A stretch of DNA of 64,000 nucleotides, from contig JAHDEX010000006.1 in the NCBI GenBank assembly GCA_020628545.1, forward strand, positions 32,643 through 96,642, in the 5' to 3' direction. The notes under the pieces were generated by a model. It saw nothing but the letters and a program-made list of their open reading frames with translations, was not told where the DNA came from and made no database searches. The translations under genes and the position numbers were made by a program. This DNA is from Paracoccaceae bacterium (GTDB lineage: Bacteria > Pseudomonadota > Alphaproteobacteria > Rhodobacterales > Rhodobacteraceae). Numbering within the stretch: the stretch's first letter is position 1; each line of letters starts with the position of its first letter. Positions 1 through 64,000 of this stretch are shown piece after piece.

Positions 1-3000
1 CCTGTGTCACCACCGCCCGTATCACCGCCACCAGTGTCACCGCCGCCGCCAGTACCGTCGCTTGGGAAGAAGTCGATGTAGTCGACCCGTGTGAACTCAC
101 CTCCGTCGTTGATGCCGTTCAGCGTCAGGACGTCATTGCCATCAATGATCGCGTTGGCGATTGTGAACTCGCGGAAGTTTTGCGAGCCGACAGCGTTATT
201 GCTCGTGGCATCATCGTCAAAGATGATCTGAGCAGACTTGTCGCCGACATTCACGTTCAGAGTGGATTCCCCATCGCTTTCGTCGACATAGCCGATGACC
301 ACGTCGTAGGTGCCCGCACCGACCCCTGCTGCAGACAGGTTGTAGGTGGCTGTTCCTGTGGACCCAGCGCCGCCAGAGACCGCAATAAGCTCTCCCTGAT
401 CCGCGGCACCCGCGCCCTGTACGGCGTAGCCATTGGAAGATGTAAAGTCCTCGGCCTGGATGCGAACCGGGTCGCCGGTGTTACCACCGCCGCCAGTGTC
501 GCCGCCATCGCCCGGGGCACCCAGAACGAAGTCGGAGTTCGCCGAACCAGCGCCAGGGTTAGTGCCCTGGAAAAGTTCAAAGTAATCGATGTGGTAACCT
601 TGGCTACGACCATCGACTTGGATCGTGTACAATCCAGCCTCCGTGATCTCGATCTGCGCGCCGAAGTTGTTTGGCAGACCATCGATCATGTTTGCATTGC
701 CCCAGCCACCATTGGCAGGACCGCCAAAGAGTTTGATGAAGCCATTCACCTCAGGCTCAGGATTGTTTGACCCGTTGCCGGTCAGGAATGCCGCGATGTC
801 ACCGTTTCCGGCATCTTCTGCGTGCTTGAAGTTCAACCACAGGTCGTTCTGCTGGTCGCCCGCGAAGGTGCCGTCGAGATCAGTCTCCTCATTCGGATTT
901 GGATCGATACGGTCGTCGCGGGAGACAACGAAGCTGAAGGAGTATGTCCCCAACTCCTCTTCTGGCACATAGATTGTGTATTCCAGAAGCTCATCGCCAC
1001 CGTTCGCGTTGTCGATGCCTTTGGACACGTCCGACCCGAACAAGTAGTAACCTGTTCCCTGGAAGCCGTCCTGATTGCCCAGTTCGTCTGATGTCGTGAG
1101 GTACTCCCATTTACCGCCGGGATTGGTGCCACCGGTTCCGTTCTCGTCTTCAATCTGGATCTTGAAGTACTTGTTGTCTCCAGACCCTTCGAGTTCGAAG
1201 AAGCCGTCCGGCGGTTCATTCACCACGCCGCTGTCATCCACCGGAATACCCGTTGGGTTTGTCAGGTAGATCGGCTGGCTGACCGGGCCTACCGGCACCA
1301 GATCACTTGCGCCACTTCCGACGATCGCGCTTGTGTCGGACACTTGCTCAACCACCGCTGCAGTCAGTGCCAACGGCTGGACATCGTCCCCTGCAAAGCT
1401 TTCTCCGCTCGTCGTATTGACGAAGTCGAACGCGCTTGCTGGTACTATCGCCAAGCCATCATTGCCAATCACCACATCAACGGTTTGCACGTCGAAGGCG
1501 TTGTTAACCGCGAAGTCTGGAACCAGCGTATCAAGACGCCCTTGGATCACGGATTCGACAGAGTCTGGACTTCCGCCCGCTGTTCCGTCAGTCGGCTGGA
1601 AGCCTTTGTGCAGGACAACCCGCACGGTATCGCCGGGCGTGCCTGCGACCGTAATCGTCGGAACAGTCCCACCGTAGGTGCCGGTTTGACCGGAGTCGAA
1701 AGTGCCGGAGCCTGTGCTGACGGACAGGACCGCCTCTTTCGTCGCGCGACCCTGAACTGCCTCACCGGCCGCACCCGCTTGCGTGGTGTCACTGCCGAGG
1801 TAGCCTGTTGCCGTCGTCCCGTCGGCAAAAAGCACCGTGAAGGAAGACCCAACAAGTTCGGCACCCGACTGACCGCCTGTGTCAAAATTCGTCGACGTCA
1901 CGTTGTTCGGGTTCAGGAGTCCAGAACTAAAGCCCGCGATCGAATTGGAGTCGCCGTCACCGGAGAACCCAACCGTTTCGCCTCCGTTGAACCCCCCGTC
2001 AACGTTGCCGTCAAATCGCACCAGCAAGCCACGATATCCACCGCTGATGTTCGATGATCCGAAACCCGATGTATCGGCAGCCGGGGTGGCCCCTTCGAAG
2101 AACAGGTTGTCGTCGTTGTTTCCGTTCACGCCATTCGCGCCAACAAAGAACGCGCCTGTGTTGCCATCGCTTTGAATTTGGAACGCTTTCGCAGCGGTGT
2201 CGCCACCTGTTCCATCGTTATCAAAGACCTGATCAGCGAAGACAGCGTTGCGGATGTCGATAAAGACCGCAGCGACCTCTTTGTTGCCAGTGTTCTTCAA
2301 CTGGATTGCGTTCTCGCCAAAGTTCGACGCATCGACGGTATCGTTGCCGTCGAGCACGGTCAGCACCACAGACCCGTTGTTGCCGCCGTCATTCTGGCTA
2401 TCAACCGCGACGCCTTGGACGGTGCCATCGAAGTTTCCATCATCAACCCCAAGCACTTCAAGCGCATCGGCAGTGTCTGCAGGTGGGTCAATGACACCGC
2501 CCGCATTGATGGGATTTTCACCCCCCGCGATCACTTCGATCCCGCTGACAATCGCATTTTGCACGTTGTTGTTCAGGAAATCGATGTTGAGCGTTCCGCC
2601 GGTGACTTCCACTACGGTGCTGATGACCCCGCCATTGCCGCTTCCGAAGAATGCTGCTGGGTTCAGATCGTCAATCGCCGTGACGCCTTCAAGCTGCACG
2701 TCGAAGGCGCGCACGAAGTCGGGGTTAGAAGCTGCCTCAGCGAAGTAGAGGTTCACCGTGACGGTATCGCCGGCAGTGATCCCCGGCAGGTCAATTACCG
2801 GGATTGTGTACGAGAACGAATTGTCATCAGACCGCGCTGTCGCAAAGATCGCATCAGGGACGTCTGTCAGACCAGGTGTTGCTGGCGTTGCATCCACATC
2901 GCCACGGTTTTGCGGGCCCGTGAAGTACGGGCTTGGCGCCGCCGCTGTATCTGCCTGCCAGTCCGGACCGTCATCAAGGGCCGCGACTGTCGAACCAAAG

Positions 3001-6000
3001 GCATTGATCCGCAGCAAGACGTCGCCGACCGGATTGCCTGTTGGGTCACCAATCGGTGGTACGTTGGCGTTTGGATCGTACTCGACCACAAGCGGATCAG
3101 AGATTTGCGTGACCTCTCCGTTGCCATCAACCACACCAACGGCGAAGTAGTTGAAGCCAAGGTTGTCGCCCGCATTTGCCGATTGCGTTGTCGACCGCGT
3201 GACAGGGATTGTCCCATCAAACTGACCATTCTCGTCCAGAGTCACCTCGACCACGTTGGCGACCTTCTGCGCGTTGTTGCCCTGAATACCATTGGGTGCC
3301 TGTGGCGGTGGATCTGAGCTGATGCTATCGCCGTTCGACACAAACGCGGTGTCCAAGATGAAGATTCGGGCAGTCTCACCGGCATTCGCAACCCCCGCAT
3401 CCACTGAGATCGGCAGGTTCGCTTGGTTCACGACGCGCGCCGCAGTGGTTCCGTCGCCCAAAGTCAACGTTGGAGAGCCAAGATCTTCCTGACCTGCTTT
3501 GACAAGCGCGCGCCCGGCAATCGTTTCGTCTGGCGGCGTGATCACACTGGTGGCAGATGTCCCATCAGAGAACTCGACCGAGACCGTGCCACCTGTCAAT
3601 TCGAAGCCAGCCACGGCACCACCGATTGGCCCCACGGTCGCCGTGAAAGGATCAATATCGATGGAGAAGGAGAGCAAATCTCCGACGGCGAAGGCACCGT
3701 CTTCGAACTCCAGGATCAGCTCATTGTTGCCTTCACCCCCTGTCTGCGGATCGACGATTTCATCGCCCATCGTGATTGTGAAATCCGCAAGCGACAGACC
3801 AGAGGTTCCACCATCGAGCTGGAACGGCTTGTTTGTCGCATCACCAATCGGGCCTCCTTCCGCAATTGTCTGCGTGTCAAACCCGTTGTCGGGAATGATG
3901 GTGTCCGCCAGATCGATGACCACGCGTGTGATCGAAACGTCGTTCGCCGACTGGTTTGTGATCTGCATTGAGTTGGTAGCGAATGTGCTGGAGGTGATGA
4001 CGTCCCCGCCCGCGATATTCGCAGTAAAGAGCGCTTCGCCATCCGTTGGCCCAACAACCACATCACCTTTCCGGACAATCTCAATCGCGTTGATGATTGG
4101 GTTATCGGTTGGCACTGGCGCATCCTGCGCAAAGCGGATGTTCAACTCGCCATCTGTGACAGTGACATCGTAGCTGATCGCGCTCAGATCACCGCCACCT
4201 GTTGGTGCCGATGGATCGAAGTCCTGCAGAACGCCTGGAGACGAGCCTTCAACTTCAATGTCGAATACGCGATTTCCTGGCGTTTGGTTCCCTGTGAACA
4301 GCTCAGCAAAGTAGAGCTTTACTTCAAAGTCACCTGGTCCACCTAGGTCACCCACAGGTATGTCATACGAGAACGGTTCGTTGCTCGACCGCGCAGTGTC
4401 GACAACCGCCTGCGGCAAGGAAGTCGGTAGCAGTGTACCATCACCAGAATAGCCTTGCGTATCGCCCCGGTCTTGTGCTGCGTCAGCACTTTCGAGGGTT
4501 AGATAGGCATTATTTTCCTTCGCCGGTGTTCCAAGATCGTCTTTCAGGTCGGCCTGCCAGTCTGGCCCGCCGTCTGTTGCAGCAACTGTGTCGCCAAATG
4601 CGTTGATCCGCAGCACCACGGTGTCTTCCTCGACAACGTCACCTTCGAGGACCGTGATCGCCACCGCCTCGGTTGCTTCGGCGACGGCCTCTCCAATCTC
4701 TGGATCGTCAAGCTCCACCGTCACATCAAGTTGGGCGTTGCCGATGGCATCAAGCGTTGCACCAGCAATGAGGTTCAGCGCGATGGTGCCATTGATCTCA
4801 TCCGTGACGATCTCAAACAACGCCGCGTCGTCACCTGTCAGCGTCAAGGCGAAGCTGCCAAGCGCATCGTCGGAGACGATAATGTCAGCAACCTTTGTCG
4901 CGGCAGTTGTGTCCGTGTCTTGAGATAGTTCTGTCAAGACGGGTGCCACAGTCAGAAGCGGTGCTTCGTTCACATCAGCCAAGGTCAGCGCGAAGTCGGT
5001 GAAGGCATCGACAGGCTCCACGCCCACCTCTGCATCATTGACCTGAACAGTGACGTCGAACGTTGGCTTCGTCTCGAAGTCGAGCACTGTGCCCGCTTTC
5101 AAGAAGAGCTCTGTGCCAACAATCTCAAATGCGTCGGCGTCGGCGCCCGCAAGGCTCAGTTCGTTGGTGCCAAGAATGTCGTCGGTGATAGTGATATCAC
5201 CCACTTTGACCGCCAGCGTCGTATCCGTGTCCTCGGCCAACTCTGGAGCCAATGGTGTGACGGTGACCGCAATCGGCGGTTCATTCGTCTCTGGCAGTGC
5301 TGCCGGAATAAGCGTGATAAAGTCGACGCGACCGAATTCACCGCCCTGCGCTTGGACTTCCAATGTCAGGACAGAGGTTTCGGTCAGCCCGATTACTGTA
5401 TCGAGTTCTACCGTGCGGAAATTACCTGGTTGGACAAAGTTGCCGGTTTCACCACCGGGAACGTTTTGCGTGCCAGCGGTGCCGTCAAAGACCCAACTCC
5501 CCAGTTCGACACCATCCACGGTGACCTTACCGTTACTGATACCGTCAGTTTCATCGATGTACGTCACCGCAACCTTAAAACTTTGACCCGCATAGGCGCT
5601 CAGGTCGTGCGTGACGACGCCCAGCGCGTCCGCAGGCAGACGCAGAATTGCGTCGCCAGAGGCGGCGCTCAGATTATTGATGACATAGTTTTGCGCAGTA
5701 CCAACACCGGTGAAGTCTTCTGCTTCGATCTGGACTGGATCCGACGGCACTTCAAATGCGGACACATCAATGATGATCGGTGCTGCAGAAACTGACAGCC
5801 CAGCAAGGTCGGTCGCAGTTATGATCACTGCCACATCGTCGCCTGTGTCTGGCGTACCAGAGAGCGCACCCGTCAGCGGGTCGATGCTCAGCCAAGCTGG
5901 CAGATCGCCTCCACCAACGAGTTCCGCACTGTAGCTCAGCTCATCGCCAGCCGGGATATCAGCATCCGTGAAGGCATCGACAGGCAGCTCATAAAGGAAA

Positions 6001-9000
6001 GCCTCACCCAGCGTCGCCGATTGATCTTCCAGCGGCGTGCCGACTTCCGGCGCGTCGTTGGTATTGCTGACTGTAATCAGGACCTCAACGGACGAAGTGC
6101 CACCCAGCGGATCAGTTGCAATGATAGATACGGGAAGATCAGTGACCACATCCTCTGCGCCTGGTGTCCCGGACAACGTGCCGAATTCATCGATCGACAA
6201 CCAGTCTGGTTTATCCACCGAGAGGCTGTAGGTGATGTCGCCATCTTCCGGATCTGTGAAGGTGACGGATTCCTCGAGCAATATGCCCTGCTCCACCGTG
6301 AAGGCTGTGACCGGGAAATCGAGCGTTGGGAGCTCATTGTCCGGGATCTCAACTGTCAAAGTGAAGGTTGACGTCGCAGGGATCTGCGCATTCACAGCGT
6401 CCGCTGCAGAAACGGTGACGCTGAACACACCACCCACATCCGGTGTTCCGGTCAGAGCGCCGGTGTTTTCGTCAATCTGTAGCCAGCTTGGCCCATCGAC
6501 AACTGCAAACTTCAGCGGGTCTTCTTCTGGATCAATGAAGGCATCAGCAACGTTGATGTCGAGTGGAAGAAGGCCAACGAGCGTCACATCCTCGACGCCG
6601 TCCGGCGTCTCAGTCGGTGCGAAGTTGGTGCTCGAAAGCGGTACGAGTTCCAGATAGTCGATGCGTGTGAACTCTCCTCCATCAGCGGCACCAGACAGCT
6701 TCAGCTGGTCGCCGTCGCCGATCTGAACCGTTTGCTCGAGCGTCCGAACCCGGAAGCTGGTCGCATTTGCAGCATTGGTGCCCGTGTCCTCGTTCAATTC
6801 GAAGCCGTCCACAGGTGTCTCAACACCGTCAGAGATCAATGACAGAGCAACGTTACCTTGGCCGTCCGCCTCATCGTAATAAGCGATGCGCACTGCGTAT
6901 TGTCCGGCAGGAACATCAGCCAAGTTGAAGGTGGCCGTACCAGTGGATTCGCTGTTGAGAAGCCGGATGCGGTCTTGGGTATTATTTTGGATGAAGTATC
7001 CGGACAATGCGTCGGCGTCTTCGGCCTCAATCCGGATCGGATCCTGGCTCGCGCCGCCGCCAACGTTGACAAGGAACGTATCTTGCGTGTCGAACTCGCC
7101 GTCGCTTGCGACAACCGTGACCTGAACAGATCCTGTTCCACCTGTCGGCGAGCCTGTAATCACCCCGGTGGTCTCATCGATGGATAGTCCGGGCACGTCC
7201 TCCAGCAAGCTGAATGTCAGAGCTGTCCCGTCAGGGTCGTTGAAGGATGTACTGACATCCAAGTTGATTGGATCGTTCAGATTGATGAACTGATCGGCAA
7301 TTGGCGTTGTGACCTCCGGTGCGAAATTCACATCGCCGATGTTCAGGTTGAACGTCTGTGGCTCACTTGATGTGTTATCGTCATCAGCCGTCACCGTGAT
7401 GACAAATGCGCCAGACTCCGTTGGTGTACCGCTGAAGATGCCGGTGTCGGGATCGAAGGCCAGGCCTTCTGGCAGACTACCGCCCTCCTTATCGCTCGTC
7501 GCTGTAAAGGTAAGGATATCTTCCTCATCATCAACAAATGCGGCGCCAGCGTTATAGCTGAACTCTTCACCTTCGGTTGTCGTCTGATCAACCAGCGGGA
7601 ATGGCGCGTATGGGCTGGAGTTTTCGGGATCAACTTCAGCGCGCTGCTCGATAAACTCAAAGTAGTCGATACGTGCAAACTCTCCGCCTTCTGTTGTGCC
7701 TGTCAGAACCAATTGACCGTCGCTTCCAATCACAACATCAGCAAAGGTCTTCGCGCGGAGGTTCTGCGCCTGTGCCGCATTCCCCGGCGTTGCCTCATCC
7801 ATGACGAAGGTCGCGTCAAAGTCAGCCTCGCCAGTTGACGTCACAGATACGCCAATGGTGCTCTCGCCGTCATTTTCGTCGAAATAAACGACCACAAGCG
7901 TGTACGTTCCGGCAGGGACGATCCCTGAAAGATCATATGTCGCCGTACCGCTGGCGCCATTGTCGGGCAGGAACGCAACCTGCCCACCATCCGCAGCACC
8001 TTGCCCTTGGGCTGCATAGGTTGTGCTGCTGTCGAAGTCTTCCGCCTGAATACGGAAGGTTTGTGCGGTTCCGGGCGCAACTTTCAGGACGCCGTTTTCA
8101 AGTGTCGGGATCAAGTTGCTTTCAGCATAGACGACCGTGAACTGATCGCTCGCATCAGTTGTATCGCCATCCGCGTCGATGGTGACTTCCGTTGAACCCT
8201 CGACCACATCTACGATGACCGCATTTTCGCCACCGGTGATGACAACCTCATCATCATCTTCCGCATTGACAATTTCGATACCGTCAAGCGCCTCTGGTGT
8301 ACCGACGACCTTATCAGCGCCGCCGTTGTCTTGCAGGTCAATCTTGTCTTCGCCCAACCCGACCGTGAAGGTGTTGTCTTCAGCATTGCCAACCAAATTC
8401 GTCGGTTGTGTCGTGCCAGAAGTGTCAATTGTTTCCACACCATCTGACAGCTCGTAAGGATCACTTTCGTCACCAACGGGAATGTCTTCATCGACCATGA
8501 TGTCGCGTGAGACTTCGTCGTCCTCAATGATACGACCGGTTGCCGTAGCATTCGCCGTGCTGATCGCGAAGCCTGCGGTCGTCACCCCGGTCAGCGCAAC
8601 AGTCGTCAGGTCCGTCACGCTGACCTTGTCGTCGTTCGCGACATCAACGCTGATGCTACCTGCGCCAGTCGCGTCAAGCGACACTGCGGATGTGCGGGTC
8701 TCTCCATCGACCGTATAGGTCAGGGACAACGTTTGTTCTGCGGCTGGTGCCGTTGCGACAGGGAAGACAAGGGTAACACTGCCAGTGTCTCCCGTTTCGA
8801 TCTTTGTCGGCGCATTGCTGATCGAAATCAGCGTCGCGGCCGTTACGGTGACAGTCGCAATGCCCTGCGTCGTGTTCCCGGATGCATCTGCCACATCGTA
8901 TGTGAAGGTCACATCGCCGAGGAAGCCGTTCGTCGGTGTAACGGTTACTTCGCCGTCAACCAGTGCCAGTGTTGCATCTGGGTCTGAGCTGGCCCCGACC

Positions 9001-12000
9001 GCCACGACCGTCAGCTCGGCTGGATCGCTATCCGCGTCCGTATCGTTCGCTGCAGGATCAAACGTGATTGGCACGTCTTCGAACGTTACGATCGTTTCTG
9101 GAACAGATACGGGCGCTGCGTCGTCTTCCGTCACCGTGCCGACTGCTGCAGTCGGGTCGATAGTGACGGATGGATTGTTCGTGCCAGTCAGCGCAACGCT
9201 GAGCGCCGCATCGCCGTCGGCGATATCGTCGTTTGCAGCTTCAACCGAAAGCACACCAACGCCGTCAGTGAAGGTCACACCAGTCGCAGTCGCGGGGGCG
9301 CCATTCACAGCGTAGTCGATATCCATAGTGCCAGTGAAGCTCGGTGCGCTTAGTGAGAAGTCAACGGTTGTGACCCCCTCGTCACCACCTTCAGCGACAG
9401 GATCTGCTGGTGCTCCGATAGAGAGATCAATTGGATCGGTCGCCGTTAGTGCCAAGTAGTCCCACTCACCCGTGAACTGGTTGGCGTTGTTGTTGAAGTG
9501 TGTGATCGAGATGCCGTAGGCAAGACCACCAGCGCCTCCTGTTAGCGGGTTCTCACCCGCGATGGCGGCTGCCAAAGACCCGTCTGGCGCAATTCCGCGG
9601 ACCGGTGTCGTGGCCGTGCCAAGAATAGCCCCGGTATCATCCAGGAAGGTCGCGATACCGACAATTGTCCCCGCAGTCAGAACATCCGGGATCGTTCCGT
9701 TCTTGTCGATGACAAGCTCGAACTCAACGCTTGCGATGTTGGCCTGTGCGGCTTTGTCGATACCGACGCTTGCCAAGGTCACGGACGATGCATTGCCGAC
9801 AAGGCTTCCGTTGTGCCCAAGTTCCACGCGAAGCTGTTTTGAGGCGTCATCGTTGCCGGTGGCACCTACCACAAACTTCACGAAATCATCGACGCCGCCA
9901 GCGCCAACAGTGATCCCGTAAGACGCAAAGGCTGTCGGGATCCCACCGTCGAAAACATCCGCAAAGACATTATTGGCTTTCGCTTCAACCTTGAAGGTGT
10001 CGACACCGGTCACATCCGCGGCGGACTGATAGTTGTCCTTGATCGTGTTGTTTCCGCCGGTGCCCGTTGAGAAGGAGTCGTTTGCACTCGACTGCGTTTT
10101 GAACACGCCATTTTCGACAAGTGTTGTCGCCTCATTGGTTTGATCGCCGTATGGATCTTCTCTCGAAGTATTGGCGATATTCTGAGCCGGGTTGATCATA
10201 ATCCCTGTGAAGCCAGCCTCGGCGCTGAAGGCGTCCGCCGTATCAACGCTGAAGTCCTGCCGGAAGCTGTTGCCAGTTGTCAGAACGCGGTCGAGACCAT
10301 TGCTCGCGTCATAAGCGAATGGATCATCGGTGTTATCGATGCCGTCGCCGTCGATGTCTGTTGGCTGAACAAACTCATCATCAGCGATTGTGACGGCGGC
10401 GGTGCCATCACCAACGCCCACTGCACCACCAGATGGGACGGATGCACCTGTGATTGTGACGTTGAAGTCAGCCGTTCCAGTCGCAGATTCGTCGCCATTG
10501 TCGATCACATCCACGAACGCGCTGGCTTCGGTATCACCTGCAGCGAAAGTGACGCTGGTCACCGCAGGAACGGTGTAGTCTGCACCTGCAACAGCGCTGC
10601 CATCCGTCAGAGTGAACGTCAGCGTCAACGGCTCATCAGTGTTGCCGAGGCGTGTGAACACAACTTCAGCCTGACCGCCATCCTCTGCGACCTCTGTTGG
10701 CGTGACCGAAACTGCGACGTCTGGCTGACCGACTGCCTCGCGGATCACAATGGCGCTCACCTTGGAGCGGTCTTGTGAAGCGAGGAATTCAAGGTCGATC
10801 GCACCGTTTGCCCCAGGCGCAATCGGGTCAGCCAACTGGATCACGGCACCAACATCAGGGTCGCCGGTAAATGCGACGACGTCGAGGTCAGCAATAACCG
10901 GCGTATCGCCACCTTCTGCAAAGACGCTGAAGACACGCGCGCCTGTGTTGTCGGTGAAGATTTCACCAAAATAGAGGTCGACAAAGTAAACTTTGTCTGG
11001 ATCCGGCACAGCCGCCGAGAATGTGAACCCAGCTTGGCCGTCATTGCCGCCATCATTAATTTCGGTCTTATATACCGTGCCATCGAATGCAGGCTGGAGG
11101 CCGTTACCACCGCCACTATCAGTGAAAGGAGCACCACTTGTGAACGGATTGCCGTCTGTTCCAGACGTTCCTTCGGCAAAGTCGATGCCGTCCTGCGTCA
11201 AAGCAGGACCGCCGGCGTTGATTGCATAAACAACCTCACCACGGACCAATGGACCATCGTCATCAGTCGCAGAGGCAACCGCACCTGCCGGATCAGTGAA
11301 GGTCACTGTCGCGTCGCTGCCGCTGACCGCACCTGACACAAACGCTAGCAAGCTGAGCGCGTCGTCGCCGTTGTCGACGTTGTCGTTTGCGATTGGGAAT
11401 TCCAGACGCCCAGCGCCGTTTGTGAAGGACACCGTCTGCGTCTGCTCTGCCGCGCCTGTGCCATCATCCAGTGAGAACGTGATCTCAATATCGCCTGTAA
11501 AGTTATCGGACGCCGTCAGATCGTAACCAAGATCAGTTGTCCCAAAATCACCATTCTCGACGATGGCATCCGCCGCCGTCACTTCAACATTAACCACTTC
11601 AACAAACTCCTGAGTCACAAGGCGCAACGTCGCGGTGGAGATGTCACCGCCCTGGTTGAGCCAAATCGTATAAGTTCCGGCTGGCAGCGGGCCGCTAAAG
11701 CCCGATCCATCGCCGAATTGAATGCCTTGGGCGCTTCCGTTGCCCAGCGCAGAGGGGCTCAGCAGATTGCCGTCGCTCGGCCCGCCTTCGACGTCGCCCT
11801 CGTTGTAGATGTACCCGCCAAGCAGATCGCCTGCGTTTTCAAACGTGACTGGGTCGGCCGTGATAACACTGCCTGCCTGAATCCCGATGAATGCTTGTGG
11901 CGATCCGGACTCAGCCGTCTGCCAGTCTTCGAGGATGATCCCCGTCAATTCATCGCCTTCCGCCACCGTGAAGGTGAAGTAATCGCGCTCGCGTCCTCCC

Positions 12001-15000
12001 GGGGCGCTGTCGCCTTGCTGGCTCGCAACGATGACCGTTTCGCCAGCCGACAACGTGCCAAGGTCAGTTGGTGCCGCACCATCGTCAGAGAAATCACCGG
12101 CAATGACTGGCGTCCCATCGACGCTATCAACCGGGCCATCGTTCGCAGGGATGGTGGTTGTCACGCTCGCCGCACCGCCGCTTGTCACGGCGATGCCGGA
12201 CATTGTGACTGTGAAGCTCTCATCAAGCTCTGGCAGGGTGTCATCTGAAATATCGACAGTAACCGTCTGCGCGAGCGGGCCACCGGGCTCAAAGGTGACG
12301 GTCAGCTGCGTGCCGCCACCCGTCGCTTCCGCATCGCCCGGTACGTTGGCATTCGATGACCCAGCAATGTCGAGCGTCACGACTGTCGTCTCTGTCACTG
12401 CTTCCCTGAGCGTGACGGTATAGCTCGCAGTGCCTGCGTCTTCTGCGACATTTGCATCACCTGTCAGGGCAGCGGTCGCGCCGGTTGCCTCCGGTACGCG
12501 AATAACGAAGGCACTGATCTTTGCATTATCGACTGCGATCTCTCCACCGTCTTGGATCGTGTCGAAGTTGATGTTCAAGACACCATCGGTCACTTCGGCG
12601 TCAAAGCTCTTGATGATTTTGACACCAGGCGCACCAACGCCGTTGCCCAGCACACCATCGCCATCGTCAAAAAGATCATAGTCGTCGAGAACCGTTTGGC
12701 CCTCAATCGTCGCGTCGAATGAACGGGACCCAACGCCGCCTTCGGACCCGCCACCTGGCTGACCGAAGAATGTCTCGGCGAAGTAGAGGTCGACCGTGTA
12801 AGTGCCGTTTGGCACATCGACATTGTAAGACAGATCGTTGCCCCAACGTTCGGACGTAAAAACTGTGTCCGGAACAGGCTCGCCAGTAAACGGCGTATCA
12901 TCTGCACCGCTGTTGTTGGTGTTGTTGCCGTTAGACGACGCAGGTCCGGTCGTCACGTTTGAGAAGTCGACTGTTGGATGCGGGTTTGCCCCCGTGTCAG
13001 CCTCGAATGTCACGCCAGGCAGACCATAATCCGCCCCGTCAACTTCGGGGCCGCCTGCGTTCACCGCAAGCACGACGTCTCCGGGTGCCAATGGAGCGGC
13101 GAAAGTGAACGGGAAACTTGCAGCAACAGAGTTATTTCCGGCCGCATCACTGAACGCACTCGCCGCGACCGAGACCGAGAAGTCGCCATCCGGCCACGCG
13201 CTGGTGTCGGAAGGCGGGCTGAGTTCGTAAACCAATGTCGCAGTCTTGCCGTCGCCGGAAATTTGCACCGACGGACTGCTGACAGTGGACGGAGTCACCC
13301 CTGTAAACGATAATTCGGAGCCGTCGAGACCTGTGAAAGTTCCAATATCAAGAGCGGTCTCATCGGTCAGTGTCAGCGTGAGGTCACGCGGGCTGTCTTG
13401 ATCGGACAAGCTGTCTTCGACCAAGATTGACGTGACGACGGGGCCGGTTTCGTCAACGACAGGTGGCACCACGCCAAGTTGAGAAATCTCAATCGCGTTG
13501 ATTTTCGGGTTCTGGAAACCAGTCAGGCCATTGTGCTGGAAGGCCAAACTGAGGCTGTCATCGCTTGCTGTGATGACAAATTCTCGCTTTGACACGACGC
13601 CAAGGTAAGGCTGCTTGATCGCCCCGTCGGTGTCATTCGAAAAGGTTGGAATGTCGGCGCCGGTGCCATCAACGAAGTCCGTCGCGTCGCGCAATGGATG
13701 GATGTCGTCAAATTCAGCAGGGACGCTTCCTTCGACCGCGACGTCGAAGATGCGCGGCGGTGCAGAAAAACTGTTCTGCCAGTTTTCGACGTAAAGAAGC
13801 GTGATCTTGTAGGTCGCGCCAACTTCGACATCAAAGTTGTAAGTCAGCTCCGCACCGCCGGGTACGTTCTCGGAACGCTCGTTGACGAACAGCTCCCACG
13901 GTACGACGGATGGATCGACATCGGGTGTGTAGTCAATCTCATCTTCCGCATCAGTCAGCCCATTGCTGAACGTACTGCCCAGCGTACCGGTGATGGTGAT
14001 TGGGCCAGATGGGTCCAATGATCCATCGCTGATCCAATCAGGTCCGTCATCAAGCGCGGTGACGTTGCCGCCGCCAGCATTCAGACGGTAGATCACTGTC
14101 TCATCGGGGATCAAAGAAATTTCGACTCCGTTCTCGCCATCTTCAATCGCGAAGCGTTGGTCGCCCGTTGACGCATCGAAACCTTCGAAATCAGGCCCAC
14201 TAAAGGTGATCGACGTGCCGTTGACATTAACGATGGCCGACCCTGCCTGGAATGAGACGTTGTTTACGTCTGCAGCCGTGGCATCAGTGATGATGACTTT
14301 ATCGTCTTCAGAAAAGTCGGTGATCTCATCACCATTGAGATCGGCTTTTGTTCCTGTGACAACGTCCTCGCCGTCTCCTGTTGTGATGGTATTGTCACCA
14401 CCGCCAACGGTGATCAGGTTATCCGCTTGGTTGCCGGTCACGGACCAGTTGGTGTCAGCGGGCGAGCCGTCAAAATTCTCAACACTTGGGTCGAGCGTGA
14501 TGTCGCCTCCGGGACCGTCATAAATGACGGTGTCCTCACCTGCCGTCCCTGGCCCTTCCGCTTCAGCGACAGTTGTGGCGACGACCTCGTTCCCGATGCC
14601 TTCAATCCGAATGACGTCAAAATCGACAGAGGTGAAGGAGACGCCGTCAGCCTTCTCGGCGACAATCCCAACCGCGGCACCGGACGAAAGCGTTGTATCG
14701 CCATCCGAGATTTGATGCGTGCCATCAAGAACATCACGCAGCACGCCAACTGGAAGAGAGGTGGTGCTGAGTGTGACTGACTGGAAGTCGGTTTCGCCGT
14801 TGACCTTGTAGTTCGCAGCAAGGTCGTAGCCGCCACCAATGTCCGCAATCTCAAGCTGAAGCGTGATCTTTTTCTGGTTGGTAGTCGCCCCACCTGTTGT
14901 CAGCGCCGTGACAAAGGCAGGATCAGTCGAGGTGCCGATCACTTGATAGCTGTCACCAACTTCAAGACCCACTTCGAGTCCCAACTGTCCACCGCCGATG

Positions 15001-17609
15001 TCACCAAAGACGAAACGGACAAAGTTTTCCTGGGTGCCGTCACCAAAGGTCAGACCGCTGACGCGCTCGCCGCCGGGTTGGTCTGCGTACCAGTTGAAGA
15101 TTTCCACCTCAGCGACGAGGCGCTTGACGTCATCATCAAGCTTCACACCTGTATGCAAGCCATCGCGCAAGGTGTTTGCGCCACCGACGGCTGTGCCATC
15201 TTGGACGGACTTGATCTGCAAGATTGGCGCGTTCCCGCCCGGGATGATGTTCCCGCCGTTGTCGAACAGCCCAGCTTCTTGATCAGCTACAGGGAACCCA
15301 TCTGCCTCGGACTTAGCGTCGCGGTTGGGTGTCACACCGTCAAGCGCCGCACCAAGAAGCCCGGTATCACCAATAGTTCCGGAAAACTCCGGCACGCTTG
15401 CGAGATCAACCTGACTGAAATTCAGAACAAGGGTCTTGCCTGCTGCAAGCTGCAAGCCGTTATCTGCATCAAAATCGAACGGGTCATTGATGTGGTCAAC
15501 GCCGTCCAAATCATTATCGGTGATGTCGACGGGCGTCACACCCGCATAGTTGTTCTCTCCTAAAAGGGCGTTGCCGTCCGCAGTCCCAGGCTGGAAAATC
15601 TCAATAACAGGACCGTTCTGCTTATAGATTGCGGCCCAAATTGTCCCGCGGAAAGCAACAGAACCGAAGGGTTCCAAATCGTCGCCGATTGACGCAAGTC
15701 CAAGCGGTGCCCCACCGGACGCCAGGAATTCTCGATCAGCTGCAATCGTGCGCGGTACACCACTTGCGATACCGCCGCCGTTACCAGAAGTCGTGGTCGT
15801 TGTGGCCACGTTGCCATCGGCGTCGCGACCAATGATGTAGTATTCTCCCTGGTTTAGGCTCGCTGCAATCAACGCGCCTTTCATGTCCGCCAGTCCAGCG
15901 TCATCAAAGATCGTTGACGTGTATTCTGTCAGTCCGTTGACAGAGCCCTTTCCGGTATCGAGCGAACCATCAGTGAAGCCAGCTTCGAGATAGTTGCCTT
16001 CGATTTCGTTCACGTTTGCGACGATCTCGGCAATGTCGGCAGGCAAGCCAATTGGGCCGTTGGCGTCCGGAATAAGTGAGAAGACGTCAGTCGTCGTTGG
16101 ACGCCCAGTAGCGCCGGCGACGCCAAAGCCTGCAGCAAATGTGTCGGCATAGAGGACGCCGGGGTCAAGCGCGACCACGGTAGAGTTTATGAACTCATCT
16201 GAGTAGCCGATGAATGACAACCACTCGACAACTTCGAGAAAGTCGCTGGTTGTGCCACCCTGTCCGTCATCGCGGCCAACGTTGGACACCATGAGCTTTG
16301 CATTGCCGACACCGGACTGTGGTGTGTAAAGCAGACCGGCCTTCGCACCTTCCGCCCGGGTCGGGTTGGGATGACCGCCATAGACCAGTGTCAGCGGTTG
16401 TCCAAAGTCAGGATGATTCCATTGGTAGGTTTGCACACCGCCAAGACCGGCAGACAGAGACCGACCATTCAAATCATCCGACCGGGTCGCTTCGTGCAAG
16501 CTGTCCCAGTTCTGCGGGTCGAAGTTCCCGTTGATTTCCGCATTGTCCTCAACAAACAGGTTTGTCGCGATGTAGCCTGTTGGCGTCCCGCTCTCCGCTT
16601 CGACCGAGTTGTTATCGAGGTCTTCATCCTCACCAGCAGGGCGACCGCCCCAGTTGTTGTTCGCGCCATTGTCGTAGGTGTATACCCGGCCGTCGTCGGT
16701 CACCTCGACGTCGTAGGGGTTCCGGTAGCCGGCAGAGTAGATCTGCACCGGCCCGTCGGCGAGCAGCTTGGCGCTGTTCAGACCATCGTTGCCGCCGAAC
16801 GGATCACCCTCCAAGCCTTCGCGGGTGGGATCGTCCAGTGTTGGCATGTCGTAGACGTAGACGCGACCATCATCAATTTTCAAACCGTCGGCAGTTTCAA
16901 TCGCGCGGATCTCGTCCAGATCGACCTCAAGCAGCGCGGCGGAGTAAGGGGTCTCCTGCTGGCCTGCGAAGTTGTTGGACGGTGCGCCGGTGTTGGCGTT
17001 GCCACCACTTGCGACGATCAAGCGCTCTGACAAAAGCTCGCCGGTGTTGGGGTCGACTTCCTGGATCACCTCAAGACCATTGGTCGCGTGGTTCTCTTCC
17101 GAGCGGGGCAAACCCCGGACGATATCCACAACGTCCCAGCCAGTTTCCGTTTGTGTGATGCGGGTCAGCACACCCGAGTTGGTGTCGAGATTGGCATCGT
17201 TGCCGGACCCACCTGCGCCGATGCGGCTGTCTGATGAGCTGACGTACATGACGACTGCGGGCTTGCCGCCGATCTCAACCGGGTCACCGTTGCTGTCGAA
17301 TTGCTGCACGACGTCGATGCCGGTAACCTGGCGGACGCTCGTCGCGGCGTCAGAGCCATCGTCGTTGTGGTTCGGAATATCTTGGACGAGGTCGAGGTCT
17401 TCTGCTGCGGTCACATAGAAGCTATTCGTGGTGTCGCCGTCTGCGGGATTTGGATCGCCAAATGCGACGTCTAGAACTTTGATATCACCGGCTTGCTGCG
17501 TGACGTAAAGCCGTCCGTCAGGACCCCAGACAAGAGCCGTTGGCGACCCAATCGAAACGACACCATTTAGATTAAGTTCACTACCTGTAAAATCGTCAGT
17601 AACAGCCAC
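1..17609 (-). CDS. Giant modular secreted/adhesin-like protein, partial (C-terminus beyond left edge): N-terminal glucose/sorbosone (PQQ-type) dehydrogenase-like domain plus many malectin-like, CBM6-like, Calx-beta, cadherin/Ig-like and RTX-like modules
   Basis: Reverse-strand reading from GTG at 17609 (preceded by a GGGGGG purine run) gives VAVTDDFTGSELNLNGVVSIGSPTALVWGPDGRLYVTQQAGDIKVLDV... and stays open to ...SDGTGGGGDTGGGDTGGGDTG at position 1. No in-frame stop was found in a by-eye read. Not in the ORF track, probably because it lacks a stop in the window. Confidence 0.93.
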   Translation of the reverse strand, partial: MAVTDDFTGSELNLNGVVSIGSPTALVWGPDGRLYVTQQAGDIKVLDVAFGDPNPADGDTTNSFYVTAAEDLDLVQDIPNHNDDGSDAATSVRQVTGIDVVQQFDSNGDPVEIGGKPAVVMYVSSSDSRIGAGGSGNDANLDTNSGVLTRITQTETGWDVVDIVRGLPRSEENHATNGLEVIQEVDPNTGELLSERLIVASGGNANTGAPSNNFAGQQETPYSAALLEVDLDEIRAIETADGLKIDDGRVYVYDMPTLDDPTREGLEGDPFGGNDGLNSAKLLADGPVQIYSAGYRNPYDVEVTDDGRVYTYDNGANNNWGGRPAGEDEDLDNNSVEAESGTPTGYIATNLFVEDNAEINGNFDPQNWDSLHEATRSDDLNGRSLSAGLGGVQTYQWNHPDFGQPLTLVYGGHPNPTRAEGAKAGLLYTPQSGVGNAKLMVSNVGRDDGQGGTTSDFLEVVEWLSFIGYSDEFINSTVVALDPGVLYADTFAAGFGVAGATGRPTTTDVFSLIPDANGPIGLPADIAEIVANVNEIEGNYLEAGFTDGSLDTGKGSVNGLTEYTSTIFDDAGLADMKGALIAASLNQGEYYIIGRDADGNVATTTTTSGNGGGIASGVPRTIAADREFLASGGAPLGLASIGDDLEPFGSVAFRGTIWAAIYKQNGPVIEIFQPGTADGNALLGENNYAGVTPVDITDNDLDGVDHINDPFDFDADNGLQLAAGKTLVLNFSQVDLASVPEFSGTIGDTGLLGAALDGVTPNRDAKSEADGFPVADQEAGLFDNGGNIIPGGNAPILQIKSVQDGTAVGGANTLRDGLHTGVKLDDDVKRLVAEVEIFNWYADQPGGERVSGLTFGDGTQENFVRFVFGDIGGGQLGLEVGLEVGDSYQVIGTSTDPAFVTALTTGGATTNQKKITLQLEIADIGGGYDLAANYKVNGETDFQSVTLSTTSLPVGVLRDVLDGTHQISDGDTTLSSGAAVGIVAEKADGVSFTSVDFDVIRIEGIGNEVVATTVAEAEGPGTAGEDTVIYDGPGGDITLDPSVENFDGSPADTNWSVTGNQADNLITVGGGDNTITTGDGEDVVTGTKADLNGDEITDFSEDDKVIITDATAADVNNVSFQAGSAIVNVNGTSITFSGPDFEGFDASTGDQRFAIEDGENGVEISLIPDETVIYRLNAGGGNVTALDDGPDWISDGSLDPSGPITITGTLGSTFSNGLTDAEDEIDYTPDVDPSVVPWELFVNERSENVPGGAELTYNFDVEVGATYKITLLYVENWQNSFSAPPRIFDVAVEGSVPAEFDDIHPLRDATDFVDGTGADIPTFSNDTDGAIKQPYLGVVSKREFVITASDDSLSLAFQHNGLTGFQNPKINAIEISQLGVVPPVVDETGPVVTSILVEDSLSDQDSPRDLTLTLTDETALDIGTFTGLDGSELSFTGVTPSTVSSPSVQISGDGKTATLVYELSPPSDTSAWPDGDFSVSVAASAFSDAAGNNSVAASFPFTFAAPLAPGDVVLAVNAGGPEVDGADYGLPGVTFEADTGANPHPTVDFSNVTTGPASSNGNNTNNSGADDTPFTGEPVPDTVFTSERWGNDLSYNVDVPNGTYTVDLYFAETFFGQPGGGSEGGVGSRSFDATIEGQTVLDDYDLFDDGDGVLGNGVGAPGVKIIKSFDAEVTDGVLNINFDTIQDGGEIAVDNAKISAFVIRVPEATGATAALTGDANVAEDAGTASYTVTLREAVTETTVVTLDIAGSSNANVPGDAEATGGGTQLTVTFEPGGPLAQTVTVDISDDTLPELDESFTVTMSGIAVTSGGAASVTTTIPANDGPVDSVDGTPVIAGDFSDDGAAPTDLGTLSAGETVIVASQQGDSAPGGRERDYFTFTVAEGDELTGIILEDWQTAESGSPQAFIGIQAGSVITADPVTFENAGDLLGGYIYNEGDVEGGPSDGNLLSPSALGNGSAQGIQFGDGSGFSGPLPAGTYTIWLNQGGDISTATLRLVTQEFVEVVNVEVTAADAIVENGDFGTTDLGYDLTASDNFTGDIEITFSLDDGTGAAEQTQTVSFTNGAGRLEFPIANDNVDNGDDALSLLAFVSGAVSGSDATVTFTDPAGAVASATDDDGPLVRGEVVYAINAGGPALTQDGIDFAEGTSGTDGNPFTSGAPFTDSGGGNGLQPAFDGTVYKTEINDGGNDGQAGFTFSAAVPDPDKVYFVDLYFGEIFTDNTGARVFSVFAEGGDTPVIADLDVVAFTGDPDVGAVIQLADPIAPGANGAIDLEFLASQDRSKVSAIVIREAVGQPDVAVSVTPTEVAEDGGQAEVVFTRLGNTDEPLTLTFTLTDGSAVAGADYTVPAVTSVTFAAGDTEASAFVDVIDNGDESATGTADFNVTITGASVPSGGAVGVGDGTAAVTIADDEFVQPTDIDGDGIDNTDDPFAYDASNGLDRVLTTGNSFRQDFSVDTADAFSAEAGFTGIMINPAQNIANTSREDPYGDQTNEATTLVENGVFKTQSSANDSFSTGTGGNNTIKDNYQSAADVTGVDTFKVEAKANNVFADVFDGGIPTAFASYGITVGAGGVDDFVKFVVGATGNDDASKQLRVELGHNGSLVGNASSVTLASVGIDKAAQANIASVEFELVIDKNGTIPDVLTAGTIVGIATFLDDTGAILGTATTPVRGIAPDGSLAAAIAGENPLTGGAGGLAYGISITHFNNNANQFTGEWDYLALTATDPIDLSIGAPADPVAEGGDEGVTTVDFSLSAPSFTGTMDIDYAVNGAPATATGVTFTDGVGVLSVEAANDDIADGDAALSVALTGTNNPSVTIDPTAAVGTVTEDDAAPVSVPETIVTFEDVPITFDPAANDTDADSDPAELTVVAVGASSDPDATLALVDGEVTVTPTNGFLGDVTFTYDVADASGNTTQGIATVTVTAATLISISNAPTKIETGDTGSVTLVFPVATAPAAEQTLSLTYTVDGETRTSAVSLDATGAGSISVDVANDDKVSVTDLTTVALTGVTTAGFAISTANATATGRIIEDDEVSRDIMVDEDIPVGDESDPYELSDGVETIDTSGTTQPTNLVGNAEDNTFTVGLGEDKIDLQDNGGADKVVGTPEALDGIEIVNAEDDDEVVITGGENAVIVDVVEGSTEVTIDADGDTTDASDQFTVVYAESNLIPTLENGVLKVAPGTAQTFRIQAEDFDSSTTYAAQGQGAADGGQVAFLPDNGASGTATYDLSGIVPAGTYTLVVVYFDENDGESTIGVSVTSTGEADFDATFVMDEATPGNAAQAQNLRAKTFADVVIGSDGQLVLTGTTEGGEFARIDYFEFIEQRAEVDPENSSPYAPFPLVDQTTTEGEEFSYNAGAAFVDDEEDILTFTATSDKEGGSLPEGLAFDPDTGIFSGTPTESGAFVITVTADDDNTSSEPQTFNLNIGDVNFAPEVTTPIADQFINLNDPINLDVSTSFNDPDGTALTFSLLEDVPGLSIDETTGVITGSPTGGTGSVQVTVVASDGEFDTQDTFLVNVGGGASQDPIRIEAEDADALSGYFIQNNTQDRIRLLNSESTGTATFNLADVPAGQYAVRIAYYDEADGQGNVALSLISDGVETPVDGFELNEDTGTNAANATSFRVRTLEQTVQIGDGDQLKLSGAADGGEFTRIDYLELVPLSSTNFAPTETPDGVEDVTLVGLLPLDINVADAFIDPEEDPLKFAVVDGPSWLQIDENTGALTGTPDVGGVFSVTVSAADAVNAQIPATSTFTLTVEIPDNELPTLDFPVTAFTVEQGILLEESVTFTDPEDGDITYSLSVDKPDWLSIDEFGTLSGTPGAEDVVTDLPVSIIATDPLGGTSSVEVLITVSNTNDAPEVGTPLEDQSATLGEAFLYELPVDAFTDADIPAGDELSYSAELVGGGDLPAWLSIDPLTGALSGTPDTGDDVAVIITATDLAGLSVSAAPIIIDVSAFEVPSDPVQIEAEDFTGVGTAQNYVINNLSAASGDAILRLPADALGVVTHDLSAYAGQSFKVAVTYIDETDGISNGKVTVDGVELGSWVFDGTAGTQNVPGGETGNFVQPGNFRTVELDTVIGLTETSVLTLEVQAQGGEFGRVDFITLIPAALPETNEPPIAVTVTPLAPELAEDTDTTLAVKVGDITITDDILGTNELSLAGADADAFEIVGTELFLKAGTVLDFETKPTFDVTVQVNDAEVGVEPVDAFTDFALTLADVNEAPLLTVAPVLTELSQDTDTTAATKVADIIVSDDALGSFALTLTGDDAALFEIVTDEINGTIALNLIAGATLDAIGNAQLDVTVELDDPEIGEAVAEATEAVAITVLEGDVVEEDTVVLRINAFGDTVAATDGGPDWQADLKDDLGTPAKENNAYLTLESADAAQDRGDTQGYSGDGTLLPTSLPQAVVDTARSSNEPFSYDIPVGDLGGPGDFEVKLYFAELFTGNQTPGNRVFDIEVEGSSPGVLQDFDPSAPTGGGDLSAISYDVTVTDGELNIRFAQDAPVPTDNPIINAIEIVRKGDVVVGPTDGEALFTANIAGGDVITSSTFATNSMQITNQSANDVSITRVVIDLADTIIPDNGFDTQTIAEGGPIGDATNKPFQLDGGTSGLSLADFTITMGDEIVDPQTGGEGNNELILEFEDGAFAVGDLLSFSIDIDPFTATVGPIGGAVAGFELTGGTVSVEFSDGTSATSVITPPDETIAGRALVKAGQEDLGSPTLTLGDGTTAARVVNQANLPISVDAGVANAGETARIFILDTAFVSNGDSISSDPPPQAPNGIQGNNAQKVANVVEVTLDENGQFDGTIPVTRSTTQSANAGDNLGFNYFAVGVVDGNGEVTQISDPLVVEYDPNANVPPIGDPTGNPVGDVLLRINAFGSTVAALDDGPDWQADTAAAPSPYFTGPQNRGDVDATPATPGLTDVPDAIFATARSDDNSFSYTIPVIDLPGITAGDTVTVNLYFAEAASNPDFVRAFDVQLEGVTAIDDLNPAAFFGSGNGGVISTVVEVTGGTLNIDFLNNNVQNAIVSGIEVIAGGENPINAGGVIDPPADTADALEVLGVDDGNFDGTVQGVAVDSQNDGGNNGSVVLTVLDGNDTVDASNFGENAIQLKNTGNKEVAAVFIDIRNAVFADQVFDNDGTGGDTAAKAFQIQSDGNTGAFFVGANGVNGNNDDNLFFEGATPAADTSGFGSSNISGGYRGLLVRFDGNVDGGFNGGETVGFSGDGDSNSIAGFSSGLLNPNNVTSTNFDTGGQSGAELVGSSFTVLFADGTTATGYLGSDTTQAGAAGEAVQGRATKEAVLSVSTGSGTFDSGQTGTYGGTVPTITVAGTPGDTVRVVLHKGFQPTDGTAGGSPDSVESVIQGRLDTLVPDFAVNNAFDVQTVDVVIGNDGLAIVPASAFDFVNTTSGESFAGDDVQPLALTAAVVEQVSDTSAIVGSGASDLVPVGPVSQPIYLTNPTGIPVDDSGVVNEPPDGFFELEGSGDNKYFKIQIEDENGTGGTNPGGKWEYLTTSDELGNQDGFQGTGYYLFGSDVSKGIDNANGGDELLEYTIYVPEEELGTYSFSFVVSRDDRIDPNPNEETDLDGTFAGDQQNDLWLNFKHAEDAGNGDIAAFLTGNGSNNPEPEVNGFIKLFGGPANGGWGNANMIDGLPNNFGAQIEITEAGLYTIQVDGRSQGYHIDYFELFQGTNPGAGSANSDFVLGAPGDGGDTGGGGNTGDPVRIQAEDFTSSNGYAVQGAGAADQGELIAVSGGAGSTGTATYNLSAAGVGAGTYDVVIGYVDESDGESTLNVNVGDKSAQIIFDDDATSNNAVGSQNFREFTIANAIIDGNDVLTLNGINDGGEFTRVDYIDFFPSDGTGGGGDTGGGDTGGGDT
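60..480 (-). other. CBM6-like module (4 of 4) in giant ORF, followed by Gly/Asp/Thr linker
   Basis: DPVRIQAEDFTSSNGYAVQGAGAADQG ... GTYDVVIGYVDESDGESTLNVNV ... GEFTRVDYIDFFPSDGTGGGGDTGGGDTGGGDTG. Confidence 0.6.
2510..3025 (-). other. Malectin-like module (5 of 5) in giant ORF
   Basis: DVLLRINAFGSTVAALDDGPDWQADT ... VTVNLYFAEAASNPDFVRAFDVQLEG ... IVSGIEVIAGG. Confidence 0.65.
4060..4630 (-). other. Malectin-like module (4 of 5) in giant ORF
   Basis: TVVLRINAFGDTVAATDGGPDWQADL ... FEVKLYFAELFTGNQTPGNRVFDIEVEG ... IINAIEIVRKG. Confidence 0.65.
5295..5745 (-). other. CBM6-like module (3 of 4) in giant ORF
   Basis: DPVQIEAEDFTGVGTAQNYVINN ... QSFKVAVTYIDETDGISNGKVTV ... GEFGRVDFITLIP. Confidence 0.6.
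6640..7053 (-). other. CBM6-like module (2 of 4) in giant ORF
   Basis: DPIRIEAEDADALSGYFIQNNTQDR ... GQYAVRIAYYDEADGQGNVALSL ... GEFTRIDYLELVPL. Confidence 0.6.
7635..8067 (-). other. CBM6-like module (1 of 4 clear copies) in giant ORF
   Basis: FRIQAEDFDSSTTYAAQGQGAADGG ... GTYTLVVVYFDENDGESTIGVSV ... GEFARIDYFEF. Confidence 0.6.
10730..11242 (-). other. Malectin-like module (3 of 5) in giant ORF
   Basis: EVVYAINAGGPALTQDGIDFAEG ... YFVDLYFGEIFTDNTGARVFSVFAEG ... VSAIVIREA. Confidence 0.65.
12490..13086 (-). other. Malectin-like module (2 of 5) in giant ORF
   Basis: DVVLAVNAGGPEVDGADYGLPGVTFEAD ... YTVDLYFAETFFGQPG ... ISAFVIRV. Confidence 0.65.
13470..14105 (-). other. Malectin-like module (1 of 5) in giant ORF
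   Basis: VIYRLNAGGGNVTALDDGPDWISDGS ... PKINAIEISQLG; typical xLRxNAGG...W..D start and INAIEI end. Confidence 0.65.
14240..14440 (-). other. RTX/haemolysin-type Ca-binding-like segment in giant ORF
   Basis: GNQADNLITVGGGDNTITTGDGEDVVTGTKADLNGDEITDFSEDDKVIIT. Confidence 0.6.
16200..17609 (-). other. Glucose/sorbosone dehydrogenase-like (PQQ-type beta-propeller) domain at N-terminus of the giant ORF
   Basis: Motifs PTALVWGPDGRLYVTQQAGDIKVLDV, YSAGYRNPYDVEVTDDGRVYTYDNGANNNWGG and HPDFGQPLTLVYGGHPNPTRA resemble the Gsdh family; boundaries approximate. Confidence 0.75.
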
Positions 17610-18375
17610 AAAAATTCCCCCCAAAAAGCACTCGGCAATAAGTCGCGTGCAAGCTCGGGCTCAGAAATAATTGATGCGGCAAAAATATTTACTGGGCCAC
17701 AGATACCCGAAATCGCAAGGTATACGCTGACCACCGGAAAAATATTTATCAACACAATTCGGCCATTTTTTGCCCTATTTCGGACACATTTTTCGGCAAG
17801 CGACGTCGCAGCCTCAACGGCGTTAACTAATTATTAATATATTTCAGTATGTTGTTTCTACCGCAGACTTAAATCGCTGCTACACCGTACCAAAGGCGTT
17901 GTTTCAACCCATAGATGTGCTGGTATCCGATTTGGAAACAATTCGGTGAGCAAATCGAAAAAGAAAGAAGCCGCACTTCATTTTTGAGACTGCCCGAGAG
18001 AATCTTCAACAATTCAAAAACAATTATTAATTGAATTCTGAATTCATCTTTCAATTCTAGATTGAAGGAATTTCGAGTCTTTCTTTTCATCTCACGCGGG
18101 GAATTTCAACGGCTGCACGGCGATTTACAGCCACGGTGTAAACCGCCATCAAATGCATCACTATGAACCCCCATTCAGACCGAATTTTCCGGCCAAATAT
18201 TACTCAAAAACCAACGAATAAATTTGCCGTACAAGCACACCATTTTTGATGTTCAGAGGTATCTATCATCTCCTGTCAGAGGCTGTTTGTGAAATCCGAC
18301 TTGCATGCGCATTCTGGGAACAATTTTGGAGCGTGATCGGTTGAGCAATCAAATCCACACAAACCGGAGGATCCT

Positions 18376-18588
18376 ATGTCCAACATCGAATATGACCCTG
18401 AACTCGCGAAGCTGAAAGGTTCCGAACAGCATCACGACCTTAAGAATAAAGCTGGTGAGAAAGCCGATGAGGATCACGCAAAAAGCGACGCAACACCATC
18501 CGACACTGTCGTTGATGCGGTGTCAGGATCCGACGACGAAACACAAATCGCAGACAAACTCCGCGAAGTGGCTGGGAATGATAAATAG
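18376..18588 (+). CDS. Small acidic/hydrophilic hypothetical protein (70 aa)
   Basis: ORF track; GGAGGA ribosome-binding site just upstream (accggaggatcctATG). Confidence 0.7.
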
Positions 18589-18620
18589 AGCATAACGCGA
18601 AACCACGGAGGAGCTTAAAA

Positions 18621-19478
18621 ATGCGGGCCTATGCGAAAGTCGCAGTCCTTTTGGCGGCAATGACTGCACTATTCCTTGGTGTAGGTTATCTCATCGGCGG
18701 CGCATCAGGTGCGCTCGTCGCGCTCGCATTGGCGGCGGCCATGAATCTGTGGACCTGGTATCGCTCTGCCGATGCAATTCTACAGATGCATGATGCCCAA
18801 CCTATTGGCCCAAATGACCGCTTCGGTCTTCACAGAATGACAGAACAAATGGCCCAGCAAAGCGGCCTTCCGATGCCTTCTCTCTACATTATGCGGACGC
18901 CTCAGCCGAATGCCTTCGCGACAGGTCGCAATCCAAACAACGCGGCGGTTGCGGTGACGACCGGACTTCTCGAGCATCTCAGCCGCGAAGAAATCGCTGG
19001 CGTCATCGCGCATGAGCTGGCGCACATTCAAAATCGCGACACGCTCGTAATGACAATCAGCGCGAGCTTGGCAGGTGCGATTTCCATGATTGCCAACTTC
19101 GCGGTCCTGATGGGCGGCCGTCGCGATAGCCCCCTTGGCGTGTTCGGCGTTATCGCGATGACAATCTTATCTCCATTGATGGCAGCCATTATTCAAAGCG
19201 CGATCAGCCGCACGCGAGAGTTTGAGGCTGACGCGGATGGTGCGGAGATATGTGGCCAACCCATGTGGCTTGCGTCTGCACTGCAGAAGATCGGCGCACT
19301 TGCGGGACGCATCGATAACCACCATGCGGAGCGGCAACCTGCCACCGCCCATATGTTCATCATCAACCCGCTTCATCTGCATCAATTGGATCGCTTGTTC
19401 GCGACACACCCTCCAACGGAAGAGCGGGTGCGACGACTGTCTGAGATGCAATCTAAAGGTCTTCGCGCGGCCGGATGA
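18621..19478 (+). CDS. htpX: HtpX-type membrane zinc metalloprotease
   Basis: ORF with [35 protein letters not shown]-terminal TM helices and the HExxH motif. Confidence 0.93.
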
Positions 19479-19590
19479 ATCCGACGGCGCAATTCCTCCC
19501 CAAGTCCAGAAGCAGCGTAGAACGTGAGTTTGGCGGAACATTCACCGCACGAGGGGGTTCATCGGGTGAACACTAAGGAAAGGACACAGC

Positions 19591-19992
19591 ATGACCGCCT
19601 TCTCTTCCGGCCCGATAACCCAAATGCAAACCCATTCACCGAAGTTGTATGCTTTCGCTGTCACCGGACACATCGATGACGACGCGTCTGAAGACCTTGC
19701 CAAGTTCATGAATGACGTTTTTGATCGTCATGAGGAAAAGATCGACATGCTCCTCGACCTATCAGCATTTTCGGGCAGCGATTGGGATAGTTTTCTCGAT
19801 GGTGACGTCATCGCCTCTCGCTTCCGTGCCCTCACGAACGTCGACAAATATGCGGTGATCGGCGCGCCGGACCGCGCGGCAAAAATGATCAACCTCTTGG
19901 ACAAGGTCATACCCGTGCAAGCCAAAGCTTTCGGCGCGGATGAAGTTGAAGCCGCCTGGACATGGGTCGGCGAAGCGCGCCCTGTGGCATAG
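19591..19992 (+). CDS. SpoIIAA-like/STAS-like protein
   Basis: LYAFAVTGHIDDDASEDLAKFMNDVFDRHEEKIDMLLDLSAFSG... family-like pattern. Confidence 0.7.
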   Translation: MTAFSSGPITQMQTHSPKLYAFAVTGHIDDDASEDLAKFMNDVFDRHEEKIDMLLDLSAFSGSDWDSFLDGDVIASRFRALTNVDKYAVIGAPDRAAKMINLLDKVIPVQAKAFGADEVEAAWTWVGEARPVA

Positions 19993-19997
19993 AGCGA

Positions 19998-21302
19998 ATG
20001 GATCAGTTCGACAGTATTGTCGTCGGCGGCGGCTCTGGCGGTCTCGCATTCGCGCAGGAAGCCGCAGCTCTCGGCGCGCGCGTGATGCTGATTGAACACA
20101 ACCATCTGGGCGGAACCTGCGTCAATCGCGGTTGCGTGCCAAAGAAGATTATGTGGACGGCAGGCAAACTAGTCCGCGACGCCGCAGCTGCGCAAGGTGT
20201 GGGCATCCTTGAGGCCCCGCTCCTTCACTTTACGAAACTGGCCGAGCGACGGGACGATCATATAACGGGTCTCCGCGAGGAATTTGCGGAAAACCTTGAT
20301 CAAGCAGGTGTGACGTTGTTGCGAGGGACTGCATCGATTGATGGAAGGTCTGTCACGGTTGATGGTGAAACGTATCAGGCGACGAACGTTATTGTCGCCA
20401 CTGGTGCCCGGCCGACCAAATTGGAGATCCCAGGTTCTGAGTACTTGCGTGACAGCCAAGATGTATTGTCTTGGACGCACCTCCCAAAAAGTATGGCGAT
20501 CACCGGAGGCGGATATATTGGCTGCGAATTCGCGGCGATTTTCGCCGCCCTCGGCGCAGAGGTGACACTCATTCATGACGGCGAGACCGTATTGGACATG
20601 TTTCCCGAGGACATTGCGAGGCACGTTCAGACGCAATTAATTGACGCGGGGATCACCCTGTACCTGAATGCGGAATTGACATCGGTTACTGCGGATGGGC
20701 AGTGTTTGACGTTCACGACATCTCACGATGAGACTGGCACAGCGGAAAAGATCGTTTCAGCGGTTGGTCGCACGCCGAACACCGACACTCTCGGCCCACT
20801 GTCCGATGTTCTTGAATGCGCGGACAACGGCGCGGTAAAGGTCGATGACCGTTTGGGAACAAATGTCGTCGGGGTTTACGCCATCGGCGATGCTGCAAAC
20901 CGCATGCCTCTCACCCCGGTGGCAACATCTGACGGAACAGTCCTGGCCAGAATGCTACATGGTGAGGGCGGAGAGCTTATCTCCCTTAATGACGTTGCCA
21001 CTACGACATTTGTCTACCCGCCAGCGGCTTTTGTCGGATCGGTGGACAAAGCAAATCTGCAAGGGACGCTGCGGCCGCTTAGCGAGAACGTATTGACCGC
21101 AGCAGATGGCAAAGAGCCGGCCATGTACCGCATCGGATTTGATTCAGCGCAACGGCTTTCCGGTGCGCAGATCGTGGCGGATCATGCGGAAGACCTCATC
21201 GGGCTTCTCGCGAGTCTGAAAAGGGCTGGTGCTACGAGAAGCGCGCTTGAGCGTGTCATTCCTATACACCCCTCGACGGCTGAAGAATTCATCGGCATCT
21301 AA
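19998..21302 (+). CDS. gor: Glutathione-disulfide reductase
   Basis: MDQFDSIVVGGGSGGLAFAQEAAALGARV...GGTCVNRGCVPKK, NADPH-binding GGGYIGCEFA, YAIGDAANRMPLTPVA. Confidence 0.9.
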   Translation: MDQFDSIVVGGGSGGLAFAQEAAALGARVMLIEHNHLGGTCVNRGCVPKKIMWTAGKLVRDAAAAQGVGILEAPLLHFTKLAERRDDHITGLREEFAENLDQAGVTLLRGTASIDGRSVTVDGETYQATNVIVATGARPTKLEIPGSEYLRDSQDVLSWTHLPKSMAITGGGYIGCEFAAIFAALGAEVTLIHDGETVLDMFPEDIARHVQTQLIDAGITLYLNAELTSVTADGQCLTFTTSHDETGTAEKIVSAVGRTPNTDTLGPLSDVLECADNGAVKVDDRLGTNVVGVYAIGDAANRMPLTPVATSDGTVLARMLHGEGGELISLNDVATTTFVYPPAAFVGSVDKANLQGTLRPLSENVLTAADGKEPAMYRIGFDSAQRLSGAQIVADHAEDLIGLLASLKRAGATRSALERVIPIHPSTAEEFIGI

Positions 21303-21394
21303 ATTCCGAGCGCATGATTTTTTCCGGCTACACCAATGTCATAACCGGAGCCGTAGCTGGACATCGCTTTCACACCAACGATGCCCAGACTCTC

Positions 21395-22129
21395 TTACGC
21401 TGGTGCCTTCTGCATAGCACCGTGTAGTTTTTCAACATCTGCATGACTAAGGTTCAGATGTGCGGCCAGCTTGCTTAAGAAGTTCTGCTCAGCAGGGTTG
21501 TCGGGCTCACCGACAAGCAAAGCAGCTGCGTAAACTTCTTTCCGAGCCTGAGGTGACGTGTCCTTGGCAATCCCCTCAGCATTGATCGGCTCTCGCATCG
21601 CCATGTGGATGGCCTCACGATCGCTTTCTGACGCGTCATGCAGAATATCCATCAAGCTGTCGTATTCATCATCGCTCACACCGCCATCTGCACGGGCCAT
21701 ATGCACCATTGCGCGCAACATCGATTTTGCATCGCGATCGGTCTGAATATTGTCCTCGGACACCTGCTCACTCAGTGCCTCTTCATCGCTTGCTTGCGCC
21801 TTGCTCCCACCAGTTATCCCAGCCAAAGCGCCAAACAATGTTCCAAGCCCAGCATTCAGCGGAGATATCTGCCCATTGACGCCGGCCTCGCGGCCGTTTG
21901 TGGCACCGGCATAGCCGAGCGAGTCCAGGATGTTTCCAAGACCGCCAGTATCGGAAGCCCGTGTCCCGCCGACACGACCGTGGCCAACAGACGACCCGGT
22001 GCCGGACTGACGACCGGCCAGCATGTCCTGCACACCTTTCAGACCGCCAGCATTACGGAATACTTCGGCACCTTTTTTTGCTGCGAAAGCAAGGGCAAGT
22101 TTGGTGACCATTCGTTTCAAAGACATCAT
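21395..22129 (-). CDS. DUF533 / TerB-like protein
   Basis: MRAMVHMARADGGVSDDEYDSLMDILHDAS...EREAIHMAM; C-terminal TerB-like helical domain. Confidence 0.75.
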   Translation of the reverse strand: MMSLKRMVTKLALAFAAKKGAEVFRNAGGLKGVQDMLAGRQSGTGSSVGHGRVGGTRASDTGGLGNILDSLGYAGATNGREAGVNGQISPLNAGLGTLFGALAGITGGSKAQASDEEALSEQVSEDNIQTDRDAKSMLRAMVHMARADGGVSDDEYDSLMDILHDASESDREAIHMAMREPINAEGIAKDTSPQARKEVYAAALLVGEPDNPAEQNFLSKLAAHLNLSHADVEKLHGAMQKAPA

Positions 22130-22613
22130 GTGACTCCTTCTTCATGTGAACCTGCTGCTCTGAGGAACTGGTAAAGGCGCGAAAAGTTCGGCTTTCAGCC
22201 TGCTTCAAATATCAATGAACCCTGTCGCGCGGTCCGCGATCGCCATCAACATCCGCCTATTCTTGGTGCAAAAAATTGCGGACCGCGGGAACCATCCTTT
22301 GCGACGGGTGTTGCTCAACAAAGACACTGAGACCTGTCCCATAGTCGATCAGTGGATTTGCTTGCGGCGACGTTCTTGCGTTTACCCTGTTTTGCCCACA
22401 GGGATCCTCTGTGTCCCGATTGAGGAGCATGATCGTCGCCGCTTTTCAAACTGGTTTCATAGACGCGATTTAACTGTCCCCGTGTGAAATTTTGCCGCCG
22501 GTCGCGCGCGATCCGTCGATCATCGCGCCGCACCACTTCTCACCTCGATGGAACTGTTTGACGCTGAACCGGTTGCTCTTTCGGAACGCGAGGATTTTGT
22601 TCTCGTGAAAGTA

Positions 22614-23099
22614 ATGGGATTTCTTCGAATGAGACGTTGGAAGCGAGCGGCAATCGCAATGGTGTTCGTCAATGCCAGCCAAGCGCAAGCGGACGTTGTT
22701 GGTGAGGTGGACGTCGATTGGTTCGGGAACGATATCATTGTCGAAGCATTCGAAGATCCCAAGGTTGAGGGCGTCACATGTCATGTCGCCTATTTTGAGC
22801 GCGGGATTATTGATCGGCTTCAGAAAGGGAATTGGTTCGAAGATCCGTCGAATTCCGCAGTTTCCTGCCGCCAAACCGGCCCGATCAAGTTGGGCAATAT
22901 TGACCGATCAGAGGAAGGCGAAGGTATTTTCAACGAACGTCGTTCGATCATCTGGAAGTCATTGTCAGTCAAACGGATCTTCGACGAAGAGAACCAGACG
23001 CTGATCTACCTTTCGCATGCGCGTCAGATAGACGATGGTTCTGCAAAGATGTCGATTTCAACGATCCCGCTTTTTGAGAGTGAAGAGGATCGCTCCTAA
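22614..23099 (+). CDS. creA: CreA family protein
   Basis: EVDVDWFGNDIIVEAFEDPKVEGVTCHVAYFERG...DPSNSAVSCRQTGPI...IWKSLSVKRIFDEENQTLIYLSHA matches the CreA pattern. Start chosen at MGFLRMRRWKR. Confidence 0.85.
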   Translation: MGFLRMRRWKRAAIAMVFVNASQAQADVVGEVDVDWFGNDIIVEAFEDPKVEGVTCHVAYFERGIIDRLQKGNWFEDPSNSAVSCRQTGPIKLGNIDRSEEGEGIFNERRSIIWKSLSVKRIFDEENQTLIYLSHARQIDDGSAKMSISTIPLFESEEDRS

Positions 23100-23408
23100 C
23101 GGTCTTCAGCTCTCGCGTTCGTAAGGCGAGATCTCAGCCTATCAGTGAACGTGGCTATGCGCCTGACAGATGCGTCAACTCTGGCATGGCACGAGAATTC
23201 TCACTGGCGCGGAACTAAAGTGACCAGAGGACAGTTCCTTTGCGGATACCGATATTCCGCAAAGGCGCCAAGCTGATGGACCAAGCCAAACTTCATGATC
23301 TTCAACTGATCAACGACACGGCGTCCCTCAGCGCTGTCTTATTTTGTCGGCCAGTCTTAAAGCGTTCTATGCTTTCAGCCTATGCAGTTCAGATCTCATG
23401 GTGATGAC

Positions 23409-24464
23409 ATGCGCCTGACAATCGCCACCGGAAGCGTTGCCGTTCTGGCGGCTATCGCACTCCTCGCTGCCCTGTCGCACGCACAAGATATCCTCGCACC
23501 GATCCTATCGGCCCTGCTTTTGGGCATCGTCATGACGCCATTGTCACACCTTTGGGACAAACTGCGCTTGCCGAAACCGATCTCTGCATTCCTTTCAGTG
23601 CTCCTGGCATTGTCGTCGCTCTTGGTGCTCATCTTGCTGGTCGAGCCCTATGTGTCGAAAGCGATTAACCAGGCCCCGTTGATACGTGCCGAATTGCGTG
23701 AGACCATTTATGAAGTCCGTCAGATGCTGCGCGGGTTGGAAGAGATTTCCGACGAAATGGCCGCCGCGATTGAGCCGGGCGCTCCAGCCGATACAGAAGA
23801 ACAGGCGGTCAAAATTCCTTCGCTCACGGATGCTTTGTTCTATGCACCGCAGTTTCTTGCACAGTTCCTGATCTTCACCGGCTGTCTCTACTTCTTCCTG
23901 TTGGCCAGAGACACGGTCTACGATTGGCTGAGCGACAACCTGGCGGCGCTTGGCGAAAGGGACCTGCGGCTCGCGGCAAAACTGGTGTCGCGCTACGTCC
24001 TGACGATTTCAGCGATCAATCTGTCCTTTGGCGCGGCGGTTGCGTGTGCCATGTACCTTATCGGCATGCCGTCACCAATTATCTGGGGTCTGCTTGCATT
24101 TGTCTTGAACTTCATTCTGTACCTTGGGCCTGCCGCGCTGGTCGTCATGCTGACTGTTGCAGGCATCGTGGTATTTGATGGCGCGGCAAGTTTCCTGCCG
24201 CCAGCTCTTTATCTTGCGATGAATGCAACCGAAGCGCAGTTTGTCACCCCCACCCTTGTCGGCAAAAGTCTCGCGGTGAACCCGCTTTTGGTTTTTCTCG
24301 CCCTGGTGTTCTGGCTCTGGCTCTGGGGACCCATCGGCGGAATCATCGCAATTCCACTTTTGATCTGGACGACCACGGTCGTGCGCGGTTCTTTGACTGG
24401 CAATCGCCGTGCAGCAGAGGTTGAGCGCGTAACACCACCTGTCCAATCGGAAGTGCGCGTCTAA
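23409..24464 (+). CDS. AI-2E family transporter (PerM-like)
   Basis: Multi-TM ORF; ISAINLSFGAAVACAMYLIGMPSPIIWGLLAFVLNFILYLGPAA motif. Confidence 0.88.
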   Translation: MRLTIATGSVAVLAAIALLAALSHAQDILAPILSALLLGIVMTPLSHLWDKLRLPKPISAFLSVLLALSSLLVLILLVEPYVSKAINQAPLIRAELRETIYEVRQMLRGLEEISDEMAAAIEPGAPADTEEQAVKIPSLTDALFYAPQFLAQFLIFTGCLYFFLLARDTVYDWLSDNLAALGERDLRLAAKLVSRYVLTISAINLSFGAAVACAMYLIGMPSPIIWGLLAFVLNFILYLGPAALVVMLTVAGIVVFDGAASFLPPALYLAMNATEAQFVTPTLVGKSLAVNPLLVFLALVFWLWLWGPIGGIIAIPLLIWTTTVVRGSLTGNRRAAEVERVTPPVQSEVRV

Positions 24465-24665
24465 CAAACGCTCCGCCTGCTGATCAATTGGCGCGCGCAG
24501 CAATGCCGACGCGGCACTGCAACATTTTTTTACGATTTTGGAACTTCAGAACAGGTTGGTGGTTCCTCAGCCTGAATAGGTCGTTGCCGCGCAACGGTTT
24601 CAAAAGAAGCCCTGCTTGCGCGACCAGCAACAACCAAATTGCGCTTAAGGAACACGCGCTAAGAC

Positions 24666-24950
24666 ATGAAAGGACACATCATGACGACGCAAGCAACAAC
24701 AGACGACACTGTGAGCAACGGTAAAGACAGCACAACATCAGCCCTGAAGGACCGCGCCGCCAAAGCTATGGAAGAGGGGCTTGAAACGGCCAAAGTCTCG
24801 GCCGACGAAGTCACTAAAGCCGCAACCGCAGAACTGCAACGCATGGGCGAATCAGGTACAAAGTTCGTTCGCGAAAACCCAATGACATCTTTGTTGGGTG
24901 CCGTCGGCGTTGGCATCTTGATTGGCGTAGCATTGCGCGGGCGTGATTAG
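24666..24950 (+). CDS. DUF883 / ElaB-YqjD-like small membrane protein
   Basis: Coiled-coil followed by FVRENPMTSLLGAVGVGILIGVALRGRD. Confidence 0.8.
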   Translation: MKGHIMTTQATTDDTVSNGKDSTTSALKDRAAKAMEEGLETAKVSADEVTKAATAELQRMGESGTKFVRENPMTSLLGAVGVGILIGVALRGRD

Positions 24951-25100
24951 ATTTTGCCGTCAAACAACAACCGCGTCCCAGCAGGCTGAACACTGAAAGG
25001 GATGCGGACAAGCCGATGAGCCGCAGGAGTGTTTACAGCGATTAATTCCAACTGAATTCGGCTCTTATCGACACTGCGATCCGCATTAAGGAGACAGTCT

Positions 25101-25574
25101 ATGACAAATTCTTCCGACCTTACACAGACCGTGAAAGAACACGCATCAGACCTCGGGGCGCAAGCACGCACCGCGGCAGAGCGAGAGATCGCGGCACAGG
25201 CTGAAAAGGCCAAGCATGCAGCGGCAAGCCAAATTGAAGATGCCGCGAAAGCCGCCGATGCGGCAGCTGCAGAGTTCGACCCGAACTCTCCGCAGGTACA
25301 AGCAGTACATCGCGTTGCGGACTCGATTGAGGAAGCAGCGCTTCGTCTACGCGGTGCTGATATCAACGAATTGACACAACGCACGACGGAATTCGCGCGT
25401 CGTAATCCCGTCTTGTTTCTCGGTGGGGCCGCAATCGCAGGTTTCGCACTGGCGCGCTTCATGAATGCACGCGCTCCTCAACCGCAACGAGGACTGCAGT
25501 CGCATGCCGCAGACCCGTGGGCTGATTTGGAAACGGACGCGGAACCGCGTTGGGGTGGGGCAAACGATGTCTAA
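25101..25574 (+). CDS. Hypothetical Ala-rich coiled-coil protein with C-terminal TM (ElaB-like organisation)
   Basis: ORF track; RNPVLFLGGAAIAGFALARFMNA hydrophobic tail; GGAGA upstream. Confidence 0.75.
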   Translation: MTNSSDLTQTVKEHASDLGAQARTAAEREIAAQAEKAKHAAASQIEDAAKAADAAAAEFDPNSPQVQAVHRVADSIEEAALRLRGADINELTQRTTEFARRNPVLFLGGAAIAGFALARFMNARAPQPQRGLQSHAADPWADLETDAEPRWGGANDV

Positions 25575-25962
25575 GATACCACTTGAAGACACTCCCAGCC
25601 TGCTGGTGAACACGTTCCGCCAATTTGGAAATCTCGTTCAAGGCGAGCTGCGACTGGCCAAGGCCGAAATGTCGAACATCGCGTCGCGTGCCGGTATGGG
25701 TGTCGCATTCATCGCGGTTTCTATGTTGATGGCGCTTGTCGCATTGAATGTCCTCGCATCCGCCTTGGTCGCTTACCTCGCCGAAACCGGCCTGTCGGTC
25801 GGAACTGCCGCCATTATCGTCGGCGGCATCCTTCTACTAGCGGCACTCGGACTTGCGCTTTTAGGCAAGTCGCGGTTGAGCCCCGAGGCGCTCGCACCGG
25901 AACGCACCGTCAAGAATGTCGAGAAAGATATTGCGGCGATGAAGGAGGCAACAAATGTCTAA
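25567..25962 (+). CDS. Phage-holin-III/YqjE-like membrane protein
   Basis: MSKIPLEDTPSLLVNTFRQFGNLVQGELRLAKAEMSNIASRAGMGVAFIAVSMLMALVALNVL. Start is the ATG overlapping the previous stop. Confidence 0.8.
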   Translation: MSKIPLEDTPSLLVNTFRQFGNLVQGELRLAKAEMSNIASRAGMGVAFIAVSMLMALVALNVLASALVAYLAETGLSVGTAAIIVGGILLLAALGLALLGKSRLSPEALAPERTVKNVEKDIAAMKEATNV

Positions 25963-26722
25963 GATCGATCAAATCTCGCATGAAGTCGATGAAGAGCGGG
26001 CACGTTTTGCCCAGAGCCTCGGCGCACTTGCAAGCTCCATCCGGCCTGAGAGGCTAGTCGACGAAGCAACCCATGCCGCTTCATCAATTGGCAATGATCT
26101 GACGCAAAAGGCGTGGTCAACGCTGCGCGACAATCCAGCGGGGGGCATTCTTGTCTCACTCGGCCTCGGGCTTTTAGCCTCTGGTCAAACCGCTCGGACG
26201 GGACCAGGGCGCCGGCCGCAACCTATTATGAAAAATCCGAACGATGCGCTTGTCGGTTTCGATGAGCGTGTCGCTGAAGCTGACGCAGAAATGAGGTCGC
26301 AAATGAACGGACAATTGGAAAATACCCAGCAAGCCGCACATATGCGTGCCGCACTGGATCGTGGTTTGGACAAGCTTCCGCCGAAAGCTCGGCAGCGCGT
26401 CATCAAAGCGCGTCGCGCCGCAATTGGCATCCAGGAAGAAGTCGAGAAACAAGCCCGTCGTGCAGCACGCAAGACATCTGGTTTTGTGCAAGATCAACCG
26501 CTAACCGCGGGTGCAATTGCACTTGGTTTCGGTGTCATTGCTGGCGCGCTGCTGCCTAGCACGCGACGCGAGGATGAATTACTCGGTGCGCGCCGAGACG
26601 CTCTGATGGCTGAAGCGCGCTCGGTTTTGGAAGAAGAGCTGCTCAACGCGAAACACAAAGCAGAAGCAGCGCTGTCAAAACGGACAGCGAAGCCGGAGTC
26701 GACGATCCACGCGGTCGATTGA
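25955..26722 (+). CDS. DUF3618-like protein
   Basis: VDEERARFAQSLGALASSIRPERLVDEATH...; overlaps upstream ORF by 8 bp. Confidence 0.75.
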   Translation: MSKIDQISHEVDEERARFAQSLGALASSIRPERLVDEATHAASSIGNDLTQKAWSTLRDNPAGGILVSLGLGLLASGQTARTGPGRRPQPIMKNPNDALVGFDERVAEADAEMRSQMNGQLENTQQAAHMRAALDRGLDKLPPKARQRVIKARRAAIGIQEEVEKQARRAARKTSGFVQDQPLTAGAIALGFGVIAGALLPSTRREDELLGARRDALMAEARSVLEEELLNAKHKAEAALSKRTAKPESTIHAVD

Positions 26723-26864
26723 TCAATAGCACTGGGCAGGCGGGGCAACCCTTGCCTCCCGCCAACTGCACAAGTTGGCAAAGTTGGTGGCAGGCTTCTG
26801 CCCCAAACTACGGCGTTCGGCCTCTACATCTCATGACTACCCATAGCAAACCTAGGAGAACCCC

Positions 26865-27353
26865 ATGAATTCGCTGAAGGATATCTATCTTGACCAGCTT
26901 CAAGATCTTTGGAGTGCCAATACGCAGGCCGTCGACATTGTGACCAAGCTTGGGCGTGAAGCCGAAGATAAAGAATTGTCCAAAGCGCTGATTGACGGCG
27001 TTAATGGGCTTAATGACGGGATCAGCCAGATCACAGAGCTTTGCAACCGCCACGATATCAATCCGAATGGTGAACATTGCAAAGGCATGGAAGGGCTTGT
27101 GAAGGAAGCTGAAGCACATGTGCTGAACGCCGACTTTGGTGACCCCGACGCGCGCGATGCAATGATCATCACGCAATATCAGCGCATGGTCCATTACGCA
27201 CTAGCTGGTTACGGCTGTCTTGTCGCGTTTGCCAATCGGCTGGGCGAAGATGAAGACGGCGCAATCCTGCAGGAATGCCTCGACAACACCTACGATGGTG
27301 ATCGCCGCATGACCGCGATTGCAACGGGTGGGGTCAACAAAGCCGCTGCTTAA
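26865..27353 (+). CDS. DUF892 (YciE/YciF-like) ferritin-like protein
   Basis: MNSLKDIYLDQLQDLWSANTQAVDIVTKL...; typical LKDIYLDQLQDLWSA start. Confidence 0.88.
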   Translation: MNSLKDIYLDQLQDLWSANTQAVDIVTKLGREAEDKELSKALIDGVNGLNDGISQITELCNRHDINPNGEHCKGMEGLVKEAEAHVLNADFGDPDARDAMIITQYQRMVHYALAGYGCLVAFANRLGEDEDGAILQECLDNTYDGDRRMTAIATGGVNKAAA

Positions 27354-27377
27354 ACCAAGCAAGTGAGGAGTACGAGC

Positions 27378-28325
27378 ATGTCCAGAGGACGTAACGCAAG
27401 CGTGCCGACCGAACTTCCCGCGTCTGGTTGGAAAGATATTCTCTTTCGCGTGAAAGACGAGATCAGCGAAGATCGAGTTAGTTTGATCGCTGCAGGGGTT
27501 GCGTTCTACGGACTACTCGCGCTCTTCCCAGCGGTGACTGCAGTCCTCGCCATCGGAGGGCTGCTCATTGCTCCGTCGCAAATACTCGATGAGTTGTCAT
27601 CGTTGTCCGGGATCATTCCGGAAGAGGCCATGGCAATCATCACAGCACAAGCGACCGAGGTGACCGGTTCAAGCGACAACGGCTTGGGCCTCGCGGCAAT
27701 CATCGGCATCCTTCTCGCGCTCTATTCCGCGTCGAAAGGCATGGGGAGTCTGATGGATGGGCTTAATGTAGCATATGATGAAGAAGAGGAGCGGGGCTTC
27801 ATCCGCCTTAAGCTTGAAACGTTCGGGCTAACACTTCTTCTTATCTTTGGTCTCATCCTCGCGTTCGGCTTGATGATTGGTTTGCCGTCAGTTCTCAAAT
27901 TCATGGAATTTGGCAAAACAGCGGAATTCTTCGCGAGCGTCCTGAGTGTGGTAGTCTTGGCTTTGTTCACGATGGTCGGTTTGGCGATCATGTACCGCTA
28001 TGGACCGTCCCGCGACTCTGCCGAAATCAGTTGGGTGACACCTGGCGCTGTCATTGCCACCTTATTGTGGGGTATTAGTTCAGCCGGGTTCGCGTTCTAT
28101 GCGGCCAACTTTGGATCCTATAACGAGAGCTTTGGCGCTTTGGCGGGTGTCATCATCCTGCTCATGTGGCTTTGGATCTCAGCTTTCGTCATCCTGGTTG
28201 GGGCAGAACTAAATGCTGAAATGGAAGCGCAGACGCGTCACGACACAACCGTTGGGCAGGATCAACCGATGGGACAACGAGACGCTGAAAAAGCGGACCA
28301 TTTAGGTGAAGCGCAAAACGCCTAG
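27378..28325 (+). CDS. YihY/BrkB family inner membrane protein
   Basis: DRVSLIAAGVAFYGLLALFPAVTAVLAIGG...YRYGPSRDSAEISWVTPGAVIATLLW. Confidence 0.9.
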   Translation: MSRGRNASVPTELPASGWKDILFRVKDEISEDRVSLIAAGVAFYGLLALFPAVTAVLAIGGLLIAPSQILDELSSLSGIIPEEAMAIITAQATEVTGSSDNGLGLAAIIGILLALYSASKGMGSLMDGLNVAYDEEEERGFIRLKLETFGLTLLLIFGLILAFGLMIGLPSVLKFMEFGKTAEFFASVLSVVVLALFTMVGLAIMYRYGPSRDSAEISWVTPGAVIATLLWGISSAGFAFYAANFGSYNESFGALAGVIILLMWLWISAFVILVGAELNAEMEAQTRHDTTVGQDQPMGQRDAEKADHLGEAQNA

Positions 28326-28330
28326 ACATA

Positions 28331-28364
28331 AAAAAGCCCGAAGCATCGATGCTTCGGGCTTTTT
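28331..28364. terminator. Bidirectional Rho-independent terminator
   Basis: Near-perfect palindrome AAAAAGCCCGAAGCATCGATGCTTCGGGCTTTTT between convergent genes. Confidence 0.95.
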
Positions 28365-28372
28365 GCTTCAAT

Positions 28373-28561
28373 TTAGGCGTTCAGCGTGCCGCCGGCACGT
28401 GGTCCGGCAATCAGCCAGACAATAAAGCCTGCGACCGGCAGGATCAGAACGAGCAAGGTCCAGAGAACTTTACTACCCGTCGATGCTGCTGACGTAATGA
28501 TGTGGTAGAGCGCGTAGACATTCGCGATCAAAACGATGAGGCCGAAAATACCATATTCCAT
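28373..28561 (-). CDS. PLDc_N domain (PLDc nuclease N-terminal-like) small membrane protein
   Basis: MEYGIFGLIVLIANVYALYHIITSAASTGSKVLWTLLVLILPVAGFIVWLIAGPR. Confidence 0.88.
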   Translation of the reverse strand: MEYGIFGLIVLIANVYALYHIITSAASTGSKVLWTLLVLILPVAGFIVWLIAGPRAGGTLNA

Positions 28562-28943
28562 TGGCTTTCTCCTTTCTCTGATTACTGAAGAAACCATGAA
28601 TAGCCTGTTATGTTCCAATTATTGACCGCAACCTCGCTCGCGACATGGCAATCCTGAGTATGCTCATTTTCCGTGTGGCCAATCACGAAGGACAAATTTT
28701 TTGAAATAATTCCAACAGCGTGCAACTTTTTTGCGTGTCGGCTGTTCCTCGAGCGTTCCTGAGCAGAAAGCGAGGAGGCGCCTCCCTCATGGTGCTGGTG
28801 CTTTGGTTGTGTACCCGCCTCCTCGCATACTCTGACAATCTGCGTTTTCCCAAAGACTAAGTAGTCTGATCCTAGTCGACACAGGTAGATCGCTGCGACT
28901 GAAATACACTCCGCCGCAACGCCAGTTTTTCCCATAAGCGAAG

Positions 28944-29948
28944 TTAGCTCGTGGCTTTGATCCGTGCGGAGCGTCCTGCCGTCACGCGGGCCTGAAACAG
29001 GATCACTGCGAACAGGAAGACACCACGGATCACCATCTGCCAATACGCACTGAAACTGATCGTCCCGCGACCGTTCTCAAAGTTCAGGATGTTGAACACG
29101 AGACCAAGCAGCAGCGCACCGGCCACCGTTGCGGTCACCGATCCCAAGCCGCCGGTCAACAGCGTGCCGCCAACCACCACCGAGGCGATCGCAGACAACT
29201 CCCATCCGATACCCTCAAGCGGTTGCCCAGCGCCGAAGCCGGACGCAAGAATGGCACCTGCCAAACCAGCACACGCGCCAGACAGCAGATAGACGAACGC
29301 CGTCGCGCGATTGACTTTCAGCCCCATCAGCACCGACGCATCCGGACCGCCGCCAATCGCCAGGACCGTGCGGCCCAGGGTTGTCTTCTCCAGCACAAAC
29401 CACAGCATGATCACCACGAAGCCCACCAAAACGATGGACCAAGGGAGAATGTTAAACGCCTTCTCCATCCCCATTTTGGTAAAGTTCGATCCCCAATCGA
29501 CAGAGATTGTCTGCGCACCCGAGATCACAAGCGCCCCACCCTTCGCGCCGAGCATCGTCGCAAGTGTGGCAATGAACGGCGGAATGCGCAGCACGATAAT
29601 GCTGAACGCGTTGATTGCTCCAAAACCGATACCCGCTAGGATGGCACCTGGCAGTGCAACTTCAATCCCGTATGGCGACAGGTACGCAGCAATTACAGAG
29701 GTAAACGCGGCGACTGACCCCACGGACAGATCAATGCCCCCGGTCATGATGACGAAGCACATCCCAACCGAAATAATGATGAACATCGAATTATAGTTGA
29801 GGAGCGACGTGATGTTATAAGCGCTACCAAAGTTATCGTACCGCAGCAGTCCGAACAGGATCAGCGCAACAAGGGCGACCCAGACGGCCACAGATTGCGG
29901 ATTGCGGGACAGATATTGGCGCAGGTCAAAGGCGTTTGCATCCAACAT
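28944..29948 (-). CDS. Ribose/galactofuranose-type ABC transporter permease (YjfF-like)
   Basis: MTGGIDLSVGSVAAFTSVIAAYL...IPPFIATLATMLGAKG; last gene in an SBP-ATPase-permease-permease order. Confidence 0.88.
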   Translation of the reverse strand: MLDANAFDLRQYLSRNPQSVAVWVALVALILFGLLRYDNFGSAYNITSLLNYNSMFIIISVGMCFVIMTGGIDLSVGSVAAFTSVIAAYLSPYGIEVALPGAILAGIGFGAINAFSIIVLRIPPFIATLATMLGAKGGALVISGAQTISVDWGSNFTKMGMEKAFNILPWSIVLVGFVVIMLWFVLEKTTLGRTVLAIGGGPDASVLMGLKVNRATAFVYLLSGACAGLAGAILASGFGAGQPLEGIGWELSAIASVVVGGTLLTGGLGSVTATVAGALLLGLVFNILNFENGRGTISFSAYWQMVIRGVFLFAVILFQARVTAGRSARIKATS

Positions 29949-29952
29949 CGTC

Positions 29953-30951
29953 TTATTCCTTCCGGGCTTGCTGTACATAGACAGCCGCCAAAATGATCAA
30001 CGCTTTTGCGATCAGCGCGACCTCGTCTTCTACGCCATTTGCCAGGAGCGTGTATTTCACCAGTTGGATGATGACCGCACCGAGGATCGCGCCGAATATC
30101 GGAGCCCGGCCTCCTTGCAGCAGGGCCCCACCCACGACCGCGGCAGCGATTGCATCAAGCTCCATCAGGTTCCCGTTGCGCGCAGCGTCTGAGGCCGAAT
30201 TGATGGCGACCACGATTAAACCAGCGAGCCCAGAAAGCGCCCCGCAAATCATGTAGACGCCGATCTTGACCCGTTTGACTGGTCCGCCTGAAAGCTCTGC
30301 GGCGCGTTCATTCCCACCGATTGCCAGCACGTAGCGGCCAAATGTCGTCTTGGTCACCACGAGGTACAGCACCCCTGCTATCGCAAGCGCGAGCCAACCC
30401 TGAAACGGCAATCCCAAGACCTTGCCCGTCCCAAGGTAGCTGAACGATGGGTTGGAAAACGTCTGCAGATTCCCGTTTGTTAGAACCTGCGCGATGCCCC
30501 GGCCCGAGATAAACAGGATTAGGGTCGCGATAATCGGCTGCACCTTCAGGTTTGCCACAAGGATCCCGTTGAACAAACCGCAGGCCAGCGCCGCGAAAAG
30601 AGGCAGGACGATCGCTAAAGTCACCCCGAGTGCCGGATAGGTTTGGCCAAACTCCGAAAGAAAGATCAGTGGCGCCAATGCCCCGGCAAGCGCCATGATC
30701 GCGCCAACCGACAAATCGATCCCGCCTGTGGCGATCACCAGTGTCATTCCCATTGCGACGATCGCAATGGTCGCAACTTGGGAGATGTTCACAAACAAGG
30801 TTTGCATCTGCAGGAAATTTGGCGTGAAAAGGATGTTGAACAGAAGGATCACGGCCAAAGCAACAAGGCCACCGTTTGCCCTCAGAAACGGGCCCCACGC
30901 GAATGTGCGTGACGTGCCACCCGGCTGCATTTCAGTATCTTGGGTGCTCAT
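29953..30951 (-). CDS. Ribose/galactofuranose-type ABC transporter permease (YtfT-like)
   Basis: ATGGIDLSVGAIMALAGALAPLIF...VQPIIATLILFISGRGIAQ. Confidence 0.9.
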   Translation of the reverse strand: MSTQDTEMQPGGTSRTFAWGPFLRANGGLVALAVILLFNILFTPNFLQMQTLFVNISQVATIAIVAMGMTLVIATGGIDLSVGAIMALAGALAPLIFLSEFGQTYPALGVTLAIVLPLFAALACGLFNGILVANLKVQPIIATLILFISGRGIAQVLTNGNLQTFSNPSFSYLGTGKVLGLPFQGWLALAIAGVLYLVVTKTTFGRYVLAIGGNERAAELSGGPVKRVKIGVYMICGALSGLAGLIVVAINSASDAARNGNLMELDAIAAAVVGGALLQGGRAPIFGAILGAVIIQLVKYTLLANGVEDEVALIAKALIILAAVYVQQARKE

Positions 30952-32474
30952 GCCGCCTGACCCTCCGTATGTGCCAAAGCGCGCACCAGCGCTTCTTCCG
31001 TGATACCGGGGTTGGTCAACTCCGTCACAATACGCCCTTCATTCAAAACGATGATGCGGTCAGCGCCTTCGACGATTTCCTCAAATTCAGAACTGATCAG
31101 CACGACGCCGACACCATTTGCGACAGAGTCCCGGATGATCGCCTGAATCTCGCGCTTGGCACCGACATCCACACCCCGCGTTGGTTCGTCCAAGATCAGG
31201 ACGTCTGGCTCGATGGCCAACCATCGGGCAAGCAGCACTTTTTGCTGGTTGCCGCCCGACAGCTCCCTGATCGGCTGCTCCATATTGGCCGTCTTGATTC
31301 CAAGCGCCTTAATATAGTGTTCGACGATCTCGCGTTCCTTCGCGCGGTCTATCTGGCCGCCTTTCCGCAATCGCGGAAGAAGCGCCAAAGTCAGATTTTC
31401 ACGCACCGACATGTCAGGAATGATGCCTTCGGCCTTGCGGTCTTCCGTCAAAAACCCAAATCCCGCGGCAATTGCAGCTGCAGGTGTCTTCAGCTTGGTA
31501 TCGCTCCCTTTGACGGTAATCTGCCCCTCGGTCAAAGCATCAACACCGAAGATCGCGCGCGCAGCCTCAGTCCGGCCAGCCCCAAGCAATCCACCCAAGC
31601 CGACGATTTCGCCGCGGCGCAGGGTCATATCAAATCCGTTCAGCCGCGGTCCTGTCGAAACGCCGTCGGCCTGCAACAGAATTTCGCCTTTTGCTTCGGA
31701 AATCTCATCTCGTCCAAATTCGGTCATCCCGGCTTGGGCAATATCGGCCGCATCCCGTCCGAGCATGCTGGCGATGAGTTCGAGCTTGGACGTCTCAGCA
31801 ATTTGGCGGCAATCCACTGTCCGACCATCGCGCATCGTCGTGACGCGGTCGCAAATTTCAAACAGTTCATCCAGGAAGTGCGACACGTACAGGACTGACA
31901 CTCCCGCCTCGCGCAGGCCTTTGACGACGCCGAAAAGCACTTCAACTTCTGACGCATCAAGGGACGATGTTGGCTCATCCATAATCACCAACCGCGCATT
32001 CAGCGACACCGCGCGCGCGATCGCAACAAGTTGCTGGATCGCGGTAGAATAACTGCCCAAAGGCGCGCGCACGTCAATGTCGATGCCAAACCGGGCTAGG
32101 ATCTCGCGGGAGCGCTTGTGCGCTTCCTTCCAATTGACAAAAACACCGAGGCGCTTCGGTTCATACCCCATCATCACATTTTCCGTGACAGACCGCAGCG
32201 GCACGAGGTTCAATTCCTGATAGATTGTGGCGATACCAGCGTCCTGCGCTTCGCGCGGACTGCTAATGTTGCTTTCTGTGCCATTGAAGACGACAGTACC
32301 ACCGTCCCGGCGATAGACCCCTGTCAGGATCTTGATCAACGTCGATTTACCGGCACCATTTTGCCCGATCAAAGCATGGACTTCGCCCGGCGTAATCTCG
32401 AGAGAGACGCCTGACAAAGCGCTCACCCCCGCGAAAGCCTTGTCGATATCGCGCATTTGAAGAAGCTCTGCCAT
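30948..32474 (-). CDS. Sugar ABC transporter ATP-binding protein, duplicated ATPase (YtfR-like)
   Basis: Two ABC cassettes: IGQNGAGKSTLIKILTGVYRRDGG and LSGGNQQKVLLARWLAIEPDVLILDEPTRGVDVGAK. Start chosen at MAELLQMRDIDKAF. Confidence 0.92.
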   Translation of the reverse strand: MAELLQMRDIDKAFAGVSALSGVSLEITPGEVHALIGQNGAGKSTLIKILTGVYRRDGGTVVFNGTESNISSPREAQDAGIATIYQELNLVPLRSVTENVMMGYEPKRLGVFVNWKEAHKRSREILARFGIDIDVRAPLGSYSTAIQQLVAIARAVSLNARLVIMDEPTSSLDASEVEVLFGVVKGLREAGVSVLYVSHFLDELFEICDRVTTMRDGRTVDCRQIAETSKLELIASMLGRDAADIAQAGMTEFGRDEISEAKGEILLQADGVSTGPRLNGFDMTLRRGEIVGLGGLLGAGRTEAARAIFGVDALTEGQITVKGSDTKLKTPAAAIAAGFGFLTEDRKAEGIIPDMSVRENLTLALLPRLRKGGQIDRAKEREIVEHYIKALGIKTANMEQPIRELSGGNQQKVLLARWLAIEPDVLILDEPTRGVDVGAKREIQAIIRDSVANGVGVVLISSEFEEIVEGADRIIVLNEGRIVTELTNPGITEEALVRALAHTEGQAA

Positions 32475-32507
32475 GTCACCCTCCCCGGCAAAGTTTGAAA
32501 CGCCGAA

Positions 32508-32537
32508 GGAGGCACGGTCAAGAACCGCGCCCCCTCC
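32508..32537 (-). other. Intercistronic stem-loop between SBP and ATPase genes
   Basis: Reverse strand GGAGGGGGCGCGGTTCTTGACCGTGCCTCC folds as a GC-rich hairpin with a wobble and a small bulge. Confidence 0.6.
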
Positions 32538-32550
32538 GAACAGGAAGGCT

Positions 32551-33522
32551 TTAGTAAGCTTCGTCGATGTGATCAGCTGCGTTGTCTTGCGTGAAGATAC
32601 GGTCCTGAACTTGCACCCAGTGCTCGATCTCCTCACCGGCTGCGTAGCGGTTCATCACTTCACAGGCGAGCGGACCGAAGAAGGGTGAGCTTTCAACGGT
32701 CACACCCATTTTGCCGTCGATAATCGCCTGAAGCGCGTCGCGCGTACCGTCGATGGAGACGACCAGAACGTCTTCACCTGGCTTGCGGCCAGCCAGTTCC
32801 AGCGCCTGGATCGCACCGATCGCCATTTCATCATTGTGGGCATAAACGATGTTTACCTCCGGATGAGCCTGCAGCAGTGTCTCCATGACCTGACGGCCGA
32901 GGTCGCGAGCAAAATCGCCAGTCTGCGATGCCACAATTTCAAATCGTGGATCCGCAGCGATTGCATCATCAAACCCGCTTTTGCGGTCGTTCGCTGGCGA
33001 AGACCCTGTGGTGCCTTCCAGCTGAACGATAATGCCTTTCTCACCCTCAAAGTTTTCAATCGTCCATTCTGCAACACGGCGACCCTGGTCGATAAAGTCA
33101 GACCCCAGGAATGCGACGAAGTCTGTTCCAGGCTGTGCCGCTGCCGGATCAACAGACCGGTCCACGAGGAACGTTGGAATGCCCGCCGCCTTGGCTTTTT
33201 TCACCGCTGGGATCAGTGGCTTTTCTTCGCGTGGCGGCAGGAACAGAATGTCAATTCCTTGGGCGATCATGCTGTCGACATCTGCGACCTGTTTTGCGGC
33301 AGAGCCTGCTGCATCGGTCGCAATCAGATCCCAGTTGCAAGACTCTGCGGTATCCATGAAGGACTTAGTTTCAGCGATGCGCCAAGGGTTGTTTGATTCC
33401 ATCTGGGCAAAGCCTACACGGTACCGTTCTTTCTGCTCCAATGGGGGCAGTTCGGCCGCTACCATTGACCCCATACCCAGGCTCAGGGCCGTCGCGGCCA
33501 TCAGCAAATTTCTGCGTTTCAT
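32551..33522 (-). CDS. Periplasmic sugar-binding protein (YtfQ-like)
   Basis: MKRRNLLMAATALSLGMGSMVAAELPPLEQKERYRVGFAQMESNNPWRIAETKSFMDTA...DILFLPPREEKPL. Confidence 0.9.
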   Translation of the reverse strand: MKRRNLLMAATALSLGMGSMVAAELPPLEQKERYRVGFAQMESNNPWRIAETKSFMDTAESCNWDLIATDAAGSAAKQVADVDSMIAQGIDILFLPPREEKPLIPAVKKAKAAGIPTFLVDRSVDPAAAQPGTDFVAFLGSDFIDQGRRVAEWTIENFEGEKGIIVQLEGTTGSSPANDRKSGFDDAIAADPRFEIVASQTGDFARDLGRQVMETLLQAHPEVNIVYAHNDEMAIGAIQALELAGRKPGEDVLVVSIDGTRDALQAIIDGKMGVTVESSPFFGPLACEVMNRYAAGEEIEHWVQVQDRIFTQDNAADHIDEAY

Positions 33523-33572
33523 GTCTTTCCTCCACTTAATACGCCAGTGTCCTCCCGGCGCGATTGATGGGG

Positions 33573-35042
33573 TTACCCCCAATTCAAGTAAGTCGTCTGT
33601 TTTTTCAGGTAGGCGTCGAAGCCATACTGACCGTCCTCGCCACCAATGCCGGAATGTCCCCACCCGGTGTGAAAGCCCTGAACGGCCTCTCCATTGCTGC
33701 GATTGATGTAGATTTCGCCAAATTTCAGGGCGTAAGGTGTCTGTGCGATCTGCCGGGCGTTCTGCGTGAACATATATGCCGACAGCCCGAACGAGGTGTC
33801 GTTGGCAAGGGATACGGCTTCGTCGAAGCCGCTAACCCGTTTGGCAGCGACAACCGGACCAAAAATTTCCTCCTGTAGAAGCGGAGACGCATTATCTGCA
33901 ACTTCCAAAACAGTCGGCGCAATCCAGTGGCCCTTCTCGTAGGGGCCATCCCGAAGCGCACCGCCTTCCAACAAGACCTCGGCCCCGGCGTCGGTGCCGC
34001 GGGCAACAATTTCAGCAATCTTGTCGATTTCGACACCACTGACCTTCGGCCCCATGTCGACGTCGGTCATCGGGTCACCGATGGTCAGCGCCTTGCTGGC
34101 GGCAACAAATTTCTCAAGAAACTCGTCAGCTATCCCCTCGTGCAAATACATTCGCTCATTGCAGGTGCAAATCTGTCCGCAGTTTGTGTAGCGCCCGGCC
34201 ACTGCCGCCGATACGGCACTGTCAATGTCCGCATCGGCCATAACAATGAACGGTGCCTTGCCCCCAAGTTCCAAGCGCACAATCTTCAGCTCATCCGCGG
34301 CCGACCTGCAAATCTCGCGCCCTGCGCGGGTGCTGCCTGTCATGGTGATTAGGTCTGTGTCGGGGTGTTCAACCAAACGCTGTCCAACAACTGCGCCACG
34401 TCCAGTGACAACATTGAACACACCTTTTGGGAGACCCACCTTATCCGCCAGCTCTGCCAAGGCCAAACCTGAAAACGGTGTGATCTCGTGGCTGAGCAAC
34501 ACAAAGGTATTGCCCGCGATCAGGGCCGGTCCCAATTTTCGCGTCGCAAGTGCAGCAGGGTAGTTCCACGCTGTGAGACCTACGACCACACCAATGGGAT
34601 GGCGGCGGATTTGGATTTCTTCAGACTGATTATCCGAAGTGACGATATCACCTTGGATCCGACGAGCTTGCTCAACAGCGTAGCGTAAGAATGTGACCGC
34701 GGCACTAATCTCACCGCGCGCCTGCGATAAAGGCTTGCCTTGCTCCATAGTGACGAGAGTTGCCAGTCGTTCGGCATCTGCTTCAACCGCATCGGCGAGG
34801 GCGCTTACATACCCTGCCCGCTCGATTGCCGGACGGGTTGCCCAGAGTGGAAATGCTGCCCGCGCCGCTGCCACGGCTGCGTCCGCATCATCCGCAGTTC
34901 CATCCACGATATGCCCGATCAGGCGTTCATTGGCTGGGTTCTCCACTTCGATCAGCGGTGCATCCCCCACGGATTGCCATGCTCCATCCAGGTACATTGC
35001 GCCCAGCATTGGCGCGTCCTCAGACAGCTTTTCAGCGAACAT
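33573..35042 (-). CDS. Aldehyde dehydrogenase, lactaldehyde/glycolaldehyde dehydrogenase (AldA)-like
   Basis: VVVGLTAWNYPAALATRKLGPALIAGNTFVLLSHEITP...LELGGKAPFIVMADADIDSAV...YTNCGQICTCNERMYL. Confidence 0.87.
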   Translation of the reverse strand: MFAEKLSEDAPMLGAMYLDGAWQSVGDAPLIEVENPANERLIGHIVDGTADDADAAVAAARAAFPLWATRPAIERAGYVSALADAVEADAERLATLVTMEQGKPLSQARGEISAAVTFLRYAVEQARRIQGDIVTSDNQSEEIQIRRHPIGVVVGLTAWNYPAALATRKLGPALIAGNTFVLLSHEITPFSGLALAELADKVGLPKGVFNVVTGRGAVVGQRLVEHPDTDLITMTGSTRAGREICRSAADELKIVRLELGGKAPFIVMADADIDSAVSAAVAGRYTNCGQICTCNERMYLHEGIADEFLEKFVAASKALTIGDPMTDVDMGPKVSGVEIDKIAEIVARGTDAGAEVLLEGGALRDGPYEKGHWIAPTVLEVADNASPLLQEEIFGPVVAAKRVSGFDEAVSLANDTSFGLSAYMFTQNARQIAQTPYALKFGEIYINRSNGEAVQGFHTGWGHSGIGGEDGQYGFDAYLKKQTTYLNWG

Positions 35043-35128
35043 TGCGCGTCCTCCCCAAGCCACATCTGCCTCCAAACAAGTGCGGCAATATTGAGACTCA
35101 ATGTGATAGTTAATAAATTACCTATGTC

Positions 35129-35148
35129 AATTACTAATATTAGTAATT
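35129..35148. promoter_or_regulatory. 20-bp perfect palindrome, candidate LacI-family operator
   Basis: AATTACTAATATTAGTAATT in the divergent ALDH/lacI-type intergenic region. Confidence 0.75.
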
Positions 35149-35208
35149 TCCACTAATTGCGTCGCTTGCGAAAGTCGGCTACTACAAATGAGGGATGGAG
35201 GAGGCGTC

Positions 35209-36309
35209 ATGAAAGACGACCAAAGCAGGTCAGCACTCGCAGCTCAGCCAAAGCGCCGCGGACGTGTGACGATGCGTGATATTGCGCGTGTCGCAGGATG
35301 TTCGCAGCCGACAGTGTCTTTCGTTCTCAACGACAATGACTCGGTCAAAATCTCAGAACAGACCCGCCTCCGCGTACTCGATGCTGCGCGAGAGCTTGGC
35401 TACAAAGCGCCGGTTCAACCGGCAAGGGCAGCGGGCAAAACCACTCCGTACATTGATGGCCCGATTGCTTTTGTGATCGACACCCTGGCAACCAGCCCTG
35501 AAGGCGTAAATGCCTTCGACGGTGTCATGGAAGCGGTGAAAGCAACTGGCAACATCGTTATTCTTGCTGAAACCAGGAACGATCCGGTGCTTGAGCCAAA
35601 AACGCTGCAGTACTTCATCGATCAACGGGTTTCTGCAATCATTTATGCCTGCGTGTTCACGCGCCAAGTGACGCTGCCGCAAGTCCTGCAGGAGACAGAC
35701 ATTCCGGTTTTTCTGCTGAATTGCTACAGCGAAGACTTGTCCCGTCCCGGCGTCATTCCGGGTGAAATCTCGGGTGGCCACACGGCGACAAATGCTTTGA
35801 TCAACGCAGGTCACAAGCGGATCGGCCTCATCACAGGTGAGCTACACATGGAATGCGCCAGTGGGCGCTATACCGGTTATCGCAATGCACTCGCCTCTGC
35901 CGATCTGCCTTTCGCCGAGGAACTCGTGGTCGAAGGCAACTGGCTTCCTAGCTCTGGCTTCGAAGGCACGCGCAAACTCATGTCGCTGCCAAACCCACCC
36001 ACCGCCATCTTCTGCGCAAATGACCGCATGGCGGTTGGCTGCTACGAGGCGCTGAAGGAAATGGGGCTGTCGATCCCCGAAGACATTTCGGTCATCGGCT
36101 ACGACGATGACGAAATCGCCCGTCACCTGTCACCCCCGCTCACATCCATGAACCTCGCTGATCGCTCCATGGGCCGCTGGGTCATTGATCAGCTCTTCCA
36201 CGGCGAAGCGGGCAATGACCGCCACCCTGTCACCAAGCTGGAGTGCGCTTTGGTGGAACGCGACTCCATCGCCCCACCCAAAGGCGACCGGCGGAACTCC
36301 AACAAATGA
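35209..36309 (+). CDS. LacI-family transcriptional regulator
   Basis: GRVTMRDIARVAGCSQPTVSFVLNDNDSVKISEQTRLRVLDAARELGYKAP HTH plus periplasmic-binding-like effector domain. Confidence 0.93.
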   Translation: MKDDQSRSALAAQPKRRGRVTMRDIARVAGCSQPTVSFVLNDNDSVKISEQTRLRVLDAARELGYKAPVQPARAAGKTTPYIDGPIAFVIDTLATSPEGVNAFDGVMEAVKATGNIVILAETRNDPVLEPKTLQYFIDQRVSAIIYACVFTRQVTLPQVLQETDIPVFLLNCYSEDLSRPGVIPGEISGGHTATNALINAGHKRIGLITGELHMECASGRYTGYRNALASADLPFAEELVVEGNWLPSSGFEGTRKLMSLPNPPTAIFCANDRMAVGCYEALKEMGLSIPEDISVIGYDDDEIARHLSPPLTSMNLADRSMGRWVIDQLFHGEAGNDRHPVTKLECALVERDSIAPPKGDRRNSNK

Positions 36310-37916
36310 CCGCGACCTTCGATCACATCGTGATCGGAGGTGGATCATCCGGCGCCGCCTGCGCCGCACGCTTGGTCAAGGCAGGCGCCCGCGTGCTGCT
36401 GCTAGAAGCGGGACATTCCAACCGTCACCCCCTCCTCGATATGCCACCTGGCATCTTCAAGATGATCAACGGCTCGAAGTTCATGCGGTATCACAAGACC
36501 GAGCCGCAAGCGCATCTCGACGGCCGCGTCCATGACATCCCGCAAGGCAACGTCCTCGGCGGCGGCTCTTCCGTCAACGCCCAGGTTTACATGCGCGGGC
36601 GCCCGTCCGACTATGACGCGTGGAACGACATCCTGCATGGCGCAAACGATGGCGTGGGATGGGGCTGGAAAGACGTCCTGCCCTACTTTCGTGGGATGGA
36701 GGCGAACAACCGTTTCGCCGACGATCTGCACGGCACCGATGGCGAGGTCCTTGTCTCCGACCCCGGCCATATCAATGAAATGTCCCGCTGGTTTGTCCAG
36801 GCGGTGCAGCAAATGGGCGAACCGTTTAATCCGGATTTCAACGGCCCAGCGCAACGCGGCGTTGGCTTCTACCAGTTCACCAACCGCCACGGGCGGCGCA
36901 GCTCATCCGCCTATGCGTTTCTGTCGCCGCTCAGGGATGACCCGAACCTGAGCATCAAGCTTCACGCCGAAGTCGCTGCAATCCAACTCACCGGTGATCG
37001 CGCAAAAGGTGTCACCTACCGTGACAAAACAGGCGACCATCAGGCCAACGCGACGGGAGAAATCATCGTCGCCGCAGGCGCCCTCGTCTCACCAAAGATC
37101 CTCATGCAATCGGGCATCGGCCCCGAAGACCACCTCGCCGAGCATAACGTCAATACCCTGCACGCCCTGCCAGGGGTCGGCCAAAACCTGATCGACCACC
37201 CAGAAGTCCCGATCACCGCTTTCGCCAACGGCCCCTACGGCTACTTCAAACAGGGTGACGGCTGGCGCATGCTGCGCAACGGCATCCAGTTTAAGCTCTT
37301 CGGCAGCGGCCCCGTCACCTCTGCAGGGGTAGAGGCCGGCGCATTCGTCAATCCGGCAGACCCATCCGCTGACCCAACCATCCAAGCCTTCTGCGTCCCC
37401 ATCGTCTACCTTGACCGCGACGCACTGGACGAAGTCGAAGATGACTACGGCCTCACCGTCACCACAGTTGTTGTCAAACCCAAGTCCCGCGGAAAGGTCC
37501 GCCTGCGATCAAACGATCCCTTCGCCATGCCCAGCGTCTCACCCAACCTGCTCAAACACCCTGACGACATGGCAGAGATGATCCGCGGCCAGCGCTTCTT
37601 CCGCGAAGCCTTCGAAACCCGCCCCCTCTCCGACCGCATCGGCAGCATCGTCATCCCCGAACGCGACGACGACGCGACGCTCATGGCACATTGCAAACGC
37701 TTCGTGAAAACCAACTACCACCCTGCGGGCACCTGCAAGATGGGCGCGGACAATGACCCGCTCGCTGTGCTCGATAGCCGCATGCGCGTGCGCGGCATTG
37801 AAGGGTTGCGGGTCTGTGACATGTCTGCTGTTCCGGACATCAACGCGGGCAACACCAACGCCCCTGCCATGATGCTCGGCGCCCGCTGCGCCGATCTGAT
37901 CCTCGAAACCGCTTAG
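36306..37916 (+). CDS. GMC-family FAD oxidoreductase (choline dehydrogenase-like)
   Basis: MTATFDHIVIGGGSSGAACAARLVKAGARVLLLEAG...GNVLGGGSSVNAQVYMRG...GTCKMG; ATGA overlap with lacI-type gene. Confidence 0.93.
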   Translation: MTATFDHIVIGGGSSGAACAARLVKAGARVLLLEAGHSNRHPLLDMPPGIFKMINGSKFMRYHKTEPQAHLDGRVHDIPQGNVLGGGSSVNAQVYMRGRPSDYDAWNDILHGANDGVGWGWKDVLPYFRGMEANNRFADDLHGTDGEVLVSDPGHINEMSRWFVQAVQQMGEPFNPDFNGPAQRGVGFYQFTNRHGRRSSSAYAFLSPLRDDPNLSIKLHAEVAAIQLTGDRAKGVTYRDKTGDHQANATGEIIVAAGALVSPKILMQSGIGPEDHLAEHNVNTLHALPGVGQNLIDHPEVPITAFANGPYGYFKQGDGWRMLRNGIQFKLFGSGPVTSAGVEAGAFVNPADPSADPTIQAFCVPIVYLDRDALDEVEDDYGLTVTTVVVKPKSRGKVRLRSNDPFAMPSVSPNLLKHPDDMAEMIRGQRFFREAFETRPLSDRIGSIVIPERDDDATLMAHCKRFVKTNYHPAGTCKMGADNDPLAVLDSRMRVRGIEGLRVCDMSAVPDINAGNTNAPAMMLGARCADLILETA

Positions 37917-38776
37917 CCTTTCACGGCCCCCGCCGTCAGCCCCGACTGGAACTGGCGGGTCATCAGCAGATAAGCAATCACCACCGGTAGTGTTGAAACG
38001 ACCACGGATGAGAACACCAATCCCCATTCCGTCGAATAGGACCCGATGAAAGACACGATCCCAACCGGCATCGTCTGCACCTCAGGCTTGAAGGCGAGGA
38101 TCAGGGGAATGAAGAACTCATTCCACATCCACACCCCGTTCAGGATCGCGACAGAGATCAGCCCGGGTTTCATCAGCGGCAACACGATACGGATGAAGAT
38201 CTGCCACTCCGTCGCGCCATCCATCCGCGCCGCATGCACCAGATCACGCGGCAAAGCCGCCGCAATCGGCGTCAAAACCAACACTCCCAAAGGCAGCCCC
38301 ATCGCAATGTATGGCACAATCAACGCCAAAAGCGTCCCGAACAGCCCCACCGCCTTCAACACGATAAAGAGCGGCAGAATGATCGCATGCACCGGCACCA
38401 AAAGCCCCGCAACAAACAGCGTATAAAGCCCCATCGCGAACTTCTTTTCTTTTCGGCTGAGACCATAGGCAATCATCGTCGCCAGGAACGTGCTGACCAA
38501 CACCGCCACCGTCGTCACAATGATCGTATTCGGAAGTGTCAGCGACAGCTGCGCATCCGTCCACGCGCGGCTGTAGTTCTCGATCTTCCATTCTTTCGGC
38601 AAGCCAAACGGGTTGATGAAGAACTCCGGCACCGACTTGAATGAGGCGATGACCATGAAGAAGAGCGGCCCGAGCACCCAGAGCGATGCAACAACCAAAA
38701 CCGCCGTCCGTGCCGTCTTGCCCACGAAGACGCCAAAGTCGCTCTGGCTGCGCTGCAATTGCGGTGCGCTGCTCAT
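37913..38776 (-). CDS. CUT1 sugar ABC permease (MalG-like)
   Basis: VHAARMDGATEWQIFIRIVLPLMKPGLISVAI EAA-loop motif. Confidence 0.92.
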   Translation of the reverse strand: MSSAPQLQRSQSDFGVFVGKTARTAVLVVASLWVLGPLFFMVIASFKSVPEFFINPFGLPKEWKIENYSRAWTDAQLSLTLPNTIIVTTVAVLVSTFLATMIAYGLSRKEKKFAMGLYTLFVAGLLVPVHAIILPLFIVLKAVGLFGTLLALIVPYIAMGLPLGVLVLTPIAAALPRDLVHAARMDGATEWQIFIRIVLPLMKPGLISVAILNGVWMWNEFFIPLILAFKPEVQTMPVGIVSFIGSYSTEWGLVFSSVVVSTLPVVIAYLLMTRQFQSGLTAGAVKG

Positions 38777-39708
38777 CCCTCAATCTCCCGGCTGCGCAGG
38801 ATGCGTATCAGACCCCAACAGATCGCCGCCATCACCACCATCATCAAAAGCGCCATCGCGACCCCAAAGGCAAAGCGGATCTCAGCGCTCGAAAACGATG
38901 ATCCGCCGAAGGCTGTGCGATAGATCAGTGTGCCCAGAACATCTGTCCCAAAGTTCGGGGCGCCCAAAGGCCCGGTCAAAACATAGACCACGTCGAACGT
39001 TCGAAATGTCCCGATAAACGTCAGAACCGTGAGTGCGGTGAAGGCCGGGGACAATTGCGGGAAGACGACCCGCCAAAAGATCTGGCGCGTGTTGGCGCCA
39101 TCCATCGCGGCGGCTTGTTTCAATTCTTCGGGTACGTTCTGTAACCCGGACAGGTAAATGATGATCGACCAGCCCATGGAGTTCCAGGCGGTCACAAACA
39201 CGATCACCGCCAACGCCGTGCCGGGCTGAGACAGCCATTGCCCGGCCAGGAACCCAAGCCCAATCGCCTCCAGCATCGGGTTCACAAGGCCAATGTTGGG
39301 CGACAGCATAAGGGTCCAAACAAAGCCGGTCGCAACCAGTGACATGATTACAGGCAGGAACAGCACCGTCCGATAAAACTGCATGAAGCGCGGTTTCTCG
39401 TTCAGAAGTACGGCCAGATAAAGCCCGATTGTGTGCTGAAAGATCAGGATCGCGATGAAGATAACCGCATTATGAAACGCGGCGCGATAGAACGGATAGT
39501 ACGTTAGGATCTCTGCGTAGTTGGCGAGACCGACAAAGGACAAATCGTTCCCAAGGCCCGACCAATTGGTCATTGAGACGCCAAAGGCAAAGGCCAATGG
39601 CAGCAACATGACGGCAAGGAAAAACAGGAACCCCGGCAAGACAAACCACAAATGCCCATAGCGCAACGAAAACTGCGATGGCGGTTTGGGAAGTGTGGCC
39701 TGTGTCAT
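38773..39708 (-). CDS. CUT1 sugar ABC permease (MalF-like)
   Basis: LKQAAAMDGANTRQIFWRVVFPQLSPAFTALTVL EAA-loop; 6 TM pattern. Confidence 0.92.
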   Translation of the reverse strand: MTQATLPKPPSQFSLRYGHLWFVLPGFLFFLAVMLLPLAFAFGVSMTNWSGLGNDLSFVGLANYAEILTYYPFYRAAFHNAVIFIAILIFQHTIGLYLAVLLNEKPRFMQFYRTVLFLPVIMSLVATGFVWTLMLSPNIGLVNPMLEAIGLGFLAGQWLSQPGTALAVIVFVTAWNSMGWSIIIYLSGLQNVPEELKQAAAMDGANTRQIFWRVVFPQLSPAFTALTVLTFIGTFRTFDVVYVLTGPLGAPNFGTDVLGTLIYRTAFGGSSFSSAEIRFAFGVAMALLMMVVMAAICWGLIRILRSREIEG

Positions 39709-39732
39709 GCCGGAGAACCTGTCTGGAAAGAA

Positions 39733-39756
39733 GGGGCCACAGACGCAGCCCCTTGG
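39733..39756 (-). other. Intercistronic stem-loop between SBP and permease genes
   Basis: AAGGGGC-CACAGACGCA-GCCCCTT, 7-bp perfect stem. Confidence 0.55.
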
Positions 39757-39764
39757 GAGGACCC

Positions 39765-40979
39765 CTAGTTGCCGCTTGGCTCTACCGCAGCCTGGATAGC
39801 TTCGGCAAAGGCTTCTGGTGTCATTTCACCGAGGAACAAGGCGGCAGTATTCTGTTGTGCAACCGACCAAACGTTGCCGGTTTCAGGAAGTTCATAGAAC
39901 ACCCGCATATCGTTGCTGCGTGAGGCCTCGATAAATTCCTCAAGGATGCGATTTTCCGCGGGCACCACGTTTTTGTTCGTGGTCATGGTGATGGTATCGA
40001 CGACCATTTGCTGCGCCTGATCACCCATCATCCACTGCAGGAACGTCGTCGCAGCATCCGGGTACTCGGTCTGGGAGTTCACGAGGTAGATGTATTCAAG
40101 CCCCGTCACCGTGGCTGGCTTGTTGTCGCCCACAGCAGGGAACGGAACCACACCAAGGTCAACATCCGGGTTGATTTCCTGATAACCAGCGTAGTCTGCG
40201 GAGCCGCCGGGCATCATCGCACCCTGCCCCAATGCGGCCAGCGCTTTGCCTTCCACATATGGTGTCGACAGAGCACCTGGCTGCATGCAATCGCCAATGT
40301 CTTGCAGGAAATGAGCGGCTTCCAGAAGGTCAGGGTCTGTAAACTTGCGTTCACCGCGGCGCAACGCAGCAAACCCATCCACGCCCAGAACAGAAGCCGT
40401 CATCATCATATACATGAATGAGGGTACGATCCCGTCAGATGCAGGTACGATCAGTGGTGTAACGCCCTGATCTTTCATCGAGGCGCACATTTCGAGGAAC
40501 TCTGCCTGCGTAGCAGGTGGTGTCATGCCAAGGTCTTCGAAAATGTTGCGGTGGTAATAGAGGCCAACCGAATAGGTACCAAGGATCGGAACGCCCCAGA
40601 CCTGACCGTTCTGATCAATGGCGTCGGCAGCTGCATCGCGCAAGCTTGAGGTGTCGAGCTTATCGGTCAGTTCCAATGCGTAACCGGCTTCGGCTGCGGC
40701 CAGCGTTTCTGGTCCAGCGGGCAGTCCGAACAGATCAGGCGCTTCACCCGCAGCGAGGGCGGTATTCAGCCGCGCGGAATAGTTTGTACCTGCGATCTCT
40801 TCCAACTCGATCGTGATGTCGGGGTGGGCTTCTTCAAACGCATCGAGAATGGCTTGTGCGCGATCTTTCCACTCTGGATGGTTATGCCACATGGTAAGCG
40901 TCACTTCGGCGAACGCTGGTGCGGCGGCACCAAAGGCCATTGCACTCGCGAGAAGCGCTGATGTCAGGGTATATTTCAT
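39765..40979 (-). CDS. CUT1 sugar ABC extracellular solute-binding protein
   Basis: MKYTLTSALLASAMAFGAAAPAFAEVTLTMWHNHPEWKDRAQAILDAFEEAHPDI; signal peptide; start reset from ORF track. Confidence 0.92.
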   Translation of the reverse strand: MKYTLTSALLASAMAFGAAAPAFAEVTLTMWHNHPEWKDRAQAILDAFEEAHPDITIELEEIAGTNYSARLNTALAAGEAPDLFGLPAGPETLAAAEAGYALELTDKLDTSSLRDAAADAIDQNGQVWGVPILGTYSVGLYYHRNIFEDLGMTPPATQAEFLEMCASMKDQGVTPLIVPASDGIVPSFMYMMMTASVLGVDGFAALRRGERKFTDPDLLEAAHFLQDIGDCMQPGALSTPYVEGKALAALGQGAMMPGGSADYAGYQEINPDVDLGVVPFPAVGDNKPATVTGLEYIYLVNSQTEYPDAATTFLQWMMGDQAQQMVVDTITMTTNKNVVPAENRILEEFIEASRSNDMRVFYELPETGNVWSVAQQNTAALFLGEMTPEAFAEAIQAAVEPSGN

Positions 40980-41031
40980 GGTCTCTCCTCCTGTTGGTGC
41001 TGCGGATACCTCCCATCCGCAGCGTTTGGTT

Positions 41032-42219
41032 TTAGGTGTCGCGCAAGGCACGACCGGTCTTTGGGTCAAAGAAATGCAATCGCTCACACGCCACCGCGAC
41101 ACGGGCGACATCGCCCTTCCGGGCTTTGGATTGGGATGAAAAGCGGCAGATGCAGCGGCCCTGGATGTCACCTGTCATGGAGACTTCTTCGAGGTTGTCG
41201 ACATCGTCTTCGACGGCAACAGCCGGCGCCGACAGCGCAACGTGCGCCATGTGGTCAGAGCCAAGCGATTCCACCAATGCAACTTGCGCCTCAAAAACCT
41301 GATCCACTGGATGGTCGGGCTGGAGCGCCGCGTCTTCGAGGTCTTCTGGCCGCAGGCCAACGATGATGTCCGTCATCGCGTGATCGCGAACGAGGTTGTA
41401 TTTTGCGAGGGCCGCATCGGGAACGGTTAGCGTTGCATCGCCCAGCTTCACTTTGATGCCACCTGCGTCACGCAGAAGCGTTCCATAGAACAGGTTCATT
41501 GCGGGCGATCCAATGAAAGCCGCGACGAACGTGTTGGCCGGATCGTGGTAAATCTCATCGGGGCTTGCGACCTGCTGCAGCACGCCGTCTCGCATCAGGG
41601 CGACGCGGTCACCCATCGTCATTGCTTCCACCTGATCATGCGTGACGTAGATCGTCGTGACCGCCAACTGGCGTTGGATCTGGGCTACCTCCGCCCGCAT
41701 CTTCACACGTAATTTCGCGTCGAGATTGGACAGAGGCTCATCCATCAGAAAGACAGACGGGCGCCGGATGATTGCGCGCCCCATCGCGACACGTTGACGT
41801 TGCCCACCCGACAGATTGCCAGGTCTGCGCTGCAGATAGGGTTCCAATTGCAAAGTCTTCGCGACCTCCTGCACACGCCGCGCAATTTCTTCCTTGCCCA
41901 CTTTCGCGATTTGCAAAGGGAACGCGATATTGTCGAAAACGGACATGTGCGGGTAAAGTGCATAGCTTTGGAACACCATCGCGATGTCGCGATCGCGCGA
42001 GGCGAAGTCGTTCACAACCTGGTCGCCGATCAGCACTTCACCGCTCGTGATGTCTTCTAGACCGCCGATCATCTTCAGTGCGGTCGACTTACCGCACCCA
42101 GACGGACCAACCAGCACAAGAAATTCGCCGTCTGCGATCTCAATCGACAAGTCGCTCAGCGCAGGTTGGGCTGCTCCCGCATAAGACTTCTTCAGATTTC
42201 TAAGACTGACGGTCGCCAT
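41032..42219 (-). CDS. CUT1 sugar ABC ATP-binding protein (UgpC/MalK/MsmX-like)
   Basis: VGPSGCGKSTALKMIGGLE...LSGGQRQRVAMGRAIIRRPSVFLMDEPLSNLDAKLRVKMR, TOBE-like C-terminus. Confidence 0.94.
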   Translation of the reverse strand: MATVSLRNLKKSYAGAAQPALSDLSIEIADGEFLVLVGPSGCGKSTALKMIGGLEDITSGEVLIGDQVVNDFASRDRDIAMVFQSYALYPHMSVFDNIAFPLQIAKVGKEEIARRVQEVAKTLQLEPYLQRRPGNLSGGQRQRVAMGRAIIRRPSVFLMDEPLSNLDAKLRVKMRAEVAQIQRQLAVTTIYVTHDQVEAMTMGDRVALMRDGVLQQVASPDEIYHDPANTFVAAFIGSPAMNLFYGTLLRDAGGIKVKLGDATLTVPDAALAKYNLVRDHAMTDIIVGLRPEDLEDAALQPDHPVDQVFEAQVALVESLGSDHMAHVALSAPAVAVEDDVDNLEEVSMTGDIQGRCICRFSSQSKARKGDVARVAVACERLHFFDPKTGRALRDT

Positions 42220-42358
42220 GCCTGCTCCGACTTCGGCCGCAGCTGCGACCCTCCCTGATTGCCAGACTGCACGACCCTCCTCGGCCGTATCGCAGCTGGT
42301 GGAGAAGAGTAAGCATATAATCAATCACGTTTCAATATATAATCTATGGAATGTAACA

Positions 42359-42372
42359 AATAATATATTATT
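42359..42372. promoter_or_regulatory. Candidate GntR operator (AATAATATATTATT palindrome)
   Basis: 14-bp perfect palindrome between the ATPase and gntR-type genes; core ATAATATATTA recurs at 43187-43197. Confidence 0.5.
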
Positions 42373-42411
42373 CAGATGGGCAGCCGTCTTTGACGACTAA
42401 TTCTTCAAGAT

Positions 42412-43068
42412 TTACGCATGGTTGCGGGTGGTCTTTAGCTGCAAATACATCTGATCTCCGGCCCCACGCACGTGCTTCTTGATGCTGGCAATGGCGGCCT
42501 CGGTGTCACTATCGCGAAAGGCCTGCAGCAGCTCTCGATGCTCTCTGAGTATCTCCGCGTGACGTGCGCGCGAGATTGGAACGCTCATCGCCAGGGCATT
42601 CAGAATGCGACGTTGCAGTTTCCAGATCCCGAATGCGCGTCCATTGTAATGCTTGCGTGCAATGAGTTCGTGGAACTTGAGGTCGAGCCCGGTAAACTTT
42701 GGTTTGTCCTCAACCGGGGTGGCCTCCAACTCTGCCTGGATTGCCTCAAGCGCTTTGAGATCTTCCTCAGTGCAGCTCTTCGTGAAGGTTTCCACAAAGT
42801 ACGGCTCCATCAACTGGAGCACTTCGAAGATGTCCCGCAACGAATCGGAATCGAAGGTAGACACCGTCGCACCCTTGTTTTGGGCAATTGTCACAATGCC
42901 CTCACCCTGCAACAGACGGAGTGCCTCTCGCACGGGGATGATCGACGTGCCGTAACGCGATGCAAGGTCCTGCACTTTCAACCGGGTCCCGCCAGGGAAC
43001 ACGCCATTCCCGATATCAGTCAGGACACGCGTATAAATTGATGTGCTGTCAGCGGATGTCTTTGCCAT
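42412..43068 (-). CDS. GntR-family regulator, FCD (FadR) subfamily
   Basis: LKVQDLASRYGTSIIPVREALRLLQGEGIVTIAQNKGATVSTF wHTH plus helical FCD domain (DLKFHELIARKHYN). Confidence 0.9.
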   Translation of the reverse strand: MAKTSADSTSIYTRVLTDIGNGVFPGGTRLKVQDLASRYGTSIIPVREALRLLQGEGIVTIAQNKGATVSTFDSDSLRDIFEVLQLMEPYFVETFTKSCTEEDLKALEAIQAELEATPVEDKPKFTGLDLKFHELIARKHYNGRAFGIWKLQRRILNALAMSVPISRARHAEILREHRELLQAFRDSDTEAAIASIKKHVRGAGDQMYLQLKTTRNHA

Positions 43069-43186
43069 GCTTTGTGTCCCTTGCCGTCATACGCTTACGC
43101 ATACCTTTTGAGGCAACCGTATTACAAATCGGTCGTTTTAGATATCTTTAGCAGCCTAATCAGCCAAAACATTATTGACAACGCGG

Positions 43187-43197
43187 ATAATATATTA
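43187..43197. promoter_or_regulatory. Candidate GntR operator (ATAATATATTA)
   Basis: Same 11-nt core as 42360-42370, upstream of the 43244 SBP gene. Confidence 0.5.
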
Positions 43198-43243
43198 CTA
43201 ACAATAATATTTAATATACTAAATTGATCATTGGGAGGATCAC

Positions 43244-44473
43244 ATGGCATTTTCGTCGCGTTTGCTGGCCGGTACGGCCTTGGCCACCGCTCTTGTTGCA
43301 ACATCCGTCACGGCCCAGCAGGTCGTTCTCGACGTCACCGCCTGGAAAGGCAACGAGGCCGAACCAGCTGGTCTACCAGAATTGGTCGCCGCCTTTGAGG
43401 AAGCGAACCCAGACATTGATGTCGAGCTTTCCTACATCAGCCGACTGGATACAGACCTTGTTTTGCCACCACGTTTGCAGGGAAATGATGCGCCAGATGT
43501 CATGATGACGGATATGCCGCTTGTGCAGATCTGGTCTGACGCCGGTTTGCTGGCCGATCTCGGAACAGACTCAGAATGGTATGCACGCCTTGAGCCGTCG
43601 CTGGTCCCGTCAGTTACGTCGGGTGAGGCTGTCTACATTATGCCGCTTGAAGTCATCGGGATGGGCAACTTCGTAAACATGGGTCTGCTCAAACAAGCGG
43701 GCCTTGATGCAGCGCCGAGCACGCTCGACGAACTTTATGCCGCCTGCGCGGCATTGGATGCAGCCGGAATCAGCCCAATGATATTCACCGGCGGTTTCTC
43801 TGCGCCACTGTTTGTGATCGCAAATGGGCTTGAAGCAACAGACGCAGCAGCCAAGCTTGGCATGGCCGAAGAAACCTTCACTGAATCTGAAGCATTCAAT
43901 GGCTCCATCGATCTTGTACGCACCTTGATCAACAACAAATGTGTAGATCCTGACGCACAAGCAGGGCTCGACCCTTGGTCGACGGCGCTCACAGAATTCA
44001 AGGCGGGCAATTACGCCATGATGCCGCAAGGCGCGTGGAACATTGCCGATTTCTCGACAGTGGAAGGGCTCGACTACGTCTTTGCGCCAATTCCATCTGG
44101 GAAAGACAGCGGTGTCGCGCTCGACCTTTTCGGAATCGGATGGTCAATCAGTTCGCAAAGCGCGCACCCAGAAGAAGCAGCCCGTTTCGTGAACTTTTTC
44201 GCCGATCCGTCCAACCTCCAAATCATGCTGGATGCTGAAAGCGCCTACAGCCCGTTCCAAGGTGGGGCGAGCGGCACACCCGATCTCGCAGCGCCTTATG
44301 ATCAGTCCCGCATCGACGGTGGTGTCGTCATGTACCCATTTGCTGTGCTTGATTGGCCAAAGCCACTTGAGGGCGAAATTTGGGATAGCTTGACTGGCTT
44401 CCTGCTGGATACAAGCAAATCGAACGAAGCTGTCCTGGAACGTTGGGACGAAGCGGTCGAAGACGCTCTATAA
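43244..44473 (+). CDS. CUT1 sugar ABC extracellular solute-binding protein
   Basis: MAFSSRLLAGTALATALVATSVTAQQVVLDVTAWKGNEAEPAGLPELVAAFEEANPDIDVELSYI; signal peptide. Confidence 0.9.
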   Translation: MAFSSRLLAGTALATALVATSVTAQQVVLDVTAWKGNEAEPAGLPELVAAFEEANPDIDVELSYISRLDTDLVLPPRLQGNDAPDVMMTDMPLVQIWSDAGLLADLGTDSEWYARLEPSLVPSVTSGEAVYIMPLEVIGMGNFVNMGLLKQAGLDAAPSTLDELYAACAALDAAGISPMIFTGGFSAPLFVIANGLEATDAAAKLGMAEETFTESEAFNGSIDLVRTLINNKCVDPDAQAGLDPWSTALTEFKAGNYAMMPQGAWNIADFSTVEGLDYVFAPIPSGKDSGVALDLFGIGWSISSQSAHPEEAARFVNFFADPSNLQIMLDAESAYSPFQGGASGTPDLAAPYDQSRIDGGVVMYPFAVLDWPKPLEGEIWDSLTGFLLDTSKSNEAVLERWDEAVEDAL

Positions 44474-44480
44474 GGCATCC

Positions 44481-44506
44481 GCAGCGCGCCTTATCCGGCG
44501 CGCTGC
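44481..44506 (+). other. Intercistronic stem-loop between SBP and permease genes
   Basis: GCAGCGCGCC-TTATCC-GGCGCGCTGC, perfect 10-bp GC stem and 6-nt loop. Confidence 0.8.
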
Positions 44507-44534
44507 GACAAACGCCTGACCAGAAAGCCCTTTC

Positions 44535-45404
44535 ATGAAACGCAATCTGTCCATCTACTGGTTCACCGCACCAGCGCTGTTGGTTTTGGGGTGCTTCTTC
44601 ATCTACCCCATTGGGCTTTCACTTCAGATGAGTTTCACCGACTTCAAAGGTGTCGGAGAGGCAAATTATGTCGGGTGGGAAAACTACGATCGTTTCGTCT
44701 CTCGGTCCCGCTATATGAACGCGGTGTGGGTGACGCTGAAGTTCACTTTCGCCGTTGTCGTGCTGCAAACCTTGCTTGGCCTGATTTTTGCGGCGCTTCT
44801 GCATCGGATGCCTGCAATCAGGAACTTTTGTCGCGCCGTCCTGTTCACGCCAGCGATGATGTCTTTTGTGATTGTCGGCTACGTCTGGCAGTTCATCTAT
44901 TCGCCCAGCTCGGGCGGGCTGAATGCCGTGCTTGAACTCATCGGTTTGGGCAACCTGACCCGCGGCTGGCTCGGCGATCCTGATACAGCGCTTTATGCCA
45001 TCGCAGTCACGCATGTCTGGATGTTTGTAGGCTACACGACTGCAATTTTCCTCGTCGGTTTCGCCAATATCCCGCAAGATATCGAGGAAGCGGGCCGGCT
45101 GGACGGCGCCAAATCGTGGCAACGATTCTGGTATCTCGAACTTCCGATGCTCGCACCCAGCTTCACGGTCAACATTATCCTATCGACGGTTGGCACGCTC
45201 AAAACGTTCGAACTGCCGTTCATCATGACCCGCGGCGGTCCGGACCGTGCAACCAATACGCTTAGCCTTGAGATCGTGAATAACCTCTTTGGGTCCTACA
45301 AGTTTGGTTTCGCCTCAGCGCTTTCGATCATCATGCTCTTCATCGTGGTCATCGTCGCGATGATCCAGAATTCATATCTTCGCCGGAAAGAGGGCAACAC
45401 ATGA
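44535..45404 (+). CDS. CUT1 sugar ABC permease (MalF-like)
   Basis: IEEAGRLDGAKSWQRFWYLELPMLAPSFTVNIIL EAA-loop. Confidence 0.92.
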   Translation: MKRNLSIYWFTAPALLVLGCFFIYPIGLSLQMSFTDFKGVGEANYVGWENYDRFVSRSRYMNAVWVTLKFTFAVVVLQTLLGLIFAALLHRMPAIRNFCRAVLFTPAMMSFVIVGYVWQFIYSPSSGGLNAVLELIGLGNLTRGWLGDPDTALYAIAVTHVWMFVGYTTAIFLVGFANIPQDIEEAGRLDGAKSWQRFWYLELPMLAPSFTVNIILSTVGTLKTFELPFIMTRGGPDRATNTLSLEIVNNLFGSYKFGFASALSIIMLFIVVIVAMIQNSYLRRKEGNT

Positions 45405-46225
45405 CCCTCCAGAAGTTCATATCCTGGGCTGCACAAGCAACCATGGTCTCAACCGTGATCGCGATGCTGACACCAGTCATCTACATGATCGCCATGTCAT
45501 TCAGGACAGCCGCGGAGATTATTGAAAAGCCGCTGGGCCTGCCAGAAACTCTCTATTTTGGAAACTACGCCAACGCCTTGGCGCAGATGCCCTACCTGCG
45601 ATCAGTGTTCAATTCTATCTCAATCACCCTTGCGGTGACACTGCTGGTGGCACTGCTTGGTTCCATGGCCGCTTATCCGCTGGCCCGCCGTACCAGTCGC
45701 TTTAGCCGGATCGTCATCATGCTCGTGGCGCTGGGCCTTGCGACCCCACCGTTTGTGACCATTACACCGATCTATGTCATCTTCCGCAATCTTGGGCTGC
45801 TCGACACGTATCTTGGGGTCATACTCGCATTCACGGCGCTAAACTTGCCACTCGCGGTGTTCTTCTACACCAGTTTTATCGGGGCCATCCCTAAAGAGCT
45901 TGAAGAAGCCGCGAAGCTCGACAATTGCAGCGATTGGCAAATCTATTGGCACATCATCCGCCCACTTTTGGGCCCCGCAACGGCAACGCTCTCGCTTTTT
46001 GTGACGTTGATGGTGTGGAACGACTTCACCTATCCTCTTCTGCTGCTCACATCGCCTGAGAAATTCACAGTGATGATCAGCGTCTATCGGTTCCTCGGAA
46101 ACCTGAACGTCCAACCCGATCAGCTTTTCCCGGCCGCAGTGCTCGGATCACTCCCACTCTTGGTGCTCTTCATCTTTTTCCAACGCCGGATCGTCTCGGG
46201 CGTCACCGCGGGGGCCGTGAAATGA
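45401..46225 (+). CDS. CUT1 sugar ABC permease (MalG-like)
   Basis: LEEAAKLDNCSDWQIYWHIIRPLLGPATATLSL EAA-loop; ATGA overlap. Confidence 0.92.
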   Translation: MTLQKFISWAAQATMVSTVIAMLTPVIYMIAMSFRTAAEIIEKPLGLPETLYFGNYANALAQMPYLRSVFNSISITLAVTLLVALLGSMAAYPLARRTSRFSRIVIMLVALGLATPPFVTITPIYVIFRNLGLLDTYLGVILAFTALNLPLAVFFYTSFIGAIPKELEEAAKLDNCSDWQIYWHIIRPLLGPATATLSLFVTLMVWNDFTYPLLLLTSPEKFTVMISVYRFLGNLNVQPDQLFPAAVLGSLPLLVLFIFFQRRIVSGVTAGAVK

Positions 46226-46956
46226 GTTGTCTAACTGGGAAGTCCATCGTGCTCACTGGCGGCGGAGCTGGCATCGGATTTGGTATTTTGCGCCAATGCA
46301 TAGCGGCGGGCGCCGAAGTGACCGTCTTTGATGTGAACCCCGAACATGCAGCGCGCGTTGGCGCCGAAGGTGGCCACTTCGTCCAACTGGACGTCGGCGA
46401 CCCGCTGGCCTTGCAATCAGCAGCACAGCAGATTTCCAAATGCGACGGCCTCGTGAACAACGCAGGCATCACCATTCAGAAGCCCCTTTCGCACTTGACG
46501 CTCGCGGACATGGAACTGTTGTGGGCTGTGAACCAGCGCGCCGTTCTGCTTCTTTGCCAAGCCTTGGCGCCAAAGATGGCGGAAGGAGGTGCCATCGTGA
46601 ACGTCGCCTCCAACCATGCCAAGGCCAGCGCCGCCGGATACGAAGCCTACGCCGGGACCAAAGGGGCCATTGTCGCCATGACCCGCGCCCTCGCGTGGAG
46701 CCTTGGGCCACAGGGTATCCGGGTCAATGCACTCGCCCCCGGCCTGACCATGACCGAAACCGTGCAGCGCGCGGCCGATGCGACGCCCGGATTATCGGAC
46801 ACTTTCGACGCTTGGCACGCCTCCGGCACCCCGGCCAGCGTCGATGAGATCGGCAAGGTCGCCGTCTACCTTTTGTCTGACGCCTCCGCTGCCCTCACCG
46901 GTTCTGAAATCATCGCGGATCACGGTATGTCCGCCCGTTTGGGGGCGCTGACATGA
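46222..46956 (+). CDS. SDR-family oxidoreductase
   Basis: IVLTGGGAGIGFGILRQCIAAGAEVTVFDVN...NNAGI...YAGTKGAIVAMTRALAWSLGPQGIRVNALAPG. Confidence 0.92.
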   Translation: MSCLTGKSIVLTGGGAGIGFGILRQCIAAGAEVTVFDVNPEHAARVGAEGGHFVQLDVGDPLALQSAAQQISKCDGLVNNAGITIQKPLSHLTLADMELLWAVNQRAVLLLCQALAPKMAEGGAIVNVASNHAKASAAGYEAYAGTKGAIVAMTRALAWSLGPQGIRVNALAPGLTMTETVQRAADATPGLSDTFDAWHASGTPASVDEIGKVAVYLLSDASAALTGSEIIADHGMSARLGALT

Positions 46957-46999
46957 TCCGCACCCTCATCATCGCCACGCCCGCAGGAGCATCCATCCA

Positions 47000-48205
47000 A
47001 TGAGTACGACTTTCGCTTCTGATCCGGCCACGGTGGCAACAACTGCGTCTCACCCTCGTATCACGGCAATCCGCCCTTATGCTGTTTGGGTCGGTGGCCG
47101 CAATCAACTGATCGTCAAAGTCGAAACCGACAGCGGGATTTATGGGTGGGGCGAAAGCGGGCTTTCCGGTCGCGAGAAAGCGGTCGTTGGCGCGATCGAT
47201 CACTTTCGGGAATTACTCTTGGGCGAGAACCCGATGCAAATTGGTGCTTTGTGGCAGCGTCTTTACCGTAGCCAGTACTTCGAAGGTGGACGCGTCTTGC
47301 AGGCCGCCATCTCAGCCATCGACATCGCCTTGCATGACATCAAAGCAAAAGCCTTAGGCGTCCCGGTCTATCACCTCCTCGGCGGTTCGCAGCGCGATCA
47401 TGTTCCGACATTCGCAAGCACGTCTTCAACTGGCTTCGATCAGACGATCACACAGGCGAAACGGCTCGTGGATCAGGGGTGGAACTGCATTCGGATTTTC
47501 CCGGACTTCAGCGATCCGGAAACTTTCGAACCGCGCGATCATATTGCACCAACAGCTGCGATGTGTCGGGACGTCCGTGCAGAATTGGGCGAAGGTATCA
47601 CTCTTGGGATAGATTGGCACCACAGGCTGTCCGTCGCTGAGGCCGCCTCCTTTTGTCAGCGTCTACCGTCCGGAACCCTGGACTTTTTGGAAGAACCGAT
47701 CCGGGATGAGACCCCGGAAGCGTATGAAGCGCTGCGTCGCATGACCGATATTCCTTTTGCGATCGGAGAGGAGTTTTCCAGCAAATGGGAGTTTCGTCCC
47801 TACATCGAACGCGACATCCATCAGTTTAACCGGGTCGACGTCTGCAATGTTGGCGGCTTGAGCGAGGCCATGAAAGTCGCCTCAATGAGTGAGGCGCATT
47901 ATGTGGACCTGATGCCCCACAACCCACTCGGCCCGATCTGCACCGCAGCGAGTATTCACTTCGGTGCAGCAGTCCCAAATTTTGCCTGGCTTGAAGTGAA
48001 AGTTGAGTCGGATGGGGTCTATGTTGTCGATGACGCAGAAGACCTGTTTGTCGTCCAGCCCAAGCGCAATGGAACTGTTTTTGATGTCCCCAATAGTGTC
48101 GGACTGGGCGTCGATGTTGACGAAGAGCATGCAAAAAGCCTGGACTTCAAGTTCTGGAACACACCCATGCTACGCCGGAAAGACGGCTCTATAACCAACT
48201 GGTAA
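47000..48205 (+). CDS. Enolase-superfamily (mandelate racemase/muconate lactonizing) sugar-acid dehydratase, galactonate dehydratase-like
   Basis: KVETDSGIYGWGESGLSGREKAV...AAISAIDIALHDIKAKALGVPVYHLLGG...LGIDWHHRLSVAEA...LDFLEEP. Confidence 0.85.
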   Translation: MSTTFASDPATVATTASHPRITAIRPYAVWVGGRNQLIVKVETDSGIYGWGESGLSGREKAVVGAIDHFRELLLGENPMQIGALWQRLYRSQYFEGGRVLQAAISAIDIALHDIKAKALGVPVYHLLGGSQRDHVPTFASTSSTGFDQTITQAKRLVDQGWNCIRIFPDFSDPETFEPRDHIAPTAAMCRDVRAELGEGITLGIDWHHRLSVAEAASFCQRLPSGTLDFLEEPIRDETPEAYEALRRMTDIPFAIGEEFSSKWEFRPYIERDIHQFNRVDVCNVGGLSEAMKVASMSEAHYVDLMPHNPLGPICTAASIHFGAAVPNFAWLEVKVESDGVYVVDDAEDLFVVQPKRNGTVFDVPNSVGLGVDVDEEHAKSLDFKFWNTPMLRRKDGSITNW

Positions 48206-48356
48206 CGCTTGCGCTTTCGGACCTTTGATCGGTCTTAATCGTGCTGAAAAAGCACGTCAATGCATACGCAAACTCACAAATGTCAATTATCCGACACATT
48301 ATTGACAACCATAACGGTCCTACTTTCGGCAAGATTACCGTGGAAGGATCATTCAA

Positions 48357-49439
48357 ATGAAAAAGACAGTGCTTTTGGCTGCAGTCTCTGCAGTTGCGAC
48401 ACTCGCATCACAGGCGAGTGCCACGAACAGTAACATTCAATGTGGTCAGGACTACACAGTACGGGCAGGCGATTTTCTATCCGGGATTGCAAAGCGGGCT
48501 TACGGACAGGCTGGAAGCTATACGCTCATCTACCAAGCAAACGCGGAAGCGATTGGCCCTAATCCGGCATTGATTAATGTCGGCGCGAAGCTGTTTATTC
48601 CCTGCGAAAACGCAGACCTCAGCGCATCAGTTGCAGACACCTCGACCGTTGGGCGCGCGGAAACAACTGCCGCACTGCCGGGTCCATCTTCGAGCCGTCC
48701 GATCCGCGTTCTGACAGGAACAGACTGGGCGCCTTTCACAAATGAAGATCAGGAACAAGGCGGCCTTCTGACGGAAGTCGCGAACCTCGCTTTGGCGCAG
48801 GCCGACGGCAAGCCCGAATACCAGATCGACTTCATCAACGACTGGGGCGCGCATCTCTCGCCGCTTTTGACAGACCACGCATACGATTTCAGCATTGGTT
48901 GGACACAGCCAAATTGTGATCTGATTGATCAGCTTAACGATGACTCGAAATTCCGCTGTAACAACTTCAACTGGACAGACCCGCTCTATCAGCAGGTCGT
49001 GGCATACTACACTAAGAGTGACATGGCAGATTACGGTGAGCATGCGCAGCTGTCCGGCCAGACGATCTGTCGCCCGGCTGGTTATTCAACAGCAATGCTT
49101 GAAGAAGTTGGTCTTGCGGAACCGGACATCACCTTGGCACGTCTCGCCGATCCGGAAGCTTGCCTGAAAGCGGTTGTCGCCGGCGACGTTGACGTGGCCC
49201 TTGTGGCGACAGACGTGGCCGAAGGCATCCTGGAAACCTTCGAAGACCCGGCAGTCGTGAAGTTTCACGAGCCCCTTTCCTATATGTCTTCACTGCGGGC
49301 TTTGATTTCGAAAACCCATCCTGAAAGTGAAGAGCTTGTCGATACGTTCAACAGCGGCCTGACAAAGATCAAGGACTCAGGCGTCTGGTTTGACACCGTG
49401 CGCCGTCACCTGACGGAGCACCGCGCGTCACAATCTTAG
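48357..49439 (+). CDS. LysM domain fused to periplasmic SBP (SBP_bac_3-like) domain
   Basis: CGQDYTVRAGDFLSGIAKRAYGQAGSYTLIYQANAEAIGPNPALINVGAKLFIPCE then RVLTGTDWAPFTNEDQEQGGLLTEVANLAL... Confidence 0.82.
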   Translation: MKKTVLLAAVSAVATLASQASATNSNIQCGQDYTVRAGDFLSGIAKRAYGQAGSYTLIYQANAEAIGPNPALINVGAKLFIPCENADLSASVADTSTVGRAETTAALPGPSSSRPIRVLTGTDWAPFTNEDQEQGGLLTEVANLALAQADGKPEYQIDFINDWGAHLSPLLTDHAYDFSIGWTQPNCDLIDQLNDDSKFRCNNFNWTDPLYQQVVAYYTKSDMADYGEHAQLSGQTICRPAGYSTAMLEEVGLAEPDITLARLADPEACLKAVVAGDVDVALVATDVAEGILETFEDPAVVKFHEPLSYMSSLRALISKTHPESEELVDTFNSGLTKIKDSGVWFDTVRRHLTEHRASQS

Positions 49440-49575
49440 GTCGGCGCGGCCACAAACACTGTGGCGAGCGTCCTTTTCTACGCTCGCCCAATAATACCAG
49501 CATCACTAGATGCGAAAACTGCAGTCCTTTGGACTGTTTGAGGCACAAATAGGCATCTCGAAAGGAGTGTCTAAA

Positions 49576-50172
49576 ATGAAATTTACAAGGATATCCTCAT
49601 TGGGACGCATGGCCTTTGCTGCCCTGCTCATCACACTATCCGGTTCACTCGCCTCTGCGCAGCCAGCGAACACAGTCACGATCAAGTACGACGACGGTGA
49701 CGGCATCACAGGTGAATTGCTAGAAGCGTCAGATGTAAGCCTCCGCTTAGATACCATCATGGGCGCGGTAACGATCCCTTTCGACGGCATCTCTTGTATC
49801 GGCGCGGCGTGCCCGGACTCAATTCGCTTTAAGGAAGTGGAAGCACCGGTGGTCCTTACAGCGCTTGATGGCTCTGCTCAGATGGCAGGGAATCTTATTG
49901 GCATCGAAGACAACCAGTACGTCGTCGCGTCCGAGATCGGCGAGATCCGGATCGACATGGAGAAAGCCATCTGTGAGGGAGCAGGTTGCCCGGACCAACC
50001 TGGGGCGATTGCATTTGGTGGCGCGGTGGTACTGGTACACGGCACGACGAATGTTGAGGGGACGCTTATCGGTCTTGAAGAAGATGCATACCTGATCGAC
50101 ACCGAGTTCTTGGGCAAAGTCCGTGTCACGCGTGAAGCAATTTGTAAGGGTGAGGGTTGCCCGCAGGGGTAA
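49576..50172 (+). CDS. Secreted protein with three tandem ~50-aa repeats ending in Cys-containing CP motif
   Basis: Signal-like MKFTRISSLGRMAFAALLITLSGSLASAQP; repeats end CIGAACP / CEGAGCP / CKGEGCP. Start chosen at 49576. Confidence 0.78.
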   Translation: MKFTRISSLGRMAFAALLITLSGSLASAQPANTVTIKYDDGDGITGELLEASDVSLRLDTIMGAVTIPFDGISCIGAACPDSIRFKEVEAPVVLTALDGSAQMAGNLIGIEDNQYVVASEIGEIRIDMEKAICEGAGCPDQPGAIAFGGAVVLVHGTTNVEGTLIGLEEDAYLIDTEFLGKVRVTREAICKGEGCPQG

Positions 50173-50654
50173 AGCCAAGGGCAAGATCGAGCACGGTGTT
50201 GCCCCCTCCTCGCTCACGGATATCATTCGCGCAAGATGCTCGCGCTTAAACTCGGCCATTTCAATCAAAGCGTTGATGTTCTCAAACTTGAAATGCTTCT
50301 TTTTGCCTGACACCAACTCGCTCACCGGCAAGTGAGCAAGTTGCGACTAGCGGTCGAATATTGAGTATGTGCGCGGACTTTGGTGAGCCGACGTAACGCG
50401 TAATCGGAAGGTGTTTGGTCCAGGTACGACAGGTATTAACTTTCAGGAATAAAGTACAAATAATCGGACAAAGTGCATTCGTCTGCTTGGCCTAAATGCC
50501 GGAACGTAAACGAACTGAACTGATCCATCCTTTTCCATTGGAAAACTGGCTACGATCCCTAACTGATAGTGTCACAACGAAACCCGGCCGCCGCCTTTGA
50601 TTCCATTGTTTCGGGCGCAAAACCGACCACTTTATCGATCAGAATCGCGGGCAC

Positions 50655-52450
<1,796 letters not shown>

Positions 52451-52489
52451 TCAAATTAGGAATTAGACATCTAAGGCTTAGCCAAGCTT

Positions 52490-53344
52490 ATGGATAGACC
52501 CGGTTCAAGAATGCCGCCCTTGGAATGGATCCGAGCATTTGAATCCGCAGCGCGCAATGGCAGTTTCACTGCAGCAGCGGCTGAGATGGGGCTTACGCAA
52601 TCTGCCGTCAGCCAACGCATCACTCATCTTGAGAGGCAATTAAGAACCGCACTTTTTGTCAGGCGAGCCCGAACGATTGCGTTGACGCTTGAAGGGGAGG
52701 CGTGGTTGCCTCACGTACGCACCGCGCTCGACGGCTTGCGAGATAGTTCAGAAGCACTCTTCGGCGATGGGCGGCAACAGATAACGATCTCGGCCAGCCA
52801 TTCCATCGTGTCATTGTGGCTTTTGCCACGGCTCGACAAAATCAAAGCCGTCTCAGGCGGAAAATTGTCCGTCCAAACAATGGTTCTTGGCGCCCATGAA
52901 GCAGCGCAAGATGATCTGATCCGTGTCCGCTATGGCTCCGGCAACTGGCCCCACAAGCACGCGGTCCGGTTATTCGACGAAGCGATCACCCCTCTGGCAG
53001 CACCGCAATTACTCGAGAACACCGATCATTGGACGTCCTTGCCACGCATCACCTGTGCGGGTCCGCGCCCGGGGTGGAACACTTGGACATCTCGGTTCAA
53101 TATACCTTCGACACCATTGCCGGATCTGCGATTTGATACCTTCAGTTCGGCACTTGCTGCTGCGGAGGCAGGGCTCGGCGTGCTATTGGGCTCCCTGCCA
53201 TTGTGCGCGACGGCGCTGCGCAACGGCACTTTGGTTCGATTAAGCGACGATATCTTGCATCACCACGAAACCTACTGGGTTCTGGCTGGTCCGGATGCAA
53301 TCGCACGAGCGGACTGGCACGCGCTGAGCATCGCCTTGCAATAG
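52490..53344 (+). CDS. LysR-family transcriptional regulator
   Basis: PPLEWIRAFESAARNGSFTAAAAEMGLTQSAVSQRITHLERQLRTALFVR; divergent from tmpA. Confidence 0.92.
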   Translation: MDRPGSRMPPLEWIRAFESAARNGSFTAAAAEMGLTQSAVSQRITHLERQLRTALFVRRARTIALTLEGEAWLPHVRTALDGLRDSSEALFGDGRQQITISASHSIVSLWLLPRLDKIKAVSGGKLSVQTMVLGAHEAAQDDLIRVRYGSGNWPHKHAVRLFDEAITPLAAPQLLENTDHWTSLPRITCAGPRPGWNTWTSRFNIPSTPLPDLRFDTFSSALAAAEAGLGVLLGSLPLCATALRNGTLVRLSDDILHHHETYWVLAGPDAIARADWHALSIALQ

Positions 53345-53464
53345 TCGTGAGCGATCCGGAACGGAGCAGAAGTCAGCCAGACTTTGGGATTTTGCGTCTC
53401 TGTCACATCCCTGTGCGAGGTTTCGTGCTATGATGGTTCTATCAGCAAAAAGAGAGTGTGCCTG

Positions 53465-54550
53465 ATGAAGCTTGTCGTCTGGAATATGGAATGGCTGAAC
53501 GATCTTGTTGATAGCGAGGCTGGCGCTCTAAAGCCGGATGACCGTAACGTGCGCGGGCCTCGTGCGCCTTGGAAGAAAGAAGGACCGACAGTTGCAGAAC
53601 GGGTTGCCTTGCTCCGGGAAGGCCTTGCAGATTTGGATCCCGACATCCTGATCGTCGTTGAGGGGCCGGATAGAACGACAGATCTGGAAATCCTCATGGC
53701 CAGCCTTTCTGACGCTGATTGGGCGGTTTACGTCCAGCGTTCTCGCTACCCCTCTGGTCCCGACAACCCGCGCCAGAATACGTCAACCCAATGTGTTGGC
53801 GTCGCGTTGCGGACTGACCGGGGCGTTTTTGCAGATACACCTATGACCATCAGCGATGTCGAAGACCCTGCCGCGGGTTTGATCCATACCGCCACTGAGC
53901 CGTTCTTCCTTGATCTCGGCGCTGACAAAGTCCCGGAATGGTTCCGGTATGAGCGTCGCCCGCTATGGGTCACCATCCACCCTTCCGACGGGTCGGACTT
54001 CAATGTGATGGGTCTGCACCTCAAATCAAAGGGTGTCTTTGCCGCGTACGAATGGTCGCGTTGGTGGCAGATGGCCGATGCCAATCGGATGCGCCTGCTC
54101 GCGCAGTGCAGGCATATTCGCGAAGCCTTTCTCGACCCATATCTCGCAGACCCAGCGTCGCTGCCATTGATTGTGGCTGGCGACATCAATGATGGCCCCG
54201 GTTTTGACACCTCAGAGATGCGCCTGAATGCCAGCGGCGTGGAGACGCTGATGGGGTCTGTCTGGAAGCCGGACCTGAGCCTTGGCAATGCGCTCTTCGA
54301 TGCGTTGAATGAGCGGGACCGCGCACGTTTGGATTTCAGCGACGTGACGACAACGCGCTTCGCGGACCCCATATTCAACGACACCTATCATCGCGTCATG
54401 ATCGACCATGTGCTCTATTCCCGCCGTTCAGCTAATTGGGTGGCCCCCGCCGAAGTCCCACGTGAGACCGCCGACGGCACAGCATATTGGAAGATCTCAG
54501 ATCACTTTCCGGTCGTGGCCGAAATCACGCCTCCAGCATTTGGCGCATAG
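53465..54550 (+). CDS. Endonuclease/exonuclease/phosphatase (EEP)-family protein
   Basis: MKLVVWNMEWLNDLV...DILIVVEGPD...NVMGLHLKSKG...PLIVAGDINDGPG...ISDHFPVVAEI. Confidence 0.85.
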   Translation: MKLVVWNMEWLNDLVDSEAGALKPDDRNVRGPRAPWKKEGPTVAERVALLREGLADLDPDILIVVEGPDRTTDLEILMASLSDADWAVYVQRSRYPSGPDNPRQNTSTQCVGVALRTDRGVFADTPMTISDVEDPAAGLIHTATEPFFLDLGADKVPEWFRYERRPLWVTIHPSDGSDFNVMGLHLKSKGVFAAYEWSRWWQMADANRMRLLAQCRHIREAFLDPYLADPASLPLIVAGDINDGPGFDTSEMRLNASGVETLMGSVWKPDLSLGNALFDALNERDRARLDFSDVTTTRFADPIFNDTYHRVMIDHVLYSRRSANWVAPAEVPRETADGTAYWKISDHFPVVAEITPPAFGA

Positions 54551-54567
54551 CGCCTCATTCTCAAAGG

Positions 54568-55491
54568 TCAGAGCGCCATGCTTCTGAACTGCGACGGACT
54601 GAGACCTGTATGTTTACGAAAGCAGCGGTTGAAGTTCGACAATGATCCAAACCCACTTTCCGTTGCGATATGCAGGATATTGTCAGCGCCGCGCAGTAGC
54701 ATCGCTTGCGCGTAATTCAGTCGCAACAATTGGATGTATTCATTCAATGTGATGCCGGTCGCGCGCTTGAAAACACTCATTGCGTATTTAGGATGAAGAT
54801 TGGCTGCGGACGCGATTAATGTGGTGGTCAGATCGTCCTGGAAATTCTCGACAAGGAAGTCGAGCATGCGACGGACCTTTTCGTTGACCGATGGATCGGG
54901 CGCAACAGCGGTACCGTCATTCGGCCCCACCAGGTCAAACTCGTCAAACACGATACGCTCAATCCTGAGGATAAGCTCCTCGCCAGCGTGCTGCACGCGT
55001 TTCGCGTCGTCAGATCGCAAGTATTCACCGATCCGCCGAAAAACCTCACGGTCTTCCCGCAGGCGCGGCTTTGAGACCAGAACACTGCCCTGCATTAATG
55101 CATCACGGATCTCTTCCGGTAGCCTGAGTCGGAAATACATCGACAGCGGGAGATGGATCGCTTCAAGAAGCGTACCGGTTTCGCAATCACTGAGCCGATG
55201 CGGCAGTCCGCCCCAGAACAGCGCAAGTTCACCCGCCTCCACCGAGAACTCCCGCCCAGACATCTCGTAGGTCAGTGCACCCGCGAAAACGTAGTTCAAT
55301 TCGATCTGCATATGCCAATGCGCAAGCTGCATGATCGCCGCCTGCCCTCGCCCGATCACGATCTCATTGGGAACCAACTCCACACGGGACTCGGCGGGGT
55401 TCCAGGTTTTTCGACCCAGAATCTTACTATCTGCGCAATATTCCTGACTGTCGTGCAAGACGCCGCACCTCCACGCCTGAATGATATTCAA
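54568..55491 (-). CDS. AraC-family transcriptional regulator (cupin sensor)
   Basis: ATGITLNEYIQLLRLNYAQAMLLRGADNILHIATESGFGSLSNFNRCFRKHTGLSPSQFR; exact start uncertain. Confidence 0.9.
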   Translation of the reverse strand: MNIIQAWRCGVLHDSQEYCADSKILGRKTWNPAESRVELVPNEIVIGRGQAAIMQLAHWHMQIELNYVFAGALTYEMSGREFSVEAGELALFWGGLPHRLSDCETGTLLEAIHLPLSMYFRLRLPEEIRDALMQGSVLVSKPRLREDREVFRRIGEYLRSDDAKRVQHAGEELILRIERIVFDEFDLVGPNDGTAVAPDPSVNEKVRRMLDFLVENFQDDLTTTLIASAANLHPKYAMSVFKRATGITLNEYIQLLRLNYAQAMLLRGADNILHIATESGFGSLSNFNRCFRKHTGLSPSQFRSMAL

Positions 55492-55533
55492 ACAGCGGCA
55501 TCACGCAAGCCGCATGACCAGGGAGGAACGATC

Positions 55534-56805
55534 ATGAAAATGCTGATGTCAACGACAGCACTTGCACTGACTGTCACCGCAAGTGCTGCAACTGCAGAGA
55601 CCGAAATCACGGTATGGGCATGGGGAAGTGCCGCACCGGGATTGCAGGCCACCGTCGACGGTTTCAACGCCCAACATTCTGATATCAAGGTCACAATTGA
55701 ACAGAATGGCTATTCCGATGTCAAAAGCCGCGTGCTCGCCGCCTGTGCGGCAGGTGGTGCCGGGCTGCCTGACGTCTTTCAGTTTCAGAACGTGGAAATG
55801 GAATTAATAATTGCACAATTCCCCGATTGCGCCGCGGACCTCGTGCCGCTGGGGTTTGATGACAGCGCGCAGTCCAACTTTCCGGAATTCAAGCTGTTCG
55901 CTCTGCAGCAGGGCGACAAGGTTTTAGGGATGCCGTGGGATAGCGGCCCCGTCATGATGTTCTACCGTCGGGACTTCTACGAAAATGCCGGCGTATCGCT
56001 TGAGGATATCGAAACTTGGGACGATTTCATCGAGGCCGGCAAAAAAGTTCAGGCCGCCAACGATGGCGTCACGATGATCAACGACAACCTGAATGGCGGC
56101 GCTGAGTTCTTCCGGATGATCGGAGAAGAACAAGGGTGCGGCTATTTCTCGGAAGATGGCGGTGAAATCACCATGGCCCAGTCAGGCTGCGTCGCGGCCC
56201 TCGAAGTTATTGGCAAGTTGAATGAGGCTGGCCTCGTGTCTGCTGCCAATTTCAACGAGAAAATCCAGAATAACGCCGCCGGTGTCGTGGCCACGCAGAT
56301 GAGTGGTGCGTGGATGGAAGGCCCGATCCGCAACAACGCGCCCGAAGATCAGGCAGGGAAATGGGGCATCTATGAAATGCCGAGTGTGGTTGATGATGGT
56401 GCACGCGCAGCCAACTTTGGCGGCTCCCTTCTTGCGGTCGCGGGCAACAGCGACAAAAAGGAAGCAGCCTACACATTCCTCTCCTACGCGCTTGGCACTG
56501 TCGAAGGACAGATCACGATGCTGAAGGATCAGGGTCTTGTCCCGTCACTGACATCTGCGCTTGACGATCCATACGTGAGCCAACCCAGCGCCTTCTGGGG
56601 CGACCAGGCCATCTGGCAAACTGTCTTGGGCCGATTGGAGCGGATCGCCCCGATCAACGGCACGGAATATTTCAGCGATGCCGATCAGGTTATGATCGCC
56701 ACACAAACCGCATTCCTTAACGGCGAGTACGACAGCGCGCAGGCGGCACTTGATGAGGCCGCAAAGCAGGTCATGTTCGCCACTGGTCTCCCGGTCGCTG
56801 AGTAA
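55534..56805 (+). CDS. CUT1 sugar ABC extracellular solute-binding protein
   Basis: MKMLMSTTALALTVTASAATAETEITVWAWGSAAPGLQATVDGFNAQHSDIKVTIEQ; GGGAGGA upstream; start reset from ORF track. Confidence 0.92.
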   Translation: MKMLMSTTALALTVTASAATAETEITVWAWGSAAPGLQATVDGFNAQHSDIKVTIEQNGYSDVKSRVLAACAAGGAGLPDVFQFQNVEMELIIAQFPDCAADLVPLGFDDSAQSNFPEFKLFALQQGDKVLGMPWDSGPVMMFYRRDFYENAGVSLEDIETWDDFIEAGKKVQAANDGVTMINDNLNGGAEFFRMIGEEQGCGYFSEDGGEITMAQSGCVAALEVIGKLNEAGLVSAANFNEKIQNNAAGVVATQMSGAWMEGPIRNNAPEDQAGKWGIYEMPSVVDDGARAANFGGSLLAVAGNSDKKEAAYTFLSYALGTVEGQITMLKDQGLVPSLTSALDDPYVSQPSAFWGDQAIWQTVLGRLERIAPINGTEYFSDADQVMIATQTAFLNGEYDSAQAALDEAAKQVMFATGLPVAE

Positions 56806-56816
56806 ACGATCAAGGT

Positions 56817-56849
56817 CAGGCGCGCGGCATCTGAAACGCCGGGCGCCTG
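56817..56849 (+). other. Intercistronic stem-loop between SBP and permease genes
   Basis: CAGGCGCGCGGC-ATCTGAAAC-GCCGGGCGCCTG: 12-position stem with one G.G mismatch. Confidence 0.75.
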
Positions 56850-56864
56850 TCAGAGGACCAACTG

Positions 56865-57728
56865 ATGCGCCTTCACACAAAAACCGCCTACGGATTTATC
56901 GGCCCCTATTTGCTGATCTTTGTAGCCTTCTGGGCGTGGCCGATCATTTACTCTTTCTATCTGTCGTTCCTATCGACCCGGCGCGCGCCGTGGTCCTTCA
57001 ATCCCACGATGACATGGGGACGACTGACGCAGGACCCAGCATTCTACAATGCATTGAAGAACACGCTGACGATCCTCGCCATTCAGGTCCCGATCATGAT
57101 CGCGCTCGCTTGCATTTTGGCAGTGCTGCTCAACTCGTCACTCTTGCGCGCCCGAGGCATCATGCGGTTTGCGTTCTTCGCGCCCGTTGTCATCGGTGAA
57201 GCCGCCTACGCTGCCGTCTTTCGTCTGATGTTCAACGCAGAATTTGGCATCGTGAACAAAGCGCTTGGCAGTATCGGCATCGGCAAGATCGACTGGTTTG
57301 CAAACCCGACTGCCGCAATGGCCCTCATCATTCTGGCGGTGACTTGGCGCTGGGTTGGATACAACGCCATCATCATCCTCGCTGGCCTACAGTCGATCCC
57401 CAAGGACGTTTATGAAGCCGCGATTCTCGACGCGGTGACACCCCGCCAGCAATTCCTGTATATTACCCTACCGCTCTTAAAACCGGTCATCGTGTTTTGT
57501 CTGGTCCTGTCGACCATTGGCTCCATGCAGCTCTTTGCCGAGCCGTTTTTGATCACGAATGTGGGCGGCCCGGGGGGCGCAACCGAAACACTTGGGCTCT
57601 TGCTCTATAAGCAGGCTTTTCTGAACCTAAATTTTGGCTATGCCTCTGCCATCGCTTACACCATAGCCGCGCTGGCGCTGATCATTTCCGCTTTGAACCT
57701 CTGGGTCTCAAGGGGGGACGACGCATGA
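56865..57728 (+). CDS. CUT1 sugar ABC permease (MalF-like)
   Basis: VYEAAILDAVTPRQQFLYITLPLLKPVIVFCLV EAA-loop. Confidence 0.92.
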   Translation: MRLHTKTAYGFIGPYLLIFVAFWAWPIIYSFYLSFLSTRRAPWSFNPTMTWGRLTQDPAFYNALKNTLTILAIQVPIMIALACILAVLLNSSLLRARGIMRFAFFAPVVIGEAAYAAVFRLMFNAEFGIVNKALGSIGIGKIDWFANPTAAMALIILAVTWRWVGYNAIIILAGLQSIPKDVYEAAILDAVTPRQQFLYITLPLLKPVIVFCLVLSTIGSMQLFAEPFLITNVGGPGGATETLGLLLYKQAFLNLNFGYASAIAYTIAALALIISALNLWVSRGDDA

Positions 57729-58561
57729 TCCTGAAGAACAAAGCGATGTTGCGCCGTTCGCTTTTGCTGCATGCGGTCATCGTTCCCCTTGCGATGCTAT
57801 GGCTGATCCCGATCTGGCTGATGTTCATCTTCGCGACACTGGGCGACAGCGCCATCTTCTCCCCTCAAGTGCGGCTCCTGCCGGGATCAGAGTTCTTCGA
57901 GAACTTTCGCCGCCTTCAAGAAGACCTCGACTTCGTGCGGACAGTCTTTGTCAGCTTCGTGGTCGCGCTGGTATACACTGTCGCTTCTGTCGTACTGACG
58001 TCCATGGCGGGATGGGCGATTGCCATTTACCGGTTCCGCGGGAAATGGGCCGTGCTGGGCCTGATCCTTGGCACATTAACCTTGCCCTACTTCGTCGTGG
58101 TCATTCCCCAGTTCATCATGGTCGCCAGGGATTTCGGCCTCTCGAACACATGGTTTGCCCTGATTATTCCGCCACTGTTCAATTCGCTGGGCGTGCTGTT
58201 CATGCGACAGGCCTTTGCGACGATGCCAAAGGACCTCTTTGATGCCGCGCGCGTCGAAGGCGTGACGGAATGGCAGATCTTTCGCTATGTTGCGATGCCC
58301 TTGGCCAAACCGATGCTCGCTGCTCTGTCGATCATTCTGTTTCTGCATTCGTGGAACAACTACCTCTGGCCGCTGCTAATTTCGAACGACAAGACGATGA
58401 TGACCGCGCCAGTCGCGCTTGGCTCGCTCTTTGGGCTGATGGACGTGTCGTGGGGAGGCGTCATGGTCGGCGCCACCTTAATGACCGCACCGATGCTGCT
58501 CGTCTTCGTCTTTTTGCAGCGCTTCTTCCTTACGGGGATCACAGCAGGGGCGGTCAAGTGA
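57725..58561 (+). CDS. CUT1 sugar ABC permease (MalG-like)
   Basis: LFDAARVEGVTEWQIFRYVAMPLAKPMLAALSI EAA-loop; ATGA overlap. Confidence 0.92.
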   Translation: MILKNKAMLRRSLLLHAVIVPLAMLWLIPIWLMFIFATLGDSAIFSPQVRLLPGSEFFENFRRLQEDLDFVRTVFVSFVVALVYTVASVVLTSMAGWAIAIYRFRGKWAVLGLILGTLTLPYFVVVIPQFIMVARDFGLSNTWFALIIPPLFNSLGVLFMRQAFATMPKDLFDAARVEGVTEWQIFRYVAMPLAKPMLAALSIILFLHSWNNYLWPLLISNDKTMMTAPVALGSLFGLMDVSWGGVMVGATLMTAPMLLVFVFLQRFFLTGITAGAVK

Positions 58562-58603
58562 CCGTTTTCCCTGCCCCATCACACTCACCGAAAGCCTGAC
58601 CAC

Positions 58604-60601
58604 ATGTCGCTCAAACCACTTTCGCGCCAAACGCTTGGCGTCTGCTATTATCCAGAACATTGGCCAGAGGACCGCTGGCCACAAGACGCGCGCATGATGG
58701 CTGAAGCCGGGATCGACTTTGTCCGGATCGGCGAATTTGCCTGGTCGCAGCTTGAACCAGAACCCGGGGAGTTCGACTGGTCATGGCTTGATCGCGCATT
58801 TGAGGTGCTTGCTTCAGAGAACTTGAAAATTGTCCTTGGCACGCCGACAGCCACGCCGCCAAAATGGCTCGTTGATCGCATGCCTGACATGTTGCCGATT
58901 GGACCTGATGGCAAGGTGCGTGGCTTCGGCTCCCGGCGGCATTACTGTTTCAGTCATGAGGGGTATCGTGCAGAGTGCGCACGTATCACAAAAGCACTCG
59001 CCGAGCGCTATGGCGATCATCCAGCATTAGCTGCGTGGCAAACCGACAACGAATATGGCTGCCACCGCACAACGCTATCTTACACACCAGCAGCGCTTTC
59101 AGCGTTTCGGGATTGGCTCGCGCAGCAATATCAAAGCATCGATGCGCTGAACCGCAGTTGGGGCAATGTATTTTGGTCGATGGAATACCGCAATTTTGAC
59201 GAGATCGAATTGCCAATGGGGGCAGTGGCGCAGCTCAATCCATCTCACCTGATCGATTTTCGGCGCTTCGCCTCGCAAGAAGTTGTCGCTTTCAACCGTC
59301 TGCAGACCGAGATCATCCGCCGCCATTCACCGGGGCGGCCAATCAGTCACAATTTCATGGGCAAGTTCTTTGAGTTCGATCACTACGCCGTCAGCGCCGA
59401 TCTCGAGATCGCGGCATGGGATGCGTATCCGCTTGGCTTTCTTGACCGAGAGATTGGCGATCTTGACCTAATGCAGCGCTACATGGGTGTCGGGCACCCT
59501 GACTTTGACGCATTCCACCATGACCTATACCGCACCTGCGGCCAGATGCGGCACGGCCTTGAAGACGGGCGCTGGTGGGTGATGGAGCAACAGCCGCCGG
59601 GTCCACTGAATTGGGGGGCCTTTAATCCGGAACCGAAGCCCGGCGCAGGACGTCTTTGGGTTTGGGAGGCCTTCGCGGCAGGTGCGGAGGTCGTCAGTTT
59701 CTTCCGCTGGCGTCAGCCCAGTTTCGCGCAAGAGCAGATGCACGAAGGGCTTCTTCTGCCTGATGGCACACCGAACCAAGGCTACGAACTATGCAAAGAA
59801 ATCACGGCTGAACTGGAGACCCTCCAACCGGCTCCTGTAAATACGAGGTCCGATGTTGCGATCATCTTTGACTACGACAGCCAATGGATGTCCGAGATCA
59901 TGCCGGTGGCCGCTGATGCCTCTCATTTCGATAGCGTTCTACGAAGCTATGCGGCGTTGCGACGGGCGGGGATTAGCGTGGACATCGTACCCCCGACTGC
60001 TGAGGCCATCGCCGGCCGGAAGCTGATTGTAATGCCGATGCTGGTGCATTGCCCGGAGGCGTTTACACAAGCCCTGAGTGAGAGCGACGCAGTCATTCTT
60101 GCGGGACCCTGGACCGGCGCAAAGTCCAGTAATTTCACAATCCCAGAAGGTTTACCGCCCGGCACGCTAAGAAACCTCATCGATATCACCTTACGGCGTG
60201 TTGAAACGCGGCGACCCTTTGCGCCATTCGCTCTGGAGGATGGCAACACGTTTGCTGGTTGGCGGGAAGACATTGCCGCAGGTGAGGACGTATCCGTCCT
60301 CGAGCGCCTCGAAACAGGTGAACCGGCGGTGCTTCGGCAAGGGAACATGATCTACCTTGCCGGCCGGGGGGATGACGCGATGCAAGATAAGCAGATCCGG
60401 CGCGCGCTCGATCTCGCCAAGGTACCGTGGATCGACCTGCCAGAGGATGTGCGCGTTCGCAAAAACGGCCCTCTCACGTTCGTCTTTAACTACGGACAGG
60501 GCACCTGCGACATCAGCTCGCTCATGGGCAATCAAAGCCTGAAAATGGGAACACTGAATCTGGTCCCATGTGGCGTGACCTGTTTCGGGCCGGCGTCGTA
60601 G
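58604..60601 (+). CDS. GH42 beta-galactosidase
   Basis: GVCYYPEHWPEDRWPQDARMMAEAGIDFVRIGEFAWSQLEPEPGEFDWSWLDRAFEVL...WQTDNEYGCH...GRLWVWEAFAAGAEVVSFFRWRQP. Confidence 0.93.
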   Translation: MSLKPLSRQTLGVCYYPEHWPEDRWPQDARMMAEAGIDFVRIGEFAWSQLEPEPGEFDWSWLDRAFEVLASENLKIVLGTPTATPPKWLVDRMPDMLPIGPDGKVRGFGSRRHYCFSHEGYRAECARITKALAERYGDHPALAAWQTDNEYGCHRTTLSYTPAALSAFRDWLAQQYQSIDALNRSWGNVFWSMEYRNFDEIELPMGAVAQLNPSHLIDFRRFASQEVVAFNRLQTEIIRRHSPGRPISHNFMGKFFEFDHYAVSADLEIAAWDAYPLGFLDREIGDLDLMQRYMGVGHPDFDAFHHDLYRTCGQMRHGLEDGRWWVMEQQPPGPLNWGAFNPEPKPGAGRLWVWEAFAAGAEVVSFFRWRQPSFAQEQMHEGLLLPDGTPNQGYELCKEITAELETLQPAPVNTRSDVAIIFDYDSQWMSEIMPVAADASHFDSVLRSYAALRRAGISVDIVPPTAEAIAGRKLIVMPMLVHCPEAFTQALSESDAVILAGPWTGAKSSNFTIPEGLPPGTLRNLIDITLRRVETRRPFAPFALEDGNTFAGWREDIAAGEDVSVLERLETGEPAVLRQGNMIYLAGRGDDAMQDKQIRRALDLAKVPWIDLPEDVRVRKNGPLTFVFNYGQGTCDISSLMGNQSLKMGTLNLVPCGVTCFGPAS

Positions 60602-60620
60602 GAAACAAGACCGGAATCTT

Positions 60621-60652
60621 CCGAAAGCGCAACCTTGCGAAGTCGCTTTCGG
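60621..60652 (+). terminator. Possible terminator downstream of GH42 gene
   Basis: CCGAAAGCG...CGCTTTCGG 9-bp perfect stem, 14-nt loop, followed by a moderately T-rich stretch. Confidence 0.5.
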
Positions 60653-60734
60653 CTTTGCTCTTTCATTTATTGCTATTGAGCCTAGGGTGTTGGACCGAAG
60701 CGAATTATTGCGCAGCCAATCACCGGTGCACCCG

Positions 60735-60989
60735 ATGTCCTCAAACCGAACCCAAACGCTGATCATTCGCGGAGAGCTGCACAGCCCATCGTTCTTGCCG
60801 TGGGTTGCACGACACAGCGTTCGGTTAGGTTTGACCTGCGAAACCCTGCGCGCAGACGCCAGCGAGGCGATATTCGAGGTCGGAGGACAGGCTGAACTAA
60901 TTGACGCCTTTGAAGTTGGCTGCCTTCTCGGTCCCTTCGACGTGTGGGTCGAGGCGATTTCGCGGACCCCAAGCCAATCCAGCAAGTGA
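60735..60989 (+). CDS. Divergent acylphosphatase-fold-like small protein, possibly catalytically degenerate
   Basis: TLIIRGELHSPSFLPWVARHSVRLGLTCETLRADASEAIFEVGGQAELIDAFEVGCLLGPFDVWVEAISR follows acylphosphatase spacing but lacks the canonical VQGVGFR Arg and the Asn of WVRN. Confidence 0.5.
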   Translation: MSSNRTQTLIIRGELHSPSFLPWVARHSVRLGLTCETLRADASEAIFEVGGQAELIDAFEVGCLLGPFDVWVEAISRTPSQSSK

Positions 60990-61152
60990 TTGCTTTTTTG
61001 GCGCTTTGCTGAAAAAGTAGGCCAAAAATCGCCTTGGTTGTGCGGGTTCGCCTGGAAAGGCGCTGCCTGAATGCTCTGCACTGTACAGAGAGAATGTTGG
61101 CGCATCTGATCGATGAGGGCTTGAACCAGATACCTGAACACAAGGTCGGTTC

Positions 61153-61836
61153 GTGACGCCGGTTAATCCGGTAGGGGATGGGACATACTGGACGATGGCT
61201 GCCAAAACTGATGCGCAATGGGTGCCGGTCGCGGTGTCTGCTGACATTCTCGCCGGGACGGTGGTTCCGGCACGGCTCCCGACCGGTCCGATAGCCGTCT
61301 GGCGTTCAGCCACTGGTAACCTCTACGCAAACGGAGACCGCTGCCCGCATCGCGGCATGCGCCTGTCTCATGGGTTCGTCCGCGGTGAAACGCTATCCTG
61401 TATCTATCATGGCTGGCGGTTCGGCACCGATGGGGCTTGTCAAAAGATCCCTGCCCATCCCTCTGTCACACCGCCGAAGACTATTAATTGTGGTCCTTTG
61501 CATGTCGCCGAAACGAACGGTGTCGTCTGGGCTGCTGCCAAAGAGCCCGCAGAGCCGCCTCAATTCTACCCGGGGTATGAGGCGCTGCGAAGTCTTGTCA
61601 TAGTTTCAACACCTGCTGCGATCGCAGCTGCAACAAATGCCACGATAATCGACGGTGCGATCCAAACGACGCTTGGCGGACAAGATGCGGTCTTGCTGAT
61701 GTCACCGCAGGGACCCCAAGAGGTCTTCATCCTCGTTCTGGCTCGACCAAACCTCAACCTGGCCGACCGCTTGGCGGTCTCGTCCGCATTAGAGGCGTTG
61801 CGCAGATCGGCCGAAGCGGTGGAGGGAGCCGCATGA
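61153..61836 (+). CDS. Rieske [2Fe-2S] protein with ~85-aa C-terminal extension; putative Rieske subunit of a split oxygenase
   Basis: CPHRGMRLSHGFVRGETLSCIYHGW = CxH-x17-CxxH; GTG start; ATGA overlap with next ORF. Confidence 0.88.
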   Translation: MTPVNPVGDGTYWTMAAKTDAQWVPVAVSADILAGTVVPARLPTGPIAVWRSATGNLYANGDRCPHRGMRLSHGFVRGETLSCIYHGWRFGTDGACQKIPAHPSVTPPKTINCGPLHVAETNGVVWAAAKEPAEPPQFYPGYEALRSLVIVSTPAAIAAATNATIIDGAIQTTLGGQDAVLLMSPQGPQEVFILVLARPNLNLADRLAVSSALEALRRSAEAVEGAA

Positions 61837-62675
61837 TGCCCAATACGATGCGCGATGCGTGGTATCCGGTTGGCCTTCTTTCGGGTCTCAGCGATGACGG
61901 CAAAGACAGCCAGCTTCTCGGTGAACCCATATCGGTTTTCGGGGCAAAGAATGGGCGTCCAAGCGTCGAAAGTGCGGGTCGCACACTGCCTGTTGTCGAG
62001 CGATTTGGGCACTTGTGGACAAGTTTGGGGTCACCAAACAAAGACCTGTTTACGATCCCAGAAGCAGACCATCCTGAACGTAAGCTGGTGGACGTTGGTG
62101 TTGTGCGCGTGAAATGCTCTCCCCTCCGCGCGGTTGAGAATTTCCTGGATGTGGCGCATTTCCCTTTTGTTCATACGGACATTCTTGGGGCAGAGTCACA
62201 CCCCGAAGTCAGCGACTACAAGGTCGAAATCCGCGACGATGTTGATGAGGTCTGGGCGACAAAAGTTGAATTCTTCCAACCGCAGGCCGCCAAATCGGCC
62301 GGTGGCGGGATCACGACCGAATACATGTACCGAGTTCCGGCGCCGACCTGCGCTGTGCTTTATAAGACCTGCCCACCAAGACCAGGCGAATGGGATGTGA
62401 TCACCCTTTTTGTGCAGCCGCTGACAGAGGACTTATGCGACGTCTGGCCGTGGATGGCCCTATTCGACGACGAAAGCTCCATGACGGACCTGATCCATTT
62501 TCAGCAACTGATCTTCTTGCAGGACCGATCGATCCTTGAAAATCAGCTCCCCAAGAGGCTCCCCCTCGATCCTGCGATGGAGACACCGACACGCGCAGAC
62601 CTCACATCGGTTGCCTATCGGCGTTGGTTGAAGCGGCACAATTATACTTTTGGTGCGCAACTGGTGGCTGAATGA
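61833..62675 (+). CDS. Rieske-oxygenase catalytic (VanA-like) domain protein lacking the Rieske motif
   Basis: MRDAWYPVGLLSGLSDDGKDSQLLGEPISVFGAKNGRPSVESAGRTLPVVERFGHLWTSLG...RAVENFLDVAHFPFVHTDILG (mononuclear iron motif), no CxH...CxxH. Confidence 0.85.
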   Translation: MMPNTMRDAWYPVGLLSGLSDDGKDSQLLGEPISVFGAKNGRPSVESAGRTLPVVERFGHLWTSLGSPNKDLFTIPEADHPERKLVDVGVVRVKCSPLRAVENFLDVAHFPFVHTDILGAESHPEVSDYKVEIRDDVDEVWATKVEFFQPQAAKSAGGGITTEYMYRVPAPTCAVLYKTCPPRPGEWDVITLFVQPLTEDLCDVWPWMALFDDESSMTDLIHFQQLIFLQDRSILENQLPKRLPLDPAMETPTRADLTSVAYRRWLKRHNYTFGAQLVAE

Positions 62676-63328
62676 TCCTTTACGATTATATCCTGTCCCC
62701 AAGCTGCTATAAGGTGCGGCTGCTCGCGTCGCTGTTGGAAGTACCGCTTGAAGTCCGTCCGGTCGATTTTCACCCTGGCCGCGAGCATAAGAGCGCAGCG
62801 CTGCTGGCCTTGAACCCGGCAGGCAGTATTCCGATCCTGGTTGACGGTGATCTGATCCTCACGGAAAGCGCAGCCATGTTGGCCTACATCGCAGGACAAC
62901 ACGGCCCGGGCTGGCTTGCAGGGTCAAATCCGGTAGATATCGCTCAGCAACAGCAGTGGCTTGCGTTTTCTCATCGCCTGACACATGCCCTCGGCGGCGC
63001 ACGACTTGTCGAGATGCTGCATTTTTACGGCGACCTGCCAGCGCTTCAGGCCAGCGGCATCGCGGCGTTGCGTGAGTTGGAAGCGGCCCTCTTCGCGCGA
63101 CGTCTTTCGGGCGGCACCTTCCTTGTCGCGGATGCTCCATCCATCGCAGATATCGCTTGTTTCCCTTATGTGGCACTGGCACCGGACGGAAGTGTTTCAC
63201 TCGATATTTATCCGTCAATTCGCATCTGGATGCGCGCCATCCGCGCGCTCCCGGGCTTCATTGAAATGCCGGGCATCCATCGTCTGCATGAACTAGCACC
63301 AGACCCTTTCGAGGAGGCGTCTTTGTGA
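62672..63328 (+). CDS. Glutathione S-transferase family protein
   Basis: LYDYILSPSCYKVRLLASLLEVPLEVRPVDF...ALNPAGSIPILVDGDLILTESAAMLAYIA. Confidence 0.92.
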   Translation: MILYDYILSPSCYKVRLLASLLEVPLEVRPVDFHPGREHKSAALLALNPAGSIPILVDGDLILTESAAMLAYIAGQHGPGWLAGSNPVDIAQQQQWLAFSHRLTHALGGARLVEMLHFYGDLPALQASGIAALRELEAALFARRLSGGTFLVADAPSIADIACFPYVALAPDGSVSLDIYPSIRIWMRAIRALPGFIEMPGIHRLHELAPDPFEEASL

Positions 63329-64000
63329 CTGGAGTGCTCTTCAAGAATTGTGCTGCGGTGATCGTAAACCATGGCCAAGGTCATGAAGTCCTACGCGATG
63401 TTGACTTGTTGACAGAGGGACCTGCGATCAAATCCATCGGACCAGATCTGAACGCACCTGTTGCTGAAACGAAAGACGCAAGTGGCTGGTTCATTTACCC
63501 CGGCCTTGTGAACACCCACCATCACTTTTTCCAGACCTTTGTACGGAACCGCGCGGATCTCGATTGGACGAAACTGAGCGTGATCGAATGGCTCGACTTG
63601 ATCTACCCTATCTTTTCCCGTCTGAACGAAGATTGCTTCTACCATTCCTCGCTCACAGCCATGGCTGAACTGATCAAGCACGGCTGCACGACCGCGATGG
63701 ACCATCAATATTGCTTCCCGCGGCACGCCGGTAAGCACCTCATCGACCGTCAGTTTGAGGCAGCGGAACTGCTCGGCCTGCGCTTTCATGCAGGGCGCGG
63801 CGGGAACACATTGCCGAAATCTGAAGGGTCGACGATCCCCGACGAAATGCTTGAGACGACGGATGAGTTCATCGCGGATTGCGCGCGTGTCATCGACACG
63901 TATCACGACGCGGGCCAGTTCAGCATGGGTCAGGTTGTTGTGGCGCCCTGCCAGCCAGTCAATTGCTACCAGGACACAATGGTAGAGTCTGTGGCCCTTG
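63325..64000 (+). CDS. TRZ/ATZ-type amidohydrolase (8-oxoguanine deaminase/guanine deaminase-like), partial at right edge
   Basis: GTG start overlapping the GST stop (GTGA); WFIYPGLVNTHHHFFQTFVRNRADLDWTKLSVIEWLDLIYPIF...HGCTTAMDHQYCFPR; open to window end. Confidence 0.85.
   Translation, partial: MTGVLFKNCAAVIVNHGQGHEVLRDVDLLTEGPAIKSIGPDLNAPVAETKDASGWFIYPGLVNTHHHFFQTFVRNRADLDWTKLSVIEWLDLIYPIFSRLNEDCFYHSSLTAMAELIKHGCTTAMDHQYCFPRHAGKHLIDRQFEAAELLGLRFHAGRGGNTLPKSEGSTIPDEMLETTDEFIADCARVIDTYHDAGQFSMGQVVVAPCQPVNCYQDTMVESVAL

Follow-up and report, generated by a model that had tools for sequence, protein, structure and literature searches.

A conserved, probable two-gene Rieske oxygenase of Rhodobacterales and rhizobia with a free-standing Rieske subunit, apparently an undescribed relative of NdmCDE

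In a 64,000-nucleotide stretch of Paracoccaceae DNA (hereafter the window), two adjacent genes, ORF1 and ORF2, very probably encode a single Rieske non-heme-iron monooxygenase divided between two proteins; the enzyme would act with a GST-like protein and most likely on a methylpurine. The split pair is real, and it is conserved and widespread. Split Rieske oxygenases as such are already known from NdmC/NdmD/NdmE; the initial annotation of this DNA, whose idea of a split oxygenase holds, had missed this precedent as well as the GST and purine-gene context. The pairing of a free-standing Rieske protein with a catalytic subunit is apparently an undescribed relative of NdmCDE: our search of the literature for a Rieske-less oxygenase paired with a separate Rieske protein returned only NdmCDE papers, from a limited library that leaves novelty unproven.

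ORF1 (61195..61836; this and all features below lie on the forward strand) encodes a Rieske protein of 213 aa (PF00355 Rieske, E 8.5e-22) that is 63% and 44% identical to its orthologues in the genomes G032 and G033, respectively. Both ORFs are present as initially annotated, except that ORF1 probably starts at ATG 61195 and not at the listed alternative GTG 61153, because its two nearest relatives begin at this ATG, without a longer ORF. The Rieske [2Fe-2S] cluster-binding segment CPHRG...CIYHGW (CPHRGMRLSHGFVRGETLSCIYHGW) is located at 61342..61416. Rieske is the sole domain recognised by Pfam in ORF1, with no catalytic-domain match, and flavin, NAD and plant-type ferredoxin domains are absent from the 213-aa protein. 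ORF2 (61833..62675, 280 aa) corresponds to the NdmC-like, Rieske-less catalytic subunit (PF19112 VanA_C, E 1.3e-19, with no Rieske match in Pfam) and shares 86% identity with the G032 protein, 72% with that of G033 and 40% with that of G026. It contains the mononuclear-iron motif E-N-xx-D-xx-H-xxxx-H (E102, N103, D106, H109 and H114; ENFLDVAHFPFVH; 62136..62174) and, further downstream, Asp231 in QDRSILENQ (62523..62525), which falls opposite the Asp in EDKPVIESQ of NdmA in the alignment and is probably the carboxylate iron ligand. The places originally assigned to the two motifs were right but for one codon at one end of each stretch, and the ATGA start/stop overlap between the two genes was confirmed at 61833..61836.

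A conserved Trp pair brackets the Rieske core and gives the extent of the deletion in ORF2. Indeed, W10 and W62 of ORF2 are separated by 52 residues, compared with 103 between W9 and W112 of ORF1, so that ORF2 lacks about 51 residues surrounding the cluster and SVESAGRT (61962..61985) stands in the gap, in agreement with the replacement first proposed. AlphaFold2 models, each built from a 39-sequence alignment, have a mean pLDDT of 95 for ORF1 and of 84 for ORF2, whose residues 111-122 and 152-156 are modelled with low confidence. When these models were submitted to Foldseek, GxtA/SxtT were matched by the whole ORF2 chain (TMq about 0.85) and by the ORF1 chain (TMq about 0.76). Since the Rieske part of ORF1 represents about 125 of its 213 residues and alone could reach a TMq of at most about 0.59, the tail aligns too. 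This tail (from residue 126; 61570..61836), modelled as a strand, a helix, three strands and a long helix, forms an extra domain of about 90 aa with a predicted fold like that of a reduced SRPBCC domain; it is homologous to the NdmD tail (hhalign 95.6%, P 1.2e-8) and would be a vestigial catalytic domain devoid of iron ligands. Compared by sequence, the two halves gave weak collinear matches, and the ORF1 tail against the ORF2 catalytic domain was not significant on its own; because of this weak similarity between the halves the vestigial domain is proposed on the basis of the fold and of the NdmD-tail homology. In the models, ORF1 is thus more than a bare Rieske domain, namely an oxygenase chain whose catalytic domain has shrunk, and, leaning on structure, ORF1 and ORF2 can be read as complementary losses on the same complete Rieske-oxygenase chain.

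The conservation of this organisation was evaluated by scanning a one-genome-per-species collection. The scan returned 80 loci, of which 79, together with the window's own, make up the 80 scored loci; as the best-scoring ORF2 matches, they sample the close clade of ORF2. L094 (Rhizobium sp. RCAM05350), in which the operon genes are in fragments, probably owing to an assembly error, was excluded. The 80 loci come from Rhodobacterales, Rhizobiales and others, and all of them have a free-standing Rieske ORF (195-281 aa) directly 5' of the Rieske-less ORF and a GST-like gene directly 3' of it, which establishes the conserved co-occurrence of the adjacent pair. The partition of motifs is also the same throughout, in line with the complementary motif content initially described and with the Pfam results: CxH-n-CxxH is present in 80/80 ORF1 homologues and only there, NxxDxxHxxxxH occurs only in ORF2 (80/80, against 0/80 in ORF1), and a hidden CxH-n-CxxH was sought in ORF2 and found in 0/80 loci. 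E102, N103, D106, H109, H114 and Asp231 are invariant in the 80 ORF2 homologues, including the 2-His-1-carboxylate ligands and the bridging Asp (D106, H109, H114 and D231). Four-nucleotide overlaps join ORF1 to ORF2 in 77 of the 80 loci and ORF2 to the GST-like gene in 72. Calculated against the locus L020, dN/dS is 0.16 for ORF1, 0.045 for ORF2 and 0.056 for the GST-like gene, rough values given a dS near saturation, which indicate that the three genes are under purifying selection. Among 397 genomes sampled from the family in one-per-genus style, 30 have a clear ORF2 homologue, whatever its architecture. Root-nodule rhizobia commonly carry the operon, e.g. on pRL10 of Rhizobium johnstonii 3841.

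In Rieske oxygenases, electrons pass between subunits, and both metal centres are usually carried by one protein. Single-chain VanA-type enzymes such as SxtT/GxtA, NdmA/NdmB and dicamba monooxygenase share with our pair the same fold and, summed over ORF1 and ORF2, the same metal-ligand motifs; however, they have both metal sites on one chain whereas ORF1 and ORF2 carry one site each. The Rieske ferredoxins of three-component dioxygenases (e.g. CarAc, naphthalene dioxygenase ferredoxin) are, like ORF1, free-standing proteins with one Rieske cluster, but they feed oxygenases having their own Rieske centre, while ORF1 would replace the internal centre; moreover, ORF1 is about 100 aa longer and carries the predicted vestigial catalytic domain. 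The closest parallel is the caffeine-pathway N7-demethylase of Pseudomonas putida CBB5. Its non-heme-iron monooxygenase NdmC has no Rieske cluster and takes electrons from a Rieske domain that is fused, in NdmD, to an FMN/NAD/plant-type ferredoxin reductase, and the GST-like NdmE is required for solubility and activity (PMC4408171, PMC10380055). NdmCDE forms a 3:3:3 complex of 360 kDa and catalyses the N7-demethylation of 7-methylxanthine (PMC10380055); its structure was still called unsolved in a 2026 paper (PMC13237722). As in NdmC/NdmD/NdmE, the window combines a Rieske-less catalytic subunit, a Rieske centre on another polypeptide, an adjacent GST-like protein and a purine-metabolism context. 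Unlike NdmD, the Rieske part is here a separate 213-aa protein with no linked reductase gene, the gene order is Rieske-catalytic-GST instead of the NdmC-NdmD-GST of fused loci, and a fused NdmD is present in 0/80 scored split loci.

Phylogenetic trees were used to relate both forms. In the catalytic tree, NdmC-like proteins encoded beside fused NdmD-type genes stand in for authentic CBB5 NdmC; one group (99/96) unites the split forms with near relatives and lies beside these fused-locus proteins, and both together are apart from single-chain oxygenases (99/97), in a tree whose base is open, some single-chain outgroup rows being very long-branched and the exact rooting unsure. In the Rieske tree, the fused forms fall into a single group (99/96) with the free-standing forms next to it (92/93), and both are again apart from single-chain oxygenases (99/97). 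These topologies indicate that ORF2 shares ancestry with NdmC-like proteins and ORF1 with NdmD-type N-termini, and since the two trees agree in these placements a single split is probable; read most simply, it was followed by either one reductase fusion or one reductase loss. Fused NdmD-type genes (569-622 aa) adjoin NdmC-like and GST-like genes in, among others, Mesorhizobium sp. AR02 and G026, the latter a member of the window's genus with an intact fused form. Sinorhizobium meliloti has the NdmC-NdmD-GST layout; in one strain (AK57, pSymA; L144, 6001-7768) the NdmD-type gene is read as two overlapping ORFs, and a nearby BMP gene seems fragmented. Two other architectures support a modular history. 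The Rieske, catalytic, GST and VanB-like reductase genes are four adjacent genes in L214 (3623-6573), and L209 (3104-4360) encodes a 418-aa protein with a Rieske part and a plant-type ferredoxin domain, devoid of any recognised flavin/NAD domain, which is possibly a relay form. Finally, in L215, L216, L217, L233, L234 and L235, single-chain oxygenases from this superfamily have BMP-type binding proteins as neighbours and may represent, in present-day form, the ancestor before the split. A fuller history can be put forward only tentatively, and we would lean against it as a whole: an ancestral single-chain gene would have been duplicated and the copies would have lost opposite metal sites, so that neither works without the other; one Rieske subunit, drawing on a general ferredoxin pool instead of a dedicated reductase, could then serve more than one catalytic subunit, and the operon would demethylate a modified purine, e.g. 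7-methylguanine or 7-methylxanthine.

Some relatives combine two catalytic genes with one Rieske and one GST gene, either of the fused type (L144, L204, L205, L207 and L219) or of the free-standing type (L218 and L244). This composition suggests that two catalytic subunits may share one Rieske donor and speaks against 1:1 as a universal ratio, contrary to the fixed stoichiometry that had been deduced from the gene overlap. With regard to the electron donor, no reductase gene is linked to ORF1/ORF2 in the window, and a phmmer search of the flanks of the 80 scored loci detected a reductase-like gene in 1/80. When the window's own genome was searched with a fused NdmD, we recovered, besides ORF1, a PaaE-like reductase, a NirD-type Rieske protein and one more Rieske match, and a PF00175 (NAD_binding_1) search gave two proteins, the PaaE-like one and a 245-aa ORF which, by its length, would be Fpr-like. 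No VanB-type reductase was detected in this genome, neither PF00175 protein being VanB-like by context or length; the assembly is 94% complete, and an undetected reductase is therefore possible. The PaaE-like reductase is itself read as two overlapping ORFs (L017, 1489-2552), possibly a frameshift. G032, which is 99% complete, has only three Rieske ORFs, i.e. the ORF1 orthologue and two ORFs of 117 and 206 aa that look, by length, like NirD and a bc1 subunit. Plant-type ferredoxin domains are present, and the donor would be a general ferredoxin/ferredoxin-reductase system. We infer, with good support, that ORF1 provides the Rieske centre in trans: the proposal that ORF2 lost the core and is supplied with it by ORF1, as first suggested, is supported by the motif partition, the structure models, the two congruent trees and G032.

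The probable first gene of the operon encodes a small acylphosphatase-like protein (60735..60989), a homologue of which lies 5' of the Rieske gene in 78 of the 80 scored loci. The ORF list starts it at GTG 60687 and the conserved part begins with the M at 60735. Its Pfam score is sub-threshold (20.7 vs 22.5 bits), its orthologue in Rhizobium johnstonii carries an acylphosphatase annotation, and in the alignment a LIDAxExGCSLGP-like motif is conserved and the catalytic Arg position is not, so that the protein apparently lacks this Arg. Downstream, the GST-like, NdmE-like protein (62672..63328; PF02798/PF13417; 80/80 scored loci) overlaps ORF2 by an ATGA, and is followed by an 8-oxoguanine-deaminase-like amidohydrolase of 455 aa (63325..64000, running past the window). 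The latter has the 8-oxoguanine deaminase 7ww2 as its best PDB match and scores 380 bits over its full length against NF006055, below the cut-off of 532, and therefore the substrate of the system is uncertain. Genes for a BMP-type binding protein, an ABC ATPase and two permease-like ORFs come next; among the 80 scored loci, the deaminase-like gene is found in 74, the BMP binding protein in 75 and the ABC ATPase in 74. The fused cluster of Mesorhizobium AR02 adjoins genes for a true guanine deaminase (412 bits against a cut-off of 375) and for a molybdopterin oxidoreductase. Because of these purine-type neighbours and of the N7-demethylation of 7-methylxanthine by NdmC, a methylated purine such as 7-methylguanine is our best guess for the substrate; by this analogy, we consider the methylpurine class about as probable as all other substrates together. 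No paper tying a methylpurine to the operon was found in the library searched.

Taken together, we infer the following mechanism. The Rieske cluster of ORF1 would take up electrons, and ORF1 would dock on ORF2 at the place where the Rieske domain of the neighbouring subunit sits in an ordinary Rieske-oxygenase ring. The electron would then reach the mononuclear iron of ORF2 via the conserved bridging Asp106, and this iron would activate O2 and oxidise the substrate, most likely a purine N-methyl group that would leave as formaldehyde. The GST-like protein may keep the complex together, as proposed for NdmE, while the adjacent importer would take up the purine and the amidohydrolase would deaminate it.

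Several other explanations were considered. A frameshift, a sequencing error or a decayed pseudogene of one ordinary oxygenase gene might be evoked by two ORFs lying in different frames with a 4-nt overlap, but the same architecture in 80/80 loci and the low dN/dS reject it, as the initial annotation had anticipated; each ORF moreover has its own N-terminal strands, and the joined ORFs would not give one normal chain, so that we regard this explanation as virtually without probability. Also very improbable, if less so, is that the operon is a broken NdmCDE, with an NdmD that was stripped of its reductase part and survives as a remnant without function. Although NdmD-type N-termini are homologous to ORF1, tail included, and G026 has the intact fused form, the free-standing form is maintained across families with its own gene order, its cluster ligands are present in 80/80 loci and the dN/dS of ORF1 ranges from 0.13 to 0.16. 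Reductase loss is thus possible as history, and non-function of the remnant is not supported. Somewhat more credit, still small, can be given to ORF1 as an independent Rieske ferredoxin for another oxygenase, with ORF2 served by another Rieske protein or by none: ORF1 is a protein of its own with a variable tail at its end, and many oxygenases draw on Rieske ferredoxins of about 110 aa. Yet ORF1 adjoins ORF2 in all the scored loci, exceeds such a ferredoxin by about 100 aa, folds along the oxygenase chain and clusters beside NdmD-type N-termini, and G032 contains no other Rieske oxygenase that it could serve or draw from.

The explanation that deserves most attention accepts the split and its mechanism and differs in the reaction, e.g. 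the hydroxylation of another N-heterocycle or nucleobase in place of purine N-demethylation. It is consistent with the closest solved structures, by both sequence and fold, being the saxitoxin hydroxylases SxtT/GxtA, and with BMP importers being assigned several substrates, the best NCBIfam model here being a putative B6 importer, below cut-off. On the other hand, the GST-like protein and the NdmC-type ancestry point to methylpurines, and guanine/8-oxoguanine deaminase-like genes adjoin both the fused and the split forms; a different reaction is therefore a real but lesser possibility.

Two halves of one oxygenase with their metal sites on different polypeptides would make the intersubunit electron step measurable and rewirable, and each half could be mutated, titrated or swapped singly. 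Made of smaller proteins and lacking a fused reductase, the free-standing form may be easier to study than NdmCDE; a possible benefit of the split is suggested by the relatives in which two catalytic genes accompany one Rieske gene. Knock-out tools exist for root-nodule rhizobia that carry the operon, such as Rhizobium johnstonii 3841. If true, the methylpurine reading would imply a scavenging route for RNA-derived methylated bases that is widespread in rhizobia and Rhodobacterales. Upstream of the operon, the region 54568-60601 encodes an AraC-type regulator, a sugar-type ABC transporter and a GH42 beta-galactosidase, and looks ordinary.
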